Shown: positions 1-64,000 of the stretch, one piece after another
Layout: each line of letters opens with the position of its first letter
Numbering within the stretch: position 1 is the first letter of the stretch
Source of the DNA: Thermodesulfovibrio sp. 3907-1M
GTDB taxonomy: Bacteria > Nitrospirota > Thermodesulfovibrionia > Thermodesulfovibrionales > Thermodesulfovibrionaceae
DNA length: 64,000 nt
Assembly: GCF_040450955.1 (NCBI RefSeq)
Contig: NZ_CP144373.1
Span: 1 to 64,000 of the forward strand
Direction of reading: 5' to 3'
Program-made: the position numbers and the translations under genes
Notes under the pieces: generated by a model
What the model was told of the DNA's origin: nothing
The model's input: the letters and a program-made list of their open reading frames with translations, nothing else
Databases searched by the model: none

Positions 1-35
1 AAAATAAAGTTTTATAAGATTTTAAGGAGGAGACG

Positions 36-1235
36 ATGGCTAAGGCAAAATTTGAGAGGAAGAAGCCGCATGTAAATGTAGGAACGATAGGGCACATTGA
101 TCATGGAAAGACCACACTTACAGCAGCGATAACGAAGTATCTGGAACTTAAGGGATTGGCGCAGTACAGGAGTTATGACCAGATAGACAATGCACCTGAG
201 GAGAAAGCGAGGGGGATAACGATAAACACAGCCCATGTAGAGTATGAGACAGACAAGAGGCATTATGCACATGTAGACTGTCCTGGACATGCAGACTACA
301 TAAAGAACATGATAACGGGTGCGGCGCAGATGGATGGCTCCATACTTGTAGTGGCAGCCAATGATGGACCTATGCCACAGACAAGGGAGCACATACTGCT
401 TGCCAGGCAGGTAGGAGTGCCGTACATAGTAGTATTTATGAACAAGACAGACATGGTAGATGATCCTGAGTTGCTTGACTTAGTAGAGCTTGAAGTGAGG
501 GAATTGTTGAGCAAGTATGGATTTCCTGGGGATGAGATACCGATAATAAGGGGCAGTGCATTGAGGGCATTGGAAAGCAGCAGCAGAGATCCGAATGCAG
601 CTGAGTACAAACCCATACAGGAGCTACTTGATGCGCTGGACAACTACATACCAGAGCCTGAGAGGCCGATAGACAAGCCATTTTTAATGCCCATAGAGGA
701 TGTATTCAGCATCTCTGGTCGTGGGACAGTAGTGACGGGTAGAGTAGAGAGAGGGATAATAAAAGTAGGAGATGAAGTAGAGATAGTGGGATTAAGGGAG
801 ACACGGAAGACAGTAGCCACAGGGGTAGAGATGTTTCGTAAGATACTTGATGAAGGAAGGGCAGGAGACAACATAGGAGTACTGTTAAGGGGGATAGGCA
901 AGGATGAAGTAGAGCGTGGGATGGTGTTGGCGAAGCCAGGGAGCATCACACCGCATACAAAGTTTAAGGCAGAAGTTTATGTATTGACGAAGGAAGAAGG
1001 GGGGAGACACACACCCTTTTTCAATGGATACAGGCCGCAGTTTTACTTTAGGACAACGGATGTAACAGGAGTGATAAAGTTACCTGAGGGAGTGGAGATG
1101 GTAATGCCTGGGGACAATGTTAATCTGACAGTGGAGCTGATAGCGCCGATAGCGATGGAGGAGGGACTAAGGTTTGCAATAAGAGAAGGTGGAAGAACAG
1201 TAGGTGCAGGTGTAGTCACAGAGGTGCTGGAGTAA
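36..1235 (+). CDS. tuf: Elongation factor Tu
   Basis: This 399-residue GTPase delivers aminoacyl-tRNA to the ribosome. All GTP-binding motifs are visible: P-loop GHIDHGKTT, effector RGITI, DCPGH, NKTD and the SAL loop. Domains II and III follow at full family length. AAGGAGGAG at 24-32 fixes the ATG. rpmG starts 3 nt downstream, so the two are cotranscribed. Oddity: codon use is unlike the neighbouring ribosomal genes, with strong preference for ATA (Ile), AGG (Arg), GTA (Val) and GGG (Gly), and locally higher GC. Identity is certain. Whether a second copy exists cannot be seen here. Confidence 0.98.
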
Positions 1236-1238
1236 AAA

Positions 1239-1391
1239 ATGAGAGATATAATCCTACTTCAGTGTACAGAATGTAAAAGTAAAAACTACTCCACAACCAA
1301 GAATAAAAAGACTACGCCTGATAAGTTACAATTAAAAAAATATTGTAAGCATTGTAGAAGACATACATTACATAAAGAAACAAAAGCTTAA
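1239..1391 (+). CDS. rpmG: 50S ribosomal protein L33
   Basis: This 50-residue protein begins [12 protein letters not shown]. It carries two CxxC pairs (C9/C12 and C36/C39), the zinc-ribbon form of L33, and ends in a basic HTLHKETKA tail. It sits in the usual place between tuf and secE, 3 nt after the tuf stop, with tRNA-Trp immediately downstream. No strong Shine-Dalgarno lies in front of the ATG because the leader is the end of tuf, so translational coupling is likely. Length, motif and order all agree with L33. Confidence 0.95.
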
Positions 1392-1395
1392 GAAT

Positions 1396-1469
1396 AGGCC
1401 AGTAGCTCCAACGGATAGAGCACCGGACTCCAAATCCGGGGGATGGGGGTTCAAATCCCTCCTGGCCTG
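1396..1469 (+). tRNA. tRNA-Trp (CCA anticodon)
   Basis: A full cloverleaf can be drawn. The acceptor AGGCCAG (1396-1402) pairs with CTGGCCT (1462-1468), with discriminator G at 1469. The anticodon loop CTCCAAA contains CCA, and the T-arm has GGTTCAAATCC. The 3' CCA is not encoded. The tRNA lies between rpmG and secE, a common bacterial arrangement, and is probably cut out of the same transcript. Confidence 0.96.
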
Positions 1470-1495
1470 TTCATTATGTTTTTTTGAGGTGAGAG

Positions 1496-1681
1496 ATGAT
1501 ATCAAAGCTTAAGAATTTTCTTAATGAAGTAAAAATAGAGGCAAAAAAGGTTAATTATCCTAAAAAACACGAGGTAATAGCCTCTACTTGGGTAGTAATT
1601 GTAACAGTGGTTTTAATCTCCTTTTTTCTCGGTTTAATAGATTTTGTTTTATCAAGAATTGTAACTGCATTTATCAGGTGA
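1496..1681 (+). CDS. secE: Preprotein translocase subunit SecE
   Basis: This is a short 61-residue SecE of the single-membrane-segment type. An amphipathic N-terminus (KLKNFLNEVKIEAKKVNYPK) is followed by one hydrophobic helix (about residues 32-55) and a short tail. SecE clamps SecY in the inner-membrane Sec translocon. TGAGGTGAGAG upstream supports the ATG at 1496. nusG starts 4 nt after the stop, and the tRNA-Trp/secE/nusG/L11 order is the classic one. Confidence 0.95.
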   Translation: MISKLKNFLNEVKIEAKKVNYPKKHEVIASTWVVIVTVVLISFFLGLIDFVLSRIVTAFIR

Positions 1682-1685
1682 AAAT

Positions 1686-2210
1686 ATGGCAAAACAGTGG
1701 TATGTGGTTCATACAATGTCAGGTTTTGAAGAAAAGGTGAAAGCTTCAATTGAAGAAAGAGTTAAGAGCAAGGGGCTTGAGGATAAAATTTCAAGAATCC
1801 TGATTCCAACTGAAAGGATAATTGAAGTCAAAGGGAAAAAGAAAAAAGAGCAGGAAAAGAAATTTTATCCGGGATATATTCTTGTAGAGATGGAACTGAA
1901 TGAAGATACATGGCATTTGATAAGAACCACTCAGAGAGTAACAGGATTTGTGGGCGGTAAAAAACCTGCACCTATTCCAGAAGAAGAAGTGGAAATGATT
2001 CTGCAGCAATTGGAGAAAGGCAAGGCTCCACAAATTAAAACTCATTTTGAAAAGGGAGAAACAGTGAGAATTACCGATGGTCCATTTACTAATTTTACAG
2101 GATACATTGATGAAGTAGATTCTGAACATGAAAGAGTTAAAGTTATGGTAAGTATTTTTGGAAGGCAGACACCTGTAGAACTTAATTTTTCACAGGTTGA
2201 AAAGGTTTAA
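1686..2210 (+). CDS. nusG: Transcription antitermination protein NusG
   Basis: This is a 174-residue NusG. The N-terminal NGN domain starts [18 protein letters not shown] linker follows, then a C-terminal KOW domain ([20 protein letters not shown]) at about residues 121-174. NusG binds RNA polymerase and couples it to Rho or to the ribosome through S10. The length is typical, without the large insert seen in some thermophiles. It lies between secE and rplK in the standard order, with AGGTGAAAAT before the ATG. Confidence 0.97.
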
Positions 2211-2224
2211 AGGAGGAATAAATT

Positions 2225-2653
2225 ATGGCAAAAAAGGAAGTAACTGCACAGGTAAAACTTGTAATACCTGCAGGTAAAGCAAATCCTGCTCCGCCGGTAG
2301 GACCTGCACTGGGTCCACATGGTATCAACATTATGGAATTTTGCAAACAGTTCAATGCCCAGACACAGAATATGGGAGACACTCTCATTCCTGTTGTATT
2401 AACTATCTATAAGGATAGGTCCTTTACTTTCATACTCAAGACTCCTCCTGCAAGTGAGCTCATTAAAAAGGCTGCTGGAATTATTAAAGGTTCTGGTGCA
2501 ACAGGAAAGGAAAAGGTAGGCACATTAACAATGAAACAAGTTGAAGAAATAGCAAAAACAAAACTACCAGATTTAAATACAAAGTCCTTAGAGGCAGCAA
2601 TGAAAATGATTATTGGCACTGCAAAAAGCATGGGTGTGGAGATAAGGGGGTAA
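2225..2653 (+). CDS. rplK: 50S ribosomal protein L11
   Basis: This is a 142-residue L11, the rRNA-binding protein of the GTPase-associated centre. It has the expected proline-rich N-terminus ([19 protein letters not shown]) and a C-terminal rRNA-binding domain ending in [28 protein letters not shown] precedes the ATG. rplA follows after 5 nt, so rplK and rplA form one translational unit, often repressed by L1 itself in bacteria. Confidence 0.98.
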
Positions 2654-2658
2654 CATAG

Positions 2659-3345
2659 ATGGGTAAAAAATTAGCTGCTGTGAAAGAAAAATTAGATACT
2701 ACAAGGGAGTATACGCTTGAGGAAGCAATTGATTTTCTAAAAGAAAACAGCTTTACTAAATTTGATGAGACTGTTGAGATGGCAATAAATTTAGGAGTGG
2801 ATCCGAGAAAATCAGATCAAGTTGTTCGTAGTACTGTAGTTCTTCCCCATGGAACGGGAAAACAGGTTAGGGTTCTGGTTTTTGCTAAAGGTGAAAAAGA
2901 AAAAGAAGCAGAACAGGCTGGAGCTGATTATGTAGGAGCAGAAGATTTAATAGAGAAGATTCAGCAGGGATGGCTTGAATTTGATAGGGCTATTGCAACT
3001 CCTGATATGATGGGACAGGTTGGTAAACTCGGTAAAATCCTTGGTCCAAGAGGATTAATGCCAAATCCAAAACTTGGCACAGTAACTTTTGACATTGCAA
3101 AAGCGGTCAAAGAAGCAAAGGCAGGAAAAATTGAATACAGAACTGACAAAGGCGGTGTTGTCCATGTTCCAATAGGTAAACTTTCCTTTGATAAAGAAAA
3201 GCTCGTTGAAAATGCTATAGCGGTTTTAAAATCAGTAATTAAAGCAAAACCACCAACCTCAAAGGGAAAATATATTAAGAAAGTAGTTCTTTCTTCTACA
3301 ATGGGACCTGGTTTGAAAATAGATATATCAAAGCTTAAACTTTAA
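2659..3345 (+). CDS. rplA: 50S ribosomal protein L1
   Basis: This 228-residue L1 binds 23S rRNA at the L1 stalk and often represses its own operon. The signature [17 protein letters not shown] is intact at about residues 121-137, and the protein ends in a typical [15 protein letters not shown] segment. The GGGGTAACATAG leader gives a modest Shine-Dalgarno within the end of rplK. It is followed by the structured L10 leader rather than directly by rplJ. Confidence 0.98.
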
Positions 3346-3470
3346 AACAGGCTTTGCCTGTTATTAATAATCTGAGACAGCAGGTGCCATGAGGCTTAAT
3401 GGTACAGCCGCCTGCCGAGATTAGAAGGGTAATAGATTTATGAAGCCTTCAGTTGCACCGCTGTCCGGGA
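3346..3470 (+). promoter_or_regulatory. Ribosomal protein L10 leader (L10-L7/L12 autoregulation)
   Basis: This stretch between rplA and rplJ is strongly structured. A perfect hairpin AACAGGC-TTT-GCCTGTT occupies 3346-3362. It is followed by GC-rich, interrupted stems around 3375-3470 and then by the rplJ Shine-Dalgarno at 3471-3478. Position, size and the GAGAC/CAGGTGCC/GCCGCCTGCCGAG elements fit the conserved L10 leader, to which the L10(L12) complex binds to repress rplJL. I recognise it by context and partial motif only; a covariance-model search would confirm it. Confidence 0.8.
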
Positions 3471-3483
3471 AAGGAGGTATAAT

Positions 3484-4011
3484 CTGAGCACTACAAAAGA
3501 AACAAAGAAAAAAAGAGTTGAAGAGCTTGTTCAGAGGCTATCCAGAGCTAAGTCTTTTATTTTAACTGATTTTCAGGGCTTGACTGTTGCTGAAATTTCA
3601 GAATTAAGGCAGGCGATTAAAGACTCTGGTGGAGAGTATAAAGTATGTAAAAATACTCTTTTCAGGATAGCCATGACAGATGCTTCTTTAAGGCAGCAGC
3701 TGGAAAGCTCCTTAAAGGGATGCACCGGCGTTGTTTTTGGTTACGATGACCCGGTGGTTACAGTTAAAAAAGCCCTTGATTTTTCTGAAAAGAATGAAAA
3801 ATTTAAGATTAAACAGGGTGTTGTTGAAGGTAAGGTATACTCTCCAGCAGAACTTAAAGAGATTTCAAAGTTACCTTCAAAGAATGTCTTGCTCGGTATG
3901 CTCGTTGGTGGAATGAGTTCTCCACTGCAAAAAATGGCTTATGCAATGCATGGAGTTACTCTTAAATTACTTTATGCATTAGAAGCATTGAAAAATAAGA
4001 AAGCTCAATAA
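3484..4011 (+). CDS. rplJ: 50S ribosomal protein L10, CTG start
   Basis: L10 anchors the L7/L12 stalk. Homologous sequence ([20 protein letters not shown], then [13 protein letters not shown]) extends upstream of the first internal TTG at 3580. Going back in frame there is no ATG, GTG or TTG, but AAGGAGGT at 3471-3478 sits 5 nt before a CTG at 3484. Starting there gives 175 residues, the normal L10 length. I therefore call CTG as the initiation codon. The reading frame is certain; the exact start is strongly inferred. rplL follows after 14 nt. Confidence 0.9.
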
Positions 4012-4025
4012 AAGGAGGAAGAATT

Positions 4026-4418
4026 ATGGCAATTACAAAAGAAGAGGTCTTTCAATTTTTTGACAATTTAACAATTCTTGAACTCAGTCAGTTTATTAAA
4101 GAGTTTGAGGAAAGATACGGAGTGACAGCAGCAGCACCAGTGGCAGTTGCAGCAGCAGTGCCAGGTGCACCCGCAGCTCAAGCAGCAGCACCAGCAGCTG
4201 AAGAGAAAACAAGTTTTGATGTAATCTTAAAGGCAGCAGGAGACAAGAAAATTCAAGTAATTAAAGTGGTAAGAGAGCTTACTGGACTTGGTCTTAAAGA
4301 GGCTAAAGATCTGGTTGATGGTGCTCCAAAGCCAGTTAAGACAGGTGTTTCTAAGGAGGAAGCAGAGACAATCAAGGCAAAACTTGAAGCTGAAGGAGCA
4401 ACTGTAGAAATACAGTAA
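4026..4418 (+). CDS. rplL: 50S ribosomal protein L7/L12
   Basis: This is a 130-residue L7/L12. It has an N-terminal dimerisation helix region (residues 1-33), an Ala/Pro-rich hinge (about 35-60) and a C-terminal factor-binding domain with the conserved [20 protein letters not shown] helix pair. The stalk recruits translation GTPases. AAAGGAGGAAGAATT precedes the ATG. The low-complexity GCA repeats in the hinge are normal for the family. Confidence 0.98.
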
Positions 4419-4443
4419 AAAATCTTAAAAAAGAAGGAGAACC

Positions 4444-7400
4444 ATGATAAAGCCTTTAAGAGAGAGAATAAACTTCGGAAAGGTACCTCCACTTGTGGAG
4501 GTGCCTTATCTTTTAGAGTTTCAGAAAAAATCTTTTGAGAAGTTTCTTCAGAAAGATGTTCCACCTGAAGAAAGAGTTGATGAGGGACTTCAGTCAGCCT
4601 TAAACAGTGTTTTTCCAATAAGTGATTACAATGGTACAACCACAATAGAGTTTATTTCCTACTCAGTTGGAGAACCAAAGCTGAGCCCATATGAATGCAT
4701 GGTTAAGGGATTAACTTATTCAGTTCCTATAAAAATGAAGGTTCGTTTAAATATATGGGATAAGGATGAAGAAGGAAGAAAGTTTCTTAAAGAATCAAGA
4801 GAGCAGGAAGTTTTTCTTGGCGACCTTCCAATGATGACAGAGACCGGTAGCTTTATAATAAACGGAGTTGAGAGAGTCATTGTCAGCCAGCTACACAGGT
4901 CTCCTGGCGTTTATTTTGCGCCAGATAGAAGTAAAAGCAGAATAAGCGGAAGATTTCTTTACTCTGCAAGAATTATTCCTGTAAGAGGTTCCTGGCTTGA
5001 TTTTGAGTTTGATTCAAAGGATCTTCTTTATGTGAGAATTGACAAGAGAAAAAAATTACCAGCCACAATTGTTCTTAAAGCACTGGGATATACAAACGAA
5101 GATCTGTTGAAAATCTTTTATCCAATAGAGGAAATAAGAATTAAAGACGAAAATACCTATACCAGAGTTGTAAGTGATATTTTAGTGGGGGTTAGAACAA
5201 AAATAGATATTGTTGGTCCTGATGGCGAGATTATAGTAAAGGAAGGCAGTAAGATTACAAGGTATGCACTGAAGAAAATTAAAGAAGCAGGAATTCAGGA
5301 AATACCAATTTCAAAAAGTGAAATCATCGGGAGAATAACTCTTTCAGATATTGTTGATCCTGAAACAGGTGAAGTCATAGTTGACAGTAATAAAGAGATT
5401 ACAGAAGAAGCTTTCCATAGAATTATAGCTGCCAGAATTCAAAAATTAGACTTGCTTTTTATAGACAATGTCAACTATCTCCCATCATTACGGGAAACAT
5501 TGCTTACTGACAGGGTTACGAGCAAAAAGGATGCTTTAAGAGAAATATACAAAAAATTAAGACCTGGAGAGCCTGCTACTGAGGAGGCAGCAGAGGAACT
5601 CTTTTATGGATTGTTTTTTGATCCAAAAAGATATGATCTTTCAGCAGTTGGAAGGCTTAAATTAAATCAAAAATTGGGACTTGACATACCCCTTGATGTA
5701 AGAGTGCTTACTGACAAAGATATTATAGAAATTGTTAAATATCTTCTCAATCTCAGAACAGGCAAAGGAGAGGTTGATGATATAGATCATCTTGGAAACA
5801 GAAGAGTAAGAGGAGTTGGTGAACTTCTTGAAAACCAGTTCCGTATAGGATTGGTTAGAATGGAAAGGGCAATCAGAGAGAAGATGACAATTACAGAGGT
5901 TGAAACAGCAATGCCTCATGATGTGATAAATACAAAACCTGTAATGGCAGCAGTTAAAGAGTTTTTCAGCACCAGTCAGCTCAGCCAATTTATGGATCAG
6001 ACAAATCCATTAAGTGAAATTACACACAAACGCAGGCTCAGTGCATTAGGACCTGGAGGACTGACCCGTGAAAGAGCAGGATTTGAAGTGAGAGACGTAC
6101 ATCCAACTCATTATGGAAGAATATGTCCTATTGAGACCCCGGAAGGACCTAACATTGGACTTATAACCTCTTTAGCCACTTATGCAAGAATAAATGAGTT
6201 TGGTTTTATAGAGTCTCCTTACAGAAAAGTGGTTAATGGAAAAGTTACAAATGAGGTTCACTATTTAAGCGCCCTTGAAAGTGAGAACTATGTTATTGCA
6301 GAGGCAACAACTCCTGTAGATAAAGATGGAAATATTATTGGAGAGACAGTTTCAGCAAGAGTTAAGGGAGACTTCAAAATGGTATCACGCGATGAAGTGG
6401 AATATATGGATGTCTCTCCAAAACAGATCGTTAGTTTGTCTGCTTCTTTAATTCCATTTCTTGAAAATGACGATGCTAACAGAGCACTCATGGGTTCTAA
6501 TATGCAAAGGCAGGCTGTTCCTTTAATTCAAACTGAAGCTCCTGTAGTTGGCACAGGAATGGAGTTGTATGCAGCAAGGGACAGTGGTTGGCTTGTTGTT
6601 GCAAAAAGGGCAGGAATAGTAGAAAATGTTGATGCTACAAGAATCGTTGTGAGAGTTACTGAAGAAGGTGGAGGAGTTGATATATACAATCTTATAAAGT
6701 TTCACAAATCCAATCAGGGAACATGCATGACTCAGAAGCCCATTGTTAAAGTGGGACAGGTTGTAGAAAGAGGAACAATCTTAGCTGATGGTCCAAGTAT
6801 GGACAGAGGTGAGCTTGCTCTTGGCAGAAATGTTCTCGTTGCATTCATGCCTTGGGGTGGATATAACTTTGAGGATGCTATACTGATCAGTGAAAGACTT
6901 GTAAAAGAAGATGTTTACACATCTATTCACATTGACGAATTTGAGATTGAATGTAGAGATACAAAGCTTGGTCCTGAAGAGATTACGAGAGAAATTCCAA
7001 ATGTGAATGAAGAGCTTCTTAAAAATCTTGATGAAGATGGAATTATAAGAATAGGTGCAAAGGTAAAAGCAGGCGATATCCTTGTTGGAAAAGTAACACC
7101 CAAAGGAGAAAGAGTCTATACACCTGAAGAAAAGCTTCTTTACGCCATATTCGGTGAAAAGGCAGAAGATGTTAAAGAAAGCTGTCTTTATGTCCCGCCA
7201 GGAATTGAAGGAGTTGTTATTGATGTAAAAATTTTAACAAGAAAGGGCAAAGAAAAGTCCAGAAGAGCCCTTGCTATAGAAGAGGAAGAGATAAATAGAA
7301 TAGAAAGAGACAGAGAAGATGAAATAAGAATTCTTAAAGAGACAAAGGCAAGTAGAATCAGAAAAATACTTCAGGGTAAAATTGTTCTTGAGGATGTCCG

Positions 7401-8367
7401 TAAAGGTGAAAAAGTCTTGTGCCCAAAGGGAAAAGCACTTACAGAGAAGGTTGTTAATCTTCTTGATGTAAATCAACTACTCAAACTGAAGGTAGAAGAC
7501 CCTGATGTTAAGGCAGAAGTAAACAGAGTTAATAAAGAAGTAGAGCAGCATATAAAGCAGATTTATGCAAAATACAATGAAAAAATTGAAAGAATCCGTA
7601 AAGGAGATGAGCTTCCTGCTGGTGTCAATCAGATAGTTAAGGTTTACATTGCCATGAAAAGAAAAATTCAGGTTGGAGACAAAATGGCAGGCAGACATGG
7701 AAATAAAGGCGTTGTCTCTATGGTTCTGCCTGAAGAGGATATGCCATATCTTGAAGATGGAACACCTGTTGATATTGTGCTTAACCCCTTAGGAGTTCCT
7801 TCCAGAATGAATGTAGGACAGATTCTTGAAACTCATTTAGGATTGGCTGCCAAGGCCCTGGGTCTTTATGTGGCAAGTCCTGTTTTTGAAGGTGCGAAAG
7901 AAGATGAGATAAAAGAGATGCTTAAGAAAGCCGGCTTTCCAGCAACGGGTCAGGTAACTCTTTATGATGGAAGAACAGGCGAACCTTTTGAAAGGCCTGT
8001 TACAGTTGGCTATATGTATATGCTAAAACTGCATCATCTTGTGGCAGATAAAATTCATGCTCGTTCCATAGGTCCTTATTCCCTTGTAACCCAGCAACCT
8101 CTTGGAGGTAAAGCACAGTTTGGTGGGCAGAGACTTGGAGAGATGGAAGTATGGGCACTGGAAGCATATGGAGCAGCCTATACACTTCAGGAGTTTTTAA
8201 CTGTAAAAAGCGATGATATAACAGGTAGAACCCGCATGTATGAAGCTATTGTTAAAGGACATCCTGTGTTGGAGCCGGGAGTTCCTGAGTCATTTAATGT
8301 TTTAATGAAAGAACTCCAGAGTCTTTGTCTTGATGTTGATCTTCTGGAGAAAAAGAAAAAAACTTAA
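4444..8367 (+). CDS. rpoB: RNA polymerase beta subunit
   Basis: This 1307-residue RpoB is intact. The catalytic-core motif [15 protein letters not shown] lies at about residue 1079, and the rifampicin-region signature [23 protein letters not shown] at about 519-541. The C-terminus has [15 protein letters not shown] and the [24 protein letters not shown] block. The family's variable inserts are short, which explains the length. AAGAAGGAGAACC precedes the ATG. rpoC starts 39 nt after the stop, so transcription continues. Confidence 0.98.
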
Positions 8368-8406
8368 GATATGAACTTTGAATTAATTTTAAAGGGGGTA
8401 TAAACC

Positions 8407-11400
8407 TTGACAGAAGATATTTATTCACTTTTTCAAAAACCTAAAAATCCAAGAGATTTTGATGCGATAAGAATAAAACTTGCTTCACCTGAAAAAATAA
8501 GGGAATGGTCTTATGGAGAAGTAAAAAAGCCTGAAACCATTAATTACAGAACATTTAAGCCAGAACCTGAAGGACTTTTCTGTGCTAAAATTTTCGGTCC
8601 TATAAAAGACTGGGAATGTCTTTGCGGCAAATACAAACGAATGAAGCATAAAGGCGTTATATGTGATAAATGCGGAGTTGAAGTAATTCAGAGTAAGGTC
8701 AGACGCGAAAGAATGGGTCACATTGAACTTGCTGCTCCTGTGGCACATATATGGTTTGTCAGAGGAGTTCCAAGTAAAATGGGACTGTTGCTTGACCTTT
8801 CTGTCAGACAGCTTGAAAGAGTTATTTACTATGAAGACTACATTGTTATAGACCCTGGAGATACGCCTTTAAAGGAAAAAGATATTCTCACTGAAGAGGA
8901 ATACAAAAAGTATGTTTCTCAATATGGTAGCAAATTTAAAGTTGGAATGGGAGCAGAGGCCATTAGAGAACTTCTTAAAAAGATTGATCTTGATGTTCTT
9001 GCAAAGGAGCTTAAAGAAAAGATAGAGACTGCCACCTCCACGGGAATTAAGAGAAAACTTACAAAAAGACTCAAGGTTGTTGAAGCTTTTAAAAATTCGG
9101 GTAATCGCCCTGAATGGATGGTTCTTGATATTATTCCTGTGCTTCCTCCAGAGCTTAGACCACTGGTGCCTCTTGATGGTGGAAGATTTGCCTCTTCAGA
9201 TTTAAATGATCTCTACAGGAGGGTTATAAATAGAAATAACAGATTAAAAAGACTGATGGAGCTTAAAGCTCCCAGTGTAATTATCAGAAATGAAAAGAGA
9301 ATGCTTCAGGAAGCGGTTGATACACTTTTTGACAACACCAAGCGTTCAAAAGCTCTGAAAGCAGGCACCCGCAGACCTCTTAAATCCTTAAGTGACATGA
9401 TAAAGGGCAAACAGGGAAGGTTCAGACAGAACCTTCTTGGTAAAAGAGTTGATTATTCCGGTAGATCAGTAATTGTTGTTGGTCCTGAACTTGATATGCA
9501 TCAATGCGGATTACCTAAAACAATGGCTCTTGAGCTTTTTAAGCCCTTTGTTTTCAATAAACTTGAAGAAAAGGGTTATGCAACAACAATAAAACAGGCA
9601 AAAAGACTTGTTGAGCAGGAAAAGCCTGAAGTGTGGGATGCCCTTGAAGAGGTGATTCAGGAACATCCTGTGCTTTTAAACAGAGCTCCAACACTTCACA
9701 GGCTGGGAATTCAGGCTTTTGACCCTGTGCTTGTAGAAGGAAAGGCAATCAAGCTTCATCCACTTGTATGTACAGCCTTTAATGCAGATTTTGATGGTGA
9801 CCAGATGGCTGTTCATGTTCCTCTGTCCTATGAAGCTCAAATTGAGGCAAGAGTTCTAATGATGTCAGTGGGAAATCTTCTCTCTCCTGCTAATGGTAAA
9901 CCTATTGTTGTGCCAACACAGGATATGGTATTGGGGATTTATTATCTTACAAAGGAAAAGAAGGACGCAAAAGGTGCGGGTAAAGTTTTCTCCGACGTGC
10001 AAGAAGTTATTCTCGCTTATCAGAGCAAGGTAGTGGAAAAGCACGCTCCAATAAAAGTCAAAATAAATGGACAGCTTGTTGAAACCACCGTAGGAAGAGT
10101 TCTTTTTAGAGAGATTGTGCCAGAGGGTGTTCCTTTCCAAATGATTAATAAGGAGTTGACAAAGAAGGAGCTTGGAAAACTGATTGAATATATTCATTAT
10201 AACTTTGGCAAAAGGGATACGGTTTTATTTTTGAATAAGCTTGAAAAATTAGGATTTGAGATTGCCACTCAGTCAGGAATTTCTATATGCATTGATGACA
10301 TGCACATCCCTTCAAAGAAAGCAGAGTTGATTAAAGAAGCAGAAGCTCAGGTAATGGAAGTTCAGAGGCAGTATGCTGAAGGATTGATTACGCAGGGTGA
10401 GAGATATAACAAAGTTATAGACATATGGGCAAATGTTACGGAGAAAGTTGCTGATGAGATGATGAAAGAGCTTGGAGCAGAAAAGGGCAAAGAGTTAACA
10501 CCAGAAGAACTTGCTGAAAGAAGGTCCTTTAACAGCATCTTCATGATGGCTGACTCAGGTGCTCGTGGCAGCATAGCACAGATAAGGCAGCTTGCTGGTA
10601 TGAGAGGACTTATGGCAAAACCTTCAGGTGAGATTATAGAAACCCCAATTACAGCCAATTTCAGAGAAGGACTTACTCCGTTACAATACTTTATCTCCAC
10701 GCATGGTGCAAGAAAAGGTCTGGCAGATACAGCACTGAAAACAGCAAATGCTGGTTATCTAACAAGAAGGCTTGTTGATGTGGCTCAGGACATATTTCTT
10801 ACAGAAAATGATTGTGGAACAAAAGAAGGAATATATATCACTGCCTTGATAGAAGGTGGTGAAATAGTAATGCCTCTTGAAGAACGAATCTATGGTAGAA
10901 CGCTGGCAGAAGATGTTAAGGATCCTCTTACTGGTGAAATAATTGCAAAAAGGGATACTTTAATAGACCAGATGGTTGCGAAGAAGATTGTAGATGCAGG
11001 AGTTGATAGAGTAAAAATTCGCTCTGTGCTCACATGCAGAACAAAATTCGGTGTTTGTTCAAAATGTTATGGAATGGATCTCGCAAGGAGTGAACCTGTT
11101 GAAATAGGTGAGGCAATTGGAGTTATTGCTGCTCAGTCTATTGGAGAGCCAGGTACTCAGCTTACAATGAGAACCTTCCACATAGGTGGAGCAGCAACCA
11201 AAATAGTTGAGCAGGCTGTACTGGAAGCCAAGACTTCAGGAACAGTTGTATTTAAAAACATTCATTATGTAGAAAGAAAAGATGGCTCACTGGTTGTTCT
11301 TAACAGAAATGCCATGATTGCTATCACAGACACCTCAGGAAGAGAAAGGGAAAAATATAATCTTGTATACGGTGCTAAAATTATTGTTAAGGAAGGACAG

Positions 11401-12522
11401 ATTGTAGAGGCTGGGCAGAGACTGGCTGAGTGGGATGCCTATACAACACCAATTATCACTGAAATAGGTGGTAAGATAGCTCTTGGTGATATGGTAGAGG
11501 GTGTTACATTTAAAGAAGAGACAGATCCTACCACAGGTCTTTCTCACAAGATAATAATTGATTATCCAGCAACTTACAGACCTCGTGTTACTATAAAGGA
11601 TAAAGATGGAAAAACAGCTCGCCTTCCTTCAGGATCGCCTGCAAGGTATCTTCTTCCAGCAGGAGCAATTTTAGTAGTTGACAAAGGAGATGTAGTAGAG
11701 CCAGGAGATATACTTGCAAAAATTCCAAGAGAAACAATTAAAACGAAGGATATAACAGGAGGACTGCCAAGAGTAGCAGAACTCTTTGAAGCAAGAAGAC
11801 CCAGAGAAGCAGCAATTGTAAGTGAGATAGATGGCATAGTGGAATTCAAAGGAAGTCAGAAAGGCTCAAGAGTTATAGTTGTCAGAGGAGCAGATGAAAC
11901 AAGAGAGTATATTATTCCAAAGGGTAAGCATGTAATAGTTCACGATGGAGACTGGGTTAAAGCAGGCGAGCCATTAATTGATGGATCTATTAATCCTCAC
12001 AGTATACTTGAAATTTTGGGTCCCACAGAACTTCAGAGATATCTTGTAGATGAGATTCAGAAAGTTTATAGACTCCAGGGCGTTTCAATACATGACAAAC
12101 ATATTGAAGTGATTGTAAGGCAGATGATGAAAAAGGTAAGAATAGAGGATCCGGGCGATACATCTTTTCTCATAGGTGATGAGGTTGATAGATTCACATT
12201 CATTGAGGAAAATGAAAAAGTTATAGCCCAGGGAGGCAGACCTGCTCAGGCAAGACCGCTTTTACTTGGAATTACAAAAGCAGCTCTTTCAACGGAATCA
12301 TGGGTATCAGCAGCTTCATTCCAGGAAACCACCAGAGTTCTTACTGATGCAGCAATTGAAGCAAGGATTGATGAGTTGAGAGGATTAAAAGAAAATGTGA
12401 TAATGGGAAGAATTATTCCTGCTGGAACAGGCTCTCCGGTGTATAAAGATACCTTGATTAAAGGTGAGTTTTACACTATGCAGATAGAACACTCAAGTGA
12501 AGAAAGGCTTGAAGAAAACTGA
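8407..12522 (+). CDS. rpoC: RNA polymerase beta' subunit, TTG start
   Basis: This is a 1371-residue RpoC. The N-terminal zinc-binding cysteines (CLCGKYKR...CDKCG) and the second zinc site ([13 protein letters not shown]) are present. The absolutely conserved NADFDGDQ that holds the catalytic Mg lies at residues 459-466. The start is TTG, preceded by AAAGGGGGT with good spacing; no better start lies nearby. The 3' end overlaps the next gene by 26 nt. Confidence 0.98.
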
Positions 12523-12991
12523 TTTACCTCGTTTTATAGCAGATGTAATGCTCGGAAGCCTGAGCCGCTGGCTCAGGCTTTTTGGTTTTGATACATTGTA
12601 CAGGAATGATTTTACAGACAAGCAGCTTATAAAGCTCTCTTTGCAGGAAGACAGAGTGCTTTTGACCAGAGATAATGCTCTTGCTAAATCAAAGTTATTA
12701 AAAAAAGTTTTACTGATCCAGTCAGAGGAAATCAGAGAGCAGATTAAAGAGGTTTTGCTGTCCTTTTATCCGAAATTAGAACTTTTAAATCTCAAACCAA
12801 GATGTCCCGTTTGCAATGGAGAGACTGAGAGAATTAAAAAAGAAGAAATTAAAGGACAACTACCTGATTATGTTTTGTTTTCCAGTCATGAATTTATCAT
12901 GTGCAAATCCTGTGGTAAGATTTACTGGGAGGGAACACATAAGGAGAAAATTGATGAAGTGAAAAAAGATATTTTACAAAGCCTAAAATAA
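12497..12991 (+). CDS. Mut7-C family protein (PIN-like RNase domain plus zinc ribbon)
   Basis: This is a 164-residue protein of the Mut7-C type. The N-terminal half has the PIN-like pattern [22 protein letters not shown]...DRVLLTRD, with the acidic residues D16, D52 and D59. The C-terminal half is a zinc ribbon with C103/C106 and C136/C139. The family is predicted to be an RNase; this is from family resemblance only. The GTG at 12497 lies inside the end of rpoC; a TTG at 12509 is an alternative. The 3' end overlaps the convergent polB by 9 nt. Confidence 0.82.
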
Positions 12992-15334
12992 CTTATTTTC
13001 TTTTTTAAAAACCTTCAAAATTCGCATTGCTGTAGGTAAAACCTGATTTTCAATGTAATAATCAATATCAATTTTTGATGGATCTGCAAGCTCTACTGGA
13101 TAGGCTCTTTCACTTATTGAGCCAGAACCTTTCTGAATTATATATCCTATTACGCTTCCTTCACCCACTGGAATGTCTTTTTCAAGCAACCTCTTAGCAG
13201 CTACTACATGAGGAGATATTAATTTATACTCTGACACAGGCTTTGAAAGCTGCTCGTAAACAACCAGCTCTTTTAAATCATAATTGCCTTCCCGTAAAGC
13301 TTTAACTCTTTCATCAAGGTATTTAAAGGCTTTTGGAATATCTTCCTCAATGAGGCATATTTTAAGAATCTCCTGCTGGGTAGCTCTTGCAAACTTACAG
13401 AGGTCTCTTCTTACTACTTCAAGCCCTCTTATTTTCAGCTTTCCCTTTTCATCAACTAAAGCATATCTTTTCTTTGCCACACCTCCGGCTTCTCTTGAAA
13501 CAAAAAGCCCCTTAACATAGAAATCTTCAAGGTCAAGCCTCATAAGTCCTGGAAGACTTTGATTTATTTCTTTGATAAACTCTTCAACTTTTTCTTTATT
13601 GTCAATTTTCAAAAATGCTGAATCCGTATCTCCATATATAGCATGAAATCCTTTCTCAGAAGCTTTTTTTAAGACTTCTTTAATCCAGTATCTTCCAAGA
13701 GCTGTAATTGCCTCGGCACATTCTTTTGAATACCATCTGCTTGCAGGATAGGCATAATAACCATATGAGGCATTTATGATTGTTTTCAGTGCTCTCTGTT
13801 TTGTATCAAGCTCTAAGTATTCATGAGACTCTGGGTTAAGTTTTTTTAATTGTTTTTTTAGTTCAAGCCTTTCAATTAAAAGTTCTTCAACTGCCTGAGA
13901 TTCAAAGCCTTTTTTATTTTTACAGAACCAGTAAGGAAAATCAGGAATTTTGTATCCATTGTCTTTACAGCAACTACAGTTAAGAGTATCAATTGATATG
14001 TTGTATGTTGCAATTATTGATGGATAAAGAGAAGCAAAGTCAACAACAGCAATTCCTTTATGAAGCCCTACTTCTGGTTCTTTTACAAATCCTCCCTCAT
14101 ATGTTGTTTTCTGACGCTCCTTTATTTCATCAAATTTTGGCTGATTTGGAATCACTCTGTTTTGTTGTTTTGCCTTTTTAATGTAATACCATTCTACAAG
14201 CTGGCTATAGGGCATTCTTGATGTGTCAAAAAGAGACTGTCCCGTGATTCTTGTCAGTTCCTCAATATCAGGTAAAAGCATTTTTGTAAGTTCATAAACA
14301 AGTTCACTATCTTTTAAGCAGTATCTTGCAAGTTTGTCAAGCTCATGCCCTTTATCCCATGCCTGCAGGATATCTTCATACTCCATATCAAGCTTTGTAT
14401 CACCAAGAAGCTCCTGCGCGACATTTTTTAAGGTAAGCTGCTCACTCTGAAGCATTGCAGAGAGAATATTAAAGACAAAATTAAATATGTCAATATGAAC
14501 TCTTCCAATAAGTCTTGCAGTTGTAAATCGTGCTCTTTTTGAAAGAGTTATTCCAGAGTTATCCCTTGAAAGAATACTAATGTCCACCTTAAGTTGTCTT
14601 GCCCTTTCTCTCAGTATTGGCATGTCATACAAATCTGTATTGTATCCAACAATTATATCAGGATCATAATCCTTTACAATTTCAATAAAGTTTTTTATAA
14701 GTTCCTTTTCATCTTTAACAACCGTTGTCTCCACAGTGTATTTTGCTTCCTGATATGTAATTACCTTTGATAAACCTTCTCCGAATACGGAAATCATCAC
14801 AATAGATGGAGTTCCTCTTTGCACTTCAAGAACTTCCATATCAAAAGCAAGAATTTTAAGTTTTGGTGAAGCTGCAGCAGCTTTTTTAATTGATTTAACC
14901 TGATTGCCATGAGTTTCAATTTCAAGCCATTGTAGGCAGGACAATTGTCTTTCAGCAAGATATGTTCTATATGGTGACAGCTGATATTCAAACTCATCAA
15001 CTATGGAACCTGAGCCACCTCTTTTTGCTTCAAGAACTTTTATTGCATCCCTTACCTTTTGTAAATCCTGATGCCTTTTTGTGTAAATTTTTATAAACTC
15101 CTTTTGCTGACCATAAAAGATTTTTTTCTCCTCAGTCATTTCAGTAACTGCAAGAGAATTCTCCTTAATGATTTTTTCAATTTCTTCAATAGCCTTATTT
15201 TTATCTGCGGGAAGCACTAAAAAATAAGGACGATATGATGAATCAATAAGTTTTTGTCTTTTCCCATCCTCTGTTATTCCAAAGAGAAGAATGCCATCAG
15301 AAGAATCGTCTATGTCTATAAGATAAAGTAGCAT
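12983..15334 (-). CDS. polB: Family-B DNA polymerase with proofreading exonuclease
   Basis: This is a 783-residue single-chain family-B polymerase (Pol II/archaeal PolB type). Exonuclease motifs are intact: FDME with D165/E167, GYNTDLYD at 230-237 and YCLKD at 338-342. The polymerase motifs are DFASLYPSI (432-440), KTIINASYGY (517-526) and YGDTDS (567-572). All catalytic carboxylates are present, so both activities are expected. The role is probably repair or translesion synthesis, as for bacterial Pol II; that part is inferred. A TATAAT box 7 nt before the ATG and no Shine-Dalgarno suggest a leaderless message. Confidence 0.95.
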   Translation of the reverse strand: MLLYLIDIDDSSDGILLFGITEDGKRQKLIDSSYRPYFLVLPADKNKAIEEIEKIIKENSLAVTEMTEEKKIFYGQQKEFIKIYTKRHQDLQKVRDAIKVLEAKRGGSGSIVDEFEYQLSPYRTYLAERQLSCLQWLEIETHGNQVKSIKKAAAASPKLKILAFDMEVLEVQRGTPSIVMISVFGEGLSKVITYQEAKYTVETTVVKDEKELIKNFIEIVKDYDPDIIVGYNTDLYDMPILRERARQLKVDISILSRDNSGITLSKRARFTTARLIGRVHIDIFNFVFNILSAMLQSEQLTLKNVAQELLGDTKLDMEYEDILQAWDKGHELDKLARYCLKDSELVYELTKMLLPDIEELTRITGQSLFDTSRMPYSQLVEWYYIKKAKQQNRVIPNQPKFDEIKERQKTTYEGGFVKEPEVGLHKGIAVVDFASLYPSIIATYNISIDTLNCSCCKDNGYKIPDFPYWFCKNKKGFESQAVEELLIERLELKKQLKKLNPESHEYLELDTKQRALKTIINASYGYYAYPASRWYSKECAEAITALGRYWIKEVLKKASEKGFHAIYGDTDSAFLKIDNKEKVEEFIKEINQSLPGLMRLDLEDFYVKGLFVSREAGGVAKKRYALVDEKGKLKIRGLEVVRRDLCKFARATQQEILKICLIEEDIPKAFKYLDERVKALREGNYDLKELVVYEQLSKPVSEYKLISPHVVAAKRLLEKDIPVGEGSVIGYIIQKGSGSISERAYPVELADPSKIDIDYYIENQVLPTAMRILKVFKKENKLF

Positions 15335-15341
15335 TACTTTA

Positions 15342-15347
15342 ATTATA
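15342..15347 (-). promoter_or_regulatory. -10 box of polB, leaderless geometry
   Basis: On the minus strand TATAAT is followed by 7 nt and then the polB ATG at 15334, so transcription would begin at or next to the start codon. No purine-rich ribosome binding site is present. The -35 region is not convincing. Confidence 0.55.
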
Positions 15348-15384
15348 CCTGAAAAAATTAAGGATTGACATTCAAAAATAAAGA

Positions 15385-15414
15385 TTGCATATGTTGACGA
15401 GTTTTTGTTATAAA
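15385..15414 (+). promoter_or_regulatory. Promoter of 6S RNA
   Basis: TTGCAT (15385-15390), an 18-nt spacer and TATAAA (15409-15414) place the transcription start near 15421, where the 6S RNA stem begins. The match is reasonable but not perfect. Two other TTGAC-like hexamers lie nearby at 15365 and 15394 without a well-spaced -10. Confidence 0.55.
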
Positions 15415-15420
15415 ATAATT

Positions 15421-15595
15421 AAAGGCTTCCTGCCCTGCTCGTGATGTAAGGGAAAGGGGATCCGGCAGTTAGATCCGTTAGGGAGCCAGCGTAGGTAGCG
15501 GTGTGCATGCCTCTTCGGAGGAAGCCTAACCTACCTACAAGGCACCCACTTGTCTGAGGGGGATCTAACTTTCCTTATCACACGGCAGGGCGGGG
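15421..15595 (+). ncRNA. ssrS: 6S RNA
   Basis: This is a long imperfect hairpin of 6S type. The closing stem CTGCCCTGC pairs with GCAGGGCGG; GTTAGATCC pairs perfectly with GGATCTAAC; GTAGGTAG pairs with CTACCTAC; and the tip is a CCTC-TTCG-GAGG tetraloop. The apical segment GGTGTGCATGCC ... GGAAGCCTAA closely resembles the corresponding part of Escherichia coli 6S RNA as I remember it. Length of about 175 nt fits. 6S RNA binds the sigma-70 holoenzyme and inhibits it in stationary phase. SRP RNA was considered, but its conserved GGAA-loop motif is absent. A covariance search would settle it. Confidence 0.85.
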
Positions 15596-15705
15596 TTATG
15601 ATGATGGTGGAGAGCTCCACTTTAGATAGATGTAAAGTTATTTAAATTTTTAATGTAAATTTTAAATAGATTTTATAGCTAATTTCTGTCCCATCATCAT
15701 AACCC
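15593..15705 (+). repeat. 15-bp inverted repeat between 6S RNA and rny
   Basis: GGGTTATGATGATGG (15593-15607) is perfectly complementary to CCATCATCATAACCC (15691-15705). They enclose an 83-nt AT-rich loop with a small inner hairpin, GTGGA-GAGC-TCCAC. An outer pair TTAAAGGCTT (15419-15428)/AAGCCTTTAA (15709-15718) embraces both 6S RNA and this hairpin. There is no T-run typical of a terminator. It could be the structured leader of rny or a 3' processing element of 6S RNA. Confidence 0.8.
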
Positions 15706-15742
15706 TGCAAGCCTTTAAAATATATTTTTCGGAGGTCTTCTG

Positions 15743-17302
15743 ATGGAACTTTTATATATTTTCATCGCAATTGTCATTGGTGCTGTATCGGGATATTTAG
15801 TTTATTTTGTCCAAAAAAATAGACTTAAAGAAGAAAAGATAAAAATTCATGAAGAAGCACAGAGAATTCTTGAAGATGCCAAAAAAGAAGCAGAAACAAT
15901 AAAAAAAGAAGCCCATCTTGCAGCAAAAGAGGTTGTATATCAATTAAAATTTGAAGCAGAAAAAGAAATAAAAGAAAAAACAAAGGAAATTAGCTATCAG
16001 GAAAAAAGACTGAGGCAGAAAGAAGAAGTTCTTGACCGCAAAATTGAGCAGGCTGAAAAGAGAGAAATTGAACTAAATAAAAGAGAAAAGGAAATAGTTT
16101 CAAAAGAGAAACTCTTACAGGAAAAGGAGAATTACTATAACAAACTCATTTCTGAGCAACAACAACTTCTTGAAAAAATAGCAGGAATGAAAGAAGAAGA
16201 AGCAAAACAGGAGCTTTTCAGAAAAATAGAACAAGAAACTCGTTTTGAGGCAGCAAAACTTATTAAAAAGATAGAAGATGAAGCAAGGCAGGAAGCTGAT
16301 AAAAAGGCAAAAGAAATTTTAAGCCTTGCCGTTCAGAGATATGCAAGTGATTATGTTGTTGATGCTACTGTTACTGCAGTAAGCCTTCCTAATGATGAAA
16401 TGAAAGGAAGAATAATTGGTAGAGAAGGAAGAAACATTAGGGCTTTTGAAGCACTTACAGGTGTTGATCTTGTTGTTGATGATACACCAGAACTTGTTAT
16501 TCTTTCATCATTTGATCCAATAAGAAGAGAGGTTGCACGTATAGCTCTTGAAAGATTAATTATGGATGGTAGAATTCATCCAGCAAGGATAGAAGAAGTA
16601 GTGGAAAAAGCCAGGAGAGATGTAGATATGGCAATAAAAGAGGAAGGAGAAAAAGCAGTATTTGAATTTGGGCTTAGTGGAATTCATCCTGAAATTATAA
16701 AACTTATAGGCAGATTAAAATACAGGACTTCTTATGGACAGAATGTTTTGCAACATTCAAAAGAAGTTGCATGGCTTAGTGGAATTATGGCTGGTGAACT
16801 CGGAGCAAATGTAAAACTTGCGAAAAGAGCCGGACTTCTACACGACATTGGAAAGGCAGTAGACCATGAGATGGAAGGTTCACATCAGGAAATAGGTGCT
16901 ATGCTTGCAAGAAAATATGGGGAGAGTGAAGAAGTAATAAACGCAATTCTCAGCCATCATGAAGATGTGGAGTTCAGCTGTGTTGAGTCTGCGCTGGTAG
17001 CAGCAGCAGATGCTCTTTCAGCAGCCCGTCCGGGAGTTAGAAGAGAAACAATAGAAAGCTACATTAAGAGACTTACTAAACTTGAGGAACTTGCAATGTC
17101 TTTTCAGGGAGTTCAGAACTGCTATGCAATTCAGGCAGGAAGAGAGATTAGATTAATTGTAAGACCTGATATGGTTTCAGATGAGGAGTGTGCTTTAATT
17201 GCAAAAGAGTTAAGTAAGAGAATAGAAAAGGAACTCAGCTACCCAGGACAGATAAAAGTAACTGTAATAAGAGAATCAAGATTCATAGAATATGCAAAAT
17301 AA
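15743..17302 (+). CDS. rny: Ribonuclease Y
   Basis: This is a 519-residue membrane-anchored endoribonuclease that initiates mRNA decay. The order is: N-terminal membrane helix (about 1-25), a long charged coiled coil (about 30-200), a KH domain with [15 protein letters not shown] at about 221-235, and an HD domain with [12 protein letters not shown], metal ligands H367/D368. TTTCGGAGGTCTTCTG gives a strong ribosome binding site. It overlaps ymdB by 11 nt, the usual rny-ymdB pairing. Confidence 0.97.
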
Positions 17303-18089
17303 CGAAACATTAAATGTTCTTTTTATCGGTGATATAGTTGGTAAGTCAGGCAGACAGATTGTAAAAGCAGTACTTCCCAGGCTTGTTGAACAGTATAAAA
17401 TTGAATTTGTAATTGCAAATGCAGAAAATTCTGCTGGAGGATTTGGAATCACAGAGAATGTAGCACAGGAGCTTTTCTCCTGTGGAATTGACTTAATAAC
17501 AACAGGAAACCATGTATGGGATAAAAAAGAGGCTACTGCATATATTGCAAAGGAGTCAAGGATTTTAAGACCCTTGAACTATCCACCAGGTGTTCCAGGC
17601 TCTGGCAGTGCTGTTACAAAAACAAGAAAAAATAATGTTATAGCTGTAATAAATGTTTCAGGAAGAGTTTTTATGAATTTGCTTGATTGCCCGTTCAGGA
17701 GCACAGAAGAAGAAATAAAACGAATCAAAGAGCAAACAAAATTTATTTTTATAGATTTTCATGCAGAGGCAACCTCTGAAAAGATAGCCTTTGCCTACTA
17801 CTTTGATGGCAAAGTAAGCGCTATAATTGGAACTCATACCCATGTGCAAACAGCAGATGAAAGAATACTTCCAGAAGGCACTGCTTATATTACTGATGTT
17901 GGGATGACAGGTCCTGAAGACTCTGTGATAGGGTTTAAGAAAGAAGAAGTTATAGAGAAGTTTCTTACCCAGATGCCTAAAAAATTTGACGTTCCTTCCA
18001 CTCCATCAATATTTTCTGCTGTTGTAATTCAAGTTGATAAAGTTACAGCTGCTGCAAAAAATATTATAAGACTAAGACTAAGACAGTAG
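17292..18089 (+). CDS. ymdB: YmdB-family metallophosphoesterase
   Basis: This is a 265-residue protein of the TIGR00282/YmdB family. Metal-binding motifs include [11 protein letters not shown] (residues 10-20), [31 protein letters not shown] and [10 protein letters not shown]. Bacillus YmdB is a 2',3'-cyclic-nucleotide phosphodiesterase affecting development and biofilm choice, and it interacts genetically with RNase Y. The function here is transferred from the family. The start overlaps the end of rny, so translation is coupled. Confidence 0.9.
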
Positions 18090-18113
18090 CAGTTTACATT
18101 TTTATTTGGTTTT

Positions 18114-18119
18114 GATAAT
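18114..18119 (+). promoter_or_regulatory. -10 box of the cytochrome gene, leaderless geometry
   Basis: GATAAT (18114-18119) lies 8 nt before the ATG at 18128, with TTTACA 15 nt upstream as a short-spaced -35. No Shine-Dalgarno is present. This would start the redox-sensing operon 18128-22675. Confidence 0.45.
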
Positions 18120-18127
18120 CTTAAAGT

Positions 18128-18565
18128 ATGAAAAATTTAATCATTCTTATTTTAATCTTGAGTTTTCCCACCAATGTATTTTCTGAGTATGTGGGAACAG
18201 AAGTTTGTAAAAAGTGCCATATCAAGCAATACGAAAATTTTATTAAGTATTCAAGAATGTCTCGTTCCTTTGATGCATTAGAGAAAATGAAGAACAAACT
18301 TACCCAGGAAGAGCTGAAAGGCTGTTTTCAATGTCATACAACAGGGTATGGTAAAAAAGGAGGGTTTGTTTCAGTAGAAAAAACACCATACCTTAAAAAT
18401 ACAGGCTGTGAAGTCTGCCACGGTCCTGGCAAAAAACACGCAGAGACAAAAGATCCTAAATTTATTAAGAAAAAGCTTAATCTTCAGATCTGTGAATCCT
18501 GTCATACTGAGGAAAGAGTTAGAGCTTTTAGATTTAAACCTCTTCTTTATGGAGGAGCTCACTGA
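18128..18565 (+). CDS. Exported tetrahaem c-type cytochrome
   Basis: This 145-residue protein has a hydrophobic signal peptide (about 1-19, cut near FSE). It carries four CxxCH haem sites at residues 27-31, 66-70, 94-98 and 122-126 (CKKCH, CFQCH, CEVCH, CESCH). Haem spacing resembles cytochrome c554-like proteins. It should work in the periplasm as an electron carrier. Its stop overlaps the ATG of the hybrid kinase (TGATG), implying strict co-expression. I infer that it feeds, or is sensed with, the haem-containing kinase. No enzymatic domain is visible. Confidence 0.88.
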   Translation: MKNLIILILILSFPTNVFSEYVGTEVCKKCHIKQYENFIKYSRMSRSFDALEKMKNKLTQEELKGCFQCHTTGYGKKGGFVSVEKTPYLKNTGCEVCHGPGKKHAETKDPKFIKKKLNLQICESCHTEERVRAFRFKPLLYGGAH

Positions 18566-21237
18566 TGTTTGAGTTTATAACCAGAAAAATTGGAAATAAG
18601 TTATTGGTTACCTTTGTAGGTATATTATTTTTAGTCATGCTGATAGAGATAAGTTTCAGAATTTATTTTGGATTGCCAGACAGGCTTAAAATAGCAGAAG
18701 CAGGCAGTAAAGAAGTAATGGATACGATTTTTGCCACCATAAAGCATCCTCTTACAGTTGGAGACAGTGAAACAATTCACAGAGACCTTGAAGAAATTGG
18801 AAATAAATACGAAAAAATAGATGTTTATTTATGTGACTTTAATAAACTGATTTCTTTTTCAACTGATAAAAAGAGCATCAATAAGAAAATTGACTATGTG
18901 ATTGATAACGAAGATTTTTCTAAAACAATTAATAAATCTTTTACGGAAGAGCAAAATGAGGCTGTTTTTTCAAAGGTTTTTAAAGTTCAGGGTAAAAGAA
19001 GTTTAATCTCTATTTTTCCAATAAAAAACTCACCAGAATGCTTTCACTGTCATGGTTCATCAAGAAAAATTCTGGGTGCCATGATAATGAAAACAGATGT
19101 AGAAGATGTATATAGAACTGTTATATACCAGATGAGAAGATCATTAATTCTTACAATATTTGCCTTTGTTTTTGCTGCAATTATTGTTAACTTATTTGTG
19201 AAGAAGTTGATTAAAAATCCTCTTAATAGTTTAGTTGAGGCAACTCACAAGTTTGCAAAAGGTGAGATGGTTAACATAACAGGCTATCCAAAGGATGAGA
19301 TAGGCAGTTTGTGCGAAACATTTAATTACATGGTTAATGAAGTGGCAAAATCAAAGATGGAACTTGAAAAGGAACTTACACGGAGGGCAAAACTTCTTGA
19401 AGAAAGAGATGAACTTGTAGCATTGCTTCAGAAAGCAAATAAACAATTAAAGGAGCTTGATACTCTTAAATCTGCTTTTATAGCCAATATGTCTCATGAG
19501 CTAAGAACACCAATGAATGCAATAATTGGATATACAGATTTACTGCTTGATGAAGTTGATGGTCCATTGAATGAAGACCAGAAAGCTTCATTGAAAAAAG
19601 TGGCTGCGAATGCAAGACATTTATTGCAGTTGATAAACGATGTTCTTGATATTTCAAAAATTGAATCGGGAAAGATTGAGTTGAGACCTAATGAGGTTGA
19701 CCTGAAAGCATTAATTGATAGCATCATGGTTACTTTTGAACCATTGATCGCCAAAAAAGGATTAAACTTTCACATGCATATAGAAAAAGGAGCGGAAAAA
19801 CTCTATGTTGATGAGGATAAAACTAAACAGATTCTTATAAATTTAATATCCAATGCTGTAAAATTCACGCATCAGGGTGTAATAACACTAAGAGCAAGAA
19901 TTTCAGAAAGAGGACTGGATAAAGAGGGAAATCCACAGTTTGTTGAGATTTCTGTGGCTGACACTGGAATTGGAATTAAAAAAGAAGACCTTGACAAAAT
20001 CTTTGATAAATTCGCTCAGGCTGATGTATCCACCACGAGACAGTATGAGGGAACAGGTCTTGGTCTGAGCATTGTAAGAGGACTTGTAGCACTCCATAAA
20101 GGGATGGTCTGGGCTGAAAGCGAAGTTGGAAGGGGAAGCACTTTTTATGTTCTTTTGCCTTTTAAAAAGGAAGTTTTTGATGCACCTGGTCCTGTTATTG
20201 AAGAGAGAATGGCTGAAGCCCTGGCTCAGTATTTTGAAGTTCCAAAGGAGGTTTTTCTTGAGGAGCCCTCTTATGAAGGTAAATCTGTAAGATGCTGGGA
20301 CTATACTCAGTGTGGGCATGTTAACTGCCCTGAATACGGTTGTCCTGAAAAGCGATGCTGGCTTGTTCTTGGGACTCATTGTAAAGGTATGAAAATAGCC
20401 TCATGGCCAGAAAAAGTTGAAGCCTGCAGAATCTGTGAGGTTGTTCGTGACCTTGTTTTACATAAAGAGCCAGTAATGGTAGAGCTCAAACCATCGGAAA
20501 AAGAAAAAGTTGTAGTTGCCATTGATGACAACCCTGATGCAATTGATTTAATCAGAAAATATCTTGAAAAGGACTACAAAGTTATAGGACTTCTCAGCAG
20601 TGAGGAGGCAGTTAATCAGGTTAAAGAGATTAAACCAGTTGCAATAACTCTTGATATAATGATGCCAAAGAAAGATGGCTGGCAGGTTTTAAAGGAACTG
20701 AAAGAGGATGAAGAAACAAGGGATATACCAGTAATTATTGTTTCAATAATAGACAATAAAACCTTGGCATTCAGTCTTGGAGCAGCAGACTATTTTGTAA
20801 AACCTCTTGACGGGCATTCTTTGCTTAGAAAGATAAAATCCATTGAGACATATTGTCCAGTTAAAAAAGTTTTTGTCCTTGAAAGAGACGAAAAAACTTC
20901 AAAAGATTTGATTAGTATTCTAAAAGAAACAGGCTATGATGTTACAGCTACAAGAGACAGCAAAGAAGCAATAAATCTTGTTAAACTCCAGAAACCAGAC
21001 CTTTTGATAATTAATATCACAGATCCAGACAGCAGTGCCTTTGATTTTCTTGATTTTATAAAGGGGTCTTCTGAATTAAAGGAAGTCCCAATCATTGCTC
21101 TTACAAATAAAGAATTAACAGAGGAAGAAAAAGAAGCTCTCAATGGTAGAATAAAAGAAATAATAAACAAGGCTCTCTTTTCAGAAGAACAACTCATAAA
21201 AGAACTGAAGAGTAGTTTAAAGAAAATAGGAGGTTAA
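18565..21237 (+). CDS. Haem-binding hybrid sensor histidine kinase
   Basis: This is an 890-residue hybrid kinase. Membrane helix 1 spans about 13-33. A periplasmic DUF3365/Tll0287-like sensor (34-190) carries one c-haem site, CFHCH, at 159-163. Membrane helix 2 (about 193-212), HAMP (212-265) and a coiled coil follow. HisKA has phospho-acceptor H311 in MSHELRTP. The ATPase domain has N430, DTGIG and GTGLGLSIV. A cysteine-rich cassette with eight Cys (577-624) follows, then REC1 with D697/K746, and REC2 (about 767-885), which lacks the usual acidic pocket. Likely input is haem redox or ligand state. It is cotranscribed with the cytochrome and two downstream receivers. Confidence 0.93.
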   Translation: MFEFITRKIGNKLLVTFVGILFLVMLIEISFRIYFGLPDRLKIAEAGSKEVMDTIFATIKHPLTVGDSETIHRDLEEIGNKYEKIDVYLCDFNKLISFSTDKKSINKKIDYVIDNEDFSKTINKSFTEEQNEAVFSKVFKVQGKRSLISIFPIKNSPECFHCHGSSRKILGAMIMKTDVEDVYRTVIYQMRRSLILTIFAFVFAAIIVNLFVKKLIKNPLNSLVEATHKFAKGEMVNITGYPKDEIGSLCETFNYMVNEVAKSKMELEKELTRRAKLLEERDELVALLQKANKQLKELDTLKSAFIANMSHELRTPMNAIIGYTDLLLDEVDGPLNEDQKASLKKVAANARHLLQLINDVLDISKIESGKIELRPNEVDLKALIDSIMVTFEPLIAKKGLNFHMHIEKGAEKLYVDEDKTKQILINLISNAVKFTHQGVITLRARISERGLDKEGNPQFVEISVADTGIGIKKEDLDKIFDKFAQADVSTTRQYEGTGLGLSIVRGLVALHKGMVWAESEVGRGSTFYVLLPFKKEVFDAPGPVIEERMAEALAQYFEVPKEVFLEEPSYEGKSVRCWDYTQCGHVNCPEYGCPEKRCWLVLGTHCKGMKIASWPEKVEACRICEVVRDLVLHKEPVMVELKPSEKEKVVVAIDDNPDAIDLIRKYLEKDYKVIGLLSSEEAVNQVKEIKPVAITLDIMMPKKDGWQVLKELKEDEETRDIPVIIVSIIDNKTLAFSLGAADYFVKPLDGHSLLRKIKSIETYCPVKKVFVLERDEKTSKDLISILKETGYDVTATRDSKEAINLVKLQKPDLLIINITDPDSSAFDFLDFIKGSSELKEVPIIALTNKELTEEEKEALNGRIKEIINKALFSEEQLIKELKSSLKKIGG

Positions 21238-21239
21238 AT

Positions 21240-21608
21240 GTGAACACAATTCTTGTTGTTGACGATAATGAAGATTCAAGAGAGCTTGTAAAAAAGATTT
21301 TGAAAAAACAAGGCTTTGAGATAATTGAGGCAGTAGATGGTGAAGATGCTTTAGCCAAGGCTATAGCATACAGACCTGACCTTATACTTATGGACATATC
21401 AATTCCAAAGATAGATGGTTACGAAGTAACAAGAAGGCTAAAATCAAGAATTGATTTTAAAGACACTCCGATAATAGCTTTTACTGCTCATGCAATGAGA
21501 GGCGATCAGGAAAAAGCACTGGAGGCTGGATGTGATGGCTATATTTCAAAACCCATTAATGTGAGAGAGTTTCCAGAGCAAATAAAGATGTACTTGAAGG
21601 GAAAATGA
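21240..21608 (+). CDS. Single-domain response regulator (receiver only), GTG start
   Basis: This is a 122-residue CheY-like receiver. It has the acidic pair DD (8-9), phospho-acceptor D52 in MDISIPKIDG, T/A switch residues in IAFTAHAM and K near ISKPIN. There is no output domain, so it probably relays phosphate or acts by binding a partner. The start is GTG at 21240, with AGGAGG about 6 nt upstream; the ATG one base earlier runs straight into a stop. It lies 2 nt after the hybrid kinase and overlaps the next gene. Confidence 0.92.
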   Translation: MNTILVVDDNEDSRELVKKILKKQGFEIIEAVDGEDALAKAIAYRPDLILMDISIPKIDGYEVTRRLKSRIDFKDTPIIAFTAHAMRGDQEKALEAGCDGYISKPINVREFPEQIKMYLKGK

Positions 21609-22675
21609 ACAACCAGAAGCGAACTATTTTAATTGTTGATGACAATATAGATACAGTGGAACTTTTAAGAAAGAGATTAAGGGCAGAAGGTTACAATACA
21701 GAAGAAGCCTATGATGGTGAAGAAGCTTTAAAAAAGGTATACGAAAGCTCCCCGGATTTAATAGTTCTTGATGTTATGATGCCAAAGATGGATGGATATG
21801 AGGTTTGTGAGAGACTTAAAACTGATGAAAGAACCAGGTTTATTCCAGTGATTATGCTTACAGCGAAAACTGATGTGGAAAGCAAAGTTAAAGGATTTGA
21901 TATTGGTGCAGATGATTATGTTCCTAAACCATTTGATTACAGAGAACTATCAGCAAGAATCCGTTCTTTACTTGCCAGGAAAGAGACTTCTGAAAAAGCT
22001 ATTGAAGAAAAAAGAACAGAAGCAGTAAGAAAACTTATTGACAGTCTTTCTCATGAAATAAGAAATCCTATTGTAAGCATCGCAGGATTTGCCAAAAAAG
22101 TATATGATAGTCTTCCTCCAGGTGATCCAAATAAACCCTATCTGATGACCATACTTCAGGAGTCAGAAAGACTGGAAAGACTTTTAAAAGAAATCCTGAA
22201 TCTTAAGATGATAGCAATTGGCTTTATGGAAAATGTTGATCCAAAAGTTGCCACAGAAGAGGTTTTAGGTGAACTTGGCAGAGAAATAGAAGACAAAGCG
22301 ATTGAAGTGGAAACAGATTTCAGGGATGTATCAAATGTTTATATAGATAAAGAACATTTAAAGATTGTTCTCCGCAATATAATAAAGAATGCTATAGAAG
22401 CAATGGAAAAATCAGAAAAGCGACTATTAAGGATTTCACTTGAACAGGCTGGAAATGAGATATTAATAAAGATTTCTGATACAGGTAAAGGAATCCCTAA
22501 GGAGTTGATCAAGAGGATTTTTGACCCTTTTTTCACATCAAAAATATACGGTCCTGGTCTTGGACTCACAGTGGCTCTTACAATTATTCAGTATTACAGA
22601 GGTTTTATTTCAGTTGAAAGCGAACCAGGTGTAGGCAGCACATTTATAATAAGAATACCTGTTAAAGGGGAGTAA
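21605..22675 (+). CDS. Receiver-histidine kinase fusion
   Basis: This 356-residue soluble protein has an N-terminal receiver (DD 12-13, D56 in LDVMMPKMDG, K108) fused to a histidine kinase. The kinase has H150 in SLSHEIRNP and an ATPase domain with NIIKNAIEAM, DTGKGIP and GPGLGLTVA. It lacks membrane helices, so it must be driven through its receiver, probably by the upstream kinase or the receiver-only protein. It overlaps its neighbour by 4 nt (ATGA). No DNA-binding output is encoded in this operon. A terminator follows. Confidence 0.93.
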   Translation: MNNQKRTILIVDDNIDTVELLRKRLRAEGYNTEEAYDGEEALKKVYESSPDLIVLDVMMPKMDGYEVCERLKTDERTRFIPVIMLTAKTDVESKVKGFDIGADDYVPKPFDYRELSARIRSLLARKETSEKAIEEKRTEAVRKLIDSLSHEIRNPIVSIAGFAKKVYDSLPPGDPNKPYLMTILQESERLERLLKEILNLKMIAIGFMENVDPKVATEEVLGELGREIEDKAIEVETDFRDVSNVYIDKEHLKIVLRNIIKNAIEAMEKSEKRLLRISLEQAGNEILIKISDTGKGIPKELIKRIFDPFFTSKIYGPGLGLTVALTIIQYYRGFISVESEPGVGSTFIIRIPVKGE

Positions 22676-22690
22676 GGTTACTCAAAAAAT

Positions 22691-22730
22691 TTGCAAATTC
22701 TTAAAAAATCAAGAACTTGCAATCTTTTTT
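22691..22730 (+). terminator. Rho-independent terminator of the redox-signalling operon
   Basis: The stem TTGCAAATTCTT (22691-22702) and AAGAACTTGCAA (22711-22722) pairs at 11 of 12 positions around an 8-nt loop. It is followed by TCTTTTTT. It lies 15 nt after the stop of the receiver-kinase, so the operon 18128-22675 ends here. Confidence 0.8.
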
Positions 22731-22832
22731 GATTTGTTCCACAAAAAAATTAAAGAGAGGCTTTTCAATAAAAAATGGATATATTAGGATGATTGAATCT
22801 TTAATCGTCTTTAATTCATAATATTCAATTGT

Positions 22833-24269
22833 ATGAATAATTTAATGAATCTAATCATAGCAAGGCTTGATGGTAAAAAAATAAATTATCTCAGATACAG
22901 ACATTACATTGAAAAACTTGTCAGAGACGGAATCGGTGGCTTTATAGTATTTGGAGGGGAATACGAGGAAATAAAAAATTTTATTGCTTATCTTCAAAGC
23001 ATGGCATCAGAGCCATTAATTATTGCTTCTGATATTGAAAGAGGTGTTGGACAACAACTAAAAGGTGCAACATTGATTCCCTCTCAGATGGGAATTGCGG
23101 CAGGATTTGATCTAAGTAAAGAAAGAACTGAGCTTGGGACATTATATTTAATTGTGATAAAAGAAGCACTATCTGTGGGAATAAATCTTGCACTTGTTCC
23201 TGTGCTTGATGTCAATACAGAGCCTGAAAATCCAATAATTTGCACAAGAGCTTTTTCGGATAATTCTGAAGTTGTTTCAGAATACGGCAGATTTTTTATA
23301 AAATTCTTTGAATCTCACGGATTATTAACATGCGCAAAACATTTCCCCGGTCATGGGGCAACACAAACAGACTCTCATCTCGGTCTGCCACATATTGCAG
23401 ATGACATTGAAACACACATAAAACCCTTCAAAGAAGCAATTAAAGCCCGAGTTTCTTCAATTATGGTTGGCCACATAGTTACTTCTGACATAAAGCCTGC
23501 ATCACTTTCAGAAAAAACAATTAATGAATTGCTTAAGCAGAAACTCGGGTTTAAAGGGACAGTTCTTACAGATGCAATGAATATGAAAGCTTTAATGGAA
23601 TATAAAAATCCTCATGCCCTTGCCCTTTTAGCAGGAGCAGATATAATTCTACATCCTGAAGAACCATATACTGCCATGGAAGAAATAAAAACAGCTTATA
23701 AACAGGGATTGATTACTGACATGAGAATAAAAGAAGCTCAAAGAAGAATTAGTAGATTAAGAAAAAAGATAAAGAGAAAATACCGGATTGTTAACGAAGA
23801 AAACATTTCTTTAATTCACAGGGCATTTAAAAAAACAGTTACTGTTGTAAAAAATGAAATAGATGATTTAAATTCCGGGCAAATCGTTCCTTATCTTGCA
23901 GGAGCTTATAATGAGGAGATTAAAAAGGCATTTCAGAATTATTTTGGTTCTGCGTATGATTTAAAGGATTATAAACCATCAAATGCAATGCCTTTAATTG
24001 CAGCATTCACAAACATCAAAGCAGCAGGAAGTGAATACTTACTAAGTGAAAATCAAAACACAATGATCAGAAAAATTATATCAAATAATAAAGCAATTGT
24101 TGTTTCTTTTGGTAATCCTTATGTTGTAAGACCTTTTAAAAAAGCAAAAGCAATAATCACTGTTTATGACTCCCATGAACTTGCTGTGCTTGCTTTTCTT
24201 GATGCATTAAATGAAGGTTTTAAAATAAGGGGCAAGCTACCTGTAAAGATTGAATGGATTGATGAATAA
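22833..24269 (+). CDS. nagZ: Glycoside hydrolase family 3, NagZ-like beta-N-acetylhexosaminidase
   Basis: This is a 478-residue GH3 protein. The N-terminal barrel carries the NagZ signature AKHFPGHGATQTDSHLGLP (His on the flexible loop) and VLTDAMNMKAL, containing the nucleophile Asp. After about residue 330 a second domain follows, so the protein is longer than the roughly 340-residue gamma-proteobacterial NagZ and closer to the two-domain forms. No clear signal peptide is seen, consistent with cytoplasmic muropeptide recycling. It overlaps the AmpG-like permease by 20 nt, which supports that role. TAATAT 8 nt before the ATG suggests another leaderless start. Confidence 0.85.
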   Translation: MNNLMNLIIARLDGKKINYLRYRHYIEKLVRDGIGGFIVFGGEYEEIKNFIAYLQSMASEPLIIASDIERGVGQQLKGATLIPSQMGIAAGFDLSKERTELGTLYLIVIKEALSVGINLALVPVLDVNTEPENPIICTRAFSDNSEVVSEYGRFFIKFFESHGLLTCAKHFPGHGATQTDSHLGLPHIADDIETHIKPFKEAIKARVSSIMVGHIVTSDIKPASLSEKTINELLKQKLGFKGTVLTDAMNMKALMEYKNPHALALLAGADIILHPEEPYTAMEEIKTAYKQGLITDMRIKEAQRRISRLRKKIKRKYRIVNEENISLIHRAFKKTVTVVKNEIDDLNSGQIVPYLAGAYNEEIKKAFQNYFGSAYDLKDYKPSNAMPLIAAFTNIKAAGSEYLLSENQNTMIRKIISNNKAIVVSFGNPYVVRPFKKAKAIITVYDSHELAVLAFLDALNEGFKIRGKLPVKIEWIDE

Positions 24270-25473
24270 ACGCTCAAAAGATATAGCAGTTGTGACAGCT
24301 CTTGGATTTGCTTCAGGACTTCCCTTCCCTCTCGTAAGTGGAACACTTCAGGCATGGCTTACCACTGAAGGGATTGACATAAAAACAATTGGTATTTTAA
24401 CAGTCCTCACATTTCCTTATAGTTTTAAGTTTCTATGGTCTGCTTTATTTGACAGATTCAGCATTGCAGGACTTGGAAGAAGGCGAGGCTGGATTATTAT
24501 TTGCCAGATATTGATTTTACTTGGGCTATTTTTAATGATAGCATTCACTCCAGAGCATCTTTTAATTTTCAGTGTAGTGGCAGCGACGGTTGCTTTTGTT
24601 TCAGCATCTCAGGACATCTCAATAGATGCTTATAGAACAGAGATTCTCAAACCCAAGGACAGAGGACTCGGCGCATCCTTTGCAGTAACTGCATACAGAA
24701 TTGCATTAATTGTTGGAGGAGGACTCTGCCTTTTAGTTGCAGACCACCTTGGATGGCAGACTGCTCTTACAATAATAAGTTCACTGTTAATTTTTGGAAT
24801 AATTACAACTCTGTGGGCAGATGAACCAGATGATATAAAAAAACCAGCTACCCTGAAAGAGTCATTTATTGAACCTTTCAGGGATTTACTGCAGAGAGAA
24901 AAAAGCTTTATTTTGCTGTTATCCATTGTTCTGTATAAAATTGGTGATGCCTACGCAAGTTCATTAAGCACAGCATTTTTCATAAGAGGAGTAGGATTTT
25001 CTCTCACTGAGGTAGGAACAGTTAATAAAATAGGCGGACTTATTTCAGCAATTGCTGGTTCAATAGTTGGTGGCTTTTTGCTCAGAAAAATAAGTCTTTA
25101 TAACGCTTTGATTTCATTTGGAATACTTCAGGCAGCATCAAATCTCATGTTTATGGTTCTATCAATAGCAGGTAAAAACTTTATCTTATTTTTCTTGACA
25201 GTAATCATTGAAAACTTTACTGGCGGTATGGGAACAACGGCTTTTTTAGCTCTTTTAATGGGATTGTGCAATCGCAGTTTTGCTGCAACACAATATGCTC
25301 TTCTTTCATCACTGGCATCTGTTGGAAGAGTAATCATAAGTCCAACAGCTGGTTTTGTTGTGGACAACATTGGCTGGACAGCTTTTTATTTTTTGACCTT
25401 CCTTGTAGGAATTCCAGGAATCTTATTAATTATCAGTTTAAAGAGCCTGTTCAATAAACTAAATAAAAATTGA
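24250..25473 (+). CDS. ampG: AmpG-like major facilitator permease
   Basis: This is a 407-residue MFS transporter with about twelve hydrophobic segments. It has an AmpG-like N-terminus (GFASGLPFPLVSGTLQAWL) and the loop RRRGWI after segment 2. AmpG imports anhydromuropeptides released from the cell wall into the cytoplasm, where NagZ removes GlcNAc. The 20-nt overlap with the nagZ-like gene means coupled translation and supports a peptidoglycan-recycling pair. The substrate is inferred from family and context. Confidence 0.82.
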   Translation: MNGLMNKRSKDIAVVTALGFASGLPFPLVSGTLQAWLTTEGIDIKTIGILTVLTFPYSFKFLWSALFDRFSIAGLGRRRGWIIICQILILLGLFLMIAFTPEHLLIFSVVAATVAFVSASQDISIDAYRTEILKPKDRGLGASFAVTAYRIALIVGGGLCLLVADHLGWQTALTIISSLLIFGIITTLWADEPDDIKKPATLKESFIEPFRDLLQREKSFILLLSIVLYKIGDAYASSLSTAFFIRGVGFSLTEVGTVNKIGGLISAIAGSIVGGFLLRKISLYNALISFGILQAASNLMFMVLSIAGKNFILFFLTVIIENFTGGMGTTAFLALLMGLCNRSFAATQYALLSSLASVGRVIISPTAGFVVDNIGWTAFYFLTFLVGIPGILLIISLKSLFNKLNKN

Positions 25474-25550
25474 ACTTTAATAAACCTTGAATCCTCCGAA
25501 GGGCAGAAAGCTTTAGCCTAATTCAAAGTTCCATTGGAACGACAAAAAGG

Positions 25551-25610
25551 TGTCATTCCGAGCTTTTTTTCTGTCATTCCGAGCCTGCCAGAGGCAGGCG
25601 AGGAATCTCC
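25551..25610 (+). repeat. Palindromic repeat element with a direct half-repeat
   Basis: TGTCATTCCGAGC occurs at 25551-25563 and again at 25572-25584. The second copy continues into a perfect hairpin, GCCTGCC-AGA-GGCAGGC (25583-25599), then GAGGAATCTC. ATTCC and GGAAT form an outer stem. Elements beginning GTCATTCCGAGC and ending GAGGAATCTC recur in intergenic DNA of many bacteria, from memory. It lies between the ampG-like gene and the nitroreductase; the rest of 25474-25654 shows nothing else coding. Confidence 0.75.
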
Positions 25611-25642
25611 TCTTTAATGCTCCACTTTTTGATGAGCTGTGC

Positions 25643-25648
25643 TATAAT
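25643..25648 (+). promoter_or_regulatory. -10 box of the nitroreductase gene, leaderless geometry
   Basis: TATAAT ends 6 nt before the ATG at 25655 and there is no Shine-Dalgarno. The -35 is unclear. It lies just downstream of the palindromic repeat. Confidence 0.5.
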
Positions 25649-25654
25649 ATTTTT

Positions 25655-26164
25655 ATGAACGACATTTTTGAAATAATAAAATCAAGAAGAAGCATAAGGA
25701 AATACAAAACTGAGGCTCCATCAGAAGAGTTAATTAAAAAATGCATTGAGGCAGCTCTTTATGCTCCCTCTGCAAGAAACTCCCAGCCATGGTATTTTAT
25801 TATTGTTAAGAATAGAGAAACAATTCAAAAACTAAGCAAAGCACAGCCTTTTACAAAATTTCTTGAAGGCGCACCATATGTAATTGTAGCATTGGCTGAT
25901 GAAAAGAAAAGCAACCACTGGCTTGAAGACATGGGATGTGCTATTATGGCTCTTTTACTTGAGGCTCACTGTCTTGGATTGGGTGCCTGCTGGGGTGCTA
26001 TTTACAATCCTGAAAACAGAGAAAGGGAAAACTATGTAAGAGGAATTCTTAATATCCCTGAAAATTTAAGGATAATCTCATGTATCGGGATAGGCTATCC
26101 TGATGAGAATCCCTCACCCAAAAAAGTAAAATCCCTTGATGAAGCCATTATAAAAATTGTCTGA
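25655..26164 (+). CDS. Nitroreductase-family flavoprotein
   Basis: This is a 169-residue member of the nitroreductase superfamily. It has the FMN-binding SRRSIRKY near the N-terminus, PSARNSQPW at about residues 36-44 and a GLGACWGAI segment. The small size fits FMN-dependent NAD(P)H oxidoreductases; the substrate cannot be told. I start it at the ATG at 25655, because in-frame sequence upstream is repeat DNA and TATAAT lies 6 nt before this ATG. The stop overlaps the next, broken gene. Confidence 0.85.
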   Translation: MNDIFEIIKSRRSIRKYKTEAPSEELIKKCIEAALYAPSARNSQPWYFIIVKNRETIQKLSKAQPFTKFLEGAPYVIVALADEKKSNHWLEDMGCAIMALLLEAHCLGLGACWGAIYNPENRERENYVRGILNIPENLRIISCIGIGYPDENPSPKKVKSLDEAIIKIV

Positions 26165-26477
26165 AAAGCTTATTTATACAGCTGGCACAAGCAATCGTTC
26201 AATTAAAGAATTCATTGAGATTCTAAAAACTTACAGAATAAAAACTGTAATTGATGTGCGAAGTTTTCCCATCTCAAAGAAGTTTCCCCATTTCAGTAAA
26301 GATTGTTTAACAGAGGTTTTGAATAACGAAGGATTTGAGTATATTTATCTTGGCAGAGAGCTTGTAAGTTTTCTTATCTCTTCCACAGCCAATAATACCA
26401 TTGCAAAAGGTATTAAAACGAGCCACGCAGTTAATGGGATTGGATGTGTTGAAAATATAATGTTTCCCAGTGGATAA
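26157..26477 (+). pseudogene. Truncated DUF488 protein
   Basis: The first 70 or so codons match the DUF488 N-terminus: YTAGTSNRSIKEFIEIL, TVIDVRSFPISKKFPHFS and YIYLGREL. After about 26362 the frame runs through the antisense of the P-type ATPase gene and stops at 26475-26477 without any DUF488 sequence. The usual family length is 120-190 residues with further conserved motifs, so the 3' half is missing. The start is a TTG overlapping the nitroreductase stop. It was probably part of an operon with the nitroreductase before a rearrangement brought in the ATPase end. Function is unlikely. Confidence 0.75.
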
Positions 26478-28930
26478 TAGACAATAAAAAGCTGCAAAGC
26501 AATCTCAAAGACTATCCCAGCCAGCAAAAACTTGTTTGAAAATATTCCTATGCTCAGGATTGATTCACTGAAAGAGCGTGATGCAAAGCCATTTGCAACC
26601 TGTGCAAGGACTATTCCAGTAAGACATGCAGTTGTTGCCTGCATATAGAGAATGCTTTTTGATGAAAGAGCCTGACCCCACTGCCATCCACCGGAGTGTA
26701 AAACATAAAAGAATCCAAAAAGCCCTGCAGCTGCTTCAATTGGTCCGAGAACTAAAAATACCCGTAAAAGAAGCTTTAAGTTTAAAAGTCTTTCTTTATG
26801 GCTTCTTGGTGGTTTTTTCATTACCTCTGCTGTTGGTTTTTCTGCTCCCAGTGCAAGTGCAGGAAGTATATCTGTTCCAAGGTCAATTGAAAGAATCTGC
26901 ATTACAGTGAGAGGAAGAGGAATCTTAAAGAGAGCATAGGCAATATAAGGAACAAGCTCAGCCACATTTGATGTGAAAAAGTATGATATGAATTTTCTTA
27001 TATTTTCATAGATTGCTCTTCCTTCTTCAATGGTATTTACAATTGTTGCAAAGTTGTCATCAAGAAGTATTATCTCTGCAGATTCTTTTGCAACATCTGT
27101 TCCGCTTCCCATGGCAACTCCTATGTCTGCTTTTTTAAGTGCAGGTGCATCATTCACACCATCTCCTGTAACTGCAACCCTCTCTCCCACTTCCTGAAGA
27201 AGTGTAACAATCCTCAGTTTATCCTTTGGCGTCATTCTTGTAAAAAGCAGCTCTTTTTCTTTAAGCTTTTCCTTAAGCTCTGTATCACTCATCTTATGGA
27301 ACTCTTCTGCTTCGATGACCAGAGGATTTTTAACAAGTCCTATTTCTTTTGATATCGCAACCGCTGTTCTGCTTGCATCTCCTGTAATCAAAATTATTCT
27401 TACTGCAGCTTCATGGCATTTTTTAATTGCATCCTTTACTTCAGGTCTTGGCGGATCTTCAAGTCCTATGAGTCCTGTAAATATCATATCTTTTTCAGGC
27501 TCATCCTGACTGTATGCAAAACAGAGAACCCTTAATCCCTCATCCATCAGTGAATGACTGACAGTGTTTATTTTTTCTTTTATCTCCTCATTCATTTCAA
27601 CTTTTTCTCCATTTATCATTGCATAGTTGCATAAAGGTAAAACAGTCTCTATTGCACCTTTTGTAAGGGAAACTTTAATACCATCTATGATGTTTACAGT
27701 TGTCATTCTTTTTCTCTCAAAATCAAATGGAATTTCTGATACCCTTTCTGCTACAAAATCTCCTGTATTTTCTTTTACATACTTTAGAAGTGCTACCTCT
27801 GTAGGGTCTCCCTTGTATTGATTGTCAACAAACTTTGCATTATTGCATAAGTATGCAATTTTCATGAGCATCTCTAATGCCTGGGAGTCAACTGTCCATA
27901 TTTTTTTAACTTCCATTTTGTTCTGGGTAATTGTTCCAGTTTTATCAGTGCATATAACTGTGATTGAGCCAAGTGCCTCAACTGCAGTGAGAGTTCTTAC
28001 AAGAGCTTTCCTTTTAAGCATTCTCTGACTTCCTATGGCAAGTGAAAGGGTGACTGTTGGGAGCATTCCTTCTGGAACAAGTGCAACAATTACGCCAATT
28101 GCGAAGATGAAGTTTTCCCAGAAGCTTCTTCCAATTGTATGTCCGATAATAAAAAATACAACTCCAATCAGCGTGGCAAAAGCAGCTACAAACTTTGATG
28201 TTCTTGCAATCTCTTTTTGAAGAGGAGTTTCCTGAATCTGAACAGTTTCTGTAAGATGGGCAATTCTTCCAAACTCTGTATTCATTCCTGTTGCGAAAAC
28301 AACTGCTCTGCCATTTCCTGAAACCACAGTTGCGCCAGCAAAGGCAATGTTTTTACTTTCAATCAACTCTTCCTGCAGTGGTTCATGAGTTAGTGTAACA
28401 GGCTGAGATTCACCTGTAAGAGGTGCATTGTTAACTGTAAGAAAGTTTGACTCAATAACCCTTGAGTCTGCTGGAACCTTGTCTCCCTCTGAAAGAATAA
28501 TCAAATCTCCAGGGACAATATCCTTTGCAGCAATCTCCTTCTGAGTTCCATCCCTCACGACTTTTACATAAAAGGGCAGCATGAGTCTCAGCTTTTCAAT
28601 TGCCTTTTCAGCTTTGTATTCCTGTGCAAAGGCAAAAACTGCGTTTATAAAAATAACTCCAATGATTGCAAATCCAAGATGCCTCATTCCTTCACCAGGA
28701 TGAAGGTAGTCAGAAACAAAGGCTAAAACAGCAGCAAGCCATAGAATTATTGCAAGGAAGTGCGTAAACTGACGAAGGAATCTCAAAACAAGAGGAATCT
28801 TTTTGCTCTCTTTAATTTCATTGTAACCGAAATGAATAAGCCTCTGCTTTGCCTCATCTTCCTTAAGCCCTGACTCAGATGTATCAAGCAGTTTAAAGAC
28901 TTCTTCTGTGGTAGCCTCTGTTATTTTCAT
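26345..28930 (-). CDS. P-type cation-transporting ATPase
   Basis: This is an 861-residue P2-type ATPase. An N-terminal cation-ATPase domain (1-70) is followed by the TGES actuator loop at 172-175, PEGM at 286-289 in membrane segment 4, DKTGT with phosphorylated D329, and GDGVNDAP in the hinge. The pattern is that of calcium/sodium-potassium-like pumps rather than heavy-metal pumps, since no CPx motif is present; PEGM replaces the usual PEGL. The exact ion is unknown. Its last residues (LTSSLPR) come from antisense of the truncated DUF488 gene, so the native C-terminus may have been slightly altered. It overlaps the upstream stress protein by 4 nt. Confidence 0.92.
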   Translation of the reverse strand: MKITEATTEEVFKLLDTSESGLKEDEAKQRLIHFGYNEIKESKKIPLVLRFLRQFTHFLAIILWLAAVLAFVSDYLHPGEGMRHLGFAIIGVIFINAVFAFAQEYKAEKAIEKLRLMLPFYVKVVRDGTQKEIAAKDIVPGDLIILSEGDKVPADSRVIESNFLTVNNAPLTGESQPVTLTHEPLQEELIESKNIAFAGATVVSGNGRAVVFATGMNTEFGRIAHLTETVQIQETPLQKEIARTSKFVAAFATLIGVVFFIIGHTIGRSFWENFIFAIGVIVALVPEGMLPTVTLSLAIGSQRMLKRKALVRTLTAVEALGSITVICTDKTGTITQNKMEVKKIWTVDSQALEMLMKIAYLCNNAKFVDNQYKGDPTEVALLKYVKENTGDFVAERVSEIPFDFERKRMTTVNIIDGIKVSLTKGAIETVLPLCNYAMINGEKVEMNEEIKEKINTVSHSLMDEGLRVLCFAYSQDEPEKDMIFTGLIGLEDPPRPEVKDAIKKCHEAAVRIILITGDASRTAVAISKEIGLVKNPLVIEAEEFHKMSDTELKEKLKEKELLFTRMTPKDKLRIVTLLQEVGERVAVTGDGVNDAPALKKADIGVAMGSGTDVAKESAEIILLDDNFATIVNTIEEGRAIYENIRKFISYFFTSNVAELVPYIAYALFKIPLPLTVMQILSIDLGTDILPALALGAEKPTAEVMKKPPRSHKERLLNLKLLLRVFLVLGPIEAAAGLFGFFYVLHSGGWQWGQALSSKSILYMQATTACLTGIVLAQVANGFASRSFSESILSIGIFSNKFLLAGIVFEIALQLFIVYYPLGNIIFSTHPIPLTAWLVLIPFAMVLLAVEEIRKLTSSLPR

Positions 28931-29652
28931 TTTTTATGGTATGGTTTGAAAACAATTAAATTACAAGGTGGGTTTTCAATTAATTTACTTACTGAATCGG
29001 GCTTGAAAATTCCAAGAAATCCTGCTCTTTTTTGCTCAACAACAAGAAGCTCAACTTTTTTTGAAAGAGACTGAAACATCCCAAGTTTATAAGAAAATTT
29101 TGGCAAGACTTTGCTTTCGATCTTTATATCATGCTTTCTTAAAGATGAAAAAATTTTCTCAATATTTTTATCCTTTCCAAAATAAATGATAAAGACCTTT
29201 ACATGAAAAATCTTTGAAATATTCATTATAAAATCTGTTTTCTCTTTTAAATAATCAAGCCTCCCTCTTAGAATGAAGAGAATTCTCTTGGGAGTGATTT
29301 TACCCATGTTTATAATCTTTACAACAGCTACTGAGCATGGAAGTTTTGAGAGTCTTTTAAAATCATCGGAGAGTAAAAAAGCAATGTCAATTTTTTCTTT
29401 TTTTATAATATCTTTCAGTTGCGCAAACCTTTCTCCTTCTTTTATAATGCATTCAGCTTTGAGATTGTTTTTTTCTGCTTCAATGAAAACTCTTTTCAAT
29501 ATAGTCTCAGCTTTTTCAAACTTTGCATCCTTTTTATGAATAAAACATAGATAAAGTGAGGCATTATTTAACTTTGCAAACTTCAAAGCATAACGGGCAG
29601 AAACTGAAGCAGTAATACCTTCATCAATCTCTACAAGAACTTTTTTATACAT
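28927..29652 (-). CDS. UspA-like universal stress protein
   Basis: This is a 241-residue protein. The N-terminal half (KKVLVEIDEGITASVSARYALKFAKL) is a clear Usp fold. The second half (from about residue 118, PKRILFILRG) looks like a divergent second Usp domain. The ATP-binding GxxG-S/T motif is not obvious, so nucleotide binding is doubtful. It is cotranscribed with the P-type ATPase (ATGA overlap), and could modulate it or respond to the same stress; that is inference. TAAAAT lies 5 nt before the ATG with no Shine-Dalgarno. Confidence 0.75.
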   Translation of the reverse strand: MYKKVLVEIDEGITASVSARYALKFAKLNNASLYLCFIHKKDAKFEKAETILKRVFIEAEKNNLKAECIIKEGERFAQLKDIIKKEKIDIAFLLSDDFKRLSKLPCSVAVVKIINMGKITPKRILFILRGRLDYLKEKTDFIMNISKIFHVKVFIIYFGKDKNIEKIFSSLRKHDIKIESKVLPKFSYKLGMFQSLSKKVELLVVEQKRAGFLGIFKPDSVSKLIENPPCNLIVFKPYHKK

Positions 29653-29873
29653 GTTTTATTTTACATGAAATAGAAACAGTGCAACTATCACTTTATTAGA
29701 GCCGACCTGCGGAGTTGCACAGTTTTTATTAGGAATAAAGAGAAATTATCCTGCTGTGTTTTGAAGAGCAAAACTTGAACGAAAAACTCTTTTGATTTAT
29801 GGGTAGAGCAGGATTTACCAAAAGAAATATTGCCACTGTCTTCAATATTTAGATTATCTTATCCATTGTAAGA
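29653..29873. other. Non-coding stretch with two inverted repeats
   Basis: No gene is supported in these 221 bases. Two dyads are present: GTGCAACT (29679-29686)/AGTTGCAC (29713-29720), followed by AGTTTTT; and ATCCTGCT (29748-29755)/AGCAGGAT (29807-29814), enclosing a smaller AAGAG/CTCTT hairpin. It lies upstream of the stress-protein gene and downstream of the GGDEF gene, both on the minus strand. I do not recognise a riboswitch or known RNA. Confidence 0.6.
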
Positions 29874-30737
29874 TTAATTATTGTAAAATTCCACTCTATC
29901 TTTACCGAGTTTTTTAGCTTTATACATTGCTCTGTCGGCTTGTTCTATAATTTCTGAGATTTCTTTTTCCGGATTATAAGATGCTATTCCTATGCTTGCA
30001 GTAATTGTAATTTCAGGCATGTTTTTAAGTTTTATTTTTTTAATGCTTTTTCTTAGTCTTTCCCCTAAATTTTTACTTTCTATAAAGCCACATCTATAAG
30101 CTATAATAACAAATTCTTCTCCTCCGTATCTTATTAATTCATCGGTAGTTTTGATATTATTTCTTAAAGTCTGGGCAACTTTTTTGAGAACAATGTCACC
30201 TGTTGGATGTCCATACATATCGTTTATATTTTTAAAATTGTCTAAATCAATCATCAAAATAGCAGTGGGACTTTTTAATCTTTTGAGTTTAGTTTTTAAA
30301 AAATTCAAATAACCTCTATTATGAGTCTCTGTAAGAGGATCTATATAAACAATTTCTGGAAATTTTTTTATTATATCTTTCAAGCTTAAAATTCCTGATA
30401 ATTTTCTGTTTTTATCAACAACAGGTAAATGACTTATATTAAATTGTTTCATCATATAGAGAGCGGTATTTAAAGAGTTTTCAGAGAAAATAGTAATTAA
30501 CTGATTTTGCTCTTTATTTAATTTTTTTAATAGTTCAGAGATGTTTTCAGGAGGGGGCTGAAAAAAAAATATTTTTGGTAAATCTCGTAAAGTTATGATT
30601 TGGAAAGGTCTTTTATTATCATCTACAATAACAACACTTCCTATTGTATGCTTTAAGTATAGCTTTAATAACTCTTGAATTTTATTAGAAAGGTTTAAAG
30701 TGATAGGACAAGAACTCATTATTTCTTTAACTTTCAT
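29874..30737 (-). CDS. CBS-domain diguanylate cyclase
   Basis: This is a 287-residue protein: a pair of CBS domains (about 1-125) followed by a GGDEF domain with RYGGEEF, the active form of the motif, and MIDLDNFKNINDMYGHPTGD. It should make cyclic di-GMP under control of adenine-nucleotide or similar ligands bound by the CBS pair. The product-inhibition I-site RxxD is replaced by KTTD just before the active site. There are no membrane helices. TTTAAT 8 nt before the ATG, right after the tRNA terminator, is the likely promoter element; no Shine-Dalgarno is seen. Confidence 0.88.
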   Translation of the reverse strand: MKVKEIMSSCPITLNLSNKIQELLKLYLKHTIGSVVIVDDNKRPFQIITLRDLPKIFFFQPPPENISELLKKLNKEQNQLITIFSENSLNTALYMMKQFNISHLPVVDKNRKLSGILSLKDIIKKFPEIVYIDPLTETHNRGYLNFLKTKLKRLKSPTAILMIDLDNFKNINDMYGHPTGDIVLKKVAQTLRNNIKTTDELIRYGGEEFVIIAYRCGFIESKNLGERLRKSIKKIKLKNMPEITITASIGIASYNPEKEISEIIEQADRAMYKAKKLGKDRVEFYNN

Positions 30738-30746
30738 AATAGAAGA

Positions 30747-30778
30747 TTAAAAGAGCCCCTTTAAAAAATTTTTGGGGC
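30747..30778 (-). terminator. Terminator of the tRNA pair
   Basis: On the minus strand GCCCC (the tRNA-His 3' end) pairs with GGGGC across an AT-rich loop and is followed by TCTTTTAAT. The stem borrows the last bases of the tRNA-His gene, and the T-run overlaps the presumed -10 box of the GGDEF gene. Confidence 0.65.
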
Positions 30779-30849
30779 GGATGACGGGACTCGAACCCGC
30801 AGCACCTGGAGCCACAGTCCAGTGCTCTAACCGTTGAGCTACATCCGCC
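30776..30849 (-). tRNA. tRNA-His (GTG anticodon)
   Basis: On the minus strand the acceptor GCGGATG pairs with CATCCGC, with discriminator C. An encoded G at position -1 (30849) opposite that C is the hallmark of tRNA-His. The anticodon loop CTGTGGC contains GTG, and the T-arm has GGGTTCGAGTCCC. It lies 2 nt downstream of tRNA-Arg in the same transcript. The 3' CCA is not encoded. Confidence 0.96.
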
Positions 30850-30851
30850 AG

Positions 30852-30925
30852 CGCGCCTGGAGGGATTCGAACCCCCGGCCCACTGCTTAGAAGGCAGTTG
30901 CTCTATCCGACTGAGCTACAGGCGC
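30852..30925 (-). tRNA. tRNA-Arg (TCT anticodon)
   Basis: On the minus strand the acceptor GCGCCTG pairs with CAGGCGC, with discriminator G. The anticodon stem-loop ACTGCCTTCTAAGCAGT places TCT at the anticodon, reading AGA/AGG, which are the dominant arginine codons in this genome. The T-arm is GGGGGTTCGAATCCC. A TTGCAA-16-TATAAA promoter (minus strand, 30966-30939) lies upstream. Confidence 0.96.
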
Positions 30926-30952
30926 AGGATAAATATATTTTATAAATTTTAA

Positions 30953-30981
30953 TTGTTTTATTGCAATATCTCTGCTATAAT
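30953..30981 (+). promoter_or_regulatory. Promoter of the small Cys protein gene, leaderless geometry
   Basis: TTGTTT (30953-30958), an exact 17-nt spacer and a consensus TATAAT (30976-30981) are followed after only 5 nt by the ATG at 30987. It is the best-formed promoter in the leaderless set and overlaps the divergent tRNA promoter. Confidence 0.7.
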
Positions 30982-30986
30982 GTTTT

Positions 30987-31232
30987 ATGGAAACAAAAGT
31001 TTACGAGATTGAAGAAAAATGCACATTGAAACAAAAGTTTGGTAAATGTCTTATACCTTTTAGATTGGCTCGTTTCTGTATGGATTGTTTTACAATTCAT
31101 GTGCAGGACAGGTGTCCAAACTGTCTTTCAAATAACTCTGTGAGACTGATTGAGTTATTTCTATCAGAGCCAGACCCCTCTGATGAAAGAATCAGAGAGG
31201 TCATAAAAAAGAAATTCCTTGAAATTTATTAA
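30987..31232 (+). CDS. Small cysteine-rich hypothetical protein
   Basis: This is an 81-residue protein I do not recognise. It has five cysteines: C12, C21, the pair C32/C35 (CMDC) and the pair C43/C46 (CPNC), a likely zinc ribbon in residues 32-46, followed by an acidic C-terminal helix. It is monocistronic, with a near-consensus promoter ending 5 nt before the ATG. An AT-rich palindrome lies just downstream. A zinc-binding adaptor or regulator is plausible, but nothing more can be said. Confidence 0.7.
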   Translation: METKVYEIEEKCTLKQKFGKCLIPFRLARFCMDCFTIHVQDRCPNCLSNNSVRLIELFLSEPDPSDERIREVIKKKFLEIY

Positions 31233-31240
31233 GATTTTCA

Positions 31241-31265
31241 GTTTTAAACAAAATTTGTTAAAAAC
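31241..31265. terminator. AT-rich 25-bp palindrome between convergent genes
   Basis: GTTTTAAACAAA (31241-31252) and TTTGTTAAAAAC (31254-31265) pair at 11 of 12 positions around one base. It sits 9 nt after the small Cys protein gene and downstream of the cytochrome b gene on the other strand. It could serve as a weak bidirectional terminator; no separate T-run exists. The rest of 31233-31324 shows nothing. Confidence 0.45.
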
Positions 31266-31324
31266 TCTGTTAATCCTTCAGGAAACTTCAGATAAAAACA
31301 GAAAAATTTACTCTTTGCCTAAAA

Positions 31325-31981
31325 TCAGTGCATCTTAATTTTTTCGTACCATATTGAATGCCTGTGTTTTACATATTCTTCATCAATCCATCCTGTTAAC
31401 ATGCTTTTAAGAAGAGGCCAGTTTGATTTAAATAAAAGAACTGTTCCTACATGAACAATGAAAGCTATCATAAATAAAAATCCAGTAAGGGTATGAATCA
31501 GAGTATTTATTGACTCCACTGTGGGTGAAAGCACAATCCATTGAAGATTTTTAAGAATTTTTATAATGCCTGTTACTGTTAAGATTAAAATTACTACTCC
31601 AATTCCCACATAGGCAATTCTCTGCTCAGGCAAATACTTGTCTGAAGGAGGCTCTTTACCAATTCCTATCATTGCTGCAAGCACTTTTATACTTTGAGAT
31701 AAATCTCCTTTTTTAGGTAAAAGAGCAAACTCTTTTCTCAATCCATGATAAAAGATGTGAAAAATCACCCCTGCCACAAAAACAATGGATGCAATATAAT
31801 GAACTACAGTGACATTATAAAAATCAGCAGTCCATGCAAATCCTGGAATTTCCGTTATGTAGTACCTTTTATAAAGAGGAAGACAGCCAAGCCCTGTAAA
31901 GAGTAAAACTATTCCAGACAAGGCAATGCTCCAGTGTTCAATAAGTTCAATGACACTGTGTCTTTTTATCTTATTTTTCAT
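31325..31981 (-). CDS. Membrane cytochrome b subunit (formate dehydrogenase gamma/cytochrome b561-like)
   Basis: This is a 218-residue integral membrane protein with four hydrophobic segments (about 13-35, 52-78, 120-144, 160-185). Histidines suit haem b binding: H14, H53, H69/H73, H161 and H176. Such subunits pass electrons between a periplasmic Fe-S partner and the quinone pool. It overlaps the Fe-S protein gene by 11 nt. There is no catalytic molybdopterin subunit beside it, so its donor or acceptor enzyme must be elsewhere. Confidence 0.85.
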   Translation of the reverse strand: MKNKIKRHSVIELIEHWSIALSGIVLLFTGLGCLPLYKRYYITEIPGFAWTADFYNVTVVHYIASIVFVAGVIFHIFYHGLRKEFALLPKKGDLSQSIKVLAAMIGIGKEPPSDKYLPEQRIAYVGIGVVILILTVTGIIKILKNLQWIVLSPTVESINTLIHTLTGFLFMIAFIVHVGTVLLFKSNWPLLKSMLTGWIDEEYVKHRHSIWYEKIKMH

Positions 31982-32945
31982 TGGGTTCCTCCTTTCTTGG
32001 TTTTTTAGATGAGAAGGCTGCTATGCTGGCTACAGCAGCTGAAAGAAATCCTGATGCCAGAACCAGTTTGCCAATGGGGTTAAATTTCGATTCTATCTTA
32101 TTTTCCACATTTACAGGCATCTGAAATCTCTCTTTATTCTTTTTTAATGCTTTATCTATTTTTTCAAATGGGATTTTTGAAAGATAAAGGGTTGAAGTGC
32201 CTCCATTTTGTTTGTCTCCGTAAATGTAAAGTCCTTCTTCTTTAGCTTTCCTGTATGCAAGTTCATAAATGGTTTTTCTCTCACCAAATGTAAAAACTGC
32301 CTGCTGTCCCAATCTTTCTCTACAGGCAACCACACAGGCTGGCTCTTCGCCTTTTTTTATTTTATCCTTACATAAATCGCATTTATACATAACACCACCA
32401 CCTGCATACTTGGGGAGAATTTTCAGATATATTCCGACTCCAGCCTGTCTTTGCGGAATATGCCATGGGCACACATCTCTGCATTTTGCTCCACCAAAGC
32501 AGAGTTTGTCATTGATTACAGAATTGCCTTCTGGTTGTTTTGTAAGTGCTCCAAAAGGGCATTCTCTAACACATGGCGGATTATCACAGTGCATACATCT
32601 TCTTGGAATGTAGAGTTCTTCCCCATCAATATTAACCTTCTGAACAAAAATCCAGTTATAGGGAGTTAAAGTGTCAATTTTTCCTCTTTTGTCAGACCAG
32701 TCTTCATAGGTTTTTCTGGGCCAGTATGGCTGAATCGGTTTTTCAGGCTCTGGAAATCTTTCTTTGTTGTAATCTCTGCATGCTTTTACACATCTTGGAA
32801 TGGGTTCATCTTTACATCCATCACATTTTGTAAGATCAACGAGCATAGCATATTTACCTTCCCGTGCTTCTACATCATTCCCCAGGATTAATGAGCCACA
32901 TATTGCTCCAGACAGAGCTAAAAATCCTCTTCTTGATATATTCAT
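31971..32945 (-). CDS. Tat-exported four-cluster Fe-S protein with C-terminal anchor
   Basis: This is a 324-residue HybA/FdhB-like ferredoxin subunit. It has a twin-arginine signal (SRRGFLALSG at 4-13) and several cysteine clusters suited to four 4Fe-4S centres: CDGC...CVKAC, CMHCDNPPCVRECP, CFGGAKCRDVCP and CDLC...CVVAC. A C-terminal membrane helix sits at about 290-310. It acts at the outer face of the membrane with the overlapping cytochrome b. It is preceded by fmdB and the CsoR-like gene in what looks like one operon. Confidence 0.9.
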   Translation of the reverse strand: MNISRRGFLALSGAICGSLILGNDVEAREGKYAMLVDLTKCDGCKDEPIPRCVKACRDYNKERFPEPEKPIQPYWPRKTYEDWSDKRGKIDTLTPYNWIFVQKVNIDGEELYIPRRCMHCDNPPCVRECPFGALTKQPEGNSVINDKLCFGGAKCRDVCPWHIPQRQAGVGIYLKILPKYAGGGVMYKCDLCKDKIKKGEEPACVVACRERLGQQAVFTFGERKTIYELAYRKAKEEGLYIYGDKQNGGTSTLYLSKIPFEKIDKALKKNKERFQMPVNVENKIESKFNPIGKLVLASGFLSAAVASIAAFSSKKPRKEEPNEK

Positions 32946-32984
32946 TTTATCCCTCCTTCAGCAACCTGCTGATTATCTTATTTT

Positions 32985-33167
32985 TCAACCACCTGCATAA
33001 TTGAAGGAATTACAGGATAGGGTATTACTCATAAATTGGGAGATTAATCTTTCTGTTTGACTGCTTCCGCAGTTTGGACACTTCTCAGGTTCGTTTCTTT
33101 TGCGAACAGGTTTTAGAACCTGAAAGGTTAATTTGCAATCTTTACACTTATACTCATAAAAAGGCAT
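32985..33167 (-). CDS. FmdB-family zinc ribbon protein
   Basis: This 60-residue protein begins MPFYEYKCKDC. It has the FmdB pattern of two CxxC pairs (CKDC and CPNC), followed by a short tail with one more Cys. GGAGGTGCAGACT precedes the ATG at 33167, which decides the start over an upstream in-frame ATG. FmdB proteins are small zinc-ribbon regulators or adaptors first seen near formamidase genes; their role is unclear. It lies between the CsoR-like repressor and the Fe-S/cytochrome b pair. Confidence 0.85.
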   Translation of the reverse strand: MPFYEYKCKDCKLTFQVLKPVRKRNEPEKCPNCGSSQTERLISQFMSNTLSCNSFNYAGG

Positions 33168-33180
33168 AGTCTGCACCTCC

Positions 33181-33444
33181 CTATATTGAAGAGATGTAGG
33201 TTTTAATAACTTTTTCAATTTCCTTTTCAAGATTTTGCACAGAATCGGCATTACGCATTAAGCAATCATTAAGATAATACATTACAATTAAAAATCCAGC
33301 ACTTTTCAGAGCTCCATTAATTGAAGCAAACTGGGTTATAATCTCTTCACAGGCTCTCCCGCTTTCTATCATTCTCTGAAGCCCTCTAATCTGCCCTTCA
33401 ATTCTTCTAAATCTCTGGATAAGTTTAGTTTTATCTTTCTCCAT
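33181..33444 (-). CDS. CsoR/CstR-type transcriptional repressor
   Basis: This is an 87-residue DUF156 repressor: three helices, RFRRIEGQIRGLQRMIE, Cys in GRACEEI and Cys in YLNDC. The metal sensor CsoR uses Cys-His-Cys. Here the His four residues before the second Cys is Tyr (YLNDC), leaving only the two cysteines, as in the persulfide sensor CstR. Sulfur sensing is thus more likely than copper, but this is inferred. It heads the operon with fmdB, the Fe-S protein and cytochrome b. A C6 tract upstream is a possible operator. Confidence 0.85.
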   Translation of the reverse strand: MEKDKTKLIQRFRRIEGQIRGLQRMIESGRACEEIITQFASINGALKSAGFLIVMYYLNDCLMRNADSVQNLEKEIEKVIKTYISSI

Positions 33445-33448
33445 TATA

Positions 33449-33466
33449 CCTAACCCCCCTATAATT
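33449..33466. promoter_or_regulatory. Possible CsoR-family operator (C6/G6 tract)
   Basis: Between the CsoR-like and LysR genes, CCTAACCCCCCTATAATT contains a C6 tract (33454-33459) flanked by A/T. CsoR and RcnR operators typically have a G/C tract bounded by A/T. On the coding strand of the repressor the same tract forms the GGGGGG Shine-Dalgarno, so binding could also hide the leader. The match is by type only. Confidence 0.4.
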
Positions 33467-33565
33467 TTATTTTTATAATAAAACAAAGCATACAATTGTT
33501 GTCAAGCATGAAGGTATATTTTATCTTGCCTATTAAAAATTTTTATGCTAAAATAACTTTGTTCC

Positions 33566-34474
33566 ATGGAAGATCATAAATTAAAAGTATTCTGTACAGT
33601 AGCTGAAACAAAGAGTTTTTCCAAGACTTCAGAGATTATTCATCTTACACAGCCGGCAGTGAGTCTTCAGATTCAAGCATTGGAAGAATTGTATGAAACT
33701 AAATTGTTTGACCGTTCCTCAGGCAGCATCACTCTGACTCCAGCAGGTGAGATACTTTATAAATACGCAAAGCAGATTTTAAGTTTATATGCTGAGGCTG
33801 CAAAAGAAATAAGCAAGATAACTGGATTAATAAAAGGCTGTGTTAAAATAGGAGCTGGCACAACTGTGGGGAACTATATCCTGCCAGCAGTTGCTGTGGA
33901 CTTTAAAAAAAGGCATCCAAAAATCAGAGTAAGTGTATCAATCGGTAATGCAAAAAAAGTTCTGGAAATGCTCAATTCAAGCATGATAGATTTTGGAATT
34001 ATCTCTGAGATGCCCGGGAAAAGCAAATTCGCTGTAGAATCAATTATATCTGATGAGTTATGTGTAATATGCTCTTCTGATCATCCTTTGAATAACCAGA
34101 AATCAGTCTCCATATATGATGTTGTGAAAGAGCCTTTTGTAATAAGGGAGGAAGGCTCAAGCACAAGGGTTATAATTGAAAAATTTCTTGCAGAGCATGG
34201 TATCAGTATTTCTGATTTGCATATATCACTTATTCTTGGAAGCACAGGTTCAATTAAAGAAGCAGTTGAAAGAGGCATAGGACTGTCTATTGTATCAAAG
34301 TGGGCTATTCGTAAAGAAGTATCCTGTGGCAATCTGAGAATTCTTAAACTGAAAGAAGGCAAGATAACCAGAGATTTTTATATTGTCTTGCCTAAAAATA
34401 CGATTCTTTCTCCAGCAGTTGAAGAATTTATCACATATCTTAAAAACTATTCTTATTCAGACATGCTTTTATAG
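33566..34474 (+). CDS. LysR-family transcriptional regulator
   Basis: This is a 302-residue LTTR. It has an N-terminal winged helix-turn-helix (LKVFCTVAETKSFSKTSEIIHLTQPAVSLQIQALEE, residues 5-40) and a C-terminal co-inducer domain of the CysB/CysL-like kind (about 90-295, GAGTTVGNYILPAV). The regulated gene is unknown. It is transcribed away from the CsoR-like operon and its 3' end overlaps pyk by 6 nt, convergently. TAAAAT 11 nt before the ATG gives a very short leader without Shine-Dalgarno. Confidence 0.9.
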   Translation: MEDHKLKVFCTVAETKSFSKTSEIIHLTQPAVSLQIQALEELYETKLFDRSSGSITLTPAGEILYKYAKQILSLYAEAAKEISKITGLIKGCVKIGAGTTVGNYILPAVAVDFKKRHPKIRVSVSIGNAKKVLEMLNSSMIDFGIISEMPGKSKFAVESIISDELCVICSSDHPLNNQKSVSIYDVVKEPFVIREEGSSTRVIIEKFLAEHGISISDLHISLILGSTGSIKEAVERGIGLSIVSKWAIRKEVSCGNLRILKLKEGKITRDFYIVLPKNTILSPAVEEFITYLKNYSYSDMLL

Positions 34475-35887
34475 AGGGTCACCTACTTTATGAAGTCTCA
34501 CCACATTTCTATTGCCTAAGAAAGGTGAACTCGCAACAAATACAACTGCCTCACCATTTTTGACAATATTCAACTTTTTTAATTCTGTTTCGGTTTTTTT
34601 CAAAAATAGATTATCTATCATATCAATTTTTTGAGTTATGTGTTTGGGAATAATGCTCCACAGAAGAGAAAGTCTTCTCCATACTTTTTCATCCGGGGTA
34701 AAAGCTATCACAGGCATTGAAGGTCTAAGTTTAGATATAAGCAATGCTGTAAATCCTGAGTGTGTGAAAACAACAATAGCTTTTGCTTCTATGTCCTGAG
34801 CTACTTTAACTGCACCTGAAGCAATCGCTTCAGGGAAATATTTACTTACCTTAAAGGCTGTTATAATTTTATCTGATAGATTTTTTTCAGTAAAACTTAT
34901 AATGGAACTCATTGTCTTAACTGACTCAACAGGATATCTTCCAGTAGCTGTTTCTGCAGACAGCATCAGGGCATCTGTTCCATCAAGCACAGCATTTGCT
35001 ACATCACTTGCTTCTGCTCTTGTTGGTCTTGAATGTTCTGTCATTGATTCCAGCATCTGGGTTGCTGTTATAACAATTTTTTTTCTCTGATTTGCAATAT
35101 CTATAAGCATTTTTTGATAAAAGGGAACTTCTTCTGGAGGCAATTCAACACCAAGGTCTCCTCTTGCAACCATAATTCCCTCTGTAATATCAAGAATTTC
35201 ATGAATGTTTTCAAGTGCTTCTCTTTTTTCTATTTTGGCAATCAATGGTGGCAGCGTAATATTTTGCTGCTTTGCCCATTTTTTAATTAATTCAATGTCA
35301 TGGGCAGTCCTTACAAAGGATAAAGCAACGTAGTCAACATCAAGTTTGATTGCAAAGGCAAGATCAGATTTATCCTTTTCAGTAAATGAACCTATAGAAG
35401 TTCTTGTAAATGGAAGATTTACTCCCTTTCTTGACTTTAGAACTCCTCCTTCAATAACTCTACCAATCAATTTATCTTTTAGTTTTTCAATTATCTTGAT
35501 TTTTAGTATTCCATCATCTATTAAAACATCCTCGCCAGGTTTAACATCTTCAAGTAGAAGAGGATAGGAAATGAAAATTCTTTTATTATTTGAAAATTCA
35601 CTGCCAGGATAAATTTCTACTGTTTCTCCCTCCCGAAGCAGAACTTCATTATTTTCAACATCACTTATTCTGATTTTAATTCCCTGAAGGTCTCCGAGAA
35701 TTGCTACTGCTTTTTTTAATTTTTTTGCTTCTTCGCGAATTGTCTTTACAACACTTTCAAACCATTCATAGTTTCCATGGGAAAAATTAAGCCTTGCCAC
35801 ATCCATTCCATTTTTTATCATCTGATGTATCCTTTTTCTATGTTCAGAAGAAGGTCCTATTGTGCAGACAATTTTGGCTTTTCTCAT
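34469..35887 (-). CDS. pyk: Pyruvate kinase
   Basis: This is a 472-residue pyruvate kinase. It begins MRKAKIVCTIGPSSE and contains MDVARLNFSHG, the IAKIEKREALENI segment with the catalytic Lys, MVARGDLGVELP and TATQMLESM. The C-terminal allosteric domain is present, but the extra PEP-like domain of some bacteria is not. I use the ATG at 35887, not the ATG six codons upstream, because the family N-terminus starts there. It is the last gene of the long minus-strand operon and converges with the LysR gene. Confidence 0.96.
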   Translation of the reverse strand: MRKAKIVCTIGPSSEHRKRIHQMIKNGMDVARLNFSHGNYEWFESVVKTIREEAKKLKKAVAILGDLQGIKIRISDVENNEVLLREGETVEIYPGSEFSNNKRIFISYPLLLEDVKPGEDVLIDDGILKIKIIEKLKDKLIGRVIEGGVLKSRKGVNLPFTRTSIGSFTEKDKSDLAFAIKLDVDYVALSFVRTAHDIELIKKWAKQQNITLPPLIAKIEKREALENIHEILDITEGIMVARGDLGVELPPEEVPFYQKMLIDIANQRKKIVITATQMLESMTEHSRPTRAEASDVANAVLDGTDALMLSAETATGRYPVESVKTMSSIISFTEKNLSDKIITAFKVSKYFPEAIASGAVKVAQDIEAKAIVVFTHSGFTALLISKLRPSMPVIAFTPDEKVWRRLSLLWSIIPKHITQKIDMIDNLFLKKTETELKKLNIVKNGEAVVFVASSPFLGNRNVVRLHKVGDPL

Positions 35888-35891
35888 AAAA

Positions 35892-37460
35892 TTAAAACAC
35901 CTCAACTGTTGTATTTTTTTTTCTAATTCTCAGATGGTTTTGCCATCCCTGAAGCTTTTCTTTATAATCGGTTCTGTAATGGGCACCAACACTGTTTTTT
36001 CTCTCTAAAGCTGCCTCTGTAATTATTAAGCCAACCATTACCATATTTTTAAGCTCTATAGCATAGGGATCAATAAAAAATCTTCCAGCAAGTTCTTCAT
36101 AAAATGGAATAATTTTAACTTTTGCTGTACTGAGGGATTCTCCACATCTTATTACACCTACCTTTTCCCACATTGTTTGTCTCAGTTGTTCTCTCATTTT
36201 GTTTATTTCTGCCCTATTTAGTCCCTCTATATGAGGCTCAAAATTAATGAAGCTGGATTTATCCTGTGAACCCTCAACGTATTGTATTGCTCCCCGTGCA
36301 GCACGATAACCATAAACAAGTCCTTCAAGAAGGCTATTGCTTGCAAGCCTATTAGCTCCGTGAACTCCTGTGCATGCTACTTCGCCTGCTGCAAATAATC
36401 CTTCAATATTTGTTCTGCCCCAGATATCTGTCTCAACTCCTCCCATTATAAAGTGGGCTGCTGGAGAGACAGGAATCCAATGTTTTGTTATGTCAAAATT
36501 GAATCTCAAACATGTTGAGTATATGTAGGGGAATCTTTTTTTAATAAAATCCTCATTAAGATGGGTCATATCAAGATATACATGTGTTGCCTGAGTCCTT
36601 ACCATTTCAGATATTATAGACCTTGAAACAACATCTCTTGGTGCAAGCTCTCCAAGTGGATGATAATTTTTCATAAATTCTTCTCCGTAAATATTTCTCA
36701 AACGAGCGCCTTCTCCCCGCATAGCCTCACTTAAAAGAAAGGCAGGAATACCCTGAGCATAAAGTGCTGTTGGATGAAACTGGACAAATTCCATATCTTT
36801 TAAATAAGCACCTGCCCGAAACGCCATTGCCATTCCGTCTCCAGTGCAAACTTTTGGATTGGTTGTTCTTGCGTAAACCTGTCCTGCACCACCTGTGGCA
36901 AGCACAGTTGCCTTAGAAAAACATTTTATAATTTTGTCTCCCCTTAAAAGGAGTGCTCCATAACATCTGCCTTCTTCAACGATAAGATCAACAGCCATTG
37001 TAAATGAGGCTTTAGTAACTCTTTCTAAGGTTGAAACTTTGTTTATCAGAACTCTCTCTATTTCTCTTCCTGTTGAGTCTCCATGAGCATGAAGAATTCT
37101 TTTTCTTGAATGAGCTGCTTCTAAGGTAAAAGCAAGCTTAGAGCCTTCTTTGTCAAACTCAGCTCCCCAGTTAATAAGTTCTATAATTCTCTGAGGTCCT
37201 TCACTTACAAGGATTTTAACCGCTTCTTCATTGCATAATCCATCGCCAGCTTTGATTGTATCTTCAAAATGAATTCCTATCTCATCTTCATCGCTTAATG
37301 CAACAGCTACACCACCCTGAGCATACTCAGTGGAGCTCTCAGTGGGTAAATCCTTTGTTGCCACAATAACATTTCCATGACTGCCAAGTTCAATTGCTGC
37401 TCTAAGTCCTGCCACACCGCTTCCAATGATGAGATAGTCAGTATAAATTTTTTCAGACAT
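35892..37460 (-). CDS. nadB: L-aspartate oxidase
   Basis: This is a 522-residue flavoprotein for the first step of NAD synthesis (L-aspartate to iminoaspartate). It has FAD-binding DYLIIGSGVAGLRAAIELG at the N-terminus, the ESSTEYAQGGVA loop, HSRKRILHAHGDSTG, the GGVETDIWGRTNIEGLFAAGEVACTGVHGANRLASNSLLE block and a C-terminal helical domain. The ATG at 37460 with GAGGATTAGT in front is preferred over one four codons upstream. In anaerobes fumarate is the likely electron acceptor. nadA and nadC are not in the window. Confidence 0.95.
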   Translation of the reverse strand: MSEKIYTDYLIIGSGVAGLRAAIELGSHGNVIVATKDLPTESSTEYAQGGVAVALSDEDEIGIHFEDTIKAGDGLCNEEAVKILVSEGPQRIIELINWGAEFDKEGSKLAFTLEAAHSRKRILHAHGDSTGREIERVLINKVSTLERVTKASFTMAVDLIVEEGRCYGALLLRGDKIIKCFSKATVLATGGAGQVYARTTNPKVCTGDGMAMAFRAGAYLKDMEFVQFHPTALYAQGIPAFLLSEAMRGEGARLRNIYGEEFMKNYHPLGELAPRDVVSRSIISEMVRTQATHVYLDMTHLNEDFIKKRFPYIYSTCLRFNFDITKHWIPVSPAAHFIMGGVETDIWGRTNIEGLFAAGEVACTGVHGANRLASNSLLEGLVYGYRAARGAIQYVEGSQDKSSFINFEPHIEGLNRAEINKMREQLRQTMWEKVGVIRCGESLSTAKVKIIPFYEELAGRFFIDPYAIELKNMVMVGLIITEAALERKNSVGAHYRTDYKEKLQGWQNHLRIRKKNTTVEVF

Positions 37461-37461
37461 A

Positions 37462-39147
37462 CTAATCCTCAAAGGTTATTCTAAGCACTTCTTCAATTGA
37501 TGTAATACCCTGCATCACTTTATATATTCCACTCTGTCTTAATGTTATCATTCCGAGTTTTACTGCTTCTTTTTTTATTTCTGATGCTGAAGCACCTGTT
37601 AAAATAAGCTCTTTTATTTCATCTTTAATGGGCATAACTTCATATAAAGCAACTCTTCCTGAGTATCCTGTTTTACTACAATTAGTGCAACCTTGTGGCC
37701 CATAAACTTTAATCTGCTCAATTTTGTCCTCCGGCAATCCTGCTTTAAGAAGGTATTCTTTTGAATGCTTTTCCTCTTTTTTACAATGGGGACACAATTT
37801 TCTTACAAGCCTCTGGGCTACAATCAGAATTACGGAAGAGGATATTAAAAAAGGCTCTATTCCCATATTTATAAGTCTTGTTATTGTGCTTGCAGCATCG
37901 TTTGTATGAAGTGTGCTAAGAACAAGATGCCCTGTAAGAGCTGCTTTTACTGCGATCTCTGCAGTTTCAAAATCTCTTATCTCACCCACCATTATGATGT
38001 CAGGGTCCTGCCTCAGGAATGCTCTAAGCGCGGATGCAAAGGTAAGCCCGACTTCCTCTTTTACCTGAACCTGATTTATTCCCGGGAAACTATACTCTAC
38101 AGGGTCTTCAACGGTCATTATGTTAACCTCAGGCTTGTTAAGTTTCAACAATGCTGAGTAAAGGGTTGTTGTTTTCCCCGAACCTGTAGGTCCTGTGACA
38201 AGAATCATTCCATAGGGTTTGCTCAAAGCTTCAAGGAAAAAATCTAAGGATTTTTTTTCAAATCCAAGGCGTGTAAGGTCAAGCTGAAGAGAACCTTTTT
38301 CAAGTATTCTTAAGACAACCTTTTCTCCATGAATAACTGGAAGAGTTGATACTCTGAAGTCAACTTCTTTACCTGAAATTTTTAACTTGATTCTTCCATC
38401 CTGTGGAAGTCTTTTTTCAGAGATGTCAAGATGAGCCATTATTTTAAATCTTGTTGTTAGTGGTCCCTTTATTTGAGATGGAAGATTTAAGACATTATGA
38501 AGAACACCATCTATCCTGTATCTTACGAAGACTCCTTTTTCATAGGGTTCAATATGAATGTCAGATGCTCTCATTTTTAAAGCATCCAGAAGGATTTTAT
38601 CAGCAAGTTTTATAATGGGAGCTTCTGGCTGTACAGTTTCCTCTTTTATCTCTGTTTCATCTTCAGCAGTTGCAGCAGCACTTTCTACTAAATTCACAAA
38701 AGCTTTCTCCTCAGTGTTGGTTTTAATTAAACTGTATATGAGTTCTGTTAATTCAGAGTTTTTTATAAGATAAACTTGTAGATTAAATCCAGTTAGGATG
38801 GATTTTATAAAATTTAAATTTGCTACTTCAGAAGTTGCTACTTTTATAGTGTTTTCTGTTTTGCTGAAGGGAATAAATTTATACTTTTTTATGAACTCCT
38901 CTGAAACTAACTTAAAAACGCTTTTGTCTATTGATTGAACAGTAAGATGAATCAGAGGATAGCCATATATTTCACTTAGTGCAGAGAAAATCTGGTCTTC
39001 AGAGGCATATCCTAAGCGAGTAAGAATTTCGCCAATCTTACTTTTTTCTGCTTTTTGAACTTTTAATGCATGAAGAAGCTGTTCCTCCGTGATAGTTCCT
39101 TTCTTAACCAGATATTCTCCTAAGGAAGTTATACCAACAATTCCCAT
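37462..39147 (-). CDS. pilB: GspE/PilB-type secretion or pilus assembly ATPase
   Basis: This is a 561-residue type II secretion/type IV pilus extension ATPase. An N-terminal T2SSE_N domain (1-150, LGEYLVKKGTITEEQLLHAL) is followed by a short linker and the ATPase core with Walker A GPTGSGKTTT (319-328), Asp box (TVEDPVEY), Walker B MVGEIRDFETAEIA and His box. A tetracysteine zinc site is CPHC...CTNC. PilB and GspE cannot be told apart here, because no pilin or secretin genes accompany it. It overlaps metF by 1 nt. Confidence 0.9.
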   Translation of the reverse strand: MGIVGITSLGEYLVKKGTITEEQLLHALKVQKAEKSKIGEILTRLGYASEDQIFSALSEIYGYPLIHLTVQSIDKSVFKLVSEEFIKKYKFIPFSKTENTIKVATSEVANLNFIKSILTGFNLQVYLIKNSELTELIYSLIKTNTEEKAFVNLVESAAATAEDETEIKEETVQPEAPIIKLADKILLDALKMRASDIHIEPYEKGVFVRYRIDGVLHNVLNLPSQIKGPLTTRFKIMAHLDISEKRLPQDGRIKLKISGKEVDFRVSTLPVIHGEKVVLRILEKGSLQLDLTRLGFEKKSLDFFLEALSKPYGMILVTGPTGSGKTTTLYSALLKLNKPEVNIMTVEDPVEYSFPGINQVQVKEEVGLTFASALRAFLRQDPDIIMVGEIRDFETAEIAVKAALTGHLVLSTLHTNDAASTITRLINMGIEPFLISSSVILIVAQRLVRKLCPHCKKEEKHSKEYLLKAGLPEDKIEQIKVYGPQGCTNCSKTGYSGRVALYEVMPIKDEIKELILTGASASEIKKEAVKLGMITLRQSGIYKVMQGITSIEEVLRITFED

Positions 39148-40034
39148 TATAGTTTGATTTTAATAAAATTAAGTAAATTTTTCACTTCTTCCACTTTTGA
39201 AAATGCCATTATATGAATTCCATGACAGAGCTTTTGCTCCATTATATTTAGTATTAACTTTCCTGCAAGCTCAACTCCGAATTTTTCAACATCCTCATCC
39301 TTTAATCCCTCAATTTTATCTATTAACCAGCCCGGCACACTGACACCCGGAACTTTACTGTTAAGATAGTGTAACATTTTTTTACTTCTTATAATAACTA
39401 TACCTGCAATTACCTTTGTATTGAATTTTCCTGCATGTTCCATAAATTTCTCAAGCAGTGCAGTTTCAAATATCATCTGTGTTTGAAAGAATTCTGCACC
39501 CATCTTAAGTTTTTGCTCAAATCTTTTTAGCTGAGGTATTAAAGGCTCCGCGTTAGGATTTACCACAGCACCATAAAAAAATTCTGTTTTCCCATTTAGT
39601 TTATTTCCATTCAGGTCAAATCCATTGTTAAGATTATTTACCAATTTCAAAAGGATTGAAGAATCTATATCATAAACAGGTTTTGCTTCTTTATGATCTC
39701 CCATGACAGGATGATCTCCTGTCATTACCAGAAGATTTCTGATCCCCAATGCATGTGCACCAAGAAGATCTGATTGAATGCCAATTCTGTTTCGGTCTCT
39801 GCATGTCATCTGAAGCACCGGTTCAAAACCTAAATCAAGAGAAATTTTACACGCAGCCAGAGAACACATTCTCATTTTACCAGATGGATTGTCAGTAAAA
39901 TTTACAGCATCAACCAGCAACTTCAACTCCTGCAATTTATTTACCATTTGCGATATTTCAGTTCCCTTAGGTGGAGTTATTTCTACAGTGATTACAAAAT
40001 CTCCATTTATTAACTTTTTCTTGAGATTGCTCAA
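39147..40034 (-). CDS. metF: Methylenetetrahydrofolate reductase, MetF type, TTG start
   Basis: This is a 295-residue MetF-like barrel: EITPPKG near the N-terminus, NFTDNPSGKMRMCSL, LQMTCRDRNR and LLVMTGDHP. It reduces methylene-THF to methyl-THF. The start is TTG with AAGGAGAAG in front, 1 nt after the metV stop. Pairing with MetV is the arrangement of Wood-Ljungdahl bacteria, where MetV supplies Fe-S or zinc sites for the electron donor. So this is probably a respiratory or ferredoxin-linked MetFV enzyme rather than the NADH-only type. Confidence 0.9.
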   Translation of the reverse strand: MSNLKKKLINGDFVITVEITPPKGTEISQMVNKLQELKLLVDAVNFTDNPSGKMRMCSLAACKISLDLGFEPVLQMTCRDRNRIGIQSDLLGAHALGIRNLLVMTGDHPVMGDHKEAKPVYDIDSSILLKLVNNLNNGFDLNGNKLNGKTEFFYGAVVNPNAEPLIPQLKRFEQKLKMGAEFFQTQMIFETALLEKFMEHAGKFNTKVIAGIVIIRSKKMLHYLNSKVPGVSVPGWLIDKIEGLKDEDVEKFGVELAGKLILNIMEQKLCHGIHIMAFSKVEEVKNLLNFIKIKL

Positions 40035-40035
40035 C

Positions 40036-40683
40036 TTACTTCTCCTTAAACATTCTTGGTGAGTTAGCCTTTGACCAGTCTTTTGGACCTAAAATATTTT
40101 CATAGAATTTTTCTATGAGCCCTCTTTTTTTAAGAATTTCGTAGGCAACAATCCATGCGCACTTTCTCAAAGGATTCACCTCACATTTACCATCTTTATA
40201 TCCTCCACAGGGACCATTGAGCATTGATTTTGGACAGAGGGTGACAACGCAAACTCCTGTAATAGCAAGAAAACATTCACCACACGCACGGCATCTTTCC
40301 TCAAATTCTCTCAGTCTTCGCATGTTGCCAATAAAAAGTGTGTCATTTACTGGAATAACAGGTTTTTCTTCAAAAAGCTCTGTAATACTCTGAGTTCCAG
40401 CACCACAGGATAAAACCATTATGCATTGAGCTTCCTCAATATCCTGTCTGTATTGAGAAAGTTCTCTTTTTGTTCCCAGAATCTGACAGCCTGTTTTTGC
40501 AATCATCCAACCAGTTACTTTTTTATTATTGTTTTCAAGCCACTGTTTTAAATTTAAAATTGCCTCTTCACTGCCTGTCCCGCACAGGGTTGCACATTCC
40601 GAGCATCCTATGAGAAAAAATTTATCAAAATTTTCAATGTATTCTTCAATCTCTTTGAGGTCCTTTTTTCTGGTTATAATCAT
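40036..40683 (-). CDS. metV: MetV-like cysteine-rich partner of MetF
   Basis: This is a 215-residue protein of the MTHFR_C family. Cysteines are clustered: CSECATLCG near residue 26, C67, and a dense C-terminal set in CRACGECF, CVVTLCPKS, GPCGG and GKCEVNPLRKCAW. MetV forms a complex with MetF in acetogens and carries Fe-S centres; here this is a family-based inference. Its ATG overlaps the folD stop by 4 nt, and metF follows after 1 nt, which supports a complex made in fixed ratio. Confidence 0.87.
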   Translation of the reverse strand: MIITRKKDLKEIEEYIENFDKFFLIGCSECATLCGTGSEEAILNLKQWLENNNKKVTGWMIAKTGCQILGTKRELSQYRQDIEEAQCIMVLSCGAGTQSITELFEEKPVIPVNDTLFIGNMRRLREFEERCRACGECFLAITGVCVVTLCPKSMLNGPCGGYKDGKCEVNPLRKCAWIVAYEILKKRGLIEKFYENILGPKDWSKANSPRMFKEK

Positions 40684-41537
40684 AGTAAACCTCGTTGAAG
40701 CTTAGTTGCATAGATTGTATTTTCCATTAGCATTGCTATTGTCATTGGTCCCACTCCTCCTGGAACAGGAGTTATGTAAGAAGCTTTTTCTTTTACCTCA
40801 TTAAAAGCCACATCTCCTGCCACTTTTCCATCAGCTGTCACATTTATTCCAATGTCAATTACAACGGCACCTTCCTTTACCATTGAAGCATTAATGAACT
40901 TTTCTTTACCTATGGCAACGCATAAAATATCAGCTTTTTTTGTTATCTCACGAAGCTCTTTTGTTTTACTGTGGCAGACTGTAACTGTGGAGTTTCTTTT
41001 TAATAAAAGCAAAGAGAGAGGCTTACCCACTATAATACTTCTTCCAACAACAACAGCATTTTTACCTTCTAAATTGATTTTATATTCATCAAGCATTCTT
41101 AAAACTCCTTTTGGTGTGCACGGAATGAACAGAGGAGTATCCATTAAAAGTTTTCCAAGACAGTACGGAGTAAAGCCATCAACATCTTTAGAGGGATTTA
41201 TTTTTTCTAAAATTTTTTGTTGATTTAGATGTTTTGGAAGAGGTAACTGAACCAGAATTCCATTTACCTGAGGATTATCATTTAATCCATCAATTATTTT
41301 AATCAGGTTTGCTTCATCAGTATTTTCAGGAAGTCTATAAACCAGGCTTTCAATGCCCAATTCCTTGCATGTTTTTTCTTTAAAAGAGACATACTTTTGA
41401 CTGGCTTTATTCTCACCAACCAGCACAACAGCAAGGCATGGCTTAATACCTTGATCTTTCAGATTATGGACTTCTTTTTTCAATTCCTCTTTAATCTTAC
41501 TGGCAAGCAGTTTCCCATCAATAATCTCTGCACTCAT
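40680..41537 (-). CDS. folD: Methylenetetrahydrofolate dehydrogenase/cyclohydrolase FolD
   Basis: This is a 285-residue bifunctional FolD. The catalytic YVSFKEKTCKELGI helix carries Y and K, and other blocks are GILVQLPLPKHL, PSKDVDGFTPYCLGKL, PCTPKGVLRML, VVVGRSIIVGKPLSLLLL (NADP site) and ITPVPGGVGPMTIAMLMENT. It interconverts methylene-THF and formyl-THF. Formate-THF ligase is not in this window. It is directly adjacent to folE (no gap) and overlaps metV. Confidence 0.96.
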   Translation of the reverse strand: MSAEIIDGKLLASKIKEELKKEVHNLKDQGIKPCLAVVLVGENKASQKYVSFKEKTCKELGIESLVYRLPENTDEANLIKIIDGLNDNPQVNGILVQLPLPKHLNQQKILEKINPSKDVDGFTPYCLGKLLMDTPLFIPCTPKGVLRMLDEYKINLEGKNAVVVGRSIIVGKPLSLLLLKRNSTVTVCHSKTKELREITKKADILCVAIGKEKFINASMVKEGAVVIDIGINVTADGKVAGDVAFNEVKEKASYITPVPGGVGPMTIAMLMENTIYATKLQRGLL

Positions 41538-42101
41538 TTATTTATCCTTGTTTATTAATTCCAGAGCTTCCTGTCTTGTTGTCTGGTTTTTTCTAAAAAT
41601 ACCTCTAACAGCAGAGGTAGTTGTTTTTGCACCAGGTTTTTTTATTCCTCTCATGCTCATGCAAAGGTGCTCTGCTTCAATAACAACCATGCATCCCTTT
41701 GGCTTTAATTTTTCCATTATCAAATCTGCCAGTTCTTTGGTCAGTCTTTCCTGAACCTGGGGTTTTTTTGCTAAGTAATCCAGTGCCCGGGGAAGCTCAC
41801 TCAATCCAACTATTCTGCCATCTGGAATATAGGCAATATGAGCATATCCAAAAAATGGTAAAAAATGATGTTCACAAACGGAGTAAAAAGGTATATCTTT
41901 TAAAAGAACCATTTCATCGTGTGTTGCTCCTTCAATGCATTTGAGCAATTCTTCCTCAGGAGGTTCAAGCCCTTTAAAGATTTCTTCACACATCCTTGCA
42001 ATGCGCTCAGGAGTTTCAATAAGTCCCTCTCTTTCAGGATTTTCACCAATTCCCTCAAGAATAAGTCGGACGCCTTTTTTTATTTTTTCTCTGTCAAACA
42101 C
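41538..42101 (-). CDS. folE: GTP cyclohydrolase I, GTG start
   Basis: This is a 187-residue FolE1. The zinc and active-site motifs are intact: [36 protein letters not shown]-like helix [10 protein letters not shown], and [26 protein letters not shown] with the second Cys. It makes dihydroneopterin triphosphate for folate synthesis. The GTG at 42101 overlaps the end of the formyl-THF ligase-like gene by 8 nt, so translation is coupled. Confidence 0.96.
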
Positions 42102-42642
42102 AGTTTATCACCCTTTCATCAGTTATTATTAAGTCAACTTTTACATCGTGTAATTCTACAGGTAATTTATCTATGATTTGCTCTTCATATGCCAATCCTG
42201 CTGCTATACCTTTTTTTCTACAAAGAAGCTTATCATAAAATCCTCCGCCATATCCAATTCTGAAGCAGTTTTTATCAAAAGCCAACCCGGGCACGGCAAT
42301 AACTTCAACATCTTCAAGCTGAGCTTTTTGAGCATTACAGGGCTCAAGAATTGATTTATAACCCTTAGTCAGTTCAGAGCGTTCCTTTACCCAGTAGATT
42401 TCTAAAATTTTTTCCTTTACCTTAGGAAAAGCGGTTTTTATTGAGAGTTTTTTACAGTATTCAAAAATTCTCCATGTGTCAACCTCACTTCCAAAGGATG
42501 CATAAAGAAGTACAGATTTTATATGTCTTTCTTTCAAAAACTCAATGAATTTTAAAGCAATTTTTTCATCCTTTCTGGTTTTTAAATCTTGCGGAATTTT
42601 GTTTCTCAGCTCCAGCATTTTTTTCCTGACTTCTTTTTTCAT
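42094..42642 (-). CDS. fthC: 5-formyltetrahydrofolate cyclo-ligase
   Basis: This is a 182-residue protein starting [17 protein letters not shown], the usual YgfA/MTHFS opening. It has [13 protein letters not shown], then [26 protein letters not shown], the ATP/folate signature. It rescues 5-formyl-THF to methenyl-THF. It is the first gene of the one-carbon operon. On the minus strand TATAAT sits 8 nt before the ATG, with no Shine-Dalgarno, and a dyad lies in the shared promoter region with argD. Confidence 0.93.
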
Positions 42643-42650
42643 AATTTAAA

Positions 42651-42684
42651 ATTATACCATTAACAGGCTTTTTTATGGTATTAT
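42651..42684. promoter_or_regulatory. Divergent fthC/argD promoters with a 7-bp dyad
   Basis: The fthC -10 (TATAAT on the minus strand, 42656-42651) and the argD -10 (TATTAT, 42679-42684) are each 8 nt from their ATG. Between and over them, ATACCAT (42654-42660) and ATGGTAT (42675-42681) form an inverted repeat with 14 nt between halves, so one symmetric protein could cover both -10 boxes. Confidence 0.5.
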
Positions 42685-42692
42685 AAAGCTTT

Positions 42693-43898
42693 ATGGAAGC
42701 CAGAGAAATCATAGAATTCACTGAAAAATTTTTAATGCCAACATATGCAAGATTTCCTGTTGTTTTAAGAAAGGGCAGGGGTGTAAGAGTATGGGATGTT
42801 AATGGAAAAGAATACATTGATTGTCTTGCTGGTATTGCTGTCAATGTGCTTGGACACTGTCCGAGAAAAGTCGTAATTGCAGTTCAAAAACAGGTGCAGA
42901 GATTGATACATGTATCAAATCTTTACTATACAGAGCCTCAGATAAAACTTGCAAAAATTTTAATTGAAAACTCCTTTGCAGACAGGGTTTTCTTCTGCAA
43001 TTCTGGAACTGAAGCAAATGAGGGTGCTCTTAAACTTGCAAGAATATACATGAAAAATAAATTTGGTGAGCAGCGATACGAATTTATTGCAGCAGAAAAT
43101 TCTTTTCATGGAAGAAGCTTTGGAAGTCTCAGTGTAACAGGACAGGAAAAATATCATCATGGATTTGAGCCATTGCTCCCTGGAGTAAAATTTGTTCCCT
43201 TTAATGATGCAGAAGCCATAGAAAAAGCAATTACAGAGAAAACCTGTGCTGTAATTCTTGAGCCGATTCAGGCAGAAGGAGGAGTTAACATTGCAGATAA
43301 GAGCTATCTTAAGAAAGTTCGGGAGATTTGTAATAAACATCAAATTCTTCTTATTCTTGATGAGGTTCAGACAGGAATTGGGCGAACAGGCAAACTATTT
43401 GCCTATGAACACTTTGAAATGCAACCTGACATAATGACTCTTGCAAAAGGTCTTGGGGGAGGAATACCTATTGGAGCAATACTTGCACGAGAAGAAATTG
43501 CTCAGGCTTTTGCTCCAAAAACCCATGCTTCCACATTTGGTGGAAATCCTGTTGCCTGTGCGGCTGCAGTGGCAACTCTTGAGACATTGCTTGAAGATGG
43601 TTATCTTCTTGACTACTGCCAGCGAATTGCAAAGTATTTCATGAAAAAGCTGAGTGTATTAAAAGAAAAATATTCGGAAATGATTAAAGAAATAAGAGGC
43701 ATGGGACTTTTAATTGGCATAGAGTTAACACAGAATGGAGCTCAGATTGTTAAAAAATGTATGGAAAAGGGACTTTTAGTAGGACTGGCAGGAGATGGTT
43801 CTGTTATTAGATTTACTCCACCCTTAATAATTGAAAAAGATGATGTGGATGAAGCAATCTCTATTTTTGATAAGGCATTGAGGGAGGTCTCACAGTGA
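42693..43898 (+). CDS. argD: Acetylornithine aminotransferase
   Basis: This is a 401-residue class-III PLP aminotransferase. Family blocks include LPTYARFPVVL-like opening, VWDVNGKEYIDCLAGIAVN, FCNSGTEANEGALKLAR, SFHGRSFGSLSVTGQ, LILDEVQTGIGRTGK and the PLP lysine in MTLAKGLGGGIPIGA. Arginine synthesis is supported by the overlapping argF. The N-terminus begins MEAREIIEFTEKFLMP; the -10 box 8 nt upstream and lack of Shine-Dalgarno suggest a leaderless message. A role in lysine synthesis as well is possible, as for other ArgD proteins. Confidence 0.93.
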   Translation: MEAREIIEFTEKFLMPTYARFPVVLRKGRGVRVWDVNGKEYIDCLAGIAVNVLGHCPRKVVIAVQKQVQRLIHVSNLYYTEPQIKLAKILIENSFADRVFFCNSGTEANEGALKLARIYMKNKFGEQRYEFIAAENSFHGRSFGSLSVTGQEKYHHGFEPLLPGVKFVPFNDAEAIEKAITEKTCAVILEPIQAEGGVNIADKSYLKKVREICNKHQILLILDEVQTGIGRTGKLFAYEHFEMQPDIMTLAKGLGGGIPIGAILAREEIAQAFAPKTHASTFGGNPVACAAAVATLETLLEDGYLLDYCQRIAKYFMKKLSVLKEKYSEMIKEIRGMGLLIGIELTQNGAQIVKKCMEKGLLVGLAGDGSVIRFTPPLIIEKDDVDEAISIFDKALREVSQ

Positions 43899-44794
43899 AA
43901 AGAGATTATCTCAGAGTTTTTGATTTAAACAGAGATGAGTTTATTTCATTGATAAATAGAGCAATTGAGTTTAAATCAAATAAAGAGTTTTCAAAATGTC
44001 CTCTCATTGGAAAAAGCGTAGGAATGATTTTTGAAAAACCATCCACCAGAACAAGGGTTTCTTTTGAAGTTGCGGTGTATCAACTTGGTGGACATTCTGT
44101 GTGTTTAAGCTCAAGGGAACTGCAGCTTTCACGAGGAGAAACGATAAGAGACACTGCAGAGGTGCTTTCAAGATATCTTGACTGCATAGTAATCAGAACA
44201 TTTTCTCATAGTATAATTGAAGAGTTTGCAAAGTGGTCAACTGTTCCAGTGATAAATGCTTTAACAGATGAACACCATCCCTGTCAGGCAATGGCAGACA
44301 TGATGACAATTTTGGAAAAAAAGGGAAGTTTTGAAGGAATTAAGCTTGCCTATGTGGGAGACGGAAACAATGTGGCAAACTCTTTAATTGAAGCAAGTGC
44401 TTTAACGGGAGTGAAAATTCATGTAGCAACACCTGAAGGGTTTGAGCCTTCAGAAGAAGTAGTTGAAAAGGCAAAAGCTTATACTGAAGTAAAAATCTTT
44501 AACAATCCAGAAGAGGCTGTTAAAATGGCTGATGCAATATATACTGATGTATGGCTTAGTATGGGTGAAGAAGAAAACATTGAAAAGAAAAGAAAATTGA
44601 AAGATTTTCAGGTAAACAACGAGCTATTAAAACATGCAAAACCTGACGCCATTGTGATGCACTGTCTACCAGCTCACAGAGGAGAAGAGATCACTGATGA
44701 AGTGCTTGACGGACCTCGGAGCGTTGTCCTTGAGCAAGCAGAAAATAGACTCCATACCTCAAAGGCAATTCTTGAATTTTTGCTTATCATGTAG
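43895..44794 (+). CDS. argF: Ornithine carbamoyltransferase, GTG start
   Basis: This is a 299-residue OTCase. The carbamoyl-phosphate loop KPSTRTRVSFEVAV, HPCQAMADMMT, the ornithine loop DVWLSMGEE and the HCLPAHRGEEITDEVLDGP block are all intact. It forms citrulline from ornithine. The start is GTG, overlapping argD by 4 nt, with GGGAGGT upstream. A small hairpin, GTAGGAATTTTCCTAC (44791-44806), covers the stop codon. Confidence 0.96.
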   Translation: MKRDYLRVFDLNRDEFISLINRAIEFKSNKEFSKCPLIGKSVGMIFEKPSTRTRVSFEVAVYQLGGHSVCLSSRELQLSRGETIRDTAEVLSRYLDCIVIRTFSHSIIEEFAKWSTVPVINALTDEHHPCQAMADMMTILEKKGSFEGIKLAYVGDGNNVANSLIEASALTGVKIHVATPEGFEPSEEVVEKAKAYTEVKIFNNPEEAVKMADAIYTDVWLSMGEEENIEKKRKLKDFQVNNELLKHAKPDAIVMHCLPAHRGEEITDEVLDGPRSVVLEQAENRLHTSKAILEFLLIM

Positions 44795-44827
44795 GAATTT
44801 TCCTACAATTGTGTAAGATTTTTCTGA

Positions 44828-44856
44828 TTTACAACCTCCTATAAATTGTAGATAAT
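44828..44856 (+). promoter_or_regulatory. Promoter and possible operator of the lactate operon
   Basis: TTTACA (44828-44833), an exact 17-nt spacer and GATAAT (44851-44856) place a start near 44863, with AAGGAGG just before the permease ATG. Inside lies the dyad TACAA (44830-44834)/TTGTA (44846-44850), and the palindrome ACAATTGT lies just upstream (44805-44812). A GntR-type lactate regulator could bind here, but no such gene is nearby. Confidence 0.6.
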
Positions 44857-44886
44857 TTATTAAAAACTTTTTAAGGAGGTTAAGCT

Positions 44887-46653
44887 ATGCCCTGGAAAAT
44901 GGACATCAATCCATTGGGTAGTCTTGCCTTAAGTGCTCTGGTTGCGGCAGTGCCTATTCTTTATCTCTTCTGGGCACTTGCCTACAAGAGAATGAAAGGG
45001 CACTGGGCAGCAATCTCAGCTGTAGCCATTGCTGTTTTGATCTCAATTGTTGCCTATGGAATGCCAGTGAATCTTTCTGTTCTTTCAGTTTTTAATGGTT
45101 TTCTTTTCGGTCTGTGGCCTGTTTGCTGGATCGTTGTTACAGCAGTTTATATTTATAATCTTTCCGTTGAAACAAAACAGTTTGAAGTTATCAAGAACTC
45201 GCTGGCTGCGATCTCCGATGACAGAAGAGTTCAGGCAGTAATTATTGCTTACTCTTTTGGTGCATTTCTTGAAGGTGCTGCAGGATTTGGAACACCTGTG
45301 GCAATCTCAGCTGCAATGCTTGCAGGATTGGGATTCAATCCAATTTATGCTGCAGGTATCTGTCTTATTGCAAACACAGCACCTGTTGCCTTCGGTGCAA
45401 TTGGAATTCCTATTGTTGTTGGCTCAGCAGTCTCTGGCGTTGATATGATGGCAATGAGTAAGATGGTGGGAAGACAGCTTCCATTTTTCAGCATTATTGT
45501 TCCATTTTATATGGCTGTTGTTATGGCTGGATGGAAAAAAGCTGTTGAAATTTGGCCTATTCTTTTAGTAAGTGGTGGTTCTTTTGCATTAACACAGTTT
45601 TTAGTATCCAATTATATTGGTCCTTATCTACCAGACATTCTTTCATCAATTGTTTCTATTATTGCGACAGTAATATTTGCTAAAATATGGCATCCAAAGG
45701 AATCCTGGACCTTTGAACATGAAGCAGCAGCAACAGGAAGAGCAAAACTTGAATTTACTGCAGGACAGGTCTTTAGAGCATGGGCACCCTTTATTCTTCT
45801 TTCAATTTTCGTTGCTGCATGGGGAGTAAAGCCAATTAAAGCAGCACTGGATCAACTTTTAACAATAAAATTCCCGATAACAGGTCTTGATAAAGAAGTT
45901 ATAGATCATCTTGGGAAACCAAAGGCTGCTGTTTATGTATTTAATATTCTTTCAGCAGCAGGAACTGCAATTCTTTTTGCAGGAATTCTTTCAATTCCAG
46001 TAATGGGAGCATCAATTGGAACAGCTCTCAGGGTTGCTGGACGGACTCTTAATCAGCTTAAGTGGCCTATCGTAACAATTGGAACAATTCTTGGATTTGC
46101 CTATCTTTATAACTTCTCAGGAATGGCGATTACTCTTGGTTATGCCTTTGCATCAACAGGAGCAATTTTCCCATTCTTTGCAGCATTTCTTGGCTGGCTT
46201 GGAGTTTTCATGACAGGTTCAGATACATCGTCGAATGCTCTTTTTGGAAAGCTTCAGGAAGTTACTGCCCGCCAGATTGGAGTTGATCCTGTTCTTACAG
46301 TGGCATCAAACTCATCCGGTGGTGTTTTTGGAAAGATGATTTCTCCTCAATCAATAGCAGTAGCAACTGCAGCAACTGGATATGTTGGACATGAAGGTGA
46401 TATTTTTAGATTTACTCTCAAACACTCCATAATCCTTACCTTCATCATGGGAGTGCTTGCAATGCTTCAGGCATATGTATTTACATGGATGATCCCTCAC
46501 TGGGAGCAGGTCGTACAAGCAGCTGCAGCAGCAAAACCTGCTGCTTCCACAGGAATTCCTGCACAAGGAATTAATTACCTTATTATTACATTTGCAGTTT
46601 CAATATTTATTGTGATAATTTCAAGAGTTGTTGGAAGAGGAGCTGTAAAATGA
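44887..46653 (+). CDS. lctP: L-lactate permease (LctP family)
   Basis: This is a 588-residue membrane protein of the LctP/LldP/GlcA family with many hydrophobic segments. Conserved blocks are GAFLEGAAGFGTPVAIS, NTAPVAFGAIGIPI and GSDTSSNALFGKLQ, with GGVFGKMISPQSIA. It imports lactate or glycolate by proton symport. TTTTAAGGAGGTTAAGCT precedes the ATG. It overlaps the FAD subunit gene by 4 nt, placing transport and oxidation in one operon. Confidence 0.94.
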   Translation: MPWKMDINPLGSLALSALVAAVPILYLFWALAYKRMKGHWAAISAVAIAVLISIVAYGMPVNLSVLSVFNGFLFGLWPVCWIVVTAVYIYNLSVETKQFEVIKNSLAAISDDRRVQAVIIAYSFGAFLEGAAGFGTPVAISAAMLAGLGFNPIYAAGICLIANTAPVAFGAIGIPIVVGSAVSGVDMMAMSKMVGRQLPFFSIIVPFYMAVVMAGWKKAVEIWPILLVSGGSFALTQFLVSNYIGPYLPDILSSIVSIIATVIFAKIWHPKESWTFEHEAAATGRAKLEFTAGQVFRAWAPFILLSIFVAAWGVKPIKAALDQLLTIKFPITGLDKEVIDHLGKPKAAVYVFNILSAAGTAILFAGILSIPVMGASIGTALRVAGRTLNQLKWPIVTIGTILGFAYLYNFSGMAITLGYAFASTGAIFPFFAAFLGWLGVFMTGSDTSSNALFGKLQEVTARQIGVDPVLTVASNSSGGVFGKMISPQSIAVATAATGYVGHEGDIFRFTLKHSIILTFIMGVLAMLQAYVFTWMIPHWEQVVQAAAAAKPAASTGIPAQGINYLIITFAVSIFIVIISRVVGRGAVK

Positions 46654-48041
46654 TTGATAGCAACTTCATAAATAAGTGTAGAAATATTTTCGGTCCGGAA
46701 AATGTTATCACTGATAAAGCAGAATTGATAACTTATAGCTATGATGCCACCCCCGGGATTCCTCGGGAAATCCCCGGGGTGGTTGTTTTCCCTGAAAATA
46801 CAAAACAGATTCAGGAACTCATATTTCTTGCAAGGCAGACAAAAACACCAATATATCCAAGAGGTGCAGGAACATGCCTAAGTGGAGGACCTGTGCCTCT
46901 AAGCAGAGGAGTTGTTATTTCCTTTCAAAAGATGAATAAAATTCTGGAGATTGATCCTGACAACTTAACAGCAACTGTTCAGCCCGGAGTTATTATCGCT
47001 GATTTGAACAATGCTGTTGCAAAATATGGACTTCTTTATCCACCAGATCCCGGCTCTATGGCAACTGCAACAGTTGGTGGCTCAGTGGCTGAAAACTCTG
47101 GAGGATTACGAGGATTGAAATACGGAGTGACAAAGCACTACATAATGGGAATGGAAGTTGTGCTTCCAACAGGAGAGGTTTTCCGTTATGGTGGAAAAAC
47201 AGTAAAAAATGTTACAGCCTATGATTTTACAAGTCTTTTTGTTGGCTCTGAAGGAACACTTGGAATAATTACTGAAATAATATGCAAACTCATTCCTGCA
47301 CCAAAATATCGTAAATCAATGATTGCATTCTTTGACAGGCTTGAAGATGCTGGAAAAACTGTTACTGATATTGTTCGAAATCATGTAATTCCTGCAACTC
47401 TTGAAATAATGGACAAAGTCACCATTCAGACTGTGGAAAACTATGCAAAAGTAGGACTTCCCACTGATGTGGAAGCTCTGCTACTCATAGAAGTTGATGG
47501 CATGGGTAAAGATTCTGTTGAGTGGGAAGCGCAAAAATGCGTTGAAATAATAAAACAGAACAATGGAAGATATAAAATAGCGGAAACTGATGCAGAAAGA
47601 GACGCCCTCTGGGCAGCCCGAAGAGCAGCATTACCAGCCCTTGCTCAGGTAAAACCTGCAACAGTGCTTGAAGACGCCACTGTTCCAAGAACAAAGATTG
47701 TTGACATGCTGGTTTCAATTCAAAATATTGCCAAAAAGTACAATTTAATGATTGGAACATTTGGTCATGCAGGGGATGGTAATCTTCATCCAACAATTCT
47801 GATAGATCCCCTTGATAAGGATGAGATGGAAAGACTTCATAAAGCAGTTGATGAAATATTTGAAGTGGCGCTGTCTTTTGGTGGCACTCTTTCTGGAGAA
47901 CATGGAATTGGAGTGGCAAAGATCAAGTATCTCAAAAACGAAATCGGACGCTCCGGCGTTGAAACAATGCGCAGAATCAAGCAGGCACTTGATCCTGACA
48001 ATATATTAAATCCCGGAAAGCTTGTTCCTCTGGAGGAATAA
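46650..48041 (+). CDS. glcD: FAD-linked D-lactate/glycolate oxidase subunit (GlcD type)
   Basis: This is a 463-residue flavoprotein of the FAD-binding type 4 family. The FAD domain has PRGAGTCLSGGPVPLSRGVVIS, YPPDPGSMATATVGGSVAENSGG, TAYDFTSLFVGSEGTLGIITEI; the C-terminal cap has FGHAGDGNLHPTILID, GGTLSGEHGIG, and ends NILNPGKL. It oxidises D-lactate (or glycolate) to pyruvate. It overlaps the permease, and the Fe-S partner starts 1 nt after its stop, a standard lactate-oxidation module in sulfate reducers. Confidence 0.93.
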   Translation: MIDSNFINKCRNIFGPENVITDKAELITYSYDATPGIPREIPGVVVFPENTKQIQELIFLARQTKTPIYPRGAGTCLSGGPVPLSRGVVISFQKMNKILEIDPDNLTATVQPGVIIADLNNAVAKYGLLYPPDPGSMATATVGGSVAENSGGLRGLKYGVTKHYIMGMEVVLPTGEVFRYGGKTVKNVTAYDFTSLFVGSEGTLGIITEIICKLIPAPKYRKSMIAFFDRLEDAGKTVTDIVRNHVIPATLEIMDKVTIQTVENYAKVGLPTDVEALLLIEVDGMGKDSVEWEAQKCVEIIKQNNGRYKIAETDAERDALWAARRAALPALAQVKPATVLEDATVPRTKIVDMLVSIQNIAKKYNLMIGTFGHAGDGNLHPTILIDPLDKDEMERLHKAVDEIFEVALSFGGTLSGEHGIGVAKIKYLKNEIGRSGVETMRRIKQALDPDNILNPGKLVPLEE

Positions 48042-48042
48042 A

Positions 48043-49338
48043 GTGGCTAAAACAGTCTTTGATGATATCTCAACTTTAAAAAAAGAGCTGCTCAGATGCA
48101 TGAAATGCGGCAATTGCATGTCCGTATGTCCCGTTTACAATGTGGAAAAAAAGGAATCCTCTGTTGCTCGCGGTAAAATTGCCCTTGGAGAGGCAATTAT
48201 TGATGACAAAATTAATATAGATGATGAAACCCTTGTGAAACTCATTTTCAACTGTCTTGTATGCAAATCCTGCATGCTTGCATGTCCTTCTGGCGTAAGA
48301 TTTGACAGAATTATTCTTGGACTTAGAGCAGCTATTGCAAGAAAAAAAGGAATTCCCTTTGTGAAAAAAGCTCTTTTTGGATTGTTGAAAAATCCAGAGC
48401 TTTTTGACAGAGGCATGAAAGCCTTTGCAGCCATGCAGGGATTTTTTCTTACAAAAGAAGGAGAAAAAATACGTGCACCAAGAGGATTTTTAAAACAGTT
48501 CGGGAAGAGATTTGATAGTGATTTCGTCTTACCAGAACTCAGCAAAGAAAGCTTCAGGGATAAGGTCTCTGAAGTCATAAATGTAGAAAATCCCCAGGCA
48601 ACTGTAATATTTTTCACAGGCTGTTCTGTTAACTATTTTTATCCAGAGGTTGGTGAAGACCTGATTTATGTGCTTAAGAGAAACAATGTTACAGTTATAA
48701 CTCCAAAAAATCAGAACTGCTGTGGAATGCCTGTAATGGTTCACGGAGATATTGAAACAGCAAGACAGCTTGCAAAGAAAAATCTTGATGTCTTTGAAAA
48801 AACTGCTGCCCAGTATATTGTCACAGTATGTGGCTCCTGTGGAAGCGCCATTAAGCATGAATATCCAATTATTCTTGAAGCAACAGAATATGAGGAAATG
48901 GCAAAAAAATGGGCTGAGAGAGTTTACGATATTTCAATATTTCTTTTGAAAGTCATTAAATTTGAGCCACCAAAGGGGAAAGTGGAGCTAAAAGTTACCT
49001 ATCATGATCCATGTCACCTTAAAAAATCAATGAAGGTATTTAATGAGCCAAGACAGTTACTTAAAATGATACCGGGTGTGAGTCTTGTAGAGATGAAAAA
49101 ACCTGATGCCTGCTGCGGTAGTGGTGGCAGTTATCATTTAACTCATGCTGAGACTGCTTTAAAAATTGCTCAGGCTAAGACAGAGGATATAAAGCAGACT
49201 CAGGCAGATGTGGTCTGCACAGGATGTCCTGCCTGTATGATGGAACTTTTTGAAGGAATCCGAAGATGGAATGGAAACTGTAAAGTTTTGCATACAGTTA
49301 ATTTGCTGGCTAAGGCATATAAAAAAGAGGAGGCATAA
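48043..49338 (+). CDS. glcF: Fe-S subunit of lactate/glycolate oxidase (GlcF type), GTG start
   Basis: This is a 431-residue protein. It has two N-terminal 4Fe-4S motifs (CMKCGNCMSVCP and CLVCKSCMLACP) followed by two CCG domains (GCSVNYFYPEVGED..NCCGMP and DPCHL..ACCGSGGS..CTGCPACM). CCG cysteines bind further clusters as in heterodisulfide reductase B. It passes electrons from the FAD subunit onward. GTG at 48043 with TGGAGGAATAAA upstream decides the start; the neighbouring lutC-like gene starts 1 nt after its stop. Confidence 0.92.
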   Translation: MAKTVFDDISTLKKELLRCMKCGNCMSVCPVYNVEKKESSVARGKIALGEAIIDDKINIDDETLVKLIFNCLVCKSCMLACPSGVRFDRIILGLRAAIARKKGIPFVKKALFGLLKNPELFDRGMKAFAAMQGFFLTKEGEKIRAPRGFLKQFGKRFDSDFVLPELSKESFRDKVSEVINVENPQATVIFFTGCSVNYFYPEVGEDLIYVLKRNNVTVITPKNQNCCGMPVMVHGDIETARQLAKKNLDVFEKTAAQYIVTVCGSCGSAIKHEYPIILEATEYEEMAKKWAERVYDISIFLLKVIKFEPPKGKVELKVTYHDPCHLKKSMKVFNEPRQLLKMIPGVSLVEMKKPDACCGSGGSYHLTHAETALKIAQAKTEDIKQTQADVVCTGCPACMMELFEGIRRWNGNCKVLHTVNLLAKAYKKEEA

Positions 49339-49339
49339 T

Positions 49340-49876
49340 GTGTTTGAGCTTTTTAAACAAAAGGCAGAGGCAATAAATGCAGAAGTACACAAATTCAGCA
49401 GTAAAGCAGAGGCTCTTGATTTCATAAAGGATTTTATTAAGCAGAATACTCCAAATAAAATTTCAAAGGGAGTGGTATGGTGTGATTCCGAATTCCTTGA
49501 AGGAGTTGATAAAGATACATTGCAAAAAGAGCTTCCTCAAATTGAGTTCAACATAGATCTCAATTCAGCAACATCAGCAAAAATAGGGATAAATCAGGCT
49601 GATTTTGGAATTGCAGAGACAGGAAGCCTTGTTGAAATATCAGAGAATGTCTCAAAAAGACTCTGTTCCACTTTACCTGAAATTCATATAGCAATCCTTC
49701 CAATGAAGAAGATTTTACCTGACATGGAGTCAGTATTTAAACAGATAGAAATTAACAAAATTCCATATATGACAGTAATAAGTGGTCCAAGCAGAACTGC
49801 TGATATAGAAAGAGTTCTTACAATCGGGGTACATGGACCTGAAAGGGTTGTTATTCTTTGTGTTGAAAATTTTTAG
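49340..49876 (+). CDS. lutC: LUD-domain protein (LutC-like), GTG start
   Basis: This is a 178-residue LUD-domain protein. Characteristic stretches include INQADFGIAETGSLVEIS, LCSTLPEIHIAILP and TVISGPSRTADIERVLTIGVHGPE. LutC-type proteins are a conserved but mechanistically unclear part of the L-lactate utilisation complex LutABC. GTG at 49340, preceded by AGAGGAGGCATAAT, is chosen over upstream in-frame codons. LutB/LutA functions are provided by the next gene, so the operon probably handles both lactate isomers. Confidence 0.88.
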   Translation: MFELFKQKAEAINAEVHKFSSKAEALDFIKDFIKQNTPNKISKGVVWCDSEFLEGVDKDTLQKELPQIEFNIDLNSATSAKIGINQADFGIAETGSLVEISENVSKRLCSTLPEIHIAILPMKKILPDMESVFKQIEINKIPYMTVISGPSRTADIERVLTIGVHGPERVVILCVENF

Positions 49877-49887
49877 GAGGTTTATAA

Positions 49888-52008
49888 GTGATTAAGGAGG
49901 AGATAAGAAAAGCTCTATCCAACGCAAACCTTGGTGGAGCATTAACGAGATTTTCAGAAGCCTATGCTGTAAGCAGGCGTAAAGCCTATGAGGGACTTGA
50001 TTTTGAGGAAATAAGAGAAAAAATAGCCTCTGCCAAAGCCTATGTGGCAGAGCATCTTGATAAAGTTGTGCAAACTTTTATTAAATCTGCTCAGGCAAAC
50101 GGAGCAAAGGTTTTCTATACAAAAAGCCCGGATGAGGTGAGAAATTACATAATTGAACTGGCAAAGAAAAACAATGTAAAAAGCATTGTAAAATCAAAAT
50201 CAATGGCAACAGAGGAGATTCATCTTAATAAGTATCTAAGACAAGAGGGCATTGAAGTTGATGAAACAGACTTAGGAGAGTGGATTATTCAGCTTGCAGG
50301 TCAGAGACCTTCTCACATGGTGCTTCCTGCAATACACCTTACAAGATATGATGTTTCCGATGTTTTTACAAAGAAGGTTGAACCTGTTGAGCCAGATATT
50401 GCCCAGATGGTTAAATTCGCAAGAAAACATTTAAGAAGAAAATTTCTTGCTGCAGATATGGGTATTACAGGAGCAAATATAGCTATTGCAGAAACAGGAA
50501 CGATTGTTATATTCACCAATGAAGGTAACGGTCGTCTTACAATGACTTTACCTAAGATTCATGTGGCTGTGGTTGGCGTGGAAAAACTTGTGGCAAAAAT
50601 GGAGGATATATTTCCAATTATAAAAGCTCTTCCCAGAAGTGCAACTGCCCAGCTTATTACAAGTTACATCTCCTTTGTTAGCAGACCCTATACGCACATA
50701 GATGGCTCTCAGAAGGAGTTTCATATAATACTTTTTGACAACAACCGTAGTGCCATAGCAAAAGACCCGATTTTTAAACAAACTCTGCAATGCATACGCT
50801 GTGCCTCATGTCTCAATGTATGTCCTGTATTTAGACTTATTGGTGGACATGTTTTTGGAAAGGTTTATACAGGTGGAATTGGAACAATTCTCACAGCATG
50901 GACAGAAGGGCTCAGAGCTTCAAAGGATATTCAGGGACTCTGTATTCAATGTGGAAACTGTGTTAAGGTATGTCCAGGTAAGATAAATATTCCAGAACTT
51001 ATCTTAGAGATAAGGAAGAGACTTGCAAAAGAAGAGGGATTGAGTTTTAAAACAAAAGCAATATATTCTGTCGTAAACAACAGAAAATTATTTCATTCCA
51101 TACTGAGAGCGGCATCAAAACTTCAAAAACCCTTTGAATCAAAGGGACTTATAAGGCATCTTCCATTCTTTCTGTCAGAATTAACTCAGGAAAGAAGCCT
51201 GCCTGCTATTGCGGATGTTCCTTTCAGAGATAGATTCAAAAAAATGAAACAGCCAGAATCAAAAATCAAGGCTGTATTCTTTGCAGGTTGCCTTATTGAT
51301 TTTGCCTATCCTGAAGTTGGAGAAGCCCTTGTTAAACTGCTTAATGCTGCAGGCATAGAAGTTCTGTTTCCAGATGAGCAAACATGCTGTGGTGCACCTG
51401 CAAGATACTCTGGTGTAATGGATGTGGCAGCAAACAATTCAAAACAGAATGTGGAAGCACTTTTAAGTGTGGATGCAGACTATGTTGTATCTGCCTGCCC
51501 AACATGCACTGTGGCACTTAAAAAACAGTTTATTAAGGACATAAAGGAACAGAACTATAATGAAAAATTAATAAGCTCCGCTCAAAGGCTTGCGGAAAAG
51601 GTATTTGATGCCTCTGAGTTAGTCAATAAGCTCATAAAGGGTGGCAGAATTAAATTTAAAGAACTTCCTGAAATCACCTTCACCTATCATGATCCCTGCC
51701 ATCTTATAAGAAGTCTTAATATATCTCAGGAGCCAAGAGAGAGCCTTATTTCAGCAGGGCTTAAACTCGTTGAAATGTTTGAGTCTGACACATGTTGTGG
51801 AATGGGTGGAAGTTATTCACTGAAATTTCCTGAAATATCAGGCACCATACTTAGAAGAAAGCTTGAAAATATCAAAAAAACGGAAACAAAGCTTGTTTGC
51901 ACAGATTGCCCTGGCTGTGTCATGCAAATAAGAGGAGGAATTGATAAAGAGGGACTTCAGATAGAAGTAAAACACTCACTGGTAGTTCTTGCTGAAAGAA
52001 TTAAATGA
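49888..52008 (+). CDS. lutB: LutB-LutA fusion-like lactate utilisation Fe-S protein, GTG start
   Basis: This is a 706-residue protein in three parts. A LUD domain (about 1-290) has GITGANIAIAETGTIVIFTNEGNGR. A ferredoxin domain (about 300-370) has CIRCASCLNVCP and CIQCGNCVKVCP. A CCG pair (about 460-700) has GCLIDFAYPEVGEA..TCCGAP and DPCHL..TCCGMGGS..CTDCPGC. LutB is normally about 470 residues and LutA is separate, so this looks like LutB fused to a LutA-like part. It is expected to oxidise L-lactate with LutC. AGGAGG precedes the GTG. Confidence 0.9.
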   Translation: MIKEEIRKALSNANLGGALTRFSEAYAVSRRKAYEGLDFEEIREKIASAKAYVAEHLDKVVQTFIKSAQANGAKVFYTKSPDEVRNYIIELAKKNNVKSIVKSKSMATEEIHLNKYLRQEGIEVDETDLGEWIIQLAGQRPSHMVLPAIHLTRYDVSDVFTKKVEPVEPDIAQMVKFARKHLRRKFLAADMGITGANIAIAETGTIVIFTNEGNGRLTMTLPKIHVAVVGVEKLVAKMEDIFPIIKALPRSATAQLITSYISFVSRPYTHIDGSQKEFHIILFDNNRSAIAKDPIFKQTLQCIRCASCLNVCPVFRLIGGHVFGKVYTGGIGTILTAWTEGLRASKDIQGLCIQCGNCVKVCPGKINIPELILEIRKRLAKEEGLSFKTKAIYSVVNNRKLFHSILRAASKLQKPFESKGLIRHLPFFLSELTQERSLPAIADVPFRDRFKKMKQPESKIKAVFFAGCLIDFAYPEVGEALVKLLNAAGIEVLFPDEQTCCGAPARYSGVMDVAANNSKQNVEALLSVDADYVVSACPTCTVALKKQFIKDIKEQNYNEKLISSAQRLAEKVFDASELVNKLIKGGRIKFKELPEITFTYHDPCHLIRSLNISQEPRESLISAGLKLVEMFESDTCCGMGGSYSLKFPEISGTILRRKLENIKKTETKLVCTDCPGCVMQIRGGIDKEGLQIEVKHSLVVLAERIK

Positions 52009-52052
52009 GAAATTTATAATAGAACGCTCAAAACAACCACAGGAGGATGTAT

Positions 52053-53279
52053 ATGTTAGGAGATCTCTCAATTGGTAAAAAACTCGGTATTGGATTCGGA
52101 ATTGTCATTACTTCTCTTATTTTAATTGCGGTTTTAGGTTTGGTTGGTTTCGTTCAAATTCAATCATTGAAAGATGAGAATGTTTTAACTACAATAAAAA
52201 CAATTTGCCTTTTAATTACAGGAATTGCATTATTTACGACATTAATTGGATTTTTCCTTGCTATTTCCATTTCTCAATCCATTAGAAAATCAGCGATAGA
52301 GCTTAAATCAGTTCTTGCTACTCTTAATAAAGGCGATTTTACAGTAGATATTAATGTCTACTGTAGAGACGAACTCGGTAATGCCTGTCAGATTTTACAA
52401 GAGATTATTCTAAAACGCAGGAAATTTTTTGCAGAATCAAAAAGGATATCCGATTCTCTTGCATTATCATCTGAAGAGCTTTCAGCAAAAACAGAAGAGA
52501 TATCCAGAAATCTCAAATCCCAGACAGAGCGTGCAAGTCAGATTGCATCTGCTGCTGAGGAGATGAGCCAGACAGTGGTTGACATAGCAAAGAATGCATC
52601 ACAGATAGCAGAAGTTTCTGTTACAACAGCCAGTGTGGCAAAAGATGGAAGAGACATGACACTTAATACTGCAAAGGAGATAAAAGTAATAGAAGGTGCC
52701 ATACAGAAGCTTTCAGAGGTAATCAATGTTTTAGGAGACCGTTCCCGTCAGATTGGAGAGATTGTTACAGTGATAAAAGACATAGCAGACCAGACGAATC
52801 TGCTTGCATTGAATGCAGCAATAGAGGCAGCAAGGGCAGGTGAACAGGGTCGGGGTTTTGCGGTTGTAGCAGATGAAGTTCGCAAACTTGCAGAAAGGAC
52901 AGCAAAGGCGACAGATGAGATAGCGGAGATGATAAGGGGGATACAGACAGAGGTAGATGTGGCAGAGGGTTCGATGGAAGATGCTACAAAGAAGGTGGCA
53001 AGTGGAGTTGAGCTGAGTCAGAAAGCTGCAAATATACTCGGACAGATACTTAGTAAGGCAGAGGAACTGCAGAGCATGATACAGCAGATAGCCTCAGCAA
53101 CAGAGGAGATGAGCTCAGTTACAGACCATATTACTCAGGACATTGGAAGTATTGCAGAGGGAATAAAAGAGATTGCCACTACAGTGGAACAGACGTCTCA
53201 AACAGCATCTGACATAAGAAAACTCGGTAAAGATTTAAATATTGCAATAGGAATTCACAAAGCTATAAAGGAGGAATAG
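52053..53279 (+). CDS. Methyl-accepting chemotaxis protein with almost no periplasmic domain
   Basis: This is a 408-residue receptor. Membrane helices at about 10-34 and 47-70 are joined by only about a dozen residues, so there is no external sensor domain. A HAMP (about 70-125) and a full signalling domain follow, with the hairpin tip [46 protein letters not shown] at 52041-52046 points to the ATG at 52053, six bases later; the ATG at 52047 is too close. It follows the lactate operon by 44 nt, so lactate-linked or energy taxis is a reasonable guess. Confidence 0.9.
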
Positions 53280-53280
53280 G

Positions 53281-53703
53281 ATGATCAAAAAATTCAGTGT
53301 TAAAAGAGTTTTACAGGGCAGACTTTTTCTTGGTGAGGAGATTGTATCAGGTATTGTAAAGTTATTAAAAGAAAATGCGATAACCTCTGGGCTAATAAGT
53401 GGAATAGGAGCTGTTAAAAAAGCCAGCATAGGCTATTATGACCAGAGTGAAAAGAAGTATGTTTCTCAGGAGTTTAACGAACCAATGGAAATAGTCTCAT
53501 TAAAAGGAAATATTTCAATAAAAGATGGTGAACCATTTCCTCACATTCACATTGTTCTTTCAAAAGAGGACTTTTCATGTATTGGTGGACATCTTTATGA
53601 AGCGGAAGTTTTTGCTTTTGAATTTGAGATCATAGAAATGGAGGGGAATTCTTTTATCAGAGGTTTTGATGAAGAAACAGGGCTTTTTTTATGGAAAAAT
53701 TAA
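53281..53703 (+). CDS. PPC/DUF296 domain protein
   Basis: This is a 140-residue single PPC (plants and prokaryotes conserved) domain protein. It has GIVKLLKENAITSGLISGIGAVKKASIGYYD and the histidine cluster FPHIHIVLSKEDF...GGHLYEAEV. Some bacterial members are predicted DNA-binding or metal-binding proteins; the function is not established. It begins 1 nt after the chemoreceptor stop, so it is cotranscribed. Its end overlaps the convergent deacetylase gene by 4 nt. Confidence 0.85.
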   Translation: MIKKFSVKRVLQGRLFLGEEIVSGIVKLLKENAITSGLISGIGAVKKASIGYYDQSEKKYVSQEFNEPMEIVSLKGNISIKDGEPFPHIHIVLSKEDFSCIGGHLYEAEVFAFEFEIIEMEGNSFIRGFDEETGLFLWKN

Positions 53704-54617
53704 CTCAGCATTTCTTCAAGGGTTACCTTAACGCATTCTGAAAGAGCATTGAGATTATAACCACCTTCAAGAACAAATATCTTTGGACAATAAGATGACC
53801 TGAGAATGCTTTTGATTATACTTCTTACGCCCTCAGTGGAAACATTTATATAGCTCATTGGGTCATCCTTATGCATATCATAACCTGCTGAAACAAGAAT
53901 AAGTTCAGGTTTTGTCTCTCTTATTTTTTGCGGAAGTATATCCTGAAAAACAGTCATATACTCTTTTGTGCCTGAACCAGACCTTAAAGGTACATTATAA
54001 GTGCATCCTTCTCCTGCACCTCTTCCTCTTTCAATCTCTCTACCAGTTCCAGGATAAAAAGGAAACTGATGGGAACTAAAATAAAACACAGAACAGTCAT
54101 CCTCAAATATATGCTGAGTTCCATTTCCATGATGAACATCAATGTCAATTATAAAAATCTTCTTAATTCCCTTTGTTTTTGCATAGGCTGCACCAACAGC
54201 AACATTATTGAAAATACAGAATCCCATAGAAGCGTCAATCTCAGCATGATGTCCGGGTGGTCTTACTGCACAGAATACTCCGTCAAAATCTTTATTTAAA
54301 ACTCCGTCAACAGCATCCAGCACAGCACCCACTGCATAACAGGCAACTTCATAGGTGTATTCACTGAGATAAGTATCAGGATCAAGATAACCTGGTGGAG
54401 AATTTTTTATTCGCTCAATATAGTGAGATTCGTGAACCAGAGAAAGTTCTTCTTCAGTTGCTTTTCTTGGTTTAATGTGAATTAATCTATTCCATATTCC
54501 TTCGTTTTTAAGATGATTAACAATTGCAACGAGTCTATCCTTTGATTCAGGATGACCTGAAGGAGTCTCATGTTTTAAGAAAATTTCATCATAAATAAAT
54601 GCAACCTTTTTATCCAT
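53700..54617 (-). CDS. acuC: AcuC-like histone deacetylase superfamily protein
   Basis: This is a 305-residue zinc deacetylase. The active-site features are complete: RPPGHHAE with the two catalytic His, IIDIDVHHGNGTQ with the Asp-His zinc/charge relay pair, SAGYDMHKDDP with the zinc Asp, and FVLEGGYN. In Bacillus AcuC removes acetyl groups from acetyl-CoA synthetase. The divergent neighbour here is an acyl-CoA synthetase. Polyamine or other small-amide substrates are the alternative. No Shine-Dalgarno precedes its ATG; GATTAT lies 5 nt upstream. Confidence 0.88.
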   Translation of the reverse strand: MDKKVAFIYDEIFLKHETPSGHPESKDRLVAIVNHLKNEGIWNRLIHIKPRKATEEELSLVHESHYIERIKNSPPGYLDPDTYLSEYTYEVACYAVGAVLDAVDGVLNKDFDGVFCAVRPPGHHAEIDASMGFCIFNNVAVGAAYAKTKGIKKIFIIDIDVHHGNGTQHIFEDDCSVFYFSSHQFPFYPGTGREIERGRGAGEGCTYNVPLRSGSGTKEYMTVFQDILPQKIRETKPELILVSAGYDMHKDDPMSYINVSTEGVRSIIKSILRSSYCPKIFVLEGGYNLNALSECVKVTLEEMLS

Positions 54618-54875
54618 AAATGATAATCACTTTTTATTATTTTGTCTCATCAAAATTCAAAATATCCATGTATTCCCATTTTTATTTTTATAATATTATG
54701 AAACCGATTGTATTTGCAAATCAAAATTATTAGCCTGCCATAATTTGTCATTCTGACAGCAGATGTAATGTTTTGTTAACTCTGACTACAATTTCAGATG
54801 TCAGTAAAACCATTTGAAACTTTTAGCTCTTTTATTTTATGATTTTAGATTATATAAACTACAATGGAGGTTACT
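54618..54875. other. Intergenic region between acuC and the acyl-CoA synthetase gene
   Basis: No gene is seen in these 258 bases. On the plus strand TTGAAA (54814-54819), 18 nt, TATGAT (54838-54843) is a plausible promoter for the synthetase, giving a leader that ends in TGGAGGTTACT. A small palindrome, TGTCATTCTGACA (54746-54758), may be an operator. Its first half resembles the start of the repeat at 25551, but the rest does not match. Confidence 0.5.
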
Positions 54876-56489
54876 ATGCAAGAAGCTATGAAAAAGTACT
54901 ACGAAGAAATCAAAAACTTTAAACTCAATGTTCCAGAGAAATTTTCATTTCCTCTTGATGTCTTTGACAGATGGGGCGATAAAAAAGCTCTGGTATGGAC
55001 AGACGGCAACGAGGTGAAAACTTTCAGCTTTAATGACTTAACCCAGCTTTCCAGTAAACTCGCAGGAGGCTTTAAAAAGCTTGGAATAAATAAAGGAGAT
55101 AAAGTTTTAATACTTCTTCCCAATAAACCTGAATGGTGGGTAATTGTTCTTGCAGCTATGAGAATTAATGCTGTTGCAATTCCTGGAACAACGCTACTTA
55201 CTGCAAAAGATATTGAATACAGACTCAGTGCGGCTCAGATTAAAGCTGTTATATCAGATAGTGAGAATGCACCAAAGATTGAAGAAGCTGTTAATAAATA
55301 TGGGAAAGATGTAATTTTAATAAATACAGATAATCAACCAGGATGGCATAAATATGGAGAACTTTTAAGTAGTGATGCCTTTATTGGCGAAAGAACATTC
55401 TCCAGTGACCCGGCATTTATATTTTTCACCTCTGGCACAACGGGATTACCTAAAATGGTTCTTCATACTCAGGTAAGTTATCCTCTTGCCCATATAATAA
55501 CAGGAAAGTTCTGGCTTGATTTAAAGCCCGGTGATATTCACTGGAACATCTCTGACACAGGCTGGGCAAAAGCAGCATGGTCAAGCTTTTTTGGACCGTG
55601 GAACATGGGAGCCACAGTTTTTAGCTATTACAGAAAGGGTAAGTTTTCACCATCACTGATTGTGGAAACATTAAAAAAATATGAGATAAACACTCTGTGC
55701 GGACCTCCTACTGCTTATAGAATGATTGTTAAGGAAATTCCTTTGAATGAATTGAAATTTAAGACAGTAAGGCACTTTGTTGCGGCTGGTGAGCCTTTAA
55801 ATCCTGAAATAATTAATTTATGGAAAGAAGCAACAGGAGAGTATATTTACAACGGATACGGACAAACAGAAACAGTAAATACTCTTGCCATGCTAAGATT
55901 TATTCCCATGAAACCAGGAGCAACAGGACTTTCCACACCAGGTTTTGAAATGGATATAGTTGATGACGACGGTAAGCCTCTTCCTCCTGATACTGAGGGA
56001 AATATTGCAATTAAGATAAGTCCTCAAAGACCTGTTGGACTCTTTCAGGAATATATCGGTGACAAATTAGAAATGGCTGCTGCATTTAGAGGTGAATGGT
56101 ACTATACAAGAGACCGTGGATATAAAGACAGAGATGGATATTTCTGGTTTGTGGGCAGAGAAGATGATGTTATTATAAGTGCAGGATACCGTATTGGTCC
56201 TTTTGAAGTTGAAAGCGCTCTTATTAAACATCCTGCTGTAAAAGAGGCTGCTGTTGTGGCAAGTCCTGATGAAGTTAGAGGAGAGGTAGTTAAAGCATTT
56301 ATTGTTCTTACGCAGGATTATGAACCTTCTGAGAGCCTTGTTAAAGAAATCCAAGAGTTTGTAAAAAAGGAGACCGCACCATACAAATATCCGAGAAAAA
56401 TAGAGTTTGTTGATGAACTCCCAAAAACAATAAGTGGTAAAATAAAAAGAAAGGAGCTCAAACTGAAAGAGTTTGGTAAGTTAAAATAA
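54876..56489 (+). CDS. Acyl-CoA synthetase (AMP-forming)
   Basis: This is a 537-residue ANL-superfamily ligase. It has the P-loop FFTSGTTGLPKM at about residue 184, YGQTETVN, YTRDRGYKDRDGYFWFVGREDDVI and the C-terminal PKTISGKIKRKEL with catalytic K522, the residue controlled by reversible acylation in this family. Sequence blocks fit medium-chain or aromatic acid ligases, and acetate is possible. The ATG at 54876 follows GGAGG at proper distance; an ATG four codons upstream would put the Shine-Dalgarno inside the gene. The AcuC-like gene is divergent. Confidence 0.9.
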   Translation: MQEAMKKYYEEIKNFKLNVPEKFSFPLDVFDRWGDKKALVWTDGNEVKTFSFNDLTQLSSKLAGGFKKLGINKGDKVLILLPNKPEWWVIVLAAMRINAVAIPGTTLLTAKDIEYRLSAAQIKAVISDSENAPKIEEAVNKYGKDVILINTDNQPGWHKYGELLSSDAFIGERTFSSDPAFIFFTSGTTGLPKMVLHTQVSYPLAHIITGKFWLDLKPGDIHWNISDTGWAKAAWSSFFGPWNMGATVFSYYRKGKFSPSLIVETLKKYEINTLCGPPTAYRMIVKEIPLNELKFKTVRHFVAAGEPLNPEIINLWKEATGEYIYNGYGQTETVNTLAMLRFIPMKPGATGLSTPGFEMDIVDDDGKPLPPDTEGNIAIKISPQRPVGLFQEYIGDKLEMAAAFRGEWYYTRDRGYKDRDGYFWFVGREDDVIISAGYRIGPFEVESALIKHPAVKEAAVVASPDEVRGEVVKAFIVLTQDYEPSESLVKEIQEFVKKETAPYKYPRKIEFVDELPKTISGKIKRKELKLKEFGKLK

Positions 56490-56492
56490 ATT

Positions 56493-57485
56493 ATGTCATA
56501 CATAGCAATCATAGGAGCGGGAAGCTGGGGAACAACCCTTGCTTGTCTTCTCTCTAAAAAAGGATTTGATGTAATAATCTGGGCAAGAGAAAAAGAGATT
56601 GCCGATGCTGTTAATTATAAAAAAGAAAATCCTCTGTATTTACCTGAGATTAAGCTACCAGATAGCTTAACTGCCACTGATGATATATTTGAAGCGATAA
56701 AAAAAGCCCGATTTATTGTAAATGTTGTTCCAACTCAGCATATACGGTCTGTTTTTGCTCCTTTAAAAGGTAAATTAAACGATGAAAATATAATTGTAAG
56801 TGCCTCAAAGGGTATAGAAAAAGAAACTTTAAAAACACCTTCAATGATTCTTGAAGAAATTCTGAATAAAAACGTTTATGTACTTTCAGGTCCTTCCTTT
56901 GCAATTGAAGTTGCTCAAGAAAAACCCACAGCTGTAACAATCTCTGGTGAAGACAAAACACTGAGACTGCTTTTACAAGAAATCTTCAGCACTCCTTATT
57001 TTCGCGTATATGAACACGATGATCCTCTTGGAGCAGAAATCGGAGGAGCTGTAAAAAATGTTATCGCAATTGCTGCTGGTATATGTGATGCTCTTGAACT
57101 TGGCAATAATGCAAGAGCAGCGCTTATTACAAGGGGATTACACGAGATCATAAGGCTTGGTAAAAAAATGGGAGCAAAAGAAATAACCTTCTCAGGATTA
57201 AGCGGACTTGGAGACCTCTTCCTCACATGCACATCAAAGCTATCAAGAAACTTCACTGTTGGATACAGGCTTGGCAGAGGAGAATCATTGCAAGAGATTT
57301 CAAAAAGCATGCGAGGAGTTGCAGAGGGGGTTGAGACAAGCCTTTCCTTGATGCAGCTTTCAAAAAAACTTGATGTGGAGATGCCAATTACTTCTGAAGT
57401 ATATCAGGTTATTTATGAAGGCAAATCACCCCAACAGGCAGCATGGGATCTGATGAATAGAACTTTAAAGCCAGAGTTTTATTGA
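56493..57485 (+). CDS. gpsA: NAD(P)-dependent glycerol-3-phosphate dehydrogenase
   Basis: This is a 330-residue GpsA: Rossmann motif IAIIGAGSWGTTLACLLSKKG, VSASKGIEKETL, VLSGPSFAIEVAQEKPTAVTI, GGAVKNVIAIAAGICDALELGNNARAALITRGL with the catalytic Lys, and SGLGDLFLTCTSKLSRNF. It makes sn-glycerol-3-phosphate for phospholipids. It starts 3 nt after the acyl-CoA synthetase and overlaps rimI by 7 nt at the 3' end, convergently. Confidence 0.97.
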   Translation: MSYIAIIGAGSWGTTLACLLSKKGFDVIIWAREKEIADAVNYKKENPLYLPEIKLPDSLTATDDIFEAIKKARFIVNVVPTQHIRSVFAPLKGKLNDENIIVSASKGIEKETLKTPSMILEEILNKNVYVLSGPSFAIEVAQEKPTAVTISGEDKTLRLLLQEIFSTPYFRVYEHDDPLGAEIGGAVKNVIAIAAGICDALELGNNARAALITRGLHEIIRLGKKMGAKEITFSGLSGLGDLFLTCTSKLSRNFTVGYRLGRGESLQEISKSMRGVAEGVETSLSLMQLSKKLDVEMPITSEVYQVIYEGKSPQQAAWDLMNRTLKPEFY

Positions 57486-57922
57486 TTTAAATCAATTTTC
57501 ATAATAACGGCATCTTCTTCAGGTAAAACATAGTATTTTTTTCTTACTCCCACCTTTTTAAATCCCATTTTTTCATAAAAACTGATTGCCTGTGTATTTG
57601 ATATCCTTACTTCAAGAAAACAGGATTTTACAGAGTGTTTTATCTCATCCATAACATTCCTTATAAGTTCCGTTGCAATTCCTCGTCTTCTCAGTTCAGG
57701 TTTTACAGCAATTGAAAGCAGTTCTGCTTCATCCAGTATTTTTCGCAAAACTATATATCCTGCAATTTCTTCATTAAATTCAGCAACTTTAAGAATGGAT
57801 TGAGGATTTAAAAGTTCGCTTATAAAGGATTTTAAAGACCACGGAAGAGAAAAACTCTGTTTTGAGATTTCAATGACTGCTGGAAAGTCTTCTTCTTTAA
57901 GCTTTCTTATTATTAATTTCAT
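57479..57922 (-). CDS. rimI: Ribosomal-protein-alanine N-acetyltransferase RimI-like
   Basis: This is a 147-residue GNAT acetyltransferase. The acetyl-CoA loop is VKPELRRRGIATELIRNVMDE, followed by FLEVRISNTQAISFYEKMGFKKVGVRKKYY, the RimI pattern. RimI acetylates the N-terminus of S18, and is commonly found next to tsaB, as here (overlap of 4 nt). It converges with gpsA. Confidence 0.9.
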   Translation of the reverse strand: MKLIIRKLKEEDFPAVIEISKQSFSLPWSLKSFISELLNPQSILKVAEFNEEIAGYIVLRKILDEAELLSIAVKPELRRRGIATELIRNVMDEIKHSVKSCFLEVRISNTQAISFYEKMGFKKVGVRKKYYVLPEEDAVIMKIDLNQ

Positions 57923-58593
57923 CCAAACTTTATTTCTGCTTCTGATTTCCTTAGATAAACAGGTTTCAAATCTCTTGCATGAATTGCTTCATTTATTCTC
58001 TGTGATGCTATAAAGGCTACAACTGCTGGATTCGGCACTGAATATATGAAGTTTAAAAATAGGGCATTGCTACCAAATTTTTCTATCAGCTTTTCTTTAT
58101 ACAGTTCTGCACCGCTTCCAACAAATAATGTTTCCTCTTTAATCCACTCAGCTAAAGCCTCTACATTCATTACTGAATCTTCTTTAATTCGTTGAATTTC
58201 GTTGTCATTCCATCGGAATAAAGCAGTAAAGACTTCTTTTTTTCTTGCATCAAGAACAGGGCATATTTGATATTTACAGCAAGGCACTCCCCATGCAATA
58301 ACTTCAAGTGTGGACACAGGAATCACTTTTTTTTGAGTTACAAAGCTTAATCCTTTCAATGTACTTACTGCAACCCTCAGTCCTGTAAAAGAACCTGGTC
58401 CAACAGTCACAGAATAGTAATCAATTGTTTCAATGGGAATTTTCATAACTTCAAGAATATGGGCAATCTCTGGAAGAAGCTTCTCAGAATGGGCAGCCTT
58501 AAACTCCATAATTGACTGAGCAATGAGGTTACCATCCTCTATAACAGCCAAACCTGCATATTTCGTTGATGTATCAATTCCTAAAATGCGCAT
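57919..58593 (-). CDS. tsaB: tRNA t6A37 biosynthesis protein TsaB
   Basis: This is a 224-residue TsaB (YeaZ). It opens MRILGIDTSTKYAGLAVIEDG and contains the ASKHA-like YYSVTVGPGSFTGLRVAVSTLKGLSF. It is the scaffold partner of TsaD in threonylcarbamoyl-adenosine synthesis on tRNAs reading ANN codons. It overlaps rimI by 4 nt and rsmG by 13 nt, forming the rsmG-tsaB-rimI unit. Confidence 0.93.
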   Translation of the reverse strand: MRILGIDTSTKYAGLAVIEDGNLIAQSIMEFKAAHSEKLLPEIAHILEVMKIPIETIDYYSVTVGPGSFTGLRVAVSTLKGLSFVTQKKVIPVSTLEVIAWGVPCCKYQICPVLDARKKEVFTALFRWNDNEIQRIKEDSVMNVEALAEWIKEETLFVGSGAELYKEKLIEKFGSNALFLNFIYSVPNPAVVAFIASQRINEAIHARDLKPVYLRKSEAEIKFG

Positions 58594-59195
58594 TTTTCAA
58601 TCTTAATAATATATCTTTTACCATCTACCCAGGGAAGGTCAAACTCCTTTGTCTGTATCCTATCCTTGGGTAATTCTTTAATTTCATCTTCTACTTTCAA
58701 GGATTTACTTATTAAAAAATATCCATCGCTTTTCACTAAATGCTTACATCTCTGGACAAACTCTTTTATGCTCCACAGTGCTCTTGACATAACAATATCA
58801 AATTTTTCATTAACCTCCTCAGCCTTTGCATGATAAATTTCAATATTGGAAAGCTCAAGCTTTCTCTTTAAATTTTTCAAAAAAGCACACTTTTTCCATG
58901 AAGGCTCAATCAATGCTATTTTTAAATCAGCTCTCACAATAGCAATCGGCACACCTGGAAAACCTGCACCACTTCCCACATCTGCAATACTCAATGGTTT
59001 TTCAGGAATGAAATACAGATACAAAAGAGAGTCTAAAAAATGTTTCACCACTATTTCTCTCTCATCTTCAATAGAAGTGAGATTGTAAGCTTTGTTCCAT
59101 TTTTTAAGCTCTGCAGTATAAAGCAAAAATTTATCAACTACTGCTTCCTCATTGAGATTTAAACATTGTTTTATAAAAGTTTTTGAATCTTCCAT
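58581..59195 (-). CDS. rsmG: 16S rRNA (guanine-N7) methyltransferase RsmG
   Basis: This is a 204-residue GidB/RsmG. The SAM-binding block SIADVGSGAGFPGVPIAIVRADLKIALIEP and WNKAYNLTSI near the N-terminus are diagnostic. It methylates G527 of 16S rRNA. It sits 4 nt after mnmG, the usual gidA-gidB order, and overlaps tsaB. Confidence 0.95.
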   Translation of the reverse strand: MEDSKTFIKQCLNLNEEAVVDKFLLYTAELKKWNKAYNLTSIEDEREIVVKHFLDSLLYLYFIPEKPLSIADVGSGAGFPGVPIAIVRADLKIALIEPSWKKCAFLKNLKRKLELSNIEIYHAKAEEVNEKFDIVMSRALWSIKEFVQRCKHLVKSDGYFLISKSLKVEDEIKELPKDRIQTKEFDLPWVDGKRYIIKIEKCAF

Positions 59196-59199
59196 GAGA

Positions 59200-61068
59200 T
59201 TATTTTTTGCTGCCTTTCTGCAGAGCTACCATAAGTATTGATATTGCTGCTGGAGTGACACCGGGGATTCTCATCGCCTGACCTATTGTTCTTGGTCTTA
59301 CCTCATTTAGCTTTTGTATAACTTCTTTGGAGAGCCCTGGAAGATTGAAATCAAAATCTGGTGGAATAATTTTTTCTTCAAACTGTCTCATTCTTTCAAC
59401 CTGTTCCATCTGTTTTGCAATGTAACCTTCGTATTTAATGTGAATTTCAACAAGTTCTTCAATCTCTTTTGCAATATTTTCCTGAGAAGGTGCAAATTTT
59501 TTAACAAATTCATAATTAATCTCTGGTCTTTTAAGAATTTTGTCAAGGGATGTGGCTTCTTCTATGGGAGTTGTTCCCGCATCAGTCAAAGCTTTATTTA
59601 GTTGCTCTGAAGGTTTTATAATTGTAGTTTTCAATCTTCTGATTTCCCTTTCAAGAGCTTCTTTTTTCTTTAAAAATCTTTCATAGGTTTCCTCATCAAC
59701 CAGTCCTACACGAAAGCCATGGTCTCTTAATCTGAGATCAGCATTGTCATGCCTTAGAAGAAGTCTGAACTCTGCACGGGATGTAAACATTCTATAAGGC
59801 TCCTGTGTGCCCTTTGTGACGAGGTCGTCAATTAAAACTCCTATATATGCCTCGTCCCTGCCAAGAATAAGAGGTGGCTTTCCCTTTATCTTTAAGGCTG
59901 CATTTATACCTGCCATTAATCCCTGTGCAGCAGCCTCTTCATAGCCACTTGTTCCATTTATCTGTCCTGCAAGATAAAGTCCTTCAATTCCTTTAACTTC
60001 AAGTGTGTGATTTATCTGAGTTGGATAAACAAAGTCATACTCAATGGCATATCCAGGCCTCATAATTTCTGCATCTTCAAGCCCTGGAATTGTTCTTACA
60101 AAGGCAACCTGAACATCATAGGGCAAAGATGTAGGGATTCCATTGGCATAGTACTCTTTTCTGCTCAATCCTTCAGGCTCAAGAAATATCTGATGTCTTG
60201 GTTTTTCTCTAAATTTTACAACCTTATCCTCAATGGAAGGACAATAGCGGGGACCTATTCCCTTTATTTTTCCGCTGTAAAGGGGTGAGCGGTCAAGATT
60301 GTTAAGAATTATTTCATGGGTTTTTTCATTTGTATAGGTTATGTAACAGGGCACCTGTGGATTGGTAATTTCTTCTGTGGAATAGGAAAATGCTGGTGGA
60401 GGGAAATCTCCCCACTGCTCCTCAGTCTTTGAAAAATCTATTGTTTTAGCATCAATTCTTGGCGGAGTTCCAGTTTTAAGTCTTCCCATTTTAAGTCCCA
60501 GTTTCTTTATTGACTCTGAAAGCTTTTTGGATGAAAACTCTCCAGCTCTGCCTGCTTCAAAGGAGTCAAGTCCAATATGAATCAGTCCATTTAAAAATGT
60601 TCCCGGAGTTACGATTACAGCCTTTGCTCCGTAAAAAACACCAAGAGAAGTTATGATTCCCTTAACTCTGCCATTTTCAACAACAATCTCCTCAACCATT
60701 GCCTGCTTTATTGCAAGATTTTCAGTTGCCTCAAGAAGTTTTCTCATGTTCAAATTGTAAAGGATTCTATCAGCCTGTGCTCTAAGTGACCATACAGCCG
60801 GACCTTTTGAGCGATTAAGCATTCTAAATTGAATACCTGACATATCAGTTACCTTTGCCATTATGCCACCCAGAGCATCAATCTCCCTTACAAGATGACC
60901 CTTTGCAAGTCCACCAATGGCAGGATTACAGCTTAGTTGAGCTATTGTGTCAAGATATATTGTAAAAAGAGCTGTACTTAAGCCCATTCTTGCTGAGGCT
61001 ACCGCTGCTTCACAGCCTGCATGTCCTGCTCCCACAACAATTATGTCAAAATCTTTTTCTTTATACAT
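59200..61068 (-). CDS. mnmG: tRNA uridine-5-carboxymethylaminomethyl synthase subunit MnmG
   Basis: This is a 622-residue MnmG (GidA). It has the FAD motif DIIVVGAGHAGCEAAVASARMG, SCNPAIGGLAKGHLVREIDALGG, LKTGTPPRIDAKTIDFS, AGQINGTSGYEEAAAQGLMAGINAAL, RAEFRLLLRHDNADLRL and the C-terminal MnmE-interaction domain. With MnmE it modifies wobble uridines. It is the first gene of the minus-strand unit mnmG-rsmG-tsaB-rimI and is divergent from the HDOD gene with only 43 nt between them. Confidence 0.97.
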   Translation of the reverse strand: MYKEKDFDIIVVGAGHAGCEAAVASARMGLSTALFTIYLDTIAQLSCNPAIGGLAKGHLVREIDALGGIMAKVTDMSGIQFRMLNRSKGPAVWSLRAQADRILYNLNMRKLLEATENLAIKQAMVEEIVVENGRVKGIITSLGVFYGAKAVIVTPGTFLNGLIHIGLDSFEAGRAGEFSSKKLSESIKKLGLKMGRLKTGTPPRIDAKTIDFSKTEEQWGDFPPPAFSYSTEEITNPQVPCYITYTNEKTHEIILNNLDRSPLYSGKIKGIGPRYCPSIEDKVVKFREKPRHQIFLEPEGLSRKEYYANGIPTSLPYDVQVAFVRTIPGLEDAEIMRPGYAIEYDFVYPTQINHTLEVKGIEGLYLAGQINGTSGYEEAAAQGLMAGINAALKIKGKPPLILGRDEAYIGVLIDDLVTKGTQEPYRMFTSRAEFRLLLRHDNADLRLRDHGFRVGLVDEETYERFLKKKEALEREIRRLKTTIIKPSEQLNKALTDAGTTPIEEATSLDKILKRPEINYEFVKKFAPSQENIAKEIEELVEIHIKYEGYIAKQMEQVERMRQFEEKIIPPDFDFNLPGLSKEVIQKLNEVRPRTIGQAMRIPGVTPAAISILMVALQKGSKK

Positions 61069-61098
61069 TTTTTTCTTCTATTTTCCTTACTTTTTTAT

Positions 61099-61104
61099 TA
61101 TAAT
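61099..61104 (+). promoter_or_regulatory. -10 box of the HDOD gene, leaderless geometry
   Basis: TATAAT ends 7 nt before the ATG at 61112 and no Shine-Dalgarno is present. The -35 is not clear and would lie within the T-rich mnmG start region. Confidence 0.5.
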
Positions 61105-61111
61105 AGATGTG

Positions 61112-62674
61112 ATGAGTTTTCCTGTATTCAGACATACAATTTCAAGATTTAGAGAGCTTTTAAAGGAAGATGGACAAAAGGTTTCTCAGTTAATAAAATA
61201 CGACCCTGTAATTGCATATCTTATATTTCAGGAAGTTAACAAGCCATGCGGAAAAGTAGAGATAACAAACTTCTCCCAGATGGTAAACTATCTTGGAACA
61301 AAAAAAATTGAAGAGATCATTATTCAGAGAGACCTCTTTCTTGAAAGTGAAGATTTATACATATGGGTATATGGGATCCTGAGCGCTGAAATTTCGGCTT
61401 TAATATCAGAAAAATTTTCTCATATTCATAGAGATGAAGCATTTTTTGCAGGGCTTTTACCATGTCTTGGATTACTTTTTATGATAAATGAGTTTCCCAG
61501 ATACAGAAGCATAATTCATTTTCTTGTAAAGCTTCCATTGGAAGACAGGGTTTTTATTGAAACAAAAACCTTTGGAACAAATCACATTGAGACTCTTAAA
61601 AGAAATATAATATGTCCTCCCTTTAAAGAGGTTGTAAATATTTTAAATAAAATGTTTCCAGAAGACGGCACAAAGGATATAAAAACCGCTGTTCCTCCAA
61701 GAGGCTCTACACTGCAGAGTTGTTATGACTTAGCACTGCTTTCAGACCTCTCTGCCTATGGTGCACAGGCTTTGATGTTTCCTTCAGTTATTGACAATCG
61801 TGAATTGTTTCTTGAGCTTGCAAAAAGATACTTTCGCATAAAAGAGTCAGATTCTCTTGAAATTCTTCAGAGCGCTATGGATAGATTTATTTCAATTGCT
61901 CAGGAGTTTAATGTCATTGAAGAGATTCAATTCTCCACTGAAACAGTTTATGAACTTAAAAAATTCAAGTTTGAAACGAAAAATCCTGTTTTTGCAAACA
62001 TGGTGAAAAATTTATTTGAAGAAAATGCTAAAGACAGAAACATATTCATTTACGGTGAAAGAGCGGTTGGTAAAAGACTCCTTGCAGCAGCCCTTTACAC
62101 AGACGATAACAATCCCCGAAGAGAAAAACCTTTTGTAATGATTTTTTGCGACATTGAAGAAGAAACTCTGGAGGAAGAATTTTTTGGAATTAAAGAAGGA
62201 TACCTTGGTAAAAAAGGTAAAAGAGGTGTATTAAAAAATGCAGAGGGAGGAACTCTTGTAATAAAAGAGTTTGACAGTATGCCAAGAAGTTTTCAGGATA
62301 AGCTTGAAAAAGCTATTAAAACAGGAAAGGTTTATAGGGTTGGAGATATAAATCCCTTTGATTTTCCAGATGTAAAATTTATTCTTGTCGGTAAAGATGA
62401 CATAAGGATAAAAGCTGCACAGGGAGAGTTTTCAAGTTCTCTTATTAAGCTTCTTAATCCTTTTTTCTTAAAAATCCCTCCATTAAGAGAAAGAAGAGAG
62501 GATGTTTTTTATATAGCAGGAGAGATTGTAAAAAAATATAACCTCAATATTGAAGACAAACTCTCTCAGCCAGAGATTATAGAAAAGCTTAAAACTGAAC
62601 CATTTCCGAACAATCTCAGGGATTTGAAAAGATTTCTATTTTTGCTTTATATTCAGAGACTTCTTAAATCTTAA
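61112..62674 (+). CDS. HDOD domain fused to a degenerate sigma-54-activator-like AAA+ domain
   Basis: This is a 520-residue protein. An HDOD domain (about 1-200: LIKYDPVIAYLIFQEVN, MVNYLGTKKIEEIII, HRDEAFFAGLLPCLGLLF) is followed by an AAA+ domain (about 290-480) of the NtrC family. The family's key residues are changed: the Walker A reads GERAVGKR (315-322, no S/T), the GAFTGA loop is GYLGKK, and the Walker B acid is replaced (LVIKEFD). The tail LLNPFFLKIPPLRERREDV is well kept. ATP hydrolysis and sigma-54 contact are unlikely; it may be a nucleotide-blind scaffold. The 3' end overlaps the next gene by 39 nt. Confidence 0.85.
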   Translation: MSFPVFRHTISRFRELLKEDGQKVSQLIKYDPVIAYLIFQEVNKPCGKVEITNFSQMVNYLGTKKIEEIIIQRDLFLESEDLYIWVYGILSAEISALISEKFSHIHRDEAFFAGLLPCLGLLFMINEFPRYRSIIHFLVKLPLEDRVFIETKTFGTNHIETLKRNIICPPFKEVVNILNKMFPEDGTKDIKTAVPPRGSTLQSCYDLALLSDLSAYGAQALMFPSVIDNRELFLELAKRYFRIKESDSLEILQSAMDRFISIAQEFNVIEEIQFSTETVYELKKFKFETKNPVFANMVKNLFEENAKDRNIFIYGERAVGKRLLAAALYTDDNNPRREKPFVMIFCDIEEETLEEEFFGIKEGYLGKKGKRGVLKNAEGGTLVIKEFDSMPRSFQDKLEKAIKTGKVYRVGDINPFDFPDVKFILVGKDDIRIKAAQGEFSSSLIKLLNPFFLKIPPLRERREDVFYIAGEIVKKYNLNIEDKLSQPEIIEKLKTEPFPNNLRDLKRFLFLLYIQRLLKS

Positions 62675-63526
62675 ATACTCAATTCCACCAACTAAGGAAG
62701 CAAAAACCTGAGAGAGAAACCATAAAAATGATACTGCCACAACCTGAGCCTCACCAAAGGATTTTCCAAAAAACAAAATAAAGCACCACTCTCTCACTCC
62801 AATACCTGATACCGATACTGGAAGCATGGAAATCAGTATAATAATTGGCAGAAAAATGCATACTTCAAAAAAAGACACTGAAATATCAAGCCCGAGAAAA
62901 ATCACATAAACTGAGACGATCACAGTAAACTGAACGAGTAAAGAGTAAAGAGTCGCCTTTAAAATCTGTTTTTTATTGAAGCTTAAAACATAATCATGGA
63001 ATTCTTTAAAAAATTTAATCTTTCCAAGCAATAAAAGAAAAAGGCTTGCTAAAATAAATAACAAAAAGCTTAAGGGCACGCTCCATATAAGCCTGTGCTT
63101 TGGAAGATTTGTATAAAACAGGCAGAAAAATACAAAGCCTATCAATAATAAAGCAAAAAGTCCTGTGTATCTCTCCATAAACACTGATGCTAAAGCCTTT
63201 TTAAGCCCCGTTTTTTCTTTGATCATGAAAATTTTTATTACATCTCCTCCAATTATTCCGGGCAGAAGATTATTAAAAAATGAGCCAATGAGATAAAGTG
63301 AGAATAGCTCTGAAACCTTTAAATCTTCCCGGGGAAGAAAAATTTTCCATCTCAGAGTGGATATGTATGAAGAAAGAATGTATAAAAAGGAGGCAGATAA
63401 AAAGATTAAAGGATTCATTAGAAAAAGAGAGTTTAAGACATGGTTAATCTCAATTTTTTTAAAAAGATAAAGAATCAATAAACAGGTTACTGTAAGACGA
63501 ATGAAAAATTTTATGTGCTTTTTCAA
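62636..63526 (-). CDS. YbhN/AglD-family membrane protein (lysylphosphatidylglycerol synthase TM region-like)
   Basis: This is a 296-residue membrane protein with seven to eight hydrophobic segments. Family traits include LYLIGSFFNNLLPGIIGGDVIKIFMIK and SVSGIGVREWCFILFF. Such proteins are predicted lipid-linked or [12 protein letters not shown] partners of glycosyltransferases. Its ATG overlaps the upstream GT2 gene by 4 nt, matching that role. The end overlaps the convergent HDOD gene by 39 nt, and the last residues are basic. Precise function is unknown. Confidence 0.85.
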   Translation of the reverse strand: MKKHIKFFIRLTVTCLLILYLFKKIEINHVLNSLFLMNPLIFLSASFLYILSSYISTLRWKIFLPREDLKVSELFSLYLIGSFFNNLLPGIIGGDVIKIFMIKEKTGLKKALASVFMERYTGLFALLLIGFVFFCLFYTNLPKHRLIWSVPLSFLLFILASLFLLLLGKIKFFKEFHDYVLSFNKKQILKATLYSLLVQFTVIVSVYVIFLGLDISVSFFEVCIFLPIIILISMLPVSVSGIGVREWCFILFFGKSFGEAQVVAVSFLWFLSQVFASLVGGIEYLRFKKSLNIKQK

Positions 63527-64000
63527 TCTCCAGGTCCCAGGATTTTTTTCAGAATGTAAATGGGTTTTTTCTGTGTTTCATGATAAACTCTTACAATCAT
63601 CTCACCAAGAAGCCCCATACCGATAAAATTAAGACCTATCAAAACAGAAAAGAATCCACCCAGTAAAAGAGGTCTTCCACCAATGGAAATTCCATATAGA
63701 ATTTTAAGTAAAACAAGATATCCCACAATGGCGGCACCGACAATCATGAATAAAACTCCAATTGGTCCAAAAAACTGAATTGGCTTTGTTGAAAAGCTAT
63801 GTAAAAACTTTACAGTGACAAGGTCTAAAAGAACCTTGATTGTTCTTCCTATTCCGTATTTTGACTTTCCTCTGTATCTTGGATGATGTTGAACCTCAAT
63901 CTCTTTTATCTTTACGCCATACCAGCTTGCAAGGGCTGGAATAAATCTGTGCAGCTCACCGTAAAGCTTGAGATTTTTAACAACTTCTCTGCGATAGGCT
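63523..64000 (-). CDS. Glycosyltransferase family 2, C-terminal part (runs off the window)
   Basis: This is the last 158 or so residues of a GT2 enzyme of the dolichyl-phosphate-mannose/polyisoprenyl-phosphate type. It has ELHRFIPALASWYGVKIKEI, HHPRYRGKSKYGIGRTIKVL and two C-terminal membrane helices (PIGVLFMIVGAAIVGYLVLL and GGFFSVLIGLNFIGMGLLGE). The start lies beyond 64000. It should transfer a sugar to a polyprenyl phosphate at the membrane; the sugar is unknown. The YbhN-like gene overlaps its end by 4 nt (ATGA). Confidence 0.88.
   Translation of the reverse strand, partial: AYRREVVKNLKLYGELHRFIPALASWYGVKIKEIEVQHHPRYRGKSKYGIGRTIKVLLDLVTVKFLHSFSTKPIQFFGPIGVLFMIVGAAIVGYLVLLKILYGISIGGRPLLLGGFFSVLIGLNFIGMGLLGEMIVRVYHETQKKPIYILKKILGPGD

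Follow-up and report, generated by a model that had tools for sequence, protein, structure and literature searches.

The window, a stretch of 64,000 nucleotides of the Thermodesulfovibrio sp. 3907-1M genome, contains four open reading frames that encode, in this order, a tetrahaem cytochrome, a hybrid histidine kinase, a lone receiver and a receiver-kinase (Table 1). The first-pass annotation had described them as a tight operon closed by a terminator. The operon was borne out: in this Thermodesulfovibrio-type genome, all four frames lie on the forward strand with junctions of -1, +2 and -4 nt. A terminator downstream of them is plausible, as an AT-rich hairpin with a 14 bp stem (22691-22722) is followed by a T run, but its signal is weak (z -2.1). 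Promoter matches at the operon were no more frequent than in shuffled sequences.

Table 1. Features of the four-gene operon, with positions in the window.
Feature	Position	Strand	Evidence
Exported tetrahaem c554-like cytochrome, 145 aa (stop included)	18128..18565	+	Pfam PF13435, E 6.6e-19; 13/13 in genus
Probable signal peptide of cytochrome, residues 1-20	18128..18187	+	Inferred; hydrophobic N-terminus in all relatives
CxxCH haem site 1, CKKCH	18206..18220	+	Invariant
CxxCH haem site 2, CFQCH	18323..18337	+	Invariant
CxxCH haem site 3, CEVCH	18407..18421	+	Invariant
CxxCH haem site 4, CESCH	18491..18505	+	Invariant
Hybrid histidine kinase, 890 aa	18565..21237	+	Pfam; alignment of 13 genus members
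Periplasmic c-haem Cache/PAS-like sensor domain, residues 36-188	18670..19128	+	PF21563, E 1e-6; AlphaFold pLDDT 90
Leu63 (matches distal Met60 of GSU0582) to His72 (genus-only invariant)	18751..18780	+	
Sensor haem site CFHCH, residues 159-163	19039..19053	+	C159, C162, H163 invariant, 62/62 hybrid kinases, 69/69 sensors
HAMP domain	19204..19341	+	PF00672
HisKA + HATPase_c kinase core, phospho-acceptor His311	19468..20166	+	PF00512, PF02518; H311, N430, D466 in 62/62
Two-CW cysteine-rich domain, Cys 577, 583, 588, 598, 606, 621, 624	20293..20436	+	NF045718
Receiver 1, intact, Asp697	20512..20835	+	PF00072; D697 in 52/52 having the domain
Receiver 2, degenerate, Asn817 at acceptor position	20866..21222	+	
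Single-domain receiver, 122 aa, GTG start	21240..21608	+	PF00072; D52, T82, K104 conserved
Soluble receiver-kinase REC-HisKA-HATPase, 356 aa	21605..22675	+	Pfam; D56, H150, N262 in 49/49
Probable terminator, AT-rich hairpin + T run	22691..22731	+	Weak

The first gene product, with four CxxCH motifs and a hydrophobic N-terminus, matches the Pfam family Cytochrome_C554 (PF13435) at 69.1 bits against a cut-off of 20.8. The four motifs are invariant, only H104 and H145 are conserved outside them, and a conserved distal His is absent for at least two of the four haems. The protein resembles the tetrahaem cytochrome c554 of Nitrosomonas (PDB 1bvb) in sequence (phmmer E 3.6e-8, PF13435), but it is shorter, has only two conserved His outside CxxCH, and no hydroxylamine oxidation genes were seen near it. 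Its predicted structure, a low-confidence model (pLDDT 73), gave no fold match in the PDB.

The periplasmic part of the hybrid kinase had been labelled DUF3365-type. The Pfam models did not support this label: the DUF3365 model PF11845 scored only 14.2 bits (cut-off 24.1, E 0.06), whereas PF21563, Mcp40H-20_sensor, matched at 29.4 bits (curated cut-off 27, E 1e-6). The window's own genome contains one PF21563 protein. Foldseek with the predicted sensor fold returned GSU0935 as the best PDB match (3b42, E 5e-7), and the operon sensor shares with Geobacter sulfurreducens GSU0935 and GSU0582 (3b42, 3b47; PF21563) the fold, the position of CxxCH, the two transmembrane helices and HAMP. The Geobacter proteins are MCPs, while the operon sensor drives a kinase phosphorelay. 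A 2026 preprint assigns GSU0582 and GSU0935 to the DUF3365 family, which it calls sCache_heme (PMC12889525). With that family (PF11845; Tll0287 and the NO-binding sensor of P. azotoformans; PMC12889525) the operon sensor has in common a periplasmic Cache domain, a covalent c-haem and fusion to kinases and MCPs, but the PF11845 model itself finds no significant match in it. DcrA of Desulfovibrio vulgaris, in the accounts that two later papers give of it, is an MCP with a c-haem that senses oxygen or redox (Fu et al. 1994, via PMC3460858 and PMC8396549); as described there, it too is a signalling protein with a c-haem input in the periplasm, in a sulfate reducer, but its output is an MCP. In the Geobacter c-haem sensors, haem spin and coordination are tied to the redox state (PMC8396549).

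In all genus members, the position that corresponds to the distal Met60 of GSU0582 is Leu63, in a register taken from a low-scoring phmmer segment; among the cytochrome-paired sensors, 50 of 69 have Met there. In the Geobacter sensors, the distal Met is thought to operate the redox switch. Because it is replaced by Leu in the window's genus, the Geobacter mechanism cannot be transferred unchanged. His72, invariant in the genus, may take the distal position there.

The earlier count, five phosphotransfer modules and one degenerate receiver, proved right. All catalytic residues are present in the lone receiver and in the soluble REC-HisKA-HATPase kinase, and the His-Asp relay sites H311, D697, D52, D56 and H150 are all conserved. 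In receiver 2 the acceptor Asp is replaced by N817, and Asn stands there in 47 of 51 relatives. No HPt domain was detected in the hybrid kinase. Its HAMP-HisKA-HATPase-REC core is like that of BarA/TorS/ArcB-type kinases, with NCBIfam similarity far under the equivalog cut-offs. Unlike these, it has a two-CW domain and a haem sensor and is followed by a lone receiver and a receiver-kinase.

Lack of the cytochrome beside the kinase in relatives had been named beforehand as one refuting finding, and the cytochrome proved to be conserved there. The four-gene order is kept in 13/13 genus genomes carrying the operon, with varying flanking genes. Strong cytochrome matches number 33 across 396 Nitrospirota genomes, and each has a haem sensor directly downstream; none of the weaker c554-like matches (94 bits or less) adjoins a listed sensor. 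Genome contigs of Nitrospirota and Desulfobacterota yielded 80 loci, of which L146, L156 and L170 end too near the cytochrome and were left out; in 72 of the 77 assessable loci the haem sensor is immediately 3' of the cytochrome, which is always the upstream gene of the pair. The other five have no sensor, and there the cytochrome adjoins a GDT1 antiporter gene. In the window's phylum, most of the related haem sensors stand without a cytochrome of this kind, and no relatives of the sensor were found among viral contigs. After the other modules were regressed out, cytochrome distances tracked sensor distances (partial r 0.35, 0/500 permutations); the receiver-kinase gave a partial r of 0.31, so that the co-variation is weak evidence because it is not specific to the sensor. 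A literature search, with subscription journals mostly outside it, found no description of a cytochrome partner for such sensors, GSU0935 and GSU0582 included. For sCache_heme proteins, a cytochrome fusion is described in Flavobacteria only, and an operon or multihaem partner is unmentioned (PMC12889525).

What follows the pair varies: hybrid kinases, simple NtrB-like kinases, MCPs and CheA-cyt-MCP-CheW-CheR-CheD-CheB clusters were all found. At L145, L189 and L203 the cytochrome is followed by a sensor-MCP frame, and L181, L185, L186, L188, L190, L191 and L202 were treated as hybrid kinases in the trees on the basis of kinase and CW matches. The output changed at least five times on the tree, and three of these changes are forced by well-supported branches. 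With at least three to five such changes behind the pair, we place the cytochrome on the input side. Read from the DNA are the genes and their order, the haem and cysteine motifs, the intact catalytic residues, the pair in two phyla and its independence of output.

The earlier proposal was that periplasmic electron flow is reported directly to the kinase. The proposed functional tie between cytochrome and haem sensor held up and gained strength, as the pair is found in two phyla and is independent of output, while direct reporting of electron flow is a step that we infer. The pairing suggests that the cytochrome feeds the sensor information on electron flow outside the inner membrane. We consider it mildly probable that this dedicated tetrahaem cytochrome determines the redox or ligand state of the c-haem in the Cache sensor of a phosphorelay kinase. 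The two proteins would form a periplasmic input module joined to the phosphorelay, in which the exported cytochrome would trade electrons with the sensor haem or determine the redox or ligand state of that haem in some other way. The state of the periplasmic electron pool would thus change the conformation of the sensor and, through HAMP, the activity of the kinase. Phosphate would then pass to the attached receiver, the lone receiver, the receiver-kinase and a target elsewhere in the cell, and a second input, redox or metal, may enter at the cytoplasmic two-CW cysteine cluster. In this scheme the protein contact, the electron transfer, the direction of the response, the phosphate route and the metal site are what we infer. 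On a more general module, in which a dedicated tetrahaem cytochrome couples electron flow in the periplasm to a c-haem Cache receptor and this input has become attached, in two phyla, to kinases, phosphorelays and chemoreceptors, our opinion is evenly divided. If true, it would show anaerobes reading periplasmic electron flow for gene control and movement.

For receptors with c-type haem, redox potential or NO has been put forward as the signal, and the chief rival to the redox reading is a role connected with NO, although we regard it as unlikely. The sensor haem would be a receptor for NO (or CO), and the sensor would be tuned or restored by the c554-like cytochrome, which would reduce, scavenge or deliver the nitrogen oxide. 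Tight binding of NO and the behaviour of an NO sensor are described for a HAMP-linked sCache_heme protein (PMC12889525), and GSU0582 and GSU0935 also bind NO and CO (PMC8396549). The missing distal Met may leave the haem open in the genus, but the invariant His72 may instead occupy the distal site; the two or more cytochrome haems without a conserved distal His would also suit such a role. Against it, the loci examined have no nitrogen-oxide gene linked to the pair, and the named hosts are largely sulfate reducers and their relatives. It is in sulfate-reducing bacteria that the conserved dedicated tetrahaem partner, as a concrete candidate electron donor for a periplasmic sensor haem, makes the choice between redox and NO directly testable.

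Operons often co-express output genes, and the cytochrome might accordingly be a mere co-transcribed neighbour or a regulated product of the system, with no action on the sensor. The five sensor-less loci would fit this, but the pairing outlives changes of output, which is not expected of a target gene, and the cytochrome is always upstream; we hold this explanation to be quite improbable. That the cytochrome is an assembly or stability partner of the sensor haem and not a signal carrier would also explain the strict pairing and the output independence, but it is very improbable, given that sensor domains of this fold from Geobacter were produced and studied in isolation as haem proteins (PMC3460858, PMC8396549) and that the partner is missing beside many related sensors of the phylum. 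As for the redox reading itself, the sensor fold and motif match redox-linked c-haem sensors (PMC8396549); the lost distal Met, the sensor-less cytochromes, the NO-sensing relative and the partnerless majority of sensors in the phylum count against it.

All operons examined are without a DNA-binding output, as had been stated for this one. Such an absence is common among hybrid-kinase systems and, being ordinary, says little.

Between the kinase core and the receivers lies the two-CW domain, which the first-pass annotation had overlooked; NF045718 matches it at 25.3 bits (E 1.5e-5), under the curated cut-off of 35. A rule by which the cytochrome occurs if and only if the two-CW domain does was dropped, since at L166 the cytochrome goes with a kinase that has no CW, and the MCP partners are without CW. 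The seven cysteines of the domain are kept in at least 60 of the 62 relatives.

The four genes taken in the first-pass annotation for one tight operon do form such a unit, with junctions of -1, +2 and -4 nt, in a Thermodesulfovibrio-type host genome of 1.94 Mb. Overall, the observation made there was confirmed, and its interpretation is supported in part. All catalytic residues of the operon's kinases and receivers are present and conserved, save in the hybrid kinase's second receiver, a degenerate domain that has Asn in place of the acceptor residue both in the window and in relatives. The hydrophobic stretches flanking the CFHCH motif are presumably membrane-spanning, and a weak terminator 3' of the operon is plausible. 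Previously overlooked was a two-CW-like cysteine-rich domain that separates the kinase core of the hybrid enzyme from its receivers; its seven cysteines are retained by 60 or more of the 62 relatives.

Features with coordinates (L-numbers denote loci fetched from named genomes around relatives of the cytochrome or sensor)
Feature	Position	Strand	Description
Operon	18128-22675	+	four genes
Gene 1		+	cytochrome c554-type protein, 145 aa, exported, four CxxCH motifs
Gene 2		+	hybrid kinase, 890 aa; single CFHCH between two hydrophobic stretches
Gene 3		+	single-domain receiver
Gene 4		+	REC-HisKA-HATPase protein
Polymerase gene	12983-15334	-	family B DNA polymerase
L148	6658-7435		sensor-less cytochrome locus
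L104	5583-7256	-	extra kinase
L115	6570-8384		cytochrome, then sensor-HAMP-PAS protein

The hybrid kinase's sensor domain falls into the same family as GSU0935 and GSU0582, two chemoreceptor domains from Geobacter: PF21563 (Mcp40H-20_sensor), as indicated by sequence and by predicted fold (pLDDT 90; top PDB match GSU0935). The earlier label, DUF3365-type (PF11845), was wrong as to family but close in spirit, since a 2026 preprint places the PF21563-type and PF11845/DUF3365 groups together as sCache_heme (PMC12889525). Sensors of the c-haem Cache kind are already known; the novelty is their conserved, output-independent partnership with a cytochrome, of which no description was found in the literature searched.

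The operon is found in 13 of 16 genomes of the genus, with the same gene order in every carrier, and the three genomes without it are 66-72% complete. Thermodesulfovibrio sp. N1 (L128) has the same operon as the same-genus genome G003. Downstream neighbours differ between genus genomes, and in one (G004) the operon is located apart from rny-ymdB. The polymerase gene adjoining rny-ymdB in the window occupies the same place in several genus members. Among 396 Nitrospirota genomes drawn, all 33 strong cytochrome matches (at least 179 bits) lay directly upstream of a haem-sensor protein; in a comparison by eye, none of the weaker c554-like matches (94 bits or less) stood beside any of the haem sensors listed. 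When named genomes were scanned with the cytochrome alignment, the best 80 of 218 relatives came from Nitrospirota and Desulfobacterota, and the sensor was the 3' neighbour in 72 of 77 assessable loci, a count not independent of the former because the two sets share genomes. The five sensor-less loci (L148, L155, L175, L180, L184) are from Desulfobacterota; just 5' of the cytochrome, four have a GDT1-like gene (divalent cation antiporter type; confirmed by Pfam for L148) and the fifth an unnamed short gene. A divergent gene for a CooC-like P-loop ATPase (AGKGGTGKT) lies upstream of the cytochrome in many relatives (L099, L100, L103, L104, L107, L108, L111 and L113).

The proteins that follow the cytochrome include hybrid kinases with two-CW and a receiver-kinase, NtrB-like kinases and several kinds of MCP; in some Desulfobacterota the protein is an MCP within a CheA-cytochrome-MCP-CheW-CheR-CheD-CheB cluster. 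The tree of cytochrome and sensor requires at least five output changes, and well-supported branches make three of these unavoidable. That the pairing tracks the sensor and not the output speaks for a role of the cytochrome on the input side; in the simplest mechanism, it would equilibrate the sensor haem with the periplasmic electron pool. The main rival is that both proteins serve NO sensing. Cytochromes of the c554 type could handle nitrogen oxides, which would favour it. Another point in its favour is the tight NO binding by a HAMP-linked sCache_heme protein (PMC12889525). A role of the cytochrome in assembling the sensor haem agrees with the pairing, but conveys no signal. That the cytochrome is a passenger or output of the system fits in part, agreeing with the sensor-less loci but being at odds with the output swaps.

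Co-variation between cytochrome and sensor, with the other modules regressed out, was significant (0.35), but since that between cytochrome and receiver-kinase was nearly as high (0.31), it does not decide the matter. With regard to redox equilibration, Geobacter sensors of the same fold change their haem coordination with redox state via Met60, their midpoint potentials being -156 and -251 mV (PMC8396549). The matching position is Met in most relatives but Leu63 in the window's genus, in a register that rests on a low-scoring alignment; His72 is invariant in the genus and mostly K, E or R elsewhere. Either His or an open site may therefore serve the switch in this genus. In the cytochrome, His104 and His145 are the only conserved His outside the CxxCH motifs, so that a conserved distal His cannot serve all four haems.

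In the kinase form the usual core consists of cytochrome, sensor, two-CW and receiver-kinase. Operons can do without the attached receivers and the lone one, as L117, L119, L185 and L186 do, and an additional membrane kinase is inserted in some loci. The claimed lack of a DNA-binding output was borne out: no DNA-binding gene was seen in the 60 two-CW operon records listed (some of them duplicates of one locus), as judged from domain profiles and inspection of the neighbouring genes. A related family (L101, L102, L104, L105, L106, L107, L109) has an extra kinase encoded after the hybrid kinase and before the lone receiver, with a long hydrophobic N-terminal half that has no Pfam match. A second type of haem-sensor kinase, with neither cytochrome nor two-CW, adjoins a conserved panB-looking gene (L118, L120, L124, L125, L126) and is in most cases followed by a receiver and a REC-kinase(-REC) protein; L166 has this type with a cytochrome, gained or kept. 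The L115 protein, which has no kinase, is possibly a decayed copy.
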